NCBI GenBank assembly: GCA_025774865.1
Contig: JALGZO010000147.1
Span: forward strand, 1 to 12,302
Source: a bacterium
GTDB lineage: Bacteria > ARS69
Length of the DNA stretch: 12,302 nt
Reading direction: 5' to 3'
Of this stretch, positions 1 to 12,302 are shown in pieces. Positions within the stretch are counted from its first letter, which is position 1; the number at the start of each line of letters is the position of its first letter. The notes under the pieces were generated by a model that saw only the letters and a list, made by a program, of their open reading frames with translations, was not told the DNA's origin and ran no database searches. A program made the position numbers and the translations under genes.

Positions 1-674
1 GGCGGCTCGCCCGGAGAGGGGTTCGCGTGCTGGCCGCGACATCCGTCGGCACGCCGCCCCGCCGAGAGGATCCTCCCTGGGCCGATCTGCCGCTCTTCGC
101 CCCGGGCCCGGGCGGCCGGGAGTTCGGAAGCCTCATCCACCGTGCCCTGGAGATCTGGGACGCCGGCGCGTCCGACGCCCGAGGGGTCATCGCCGACGCG
201 GCTCGGATCGTTGCGCCCCGGCTCGCCCGGGAGAGTGGGCAGGCGTTCCGCTTCGGGGAGGAGGATCTCGATGAGGCGGTTCGCTACCTGGAACGGATCA
301 CGGCGGACCCCGCGGTGACCGCCGTCTGGTCCGCACCCCGCATCTTCCGCGAGGTCCCGTTCGTGCTTCCCCTCGGCGAGGACCTCGTCGCCGGCACGAT
401 TGACGTGCTCGTCGAGAGCCGCGACGGAACCCTCTCGATCGTCGACTGGAAGACCGATCGGATCGGGCGGCGATCCGGAGACGTCGCCAAGGAACGCTAC
501 CGGGGGCAAGCCCTGACGTACGCGCACGCGGCCGCCCAGATCACCGGCCGGAGGGTCCGGGAAGTCCGCTTCCTCTTCCTGTCCAGTCAGCCCGTCGAGA
601 CGGGATCCTTCCGGCCAGGGCCAGATTTCGGCGGTCGCGCGAGGGCGGCCCTCGGGGCCGCACGAATGGTCTGA
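1..674 (+). CDS. RecB/AddA-type helicase-nuclease, C-terminal nuclease domain (5' partial)
   Basis: This is the 3' end of a gene that enters from the left edge: the frame is open from base 3 with no stop, so the GTG at 27 is probably internal. It shows the PD-(D/E)XK nuclease domain found at the C-terminus of RecB, AddA and related UvrD-like proteins, which degrade or process DNA ends during double-strand-break repair. Counting from the GTG at 27, the visible motifs are GSLIHRALE (34-42, with His38), GTIDVLV (123-129, Asp126), IVDWKTD (138-144, Asp140 and Lys142, the metal and catalytic residues) and YRGQALTYAHA (158-168, the QxxxY motif). All catalytic residues are present, so the nuclease looks active. 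The helicase part would lie outside the window, so AddA, RecB or a stand-alone RecB-like nuclease cannot be told apart. The TGA is followed by a 51 bp gap to the sigma factor gene. Confidence 0.88.
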   Translation, partial: RLARRGVRVLAATSVGTPPRREDPPWADLPLFAPGPGGREFGSLIHRALEIWDAGASDARGVIADAARIVAPRLARESGQAFRFGEEDLDEAVRYLERITADPAVTAVWSAPRIFREVPFVLPLGEDLVAGTIDVLVESRDGTLSIVDWKTDRIGRRSGDVAKERYRGQALTYAHAAAQITGRRVREVRFLFLSSQPVETGSFRPGPDFGGRARAALGAARMV

Positions 675-679
675 GAGCC

Positions 680-688
680 TGTTATACT
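680..688 (+). promoter_or_regulatory. Candidate extended -10 promoter for the sigma factor gene
   Basis: TGTTATACT fits the extended -10 form TGnTATAAT (5 of 6 in the hexamer plus the TG). It lies in the short gap after the nuclease gene and would start transcription near base 695, about 30 bases before the ATG at 726. I find no good -35 hexamer at 16-18 bp, as is usual for extended -10 promoters. I see no ECF-type promoter here, so autoregulation by the encoded sigma factor is not supported. Confidence 0.45.
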
Positions 689-725
689 CCCCGGCCCGAT
701 TCCGTACTCATTCCCGGGAGCACGC

Positions 726-1334
726 ATGACGTCGGACTCGACCGGCCGCGGGCAGCGGGGTTCTTTCGACGAAGAGACCCTGCAGCGAGTTTGCCGCCGC
801 GAGCCGGCCGCGATGAACCGGTTCTTCGACGAGTTCTTCGGCCGCGTTCATTCCTACGTCTCGCGGCTCCTGCGCGACGAGACACTCGCGGACGACCTGA
901 CCCAGGAGTCGTTCCTCCGCATGCACGCCGCCCTCGATCGATTGGACCCGGCTCGCGATCCCACACCGTGGGTGTTCACGGTGGTGACGAACACGGTCCG
1001 GGACTACTGGCGATCGAAGGCGCACAAAGCGGCGGGCCGGCAGGTCTCCTTGGACGAAGCGTGGGAGCTTCCGTCCGAGAACCCGCACGACCGCGCGGAC
1101 GAGAACCTGGAGAGGAAGGAGACGATCGCCGCCGTGCACGAGGCCATGAAGCTGCTCGCGCCGGCGGACCGGGAGATTCTCCTGATGAAGAGCTTTCAAA
1201 CCCTGACGACGGCAGAGATCGTGGACGTGCTGGGGATCAGCGCCGACGCAGTGCGCCAGCGGCACTCGCGAGCGGTGCGTCGGCTGGGCCGCATCCTCCA
1301 CGATCACATGGGACCGGATCGGGTATCGACATGA
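726..1334 (+). CDS. ECF-type RNA polymerase sigma-70 family sigma factor
   Basis: This 202-residue protein has the two-domain layout of extracytoplasmic-function sigma factors, which direct RNA polymerase to a small set of stress or envelope promoters. Region 2 spans about residues 30-100 and includes DDLTQESFLRMHAAL (56-70) and the -10 reading stretch PWVFTVVTNTVRDYWR (81-96). A variable linker follows. Region 4 spans about 138-190, with LLAPADREILLM (143-154) and the helix-turn-helix TTAEIVDVLGISADAVRQRH (161-180). There is no region 1.1 or region 3. The ATG at 726 has a GGGAG ribosome site (716-720) five bases upstream. The stop codon overlaps the ATG of the next gene (ATGA, 1331-1334), so the two are almost certainly translated together, as expected for a sigma/anti-sigma pair. 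The family is certain; the ECF subgroup and inducing signal are unknown. Confidence 0.93.
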   Translation: MTSDSTGRGQRGSFDEETLQRVCRREPAAMNRFFDEFFGRVHSYVSRLLRDETLADDLTQESFLRMHAALDRLDPARDPTPWVFTVVTNTVRDYWRSKAHKAAGRQVSLDEAWELPSENPHDRADENLERKETIAAVHEAMKLLAPADREILLMKSFQTLTTAEIVDVLGISADAVRQRHSRAVRRLGRILHDHMGPDRVST

Positions 1335-2128
1335 CCGAACGAGACGATCGCAGACAACTCCCCGACGAGAGCGAGCTCCTGCGCCTGGTGGGCTCTACTC
1401 CGGTGGCCGCCCCATCCGCGGAGGCACGCGAGCGCGCGCGCGCCGCCTTCGTGTCCGGAGCCGCTCCCGTCGCGGCCACGCCGATCACTTCGGCCCCACG
1501 CCGGGCGGGCTGGGGCGCGTATGTCCCGCTGGCGCTCGCGGCGAGCCTCCTCGCGCTCGTGATCTGGGGACTGCAGCCGACCGACGACTGGACCGTCCTC
1601 GACGTGGTCGCGGCCGACGGAGCATCGGTGCCCGGAGGCCCCTCCGCCGGCACTCGATTCGGCTCCGGTCTCGCGACCACGGACGTCGAGGCTGAGCTCG
1701 ATCTCCAGCTCGGCGACCGGCTCCGCATCCGGGTAGCCCCCGACAGCCGAACGATTCTGCCGCGGGGGCCGGGCCGGTGGATCGGAAAGTCACGCCGGCT
1801 CATCGTCGAGAGTGGCGAGATCTTCGGAACGACCGAGGGTCGCCCGCTCGGTTTCGAGCTCGTCCTCGTGACCTCGGACGCCGAGGCCCGCATCCTCGGA
1901 ACGACCTTCGCAGTCACCTGGAACGAGCTCGGGCCCTGCTTCTGCCTCTACGACGGGGAGATCGAGGTCACCACCGGGGATCGCGCTCCGGTCCGCGTGC
2001 CGAAGCGCATGCGCATCCAGTGCTATGAGGACGGGCGCCCTCCGCACATCGACGATTTGACGGATCAGGAGCGGACGAAGCTCCGGATGATCCAGGAAGC
2101 GGGAATCGGCGACCGGCCCTCGGAGTGA
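1331..2128 (+). CDS. FecR-domain membrane protein, probable anti-sigma factor
   Basis: This 265-residue protein starts at the ATG that overlaps the sigma factor stop. Residues 1-60 are hydrophilic and rich in Arg, Glu and Ala, and would face the cytoplasm. Residues 63-80 (AYVPLALAASLLALVIWG) form one membrane helix. The rest should be outside the cytoplasmic membrane and carries a FecR-like beta domain: SRRLIVESGEIFG (154-166), then ARILGTTFAVTWNE (186-199) and CLYDGEIEVTTGD (205-217). FecR proteins hold or activate a partner ECF sigma factor in response to an outside signal. In the classical iron system the partner is a TonB receptor with an N-terminal signalling domain, but none is present here. 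I see no HxxxCxxC zinc-binding anti-sigma motif in the N-terminus. Two close cysteines (203 and 205) lie inside the FecR domain. The domain call is firm; the anti-sigma role is inferred from the family and coupling. Confidence 0.87.
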   Translation: MTERDDRRQLPDESELLRLVGSTPVAAPSAEARERARAAFVSGAAPVAATPITSAPRRAGWGAYVPLALAASLLALVIWGLQPTDDWTVLDVVAADGASVPGGPSAGTRFGSGLATTDVEAELDLQLGDRLRIRVAPDSRTILPRGPGRWIGKSRRLIVESGEIFGTTEGRPLGFELVLVTSDAEARILGTTFAVTWNELGPCFCLYDGEIEVTTGDRAPVRVPKRMRIQCYEDGRPPHIDDLTDQERTKLRMIQEAGIGDRPSE

Positions 2129-2165
2129 GAGGCCCTCGCCCACTCTCCCCTTTTTACAGATTCCG

Positions 2166-2192
2166 GGAAACAGTTCCGGTCTTTCATCCGTC
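2166..2192 (+). promoter_or_regulatory. Candidate ECF-class promoter (GGAAAC-N17-CGTC)
   Basis: GGAAAC (2166-2171) and CGTC (2189-2192) are separated by 17 bp. This resembles the GAAAC/GAAC -35 and CGTC/CGTA -10 elements recognised by many ECF sigma factors. It lies between the sigma/FecR operon and the DUF3857 gene. It would place a transcript start near 2199, about 87 bases before the GTG at 2286. I see no usual sigma-70 promoter in this gap. Short motifs of this kind can occur by chance, so this is a lead only. Confidence 0.35.
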
Positions 2193-2274
2193 CTACGAAC
2201 GAGACGCGGCCCACCACCCCGCAGGTTGCCGCCGGTGAGGCGGGCCCCTCCTTCCGTTCGCGGCGCCGGTCAAC

Positions 2275-2278
2275 GAGG
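2275..2278 (+). promoter_or_regulatory. Ribosome binding site fixing the DUF3857 start
   Basis: GAGG lies seven bases before GTG 2286. It supports this start over the TTG at 2226, which has no good ribosome site and would put about 20 charged residues before the signal peptide. Confidence 0.6.
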
Positions 2279-2285
2279 CTGTGAC

Positions 2286-4238
2286 GTGAGAAGCCCTTCG
2301 TTCGCTCTCCTGATGAGTTCCGTTCTCTTGCTCGCTCCGGCCGCGTCGGCCGAGGAATGGGGCGAGTTCACACGCGAGGAGCTGTTCGCCACCCACTTCG
2401 AGGAAGCGCCCGAGGCTTCCGCCGTCGTGCTCCTCGATCATCGCACCGTGCGGATCGACGAGAAATTCCGACTGAAGCTCAGTCATCATCGTCGCACCAA
2501 GATCTTCGGAGAAGCCGGTACCGCGCGCGCCGAAGTGCGGATCCCCTACGGCGACGGAGAGGAGATCAAGGACTTCCGCGCTCACACCGTGGTCCCTCCC
2601 GACCGGCAGGTCAAAGTGGAAGGCAAGCACGTCCGTGACGAGAAGTCGGGCGAAGGGATGGTCCGGATCTTCACGTTCCCCGACGTGCGTCCGGGGGTGA
2701 TTCTCGAGTACTCGTACGAGCTTCGGAGCAAACGCATCGATGTGCTCGATCCCTGGTTTTTCGAGAATGAAGACTTCACGCGCCAGAGCCGGCTGGACTT
2801 GCAGTTGCCCCCCGGTCTTTCGCATCGCGCGTTCTTCGGGTGGAGCGCAGAGGCTCCGCCGAAGCCGATCACAAGAGGAATCAACGACCCGAAAAAGCCC
2901 GAGCGGAAGCTCATCCAGACCACATGGTCGATGGAGGACCTTCCGGCGTACCGGGCGGAGCCGCTGACTCCGAACGCAGCCGACCATCGTCTGACGCTGT
3001 ACGTGCAGCTGCAACGATACGAGTCGACTTACGAGGATTTCGAGATCGAACGCTCGTGGGCGGAGCTCGGGAGACTCGTCGCCGCGAACTGGGAGTCGGC
3101 CGGGAACAAGACCGAAGAGGCCAAGGCATGGGCGGGCGCTTCCGTGGACGGTGTTCGGGATCCCGAGGGGAAGGCGCGGGCGCTCTACCAGCGCGTCCGT
3201 GACGGGATACGGACCGAGGCGCCCGCCAACGTCTCGGTCGAATCGGTCCTGCCGCTCGGCGAGGTGATCAGGGCCGAAGCAGGCACGCCGCTCGCGAAGA
3301 ACCTGATCCTCGCGCAGCTCCTGGGCGCCTATGGGATCGAAGCATCGGTCGTGCTCGTCGCGACGCGGGATCACGGCACCTTTCAGCCGAACTGGCGGAC
3401 CGCTTCGCAGCTCAACCACGCGATCGTCAGGGTCCAGCTGGGAACCGAGAGCGTGTTCCTCGACGCGAGCGTTTCCAGTTGCCCGTTCGGCGTGCTGCCA
3501 CCGAACTCGATGGTCGCCAAGGGTGTCGCCCTGGGGCAGGCCGGCGGAGAGATCGTGGCGGTCGAGTCACGTCCGGTGGAGTCTGCCCGCGGCGTGATCA
3601 CGAGCGCCGAGCTCGACGGGAGCGGTGACCTCGTCGTCCAGTCGACCTGGACGGTGTCCGGTTACCCGGCGTTCCAGGCGCGGGCCGAGATCGTCCGCGA
3701 TGGTGCGCTCGCTCACGCCGAGCGCCTCATCCGCGCGCGTTTCCCCGATGCGACCGTCGAGTCGGTGGGACTCTCCGGCGAGAGCGACGAAGAAGGCCCG
3801 CTCGAGGTTGAGACGACGTTCCGCGTCGCCGGGTACGCGACGAAGAAGGGATTCGATCTCGCCTGTGGCGCGCCTTTCGTCTTCGCGGGCGCCGACAATC
3901 CGCTCGGAACGGAGGAGAGGGTCGTGCCGGTCACCTTCGACTACCCGTGGCGGTCCGAGGAAACCCTGACTCTGCGGTTGCCGAAGGGGCTCTACGTTCC
4001 GAAGCCGCCGGCCGAATCGGGTACCCGGACCCGCGAAGTGTCCTTCTCCGTCAGGTATGACGCGAAGGGATCGACACTGGAGGGCAAGCGCCGCTTCCGA
4101 ATCAAGGAGCAGGTCGTCGAAGATTCGAGCGTGGGGCAGTTGCAGGATCTCTACGGACAGCTCGCGCTCGCCGACCGGGCGCAGTTCACCGTGAAGCGTC
4201 AGCCGATGCGGAGTTCGTCCCCTTCGTCGACGCACTAG
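2286..4238 (+). CDS. Exported DUF3857 / transglutaminase-like protein lacking the catalytic Cys
   Basis: I place the start at GTG 2286, not at the upstream TTG 2226. GTG 2286 has a GAGG ribosome site (2275-2278) seven bases upstream and opens directly into a signal peptide, with residues 1-22 ending APAASA before EEWG. The 650-residue product has an N-terminal DUF3857-like beta region (about 40-250, including the RPGVILEYSYELRSKR stretch at 135-150). A transglutaminase-like core follows (about 290-400), then a C-terminal beta-rich region. The family core normally has a G-D-C motif giving the Cys of a Cys-His-Asp triad. Here the matching stretch is EAGTPLAKNLILAQLL (331-346), with Pro at the Cys position. 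The downstream His378 (QLNHAIVRV) and Asp393 (FLDAS) remain. It is therefore probably a non-catalytic periplasmic or surface protein. The function is unknown. Its last 53 bp overlap the opposite-strand hydrolase gene. Confidence 0.85.
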   Translation: MRSPSFALLMSSVLLLAPAASAEEWGEFTREELFATHFEEAPEASAVVLLDHRTVRIDEKFRLKLSHHRRTKIFGEAGTARAEVRIPYGDGEEIKDFRAHTVVPPDRQVKVEGKHVRDEKSGEGMVRIFTFPDVRPGVILEYSYELRSKRIDVLDPWFFENEDFTRQSRLDLQLPPGLSHRAFFGWSAEAPPKPITRGINDPKKPERKLIQTTWSMEDLPAYRAEPLTPNAADHRLTLYVQLQRYESTYEDFEIERSWAELGRLVAANWESAGNKTEEAKAWAGASVDGVRDPEGKARALYQRVRDGIRTEAPANVSVESVLPLGEVIRAEAGTPLAKNLILAQLLGAYGIEASVVLVATRDHGTFQPNWRTASQLNHAIVRVQLGTESVFLDASVSSCPFGVLPPNSMVAKGVALGQAGGEIVAVESRPVESARGVITSAELDGSGDLVVQSTWTVSGYPAFQARAEIVRDGALAHAERLIRARFPDATVESVGLSGESDEEGPLEVETTFRVAGYATKKGFDLACGAPFVFAGADNPLGTEERVVPVTFDYPWRSEETLTLRLPKGLYVPKPPAESGTRTREVSFSVRYDAKGSTLEGKRRFRIKEQVVEDSSVGQLQDLYGQLALADRAQFTVKRQPMRSSSPSSTH

Positions 4239-5358
4239 CTTCGCTCGACGACCAGCCCAGAGAAATGAGCTCGCGGGCCAGGCACTCCGCCGCGAGCTCG
4301 TGCCCCTCGGGCGTCCAGTGCCGGTCGACCTGATAGTAGAGTCGTGCCCCGCCGGCCGCCGCCGATCGGAACGGGCCGGTTAGATCGAGCACCGGCACCC
4401 CGATTCGCCCGAGGAAATCCCCGACGACCCTTCGACCATGGTCGCGATCGAAAGCCGACTGCGGCAGCCTCCAGTCGGCTCGGTAAAGCTCCCACGACTG
4501 ATCTTCGACGTGGTACTTCGCCGGCACGAGAACGACGAGATAGTGCGCGCCATGCTCCCGCGCCCAATCCCGCATCGCGATCATGGCTTCCTGGCCCGCC
4601 GGCCAACCGACGTTGCGAATCCTCGGTGGCCACTCGGCGAGTCCCACTCGCTCGAGGTACTGGCCCCGCCGGGAGAGTCCGCTTCGTCGGTAGAAACCGT
4701 AGAGACGCTCCCGCAGAAAGGCGTACAGGTGGGAACGCGTCCGCAGGAACAGCCGGAGCTTCGTGAGCCGGGGGCGCCCGGGAGAGAACATTCGCCCGTG
4801 CCGGATCTCCGGAATCCGGAGGAACGAGTCCGGTTGCGGGTCCTCGAGGTCGTTCCCCAGGTAGAACGCGTGGATCAGGATGTGAGGCATCCACGACGCC
4901 TGTCGGTGAAGCAGGAGTCGTGAGGACCGCAGCGGGCCGTAGCCCCCGACGCCGCCGTTCCGGACGGCCCACGGGCCCGCGCCCGCGGCGGCGAGCCCTT
5001 TCTCGCAGAGCTCGGGAAATGCGTCCTCCGCGTCGACGCCGACCCTGAACGTGAACGAGTCCCCGACGACGAGGATCCGGCCCGCCACGGCGGGCGGCGG
5101 CTCCTTTCCCTCGGGCACGCGGTAGCCCTCGGCGTCGGTGCGAATCGCGGCGCGGAACTCTGGAGTGCGGACCTCGTTCCGGTAATTCCCCTGCAACCGA
5201 AACCCCGCGTCCGGGTCCGGGCGGAACATTCCGATCGTCACCGGGGATCGCTGCGGCCAGAACACGCGGAGCACGATCTCGCCCATGGCGAGCGCCACCG
5301 TCGTTCCGAAGAGGACGACGAGAACGTTCGCGATCATTCGTCGTCGGCGACTCCTCAT
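4186..5358 (-). CDS. Membrane-anchored SGNH/GDSL-family hydrolase
   Basis: This 390-residue protein starts at ATG 5358 with a strong GGAGGA ribosome site about eight bases upstream on the minus strand. An Arg-rich N-terminus (RSRRRRM) precedes one membrane helix (about 9-33), consistent with a signal anchor and an outward-facing catalytic domain. SGNH blocks are visible: VVGDSFTF (97-104, nucleophile Ser101), the Gly-rich RNGGVGGYG (133-141), YLGND (166-170, Asn of block III) and VDRHWTPEGH (344-353, Asp345 and His347 of the triad). The preceding RTDAEGYR (73-80) is typical of anchored bacterial SGNH proteins that often act on acyl groups of cell-surface polysaccharides, but the substrate cannot be read here. 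The last ~17 residues are a Ser/Ala-rich tail encoded opposite the end of the DUF3857 gene and look non-conserved. The gene is divergent from arsR. Confidence 0.87.
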   Translation of the reverse strand: MRSRRRRMIANVLVVLFGTTVALAMGEIVLRVFWPQRSPVTIGMFRPDPDAGFRLQGNYRNEVRTPEFRAAIRTDAEGYRVPEGKEPPPAVAGRILVVGDSFTFRVGVDAEDAFPELCEKGLAAAGAGPWAVRNGGVGGYGPLRSSRLLLHRQASWMPHILIHAFYLGNDLEDPQPDSFLRIPEIRHGRMFSPGRPRLTKLRLFLRTRSHLYAFLRERLYGFYRRSGLSRRGQYLERVGLAEWPPRIRNVGWPAGQEAMIAMRDWAREHGAHYLVVLVPAKYHVEDQSWELYRADWRLPQSAFDRDHGRRVVGDFLGRIGVPVLDLTGPFRSAAAGGARLYYQVDRHWTPEGHELAAECLARELISLGWSSSEASASTKGTNSASADASR

Positions 5359-5461
5359 CGGTCCGTCCTCCTCCCGTCCCCGGACTTGCCCGCGGCCAGG
5401 CTAGCCGCAGGAGGGCCGGAAGGCCACATCGTGTGGGCGGCCCGGAAGGAGCGCGCCCCCC

Positions 5462-5489
5462 TTGACGGATCTCCCGGACGAGCTATAAT
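5462..5489 (+). promoter_or_regulatory. arsR-arsM promoter, near consensus
   Basis: TTGACG (5462-5467, 5 of 6) and a perfect TATAAT (5484-5489) are separated by 16 bp, making this the best sigma-70 promoter in the window. The expected transcript start is at about 5496-5497, which coincides with the arsR ATG at 5497. The mRNA therefore seems to be leaderless or nearly so, and no ribosome site precedes the ATG. Confidence 0.8.
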
Positions 5490-5498
5490 TAGAATTAT
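5485..5498 (+). promoter_or_regulatory. Palindrome over -10 box and start codon, candidate ArsR operator
   Basis: ATAATT-AG-AATTAT is a perfect 6+2+6 inverted repeat covering most of the -10 box and the first two bases of the arsR start codon. A second, looser pair, TTAGA (5489-5493) and TCTAA (5508-5512), overlaps it. ArsR/SmtB repressors bind AT-rich dyads at their own promoters, and binding here would block RNA polymerase. The very AT-rich patch stands out against GC-rich surroundings. Part of the symmetry comes from the -10 box itself, so the exact operator limits are uncertain. Confidence 0.55.
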
Positions 5499-5823
5499 GT
5501 CGAACTCTCTAACTCTAGATCCTGAGCGGTTCGCGGCGTACTTCCGTGCCCTTTCGAACCCCCACCGGCTTCGCCTCTTCCTCCGGCTCGCGGCGTGCCT
5601 GCCCGAGGAGGCGACCTGCGCCGAGCGGGACATGCGGCGGTGCGTCGGGGTCATCGGCCGAGACCTCGGCGTGACCCCTCCGACCGTCTCCCACCACCTC
5701 AAGGAGCTTCGCCAGGCGGGGCTCGTGCACATGGAACGGCGAGGACAGAACATCGAGTGCTGGGTGGAGCCGATCACGTTACGCGAGCTTGCCGAATTCT
5801 TCGAAGTTCCCAAGTGCTGCTGA
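5497..5823 (+). CDS. arsR: ArsR/SmtB-family arsenic-responsive repressor
   Basis: This 108-residue winged-helix regulator matches the ArsR family in size and pattern. It has ALSNPHRLRLFLRL (18-31), recognition helix TPPTVSHHLKELRQAGLV (60-77) and wing MERRGQNIECWVEP (79-92). I chose ATG 5497 because transcription should begin there and the conserved domain starts soon after; in-frame codons further upstream would lie before the promoter. Family members bind DNA as dimers and release it when As(III) binds cysteines. The classical CxC in the ELCVCDL motif is absent. Cysteines lie at 34, 41, 49, 88, 107 and 108, so the metal site is probably built from a different set, such as 41/49 or the terminal pair. 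It is followed after 12 bp by arsM, which supports an arsenic role over other metals. Confidence 0.88.
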   Translation: MSNSLTLDPERFAAYFRALSNPHRLRLFLRLAACLPEEATCAERDMRRCVGVIGRDLGVTPPTVSHHLKELRQAGLVHMERRGQNIECWVEPITLRELAEFFEVPKCC

Positions 5824-5835
5824 AAGGAGATTCCA

Positions 5836-6636
5836 GTGAACACGCAAGATCCGTCGAACATCCGGAAGGCGGTCCGAGACCGATACGGTGCCATCGCCCG
5901 CGGCTCTGCGGTCGGCTGCGCCCCGAGTGCCGAAGGCCCTTGCTGCAGTCCGGACGCCACCGAGGCCGACTCCCCGAGTCTCGCCCTCGGCTACGAGGGC
6001 GACGAGCTCTCGGCCCTGCCCCCGGGAGCCGACCTCGGGCTCGGCTGCGGGAACCCCGGCGCGATCGCCTCGCTCGAGGAGGGCGCCACGGTCGTGGACC
6101 TCGGGAGCGGCGGCGGCATCGACTGCTTCCTCGCCGGCCGGCAAGTGGGCCCCCACGGAAGGATCATCGGCGTCGACATGACGCCCGACATGATCGAGCG
6201 GGCGCGATCCAACGCCGCCGCGGTACACGCGGCGAACGTCGAGTTCCGCCTCGGGGAAATCGAAAACCTGCCCGTCGCCGACGCTTCCGCCGACGTCGTT
6301 CTCTCGAATTGCGTGATCAACCTCTCCCCCGACCAGGGGCGGGTCTACCTCGAGGCGTTTCGCGTGCTGAAGCCGGGCGGACGCCTGGCGATCTCCGACA
6401 TGGTCGCGAAGACGGACTTGCCAGCCGCGATCCGCGAGGACGTCGCCCTGCACACCGGTTGCATCGCGGGCGCCGCGACGAGAGAGGAGATCGAGCGTCA
6501 CCTCACGAAGGCCGGCTTCGAAGACGTTCGCGTCCGACCCCGCGACGGCATCGTCCTCGACGAGTCGACCCCGACCCGACCAGAAGACGCCGTCTACTCG
6601 GCCATGATCGAGGGGAGAAAGCCCGTGACGAGCTGA
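5836..6636 (+). CDS. arsM: Arsenite S-adenosylmethionine methyltransferase
   Basis: This 266-residue cytoplasmic class I methyltransferase starts at GTG 5836 with an AAGGAG ribosome site (5824-5829) six bases upstream, and is co-transcribed with arsR. ArsM adds methyl groups from S-adenosylmethionine to As(III), giving methylated and volatile arsenicals. The SAM-binding motif is VVDLGSGGGIDCFLAG (86-101), with the acidic IGVDMTP (111-117) after it. The cysteines known to bind arsenic in this family are all visible: Cys36/37 in the N-terminal segment, Cys71 in LGCGNP, Cys159 in SNCVINL and Cys209 in HTGCIAGA. Spacing between the last three fits the family well. C-terminal residues 210-262 form the usual tail domain. 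It ends 10 bp from the convergent LamG gene. No arsB, acr3 or arsC is present in the window. Confidence 0.93.
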   Translation: MNTQDPSNIRKAVRDRYGAIARGSAVGCAPSAEGPCCSPDATEADSPSLALGYEGDELSALPPGADLGLGCGNPGAIASLEEGATVVDLGSGGGIDCFLAGRQVGPHGRIIGVDMTPDMIERARSNAAAVHAANVEFRLGEIENLPVADASADVVLSNCVINLSPDQGRVYLEAFRVLKPGGRLAISDMVAKTDLPAAIREDVALHTGCIAGAATREEIERHLTKAGFEDVRVRPRDGIVLDESTPTRPEDAVYSAMIEGRKPVTS

Positions 6637-6646
6637 CGCGGACTCC

Positions 6647-7495
6647 TCACGGAAGACGGAGCTCGATCGAGCGCGACACATCTCCGGCGACGAGCGTCGC
6701 CGCGTAGAGACCGGCGGGGAGCCGCGCCCCGGTTCGGTCGGTTCCATCCCACACGATCATCGCGGAACCGCCGAGAATCGTTCCCGTCAGCTCCACCCGC
6801 TCGACCCCGCGCCCGTCGTGGATCGTCACGGCGGCGCGCCCGGCGCGGTCGTCCGGAAAGCGCGCGAACAGAATCGTCTGGCGAAGCGCCGGATTCGAGT
6901 GGGCTTCGAAGACGGCGCCGCGGGGCAGTCCCCGGATGTCGTCGTCCGCGCCGGCCGGCTCCGAGGTGAGTAGTCCTTTCCAAAACCGTACGCCGTCGAT
7001 GGAACCGTCGAACGATGGGAATTCGGATCCCCGGCCGGGCGGCGTCGGTCCGAGGTCGCCGTCCGGCCCATCCTCCGAGGCTTCGAGCCGACCATCCACC
7101 CAGAGCCAGAGAAAGCCGTCGGAACGTCGTCGGGCGACGGCGACCTGGTGCCACTCCCCGTCGAGCACCATCGTCTTCCCGCACAACGTGACGGAGTCCA
7201 AGGCGTCGACCGTGACGCCGAAGGCGCAGCGACCGGCCCCGAGCGAAAGGCCCCAGCGTCGCGCATCCTGCTCGCGTCGATCGGCGTCGAGCAGGACATT
7301 CCCGTGGATCCAGTTCTCGCCCGGTCCGCACGACACGGCCGGAGCGTCGTTCGCGGCGAGTGATCCCCTCAACCGGAGCTCGAACGTGAAGTCCCCACCA
7401 CCGTCGACGGCACGGTCCGAAGCGCCCGCAAACGAGCTCGAGAACAGGGTGGCGACGATGACGACTTGCGAGCGAAACCGAACGATCGGGGGCAC
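6647..7495 (-). CDS. Secreted LamG-like protein with FlgD-type C-terminal domain
   Basis: This 282-residue protein starts at GTG 7495 with GGAG six bases upstream. Residues 1-25 look like a signal peptide ending in FAGAS. A LamG/concanavalin-like jelly-roll domain covers about 30-175, recognised by the classic pair GEWHQVAVARR (113-123) and LWVDGRLEAS (131-140), followed by FDGSIDGVRFWKGLL (162-176). The C-terminal ~60 residues resemble a FlgD Ig-like or type IX-sorting-like repeat: VWDGTDRTGARLPAGLYAA (248-266). Such domains usually sit at the end of secreted proteins in several FCB-type lineages. LamG domains bind sugars or proteins; no catalytic motif is visible, so a ligand-binding surface or secreted role is inferred. 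The gene lies 65 bp downstream of the fused synthase on the same strand and may be co-transcribed with it. Confidence 0.78.
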   Translation of the reverse strand: MPPIVRFRSQVVIVATLFSSSFAGASDRAVDGGGDFTFELRLRGSLAANDAPAVSCGPGENWIHGNVLLDADRREQDARRWGLSLGAGRCAFGVTVDALDSVTLCGKTMVLDGEWHQVAVARRRSDGFLWLWVDGRLEASEDGPDGDLGPTPPGRGSEFPSFDGSIDGVRFWKGLLTSEPAGADDDIRGLPRGAVFEAHSNPALRQTILFARFPDDRAGRAAVTIHDGRGVERVELTGTILGGSAMIVWDGTDRTGARLPAGLYAATLVAGDVSRSIELRLP

Positions 7496-7560
7496 GGTGC
7501 ACTCCGGGGAGGGTCTCTCCAGGATAGCCGATCACCGTGTGCCACCGAAACCGGCGCGGC

Positions 7561-9645
7561 TCAGGGATTGCGCCGAGCCGACTCGAGCTCTCTTTGCACT
7601 CGTTGCAGATTCTCGCGAGCCTTGACGTTTCCGGGATCGAGCCGAAGCGCCGTCTCGAACGCCGCCACCGCCTCTTCGACCCGCCCCATTCCCGTCCACA
7701 CCACGCCGAGGTTTTGGTGCGCGAGCGCGTGCCCCGGATCGCGCCGCACGGCCTCGACGAGATGCCGTTCAGCGTCTTCCGCTCGACCTTTCCCGAGCAA
7801 TGCTGCCGCGAGGTTCACGCGCGCCCCCACGTGCGAAGGGCGGCTCCGCAGGAAGATCTCGTAGTGTTCGATCGCGCCGTCGAGGTCCCCGGCCGCCTGG
7901 CACGCGTTGCCGAGCACCGCGTGCGCGTCCGGCGATTCGGGCGAGAGCGAGAGCGCGCGTCGCGCGGTCCGTTCGGCCTCGATGACGTCTCCCTGCCTCA
8001 GCGCCGTCTCCGCGCGGTCCACGAGGGTTCGCGCGGCAATCTCGCGGGACGCGCGCTTCACCACGGGCGCCAGGAGATTCTCGATCGGCGACCAGTCGTC
8101 GGTGAGCGGGCGGCCGCCGGCGCGCCGACGCGCTTCCTCGAGATCGGAGTCCGTGAGGGCGTACAGGCCGATGCGTGAATCGTAGCCGGCGACGACTTCG
8201 CGAAAGTCTGCCGGCTGCTTCGTCCCGACGAGGATGTACGTGTTGCGCACGTCCGGCTGCGCCCGCACGCCCACCCCTTCAGCGAATACCGCGACGTGCG
8301 GGAACACGCGTTTCATCGTCTCGATCATCGACCCGAGGAAACGGCTCTCCGCGAAGATGTCGATGAGGTTCATGAGAAACGCACCGTCTTCTGCGAGCAG
8401 TTTGTCGACGGCGGCCAGGCACTCGAGTGTCGTGAGCTGGTACGGCACCGAGTAGTGATCGAATACGTCGAGATAAATGAAATCGTACGGGGAAGCGGGG
8501 TCGCCCCGGCGCCGACGCTCGATCAGACCGCCCAGATGGGCCCGCCCGTCCGCGTGCACGACGACGAATTCGTGCTCGGCCCGGAGTCCGAACGCCGCGA
8601 CCGCCGCCTGCGTCACCGCCGGATCGATCTCCACCACTTCGGTGCGGCTCCGAGGCCACGTGGCTTGGAGGTAACGCGGAAACACGTAGCCACCACCGCC
8701 GATCGTCAGCGTGTTCACCGAGTCACGCCCCGCAGCCATCGCGCCGGTGACCGCGCCATAGATGCGCTCGTACCCGTATTGAAGTTCGTCCGGTCGGTCC
8801 ATGACGATCGAGCTGTGCAGGAGCTGGTCGAGATGCAGATCGCGGCGATCCGGCGATCGGGACGACCGAACGACTCGAATGTGGGAGTATTGGCTCTCGT
8901 TCAAGTAGATCACGTCCGACCCGAACGACTCCCGAAGCGACAGCGTCTCCCCGAGGCTCTTCGCCCAAGCCCACGGCCCGGCACCGAGAATGACGAGCAC
9001 CCCGAGCGCTCCGACCCATCCCCACGTCTTCCACGACGTTCGGCGAAAGAAGATCGAAAGCGCGGCGAGCAACACGGAGACCGTCCATACGACTTCGGCC
9101 GTCCCGAAGGCGGCGACGAGCCAGTAACCGGTGGCGAAGGTGCCGACGATGCTGCCGAGCATCCCCCACGCGTAAACGGAACCGATCGTCCTCCCCGTCT
9201 TGGCGCCGCGATCGAGGGCCATCTTCGCGGCCACCGGGCTGACCATCCCGAGCGCGAACGAGGGCACGAGGAAGACCACCGCGACGTGCACGAACACGCG
9301 AAGAGGCCAGGACCAGCCCCAGAGCACCGACCAGTCATCCACGCGATGGTGAAGCACCGTGATCGCGGCGCACGCGATCGAAGCCATCGCGAAGAGTGCC
9401 GCGAGCGCGTCGGCGGGGGCGCGCCGATCCGCGAGCCGTCCCCCGAGATAGTTGCCGGCCGAGAGCCCGGCCAGAACGACCCCGATCACGGATGTCCACG
9501 TGTACAGGGAGGTCCCGAGCTGTCGAGAGGTCAGCCGCCCGGCCACGAGCTCCACCGCCATGACGCAGAAGCTCGCCACGAAGACCGTGGCGGGAGGGAT
9601 CCAGCTGGCTACGGTCCCGGGCTCGTCCGACTGTCGGCGGTTCAC
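7561..9645 (-). CDS. Fused multi-pass membrane / spermidine-synthase-like / TPR protein
   Basis: This 694-residue protein starts at GTG 9645 with a GGGAGG site six bases upstream. Residues 16-225 hold about seven hydrophobic helices resembling the membrane half of fused MFS/spermidine synthases. Residues ~235-475 form a spermidine-synthase-like methyltransferase fold: SQYSHIRVV (251-259), LHLDQLLHSS (270-279), nucleotide loop TIGGGGYVFPRYL (314-326), VVEIDPAV (337-344), HADGRAH (364-370) and YLDVFDHYSVPYQLTT (391-406). Residues ~540-680 contain about four TPR units, including NLGVVWTGMGRVEEAVAAFE (645-664). Polyamine synthesis is possible, since Asp393/Asp396 and the Y/Q pattern are kept. However, the GGGDGG loop of true SpeE is altered, so another aminopropyl- or methyl-transfer reaction is equally open. 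The membrane part suggests action at the inner membrane on an exported substrate. Architecture is clear; function is not. Confidence 0.87.
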   Translation of the reverse strand: MNRRQSDEPGTVASWIPPATVFVASFCVMAVELVAGRLTSRQLGTSLYTWTSVIGVVLAGLSAGNYLGGRLADRRAPADALAALFAMASIACAAITVLHHRVDDWSVLWGWSWPLRVFVHVAVVFLVPSFALGMVSPVAAKMALDRGAKTGRTIGSVYAWGMLGSIVGTFATGYWLVAAFGTAEVVWTVSVLLAALSIFFRRTSWKTWGWVGALGVLVILGAGPWAWAKSLGETLSLRESFGSDVIYLNESQYSHIRVVRSSRSPDRRDLHLDQLLHSSIVMDRPDELQYGYERIYGAVTGAMAAGRDSVNTLTIGGGGYVFPRYLQATWPRSRTEVVEIDPAVTQAAVAAFGLRAEHEFVVVHADGRAHLGGLIERRRRGDPASPYDFIYLDVFDHYSVPYQLTTLECLAAVDKLLAEDGAFLMNLIDIFAESRFLGSMIETMKRVFPHVAVFAEGVGVRAQPDVRNTYILVGTKQPADFREVVAGYDSRIGLYALTDSDLEEARRRAGGRPLTDDWSPIENLLAPVVKRASREIAARTLVDRAETALRQGDVIEAERTARRALSLSPESPDAHAVLGNACQAAGDLDGAIEHYEIFLRSRPSHVGARVNLAAALLGKGRAEDAERHLVEAVRRDPGHALAHQNLGVVWTGMGRVEEAVAAFETALRLDPGNVKARENLQRVQRELESARRNP

Positions 9646-9741
9646 GGAGGTCCTCCCTTTCCCTTCCAGGAAGCCATCTTAGCGAAGGCCAGCGCGATGA
9701 GCCACGGACGACGGCGGTGGAGACGTCGGCCCGTGTGCACA

Positions 9742-9771
9742 TTGACACTTCGGCCCCCCCCTCCCTACGAT
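9742..9771 (+). promoter_or_regulatory. Promoter for the epimerase-aminotransferase operon
   Basis: A perfect TTGACA (9742-9747) and TACGAT (9766-9771, 4 of 6) are separated by 18 bp. Transcription would start near 9778. That is after the in-frame ATG at 9770, so that ATG cannot be the start if this promoter is used. The mRNA would carry a leader of about 28 bases containing AGGAG. Confidence 0.6.
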
Positions 9772-9795
9772 GACACGCCCTTTCGCCGCGCCCCT

Positions 9796-9800
9796 AGGAG
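9796..9800 (+). promoter_or_regulatory. Ribosome binding site fixing the epimerase start
   Basis: AGGAG lies five bases before GTG 9806 and supports this start. The alternative ATG at 9770 has no purine-rich site before it, only a C-rich stretch. Confidence 0.75.
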
Positions 9801-9805
9801 AGTCC

Positions 9806-10771
9806 GTGAAAGATCGTCATGTCCTGGTCACCGGGGGTGCCGGCTTCATCGGCAGCCATCTCGTGGACCGCTTGCTCGCTCGTGGCGCCCGGGTCGTCGT
9901 GGTCGACAACTTCTTCCTCGGCAAGCGCGAGAACCTCGCGGACGCCGTGGCCACCGGCCGTCCGCTCGAGATCATTTACGAGGACGCCTGCGATCTGGGC
10001 GCGATGCGGGAGATCATCGAGCGTCACGAGATCCAGGACGTCTTCAATCTGGCGACGAAGGCGCTCGAGTACTCGTTCCACAACCCCGCCGGGGCGTTCG
10101 CGGTCAACACCGAGAGCACGCTGGCCCTGGCCGAGTTGCTCCGCAAGGGGCACTACGAGCGCCTCGTCCACACGAGCTCGTCGGAAGCGTTCGGCACCGC
10201 GTTGGAGCGCCCGATGACCGAGGACCATCCGCGCAACCCCACGACTCCTTACGCCGCCGGCAAGGCCGCCGCAGACCTCCTGCTCGCCTCGTGGGTGCGC
10301 ACCTTCGATCTCGACATCCGGATCGTGCGACCGTTCAACAACTTCGGTCCGCGGCAGAACTGGGGCGCCTACGCGGGCGTGGTGCCGATCACGATCGACC
10401 GGCTGCGTCAGGGCCTCCCACCGATATTGCACGGGGACGGATCCCAGGGCCGCGACTTCGTCTACGTGGAGGACGTGGCCGAGGGCTTGCTCACGGTCGC
10501 AGAGACTCCGGGCGCCCGCGGCCGCGATCTCAATATCGCGTCGGGCGTCGAGACCCCGATCAGGGAACTGTTGAGCACACTCTGCGAGATCGCGGGGTTC
10601 GACGGCGACTGGATCCGAGAGGAGCGTCGCACGGCGGACGTGGACCACCACGTCGGGGACGCGTCCCGGCTCGCCGAGGTCACGGGCTTCCGGCCTCCGA
10701 CGTCCCTCCCGATCGCGCTCGAGAGAACGTATGAGTGGTACCGCGACCGCCTGCCCCGGGTGAGCCGGTGA
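9806..10771 (+). CDS. NAD-dependent sugar epimerase/dehydratase (extended SDR)
   Basis: This 321-residue protein is an extended short-chain dehydrogenase acting on nucleotide-activated sugars in the cytoplasm. The Rossmann NAD site is at the N-terminus (TGGAGFIGSHL, 9-19), with VVVDNFF (31-37) giving the Asp34 that selects NAD. The active site has SSSEAFG (124-130) and the YxxxK pair in TPYAAGKAAAD (147-157; Tyr149, Lys153). The later RPFNNFGPRQNW and GDGSQGRDFVYVEDVA stretches are family hallmarks of the substrate domain. I chose GTG 9806 from its ribosome site, the upstream promoter and the immediate start of the Rossmann fold; ATG 9770 would add 12 residues. Its stop overlaps the next start (GTGA). 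Pairing with a DegT aminotransferase favours a 4,6-dehydratase or epimerase supplying a keto sugar for amination, but the exact sugar cannot be read. Confidence 0.9.
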   Translation: MKDRHVLVTGGAGFIGSHLVDRLLARGARVVVVDNFFLGKRENLADAVATGRPLEIIYEDACDLGAMREIIERHEIQDVFNLATKALEYSFHNPAGAFAVNTESTLALAELLRKGHYERLVHTSSSEAFGTALERPMTEDHPRNPTTPYAAGKAAADLLLASWVRTFDLDIRIVRPFNNFGPRQNWGAYAGVVPITIDRLRQGLPPILHGDGSQGRDFVYVEDVAEGLLTVAETPGARGRDLNIASGVETPIRELLSTLCEIAGFDGDWIREERRTADVDHHVGDASRLAEVTGFRPPTSLPIALERTYEWYRDRLPRVSR

Positions 10772-11919
10772 TCCCGGTCGCGCGGCCGTGCTTCGGCCTG
10801 GAAGAGGAAGCCGCCGTCCTCGACGTGCTTCGATCCGGGTGGGTGGCGCAGGGTCCCACGACCGAGGTGTTCGAGAGAGAGTTCTCGGCGGCGATCGGAG
10901 TGCCGCACGCGGTCGCGGTGTCGTCTTGCACGACGGCCCTCCACCTCGCCATGGTCGCGGCCGGCGTGGGGTCGAAAGACGAGGTGATCCTCCCGTCCTT
11001 CACGTTTCCGGCCACCGCGAACGCCGTGCTCTACCAAGGGGCCACGCCCGTTCTCGTCGACATCGATCCGGCCACCCTCAACCTCAGCGTCGATCGGGTG
11101 GCCGCAGCGATCAGTCGGCAAACGAAGGCGATCATCGCGGTCCATCTGTTCGGTTTCCCCTGCGAGATCGCGAAGCTTCGCGAGTTGTGCGACGCCCACG
11201 GACTCTATCTGATCGAGGACGCCGCCTGCGCCGTCGGGACAGTGATCGAAGGGCGTCCGGCCGGCAGCTTCGGTGATCTCGCGTGCTTTTCCCTCCACGC
11301 GCGGAAGATCGTGACGTGCGGGGAAGGCGGCCTGCTCACGACTCCGCGCGACAACTTCGCCGAGCTCCTTCGGAGCTTGCGGAGCCACGGGACCGACCGC
11401 GCCGCCGACACTCGCCACGCCGAGGGCCTCGCGCCGGCACCCGCCCATCACGTTCGCGTCGGCTACAACTACCGCCTCTCGGACGTCCATTCCGCCATCG
11501 CGCGGGAGCAGCTGCGGAAGCTCACTGCGTTCGTCGCCGAGCGCCGTGAGATCGCACATGAGTACGATGAGGCGTTCCGAGATCTCGAAGGGCTGCGTCG
11601 TCCCCCCCGCCGAGACGGGGTCGTGCACAGCTACCAGAGCTACGTCGTCGTGCTGGAGCGCGGCACCCCGATCGAGCCAGGGCCATTCCGGGACGGACTC
11701 GCCCGTAGCGGGGTCTCGACCCGGATCGGCACCTACGCCGTGCACGAAGAGCCTTACTGGCGGGACCGCGCCGACAGCCTCGACCTACCTCAGTCGGCGG
11801 AGGCCGCGGAACGGTCGGTGGCACTCCCGATGTTCAACGGGCTCACGGCGACGGATCGCGGCCGCGTCATCGAAGCGGTTCGAAGTCTCTGGAAGGGAAG
11901 CCCGGAACTCACGCTCTGA
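10768..11919 (+). CDS. DegT/DnrJ/EryC1/StrS-family PLP aminotransferase
   Basis: This 383-residue protein belongs to the sugar aminotransferase family that places an amino group on keto-deoxy nucleotide sugars for surface glycans or secondary metabolites. Visible motifs are IPVARPCFG at the start, GTTALHLA-like SSCTTALHLAM (52-62), LPSFTFPATANAV (75-87), IEDAACAVG (149-157, with Asp151 contacting the PLP ring) and SLHARKIVTCGEGG (175-188, with Lys180 as the PLP Schiff-base lysine). GYNYRLSDVHSAIAREQL follows as the usual substrate-side motif. Length is normal for the family. I chose GTG 10768 because it overlaps the epimerase stop by four bases, implying coupled translation, and because the conserved N-terminus begins there. 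Another in-frame GTG at 10735 would cut deeper into the epimerase gene. The sugar substrate is unknown. Confidence 0.92.
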   Translation: MIPVARPCFGLEEEAAVLDVLRSGWVAQGPTTEVFEREFSAAIGVPHAVAVSSCTTALHLAMVAAGVGSKDEVILPSFTFPATANAVLYQGATPVLVDIDPATLNLSVDRVAAAISRQTKAIIAVHLFGFPCEIAKLRELCDAHGLYLIEDAACAVGTVIEGRPAGSFGDLACFSLHARKIVTCGEGGLLTTPRDNFAELLRSLRSHGTDRAADTRHAEGLAPAPAHHVRVGYNYRLSDVHSAIAREQLRKLTAFVAERREIAHEYDEAFRDLEGLRRPPRRDGVVHSYQSYVVVLERGTPIEPGPFRDGLARSGVSTRIGTYAVHEEPYWRDRADSLDLPQSAEAAERSVALPMFNGLTATDRGRVIEAVRSLWKGSPELTL

Positions 11920-11949
11920 CTGTCGGTTGCGACCGTCATGGCAGGAACG

Positions 11950-12302
11950 TCAGTCCGGAGCCGCCCGGTACAGGTGGTAGACGTAGTCGCCCGTCAGGGC
12001 GAAGGTCGCGACTCGCTCGGAGCCGGGCCAGCGCCGTTCGATCTCCCCCTCCGGCAACGCCCCGATCAGAGGATGAGAGCCGAGCACGACGAAGTGGGTC
12101 GCGGGCCCCGTCGCGTCGAACATGCGCCGCTCGCGAACGGCGCGAGAGTCGAACCGAAGAGCACTCTCGAGCGCGTAGGTCCCGCCCGGGCTGACGACCG
12201 CGGTCGCCGGAAGGCTCCGATCCAGAGTGCGGCCCATATCGCGCAGCGTGGTCGCCCGCTCCGGAATCCACACGAGCCAGAAGAGCAGCTGGTACGCGAT
12301 GA
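11950..12302 (-). CDS. Membrane protein C-terminus, possibly GT39-like glycosyltransferase (5' partial)
   Basis: The minus-strand frame is open to the window edge, so the gene's 5' end lies outside. The visible ~117 residues begin with a hydrophobic stretch (IAYQLLFWLVWIPERAT), which looks like the end of a last membrane helix. A small soluble domain follows, with TLDRSLPATAVVSPGGTYAL, then THFVVLGSHPLIG and VATFALTGDYVYHLYRAAP at the end. A membrane core followed by a short periplasmic alpha/beta tail of this style is common in GT39/PMT-type glycosyltransferases that use polyprenyl-phosphate sugars. This match rests on layout, not on any catalytic motif, which would be upstream. A role beside the sugar-nucleotide genes would make sense, although it runs on the opposite strand and ends 30 bp from the aminotransferase. 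An overlapping frame in the same region lacks such a profile. Confidence 0.6.
   Translation of the reverse strand, partial: IAYQLLFWLVWIPERATTLRDMGRTLDRSLPATAVVSPGGTYALESALRFDSRAVRERRMFDATGPATHFVVLGSHPLIGALPEGEIERRWPGSERVATFALTGDYVYHLYRAAPD

Follow-up and report, generated by a model that had tools for sequence, protein, structure and literature searches.

Leaderless, autorepressed operons headed by a repressor gene are already known. The closest precedent is the acuR-acuI-dddL operon of Rhodobacter sphaeroides and relatives, for which passages of PMC3017554 describe a promoter-proximal autorepressor gene, a leaderless transcript that starts from the AUG (5' RACE), downstream genes with Shine-Dalgarno (SD) sites, an operator that overlaps the promoter and occurrence in several lineages. 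According to measurements given there, the leaderless acuR repressor is translated less than the next gene. AcuR belongs to the TetR family, its inducer is acrylate, and its operator, TAATAGAC-n6-GTCTATTA, lies over the promoter. The same passages cite lambda cI and Tn1721 tetR as leaderless mRNAs of autoregulated repressors; these belong to other repressor families, and no start codon within an operator conserved across phyla is reported for them in those passages. Passages of PMC7994332 describe ArsR1 and ArsR2 of Pseudomonas putida, whose binding sites over the -10 box are partial palindromes containing TTCG motifs and whose repression is relieved by arsenite; the P. putida arsR genes, however, have marked ribosome-binding sites, and so a 5' leader, and their start codon lies outside the operator. 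In mercury methylators, an ArsR-like gene lies upstream of hgcAB and is cotranscribed with this metal-methylation gene; the passages of PMC7438021 and PMC10349881 that describe it mention no leaderless structure.

The arsR-arsM operon analysed here lies in a window of 12,302 nucleotides (the whole stretch of DNA studied), which is contig C150 of an incomplete genome of 4.7 Mb in 785 contigs (Table 1). With the acuR type it shares a promoter-proximal repressor gene without an SD site, followed by a gene that has one. Unlike acuR, this repressor gene encodes an ArsR-family protein, and the start codon sits at the centre of its predicted operator, part of which is coding sequence. In other words, the operon works like the acuR type without being a member of it, as its repressor is of the ArsR family and not a TetR-family AcuR. 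What is new is the ArsR case, its breadth and the embedding of the start codon in the operator; we recognised no leaderless arsR of this kind in the literature searched, which comprised titles, abstracts and some passages, with few subscription papers.

Both genes were identified by family profiles. ArsR scores 61.4 against NF033788 (cut-off 55) and 39.2 against PF01022 (cut-off 22), as an ArsR/SmtB winged-helix protein; ArsM scores 329.9 against NF008823 (cut-off 263) and carries the cysteine motifs GLGCGNP, SNCVINLSP and TGCIAGA. The arsM GTG lies 12 nt past the arsR stop codon. Among relatives, the genes downstream of arsR include arsM, acr3 and arsA. At one locus (L061) the same leaderless element precedes arsR and hgcA, which encodes the mercury methylation corrinoid protein (NF040863, 316 bits), an order that invites comparison with the hgcAB regulator. 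By motif (NVWCAAGKGTFGT), the next gene at L076, L083 and L084 is hgcA as well. In a 10-row alignment of ArsR, C88 is invariant and C34 and C49 are nearly so, the Halobacillus member lacking C49 and having C34 shifted. Given that the cysteines are not uniform across the clade, arsenite is taken as the likely inducer from the neighbouring genes. Two further ArsM-related observations were made. In the window's own genome, an ArsM-like methyltransferase gene (L034, G000:C770:4213-4779) has a single in-frame TGA that aligns with the Cys of TGCIAGA in the window ArsM, a possible selenocysteine; and at L107, from position 2501, ArsR and ArsM share a single 415-aa open frame, which could be a natural fusion or reflect loss of the stop codon.

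Table 1. Features of the arsR-arsM region, in window coordinates.
Feature	Position	Strand	Basis or remark
-35 box, TTGACG	5462..5467	+	Same position relative to ATG in most relatives
-10 box, TATAAT	5484..5489	+	End-to-ATG distance 7 nt (5490-5496); spacer to -35 box 16 nt
Perfect AT dyad, ATAATT-AG-AATTAT	5485..5498	.	Real, not conserved, probably incidental
Predicted ArsR operator, TTAGA-ATTATG-TCGAA (consensus TTCGA-N3-ATG-TCGAA)	5489..5504	.	Conserved in relatives
arsR ATG and predicted transcription start (A of ATG, +/- ~1 base)	5497..5499	+	Predicted
arsR, ArsR/SmtB-family repressor, 108 aa	5497..5823	+	Family profiles
Possible third half-site, degenerate, TCTAA	5508..5512	+	TCGAA in many relatives (+12..+16)
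Shine-Dalgarno site of arsM, AAAGGAG	5823..5829	+	
arsM, arsenite methyltransferase, GTG start, 266 aa	5836..6636	+	Family profile, Cys motifs

The arsR promoter has 11 of 12 consensus matches, and two such sites occur in the window against 0.5 +/- 0.6 in shuffles. The original prediction had placed it 7 nt before the arsR ATG and had contrasted an arsR without a ribosome site with an arsM that has a strong one. Both points hold: we looked for an SD-like run upstream of the window arsR and found none. The gene thus carries the two sequence marks used here for leaderless genes: an ATG roughly 7 nt beyond the -10 box, and no SD site. In the 4.7-Mb genome just two exact TATAAT boxes have an ATG 4-9 nt downstream (one in the backward control), and a pattern search for promoters at leaderless spacing gave 10 in this genome and none in the backward control. 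Nine of the 10 precede open frames of at least 67 aa, and four of these nine encode regulators as judged by eye: this ArsR, another ArsR-type, a MerR-type and a PadR-type protein. The organism may use leaderless starts for regulators generally. At L122-L130, in this same genome, promoters other than that of arsR stand at leaderless spacing before open frames, several of which encode small regulators.

To see how widely the arrangement recurs, genome contigs were scanned with the window ArsR protein using six search peptides, one of which (residues 8-15) lies near the N-terminus and none of which covers codons 1-7. The scan yielded 80 loci, of which two partial ones were removed; with the window itself and a G002 copy added, the set again comprised 80 loci, 79 of them with at least 150 nt upstream. 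Without any DNA-based selection, the best promoter within 110 nt sits 6-8 nt before the start codon at 53 of the 79 loci (shuffles: mean 4.0, maximum 6), and a promoter with at least 9 of 12 matches occupies this position at 52 (shuffles: 0.6, maximum 3). The dyad TTCGA-N6-TCGAA, with TTCGA at -8..-4 and TCGAA at +4..+8 (each at least 4/5), surrounds the start codon at 50 of the 80 loci. These 50, window included, span 12 named phyla: Gemmatimonadota, Pseudomonadota, Bacillota, Thermodesulfobacteriota, Myxococcota, Elusimicrobiota, Chloroflexota, Armatimonadota, Riflebacteria, Planctomycetota, Electryoneota and Acidobacteriota. Phyla are as given in the sequence records, many of which are metagenome-assembled genomes (MAGs); Halobacillus, Salibacterium and Cocleimonas are isolates. 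Dyad conservation among the 50 is partly circular because the loci were picked by the dyad, a circularity from which the promoter-distance test and the Ser2 test (below) are free. The original prediction had called the arrangement unusually compact for a metal-responsive switch; it is not peculiar to this genome but typical of this ArsR clade.

A single origin of the arrangement could not be retained as a conclusion: on a largely unresolved ArsR tree (100 columns) it needs 9 changes against 24.4 in shuffles, so it is clustered, with gain and loss indistinguishable. A search of plasmid records gave just distant, actinobacterial ArsRs (below 60% identity).

The recurrence bears directly on where the arsR transcript begins. 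Leaders without an SD site occur in many bacteria, so arsR could be transcribed from farther upstream, with the boxes at 5462-5489 minor or incidental. We consider this unlikely, because hardly any conservation remains upstream of the -35 box and the distance from promoter to ATG is constant across phyla. Three loci (L109, L110 and L116) have another operator register, yet their -10 box keeps its 7-nt distance from the ATG. An SD-like 4-mer is missing before arsR at 46 of the 50 loci and is present for 31 of 35 following genes (a liberal count, taking the best of three candidate starts). An upstream arsR start, at GTG 5431 or TTG 5386, was rejected, as it would place the promoter within the gene; also against it, 18 of the 50 relatives have an in-frame stop upstream of the ATG, and no start codon follows that stop before the ATG. 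The idea that the 5' end of the mRNA is structured was discarded as well, since folds from 5497 and 5490 did not improve on shuffles (z 0.03 and -0.88, respectively). No Rfam family was found in the window or in 19 relatives. The prediction of a leaderless arsR whose start codon lies at or next to +1 is thus well supported by comparison with relatives.

The identity of the operator required revision. The original prediction assigned this role to a perfect dyad, ATAATT-AG-AATTAT, said to cover the -10 box and the start codon. The dyad exists, is the sole perfect match in the window (shuffle mean 0.07 for up to 3 mismatches) and overlaps the -10 box, but of the ATG it covers just the A and the T. 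When the block is compared across related genomes, the promoter spacing and the start-codon dyad recur and the AT dyad does not. The ATG falls within the spacer of the conserved dyad, which is symmetrical about the -1/+1 junction; in the window, this dyad runs from the last base of the -10 box across +1 and the start codon into codons 2-3. An operator specific to the window genome and formed by the AT dyad has in its favour that this dyad is perfect and correctly placed and that the window departs by 1 base from the conserved left half-site (TTAGA), which is also a point against the switch proposed below. We nevertheless regard such an operator as improbable, since the AT dyad is missing in the nearest relatives (L041 and L005) and in others, and the window retains an intact right half-site (TCGAA, 5500-5504). 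From its conservation, TTAGA-ATT-ATG-TCGAA is the likelier operator. A scan of 386 diverse genomes for TANNNT-TCGA-NNN-ATG-TCGAA gave 8 sites, against 0 in the control. Full arsR genes begin at four of them, a fifth is the site before arsM in G002, and the remaining 3 look like chance.

The right half-site of the predicted operator corresponds to codons 2-3 of arsR. With half of the operator coding, the N-terminus is fixed as Met-Ser-Asn/Lys (MSN or MSK). The Ser2 codon is TCG in 50 of 61 genes, compared with 22% of the other serines in the same genes (p = 4e-23), and codon 3 is one of AAC, AAT, AAA and AAG in 49 of 50: the residue switches between Asn and Lys, but the first two bases remain AA. 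In G002, which belongs to the same family as the window genome, the promoter, the dyad and ATGTCGAATAATC stand directly before arsM without an arsR gene; at this site (L144, G002:C87:57369) a 28-codon open frame is found where arsR would be, and an arsR with its own copy of the element lies on a different contig. As G002 keeps the element without arsR, the bases of codons 2-3 look kept as DNA. Although MSN or MSK is a common N-terminus among these ArsRs, it is very improbable that codons 2-3 are conserved for the protein instead of the operator, given one of six Ser codons even in AT-rich hosts, the alternation of Asn and Lys over an unchanged AA, and the retention of these bases before arsM in G002. 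The 28-codon remnant in G002 also contains a GC-rich, hairpin-like stretch.

Taken as a leaderless, self-repressed arsenic switch, arsR-arsM would operate as follows, and we hold this reading of the sequence to be probable. RNA polymerase at 5462-5489 would initiate on the A of the arsR start codon or about 1 base away from it: with promoter, predicted binding site and start codon fused in about 40 bases, the arsR mRNA should begin at the start codon. The arsR-arsM mRNA would then begin with AUG, and arsR would be translated without a leader, probably at lower efficiency, while arsM would be translated well from its own SD site. An ArsR dimer on TTAGA-N6-TCGAA would cover the end of the -10 box, +1 and the start codon and so block initiation, and As(III) would release ArsR and relieve transcription. 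Relatives in 12 phyla lend good support to the predicted compression of repression and of the starts of transcription and translation into about 40 bp. The arrangement may persist because the start codon belongs to the operator, such that an added leader would break repression.

Some relatives carry a further copy of the operator. At 24 loci, a second dyad TTCGA-N6-TCGAA (at least 9/10) occurs past the arsR stop codon, about 18-58 nt after it in L043, L046, L050, L054, L068, L097, L109, L156 and others. A run of at least five T, often T7, ends 8-12 nt (mostly 10 nt) upstream of this dyad at 20 of the 24 loci (shuffles: mean 0.36, maximum 3); the same test at promoter operators gave 1 of 50. 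Hairpins before the T-run were no better than in shuffles (mean z -0.39), with L112, which has an ordinary-looking terminator, as the exception. In G247 the unit of T-run and operator appears after arsR and again before arsM. In a DNA-only whole-genome scan the pattern was not enriched over the backward control; copies in G070, G247, G289 and G389 lie directly behind ArsR-like genes, and only the arsR-linked copies are convincing. The window, with its 12-nt gap between arsR and arsM, has no second operator. In the relatives that carry it, ArsR bound to the second operator could hold RNA polymerase over the U-tract, and transcription could end before the detoxification genes in an arsenic-gated manner. 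Termination at LacI roadblocks with the help of Mfd has been described (passages of PMC10310618), and the literature searched, seen in part, yielded no hairpin-less, ligand-gated terminator of roadblock and U-tract design. We suggest, tentatively and as something less likely than not, that this ArsR clade puts one 16-bp operator to two compact uses, embedding the start codon of a leaderless arsR and forming an arsenic-gated roadblock behind arsR.

Leaderless repressor genes have mostly been single cases, such as lambda cI, tetR and acuR, whereas this one can be traced across 12 named phyla. Its operator also gives reason for caution, as conserved N-terminal residues can reflect an operator rather than the protein. 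The loci supply a defined collection of genes that are probably leaderless, in hosts thought to be poor in such genes, cultured Bacillota included, and this collection could serve to test how leaderless starts are used. Finally, the predicted operator points to where ArsR sites may be located in arsM and hgcA operons, and thus bears on both arsenic and mercury methylation.
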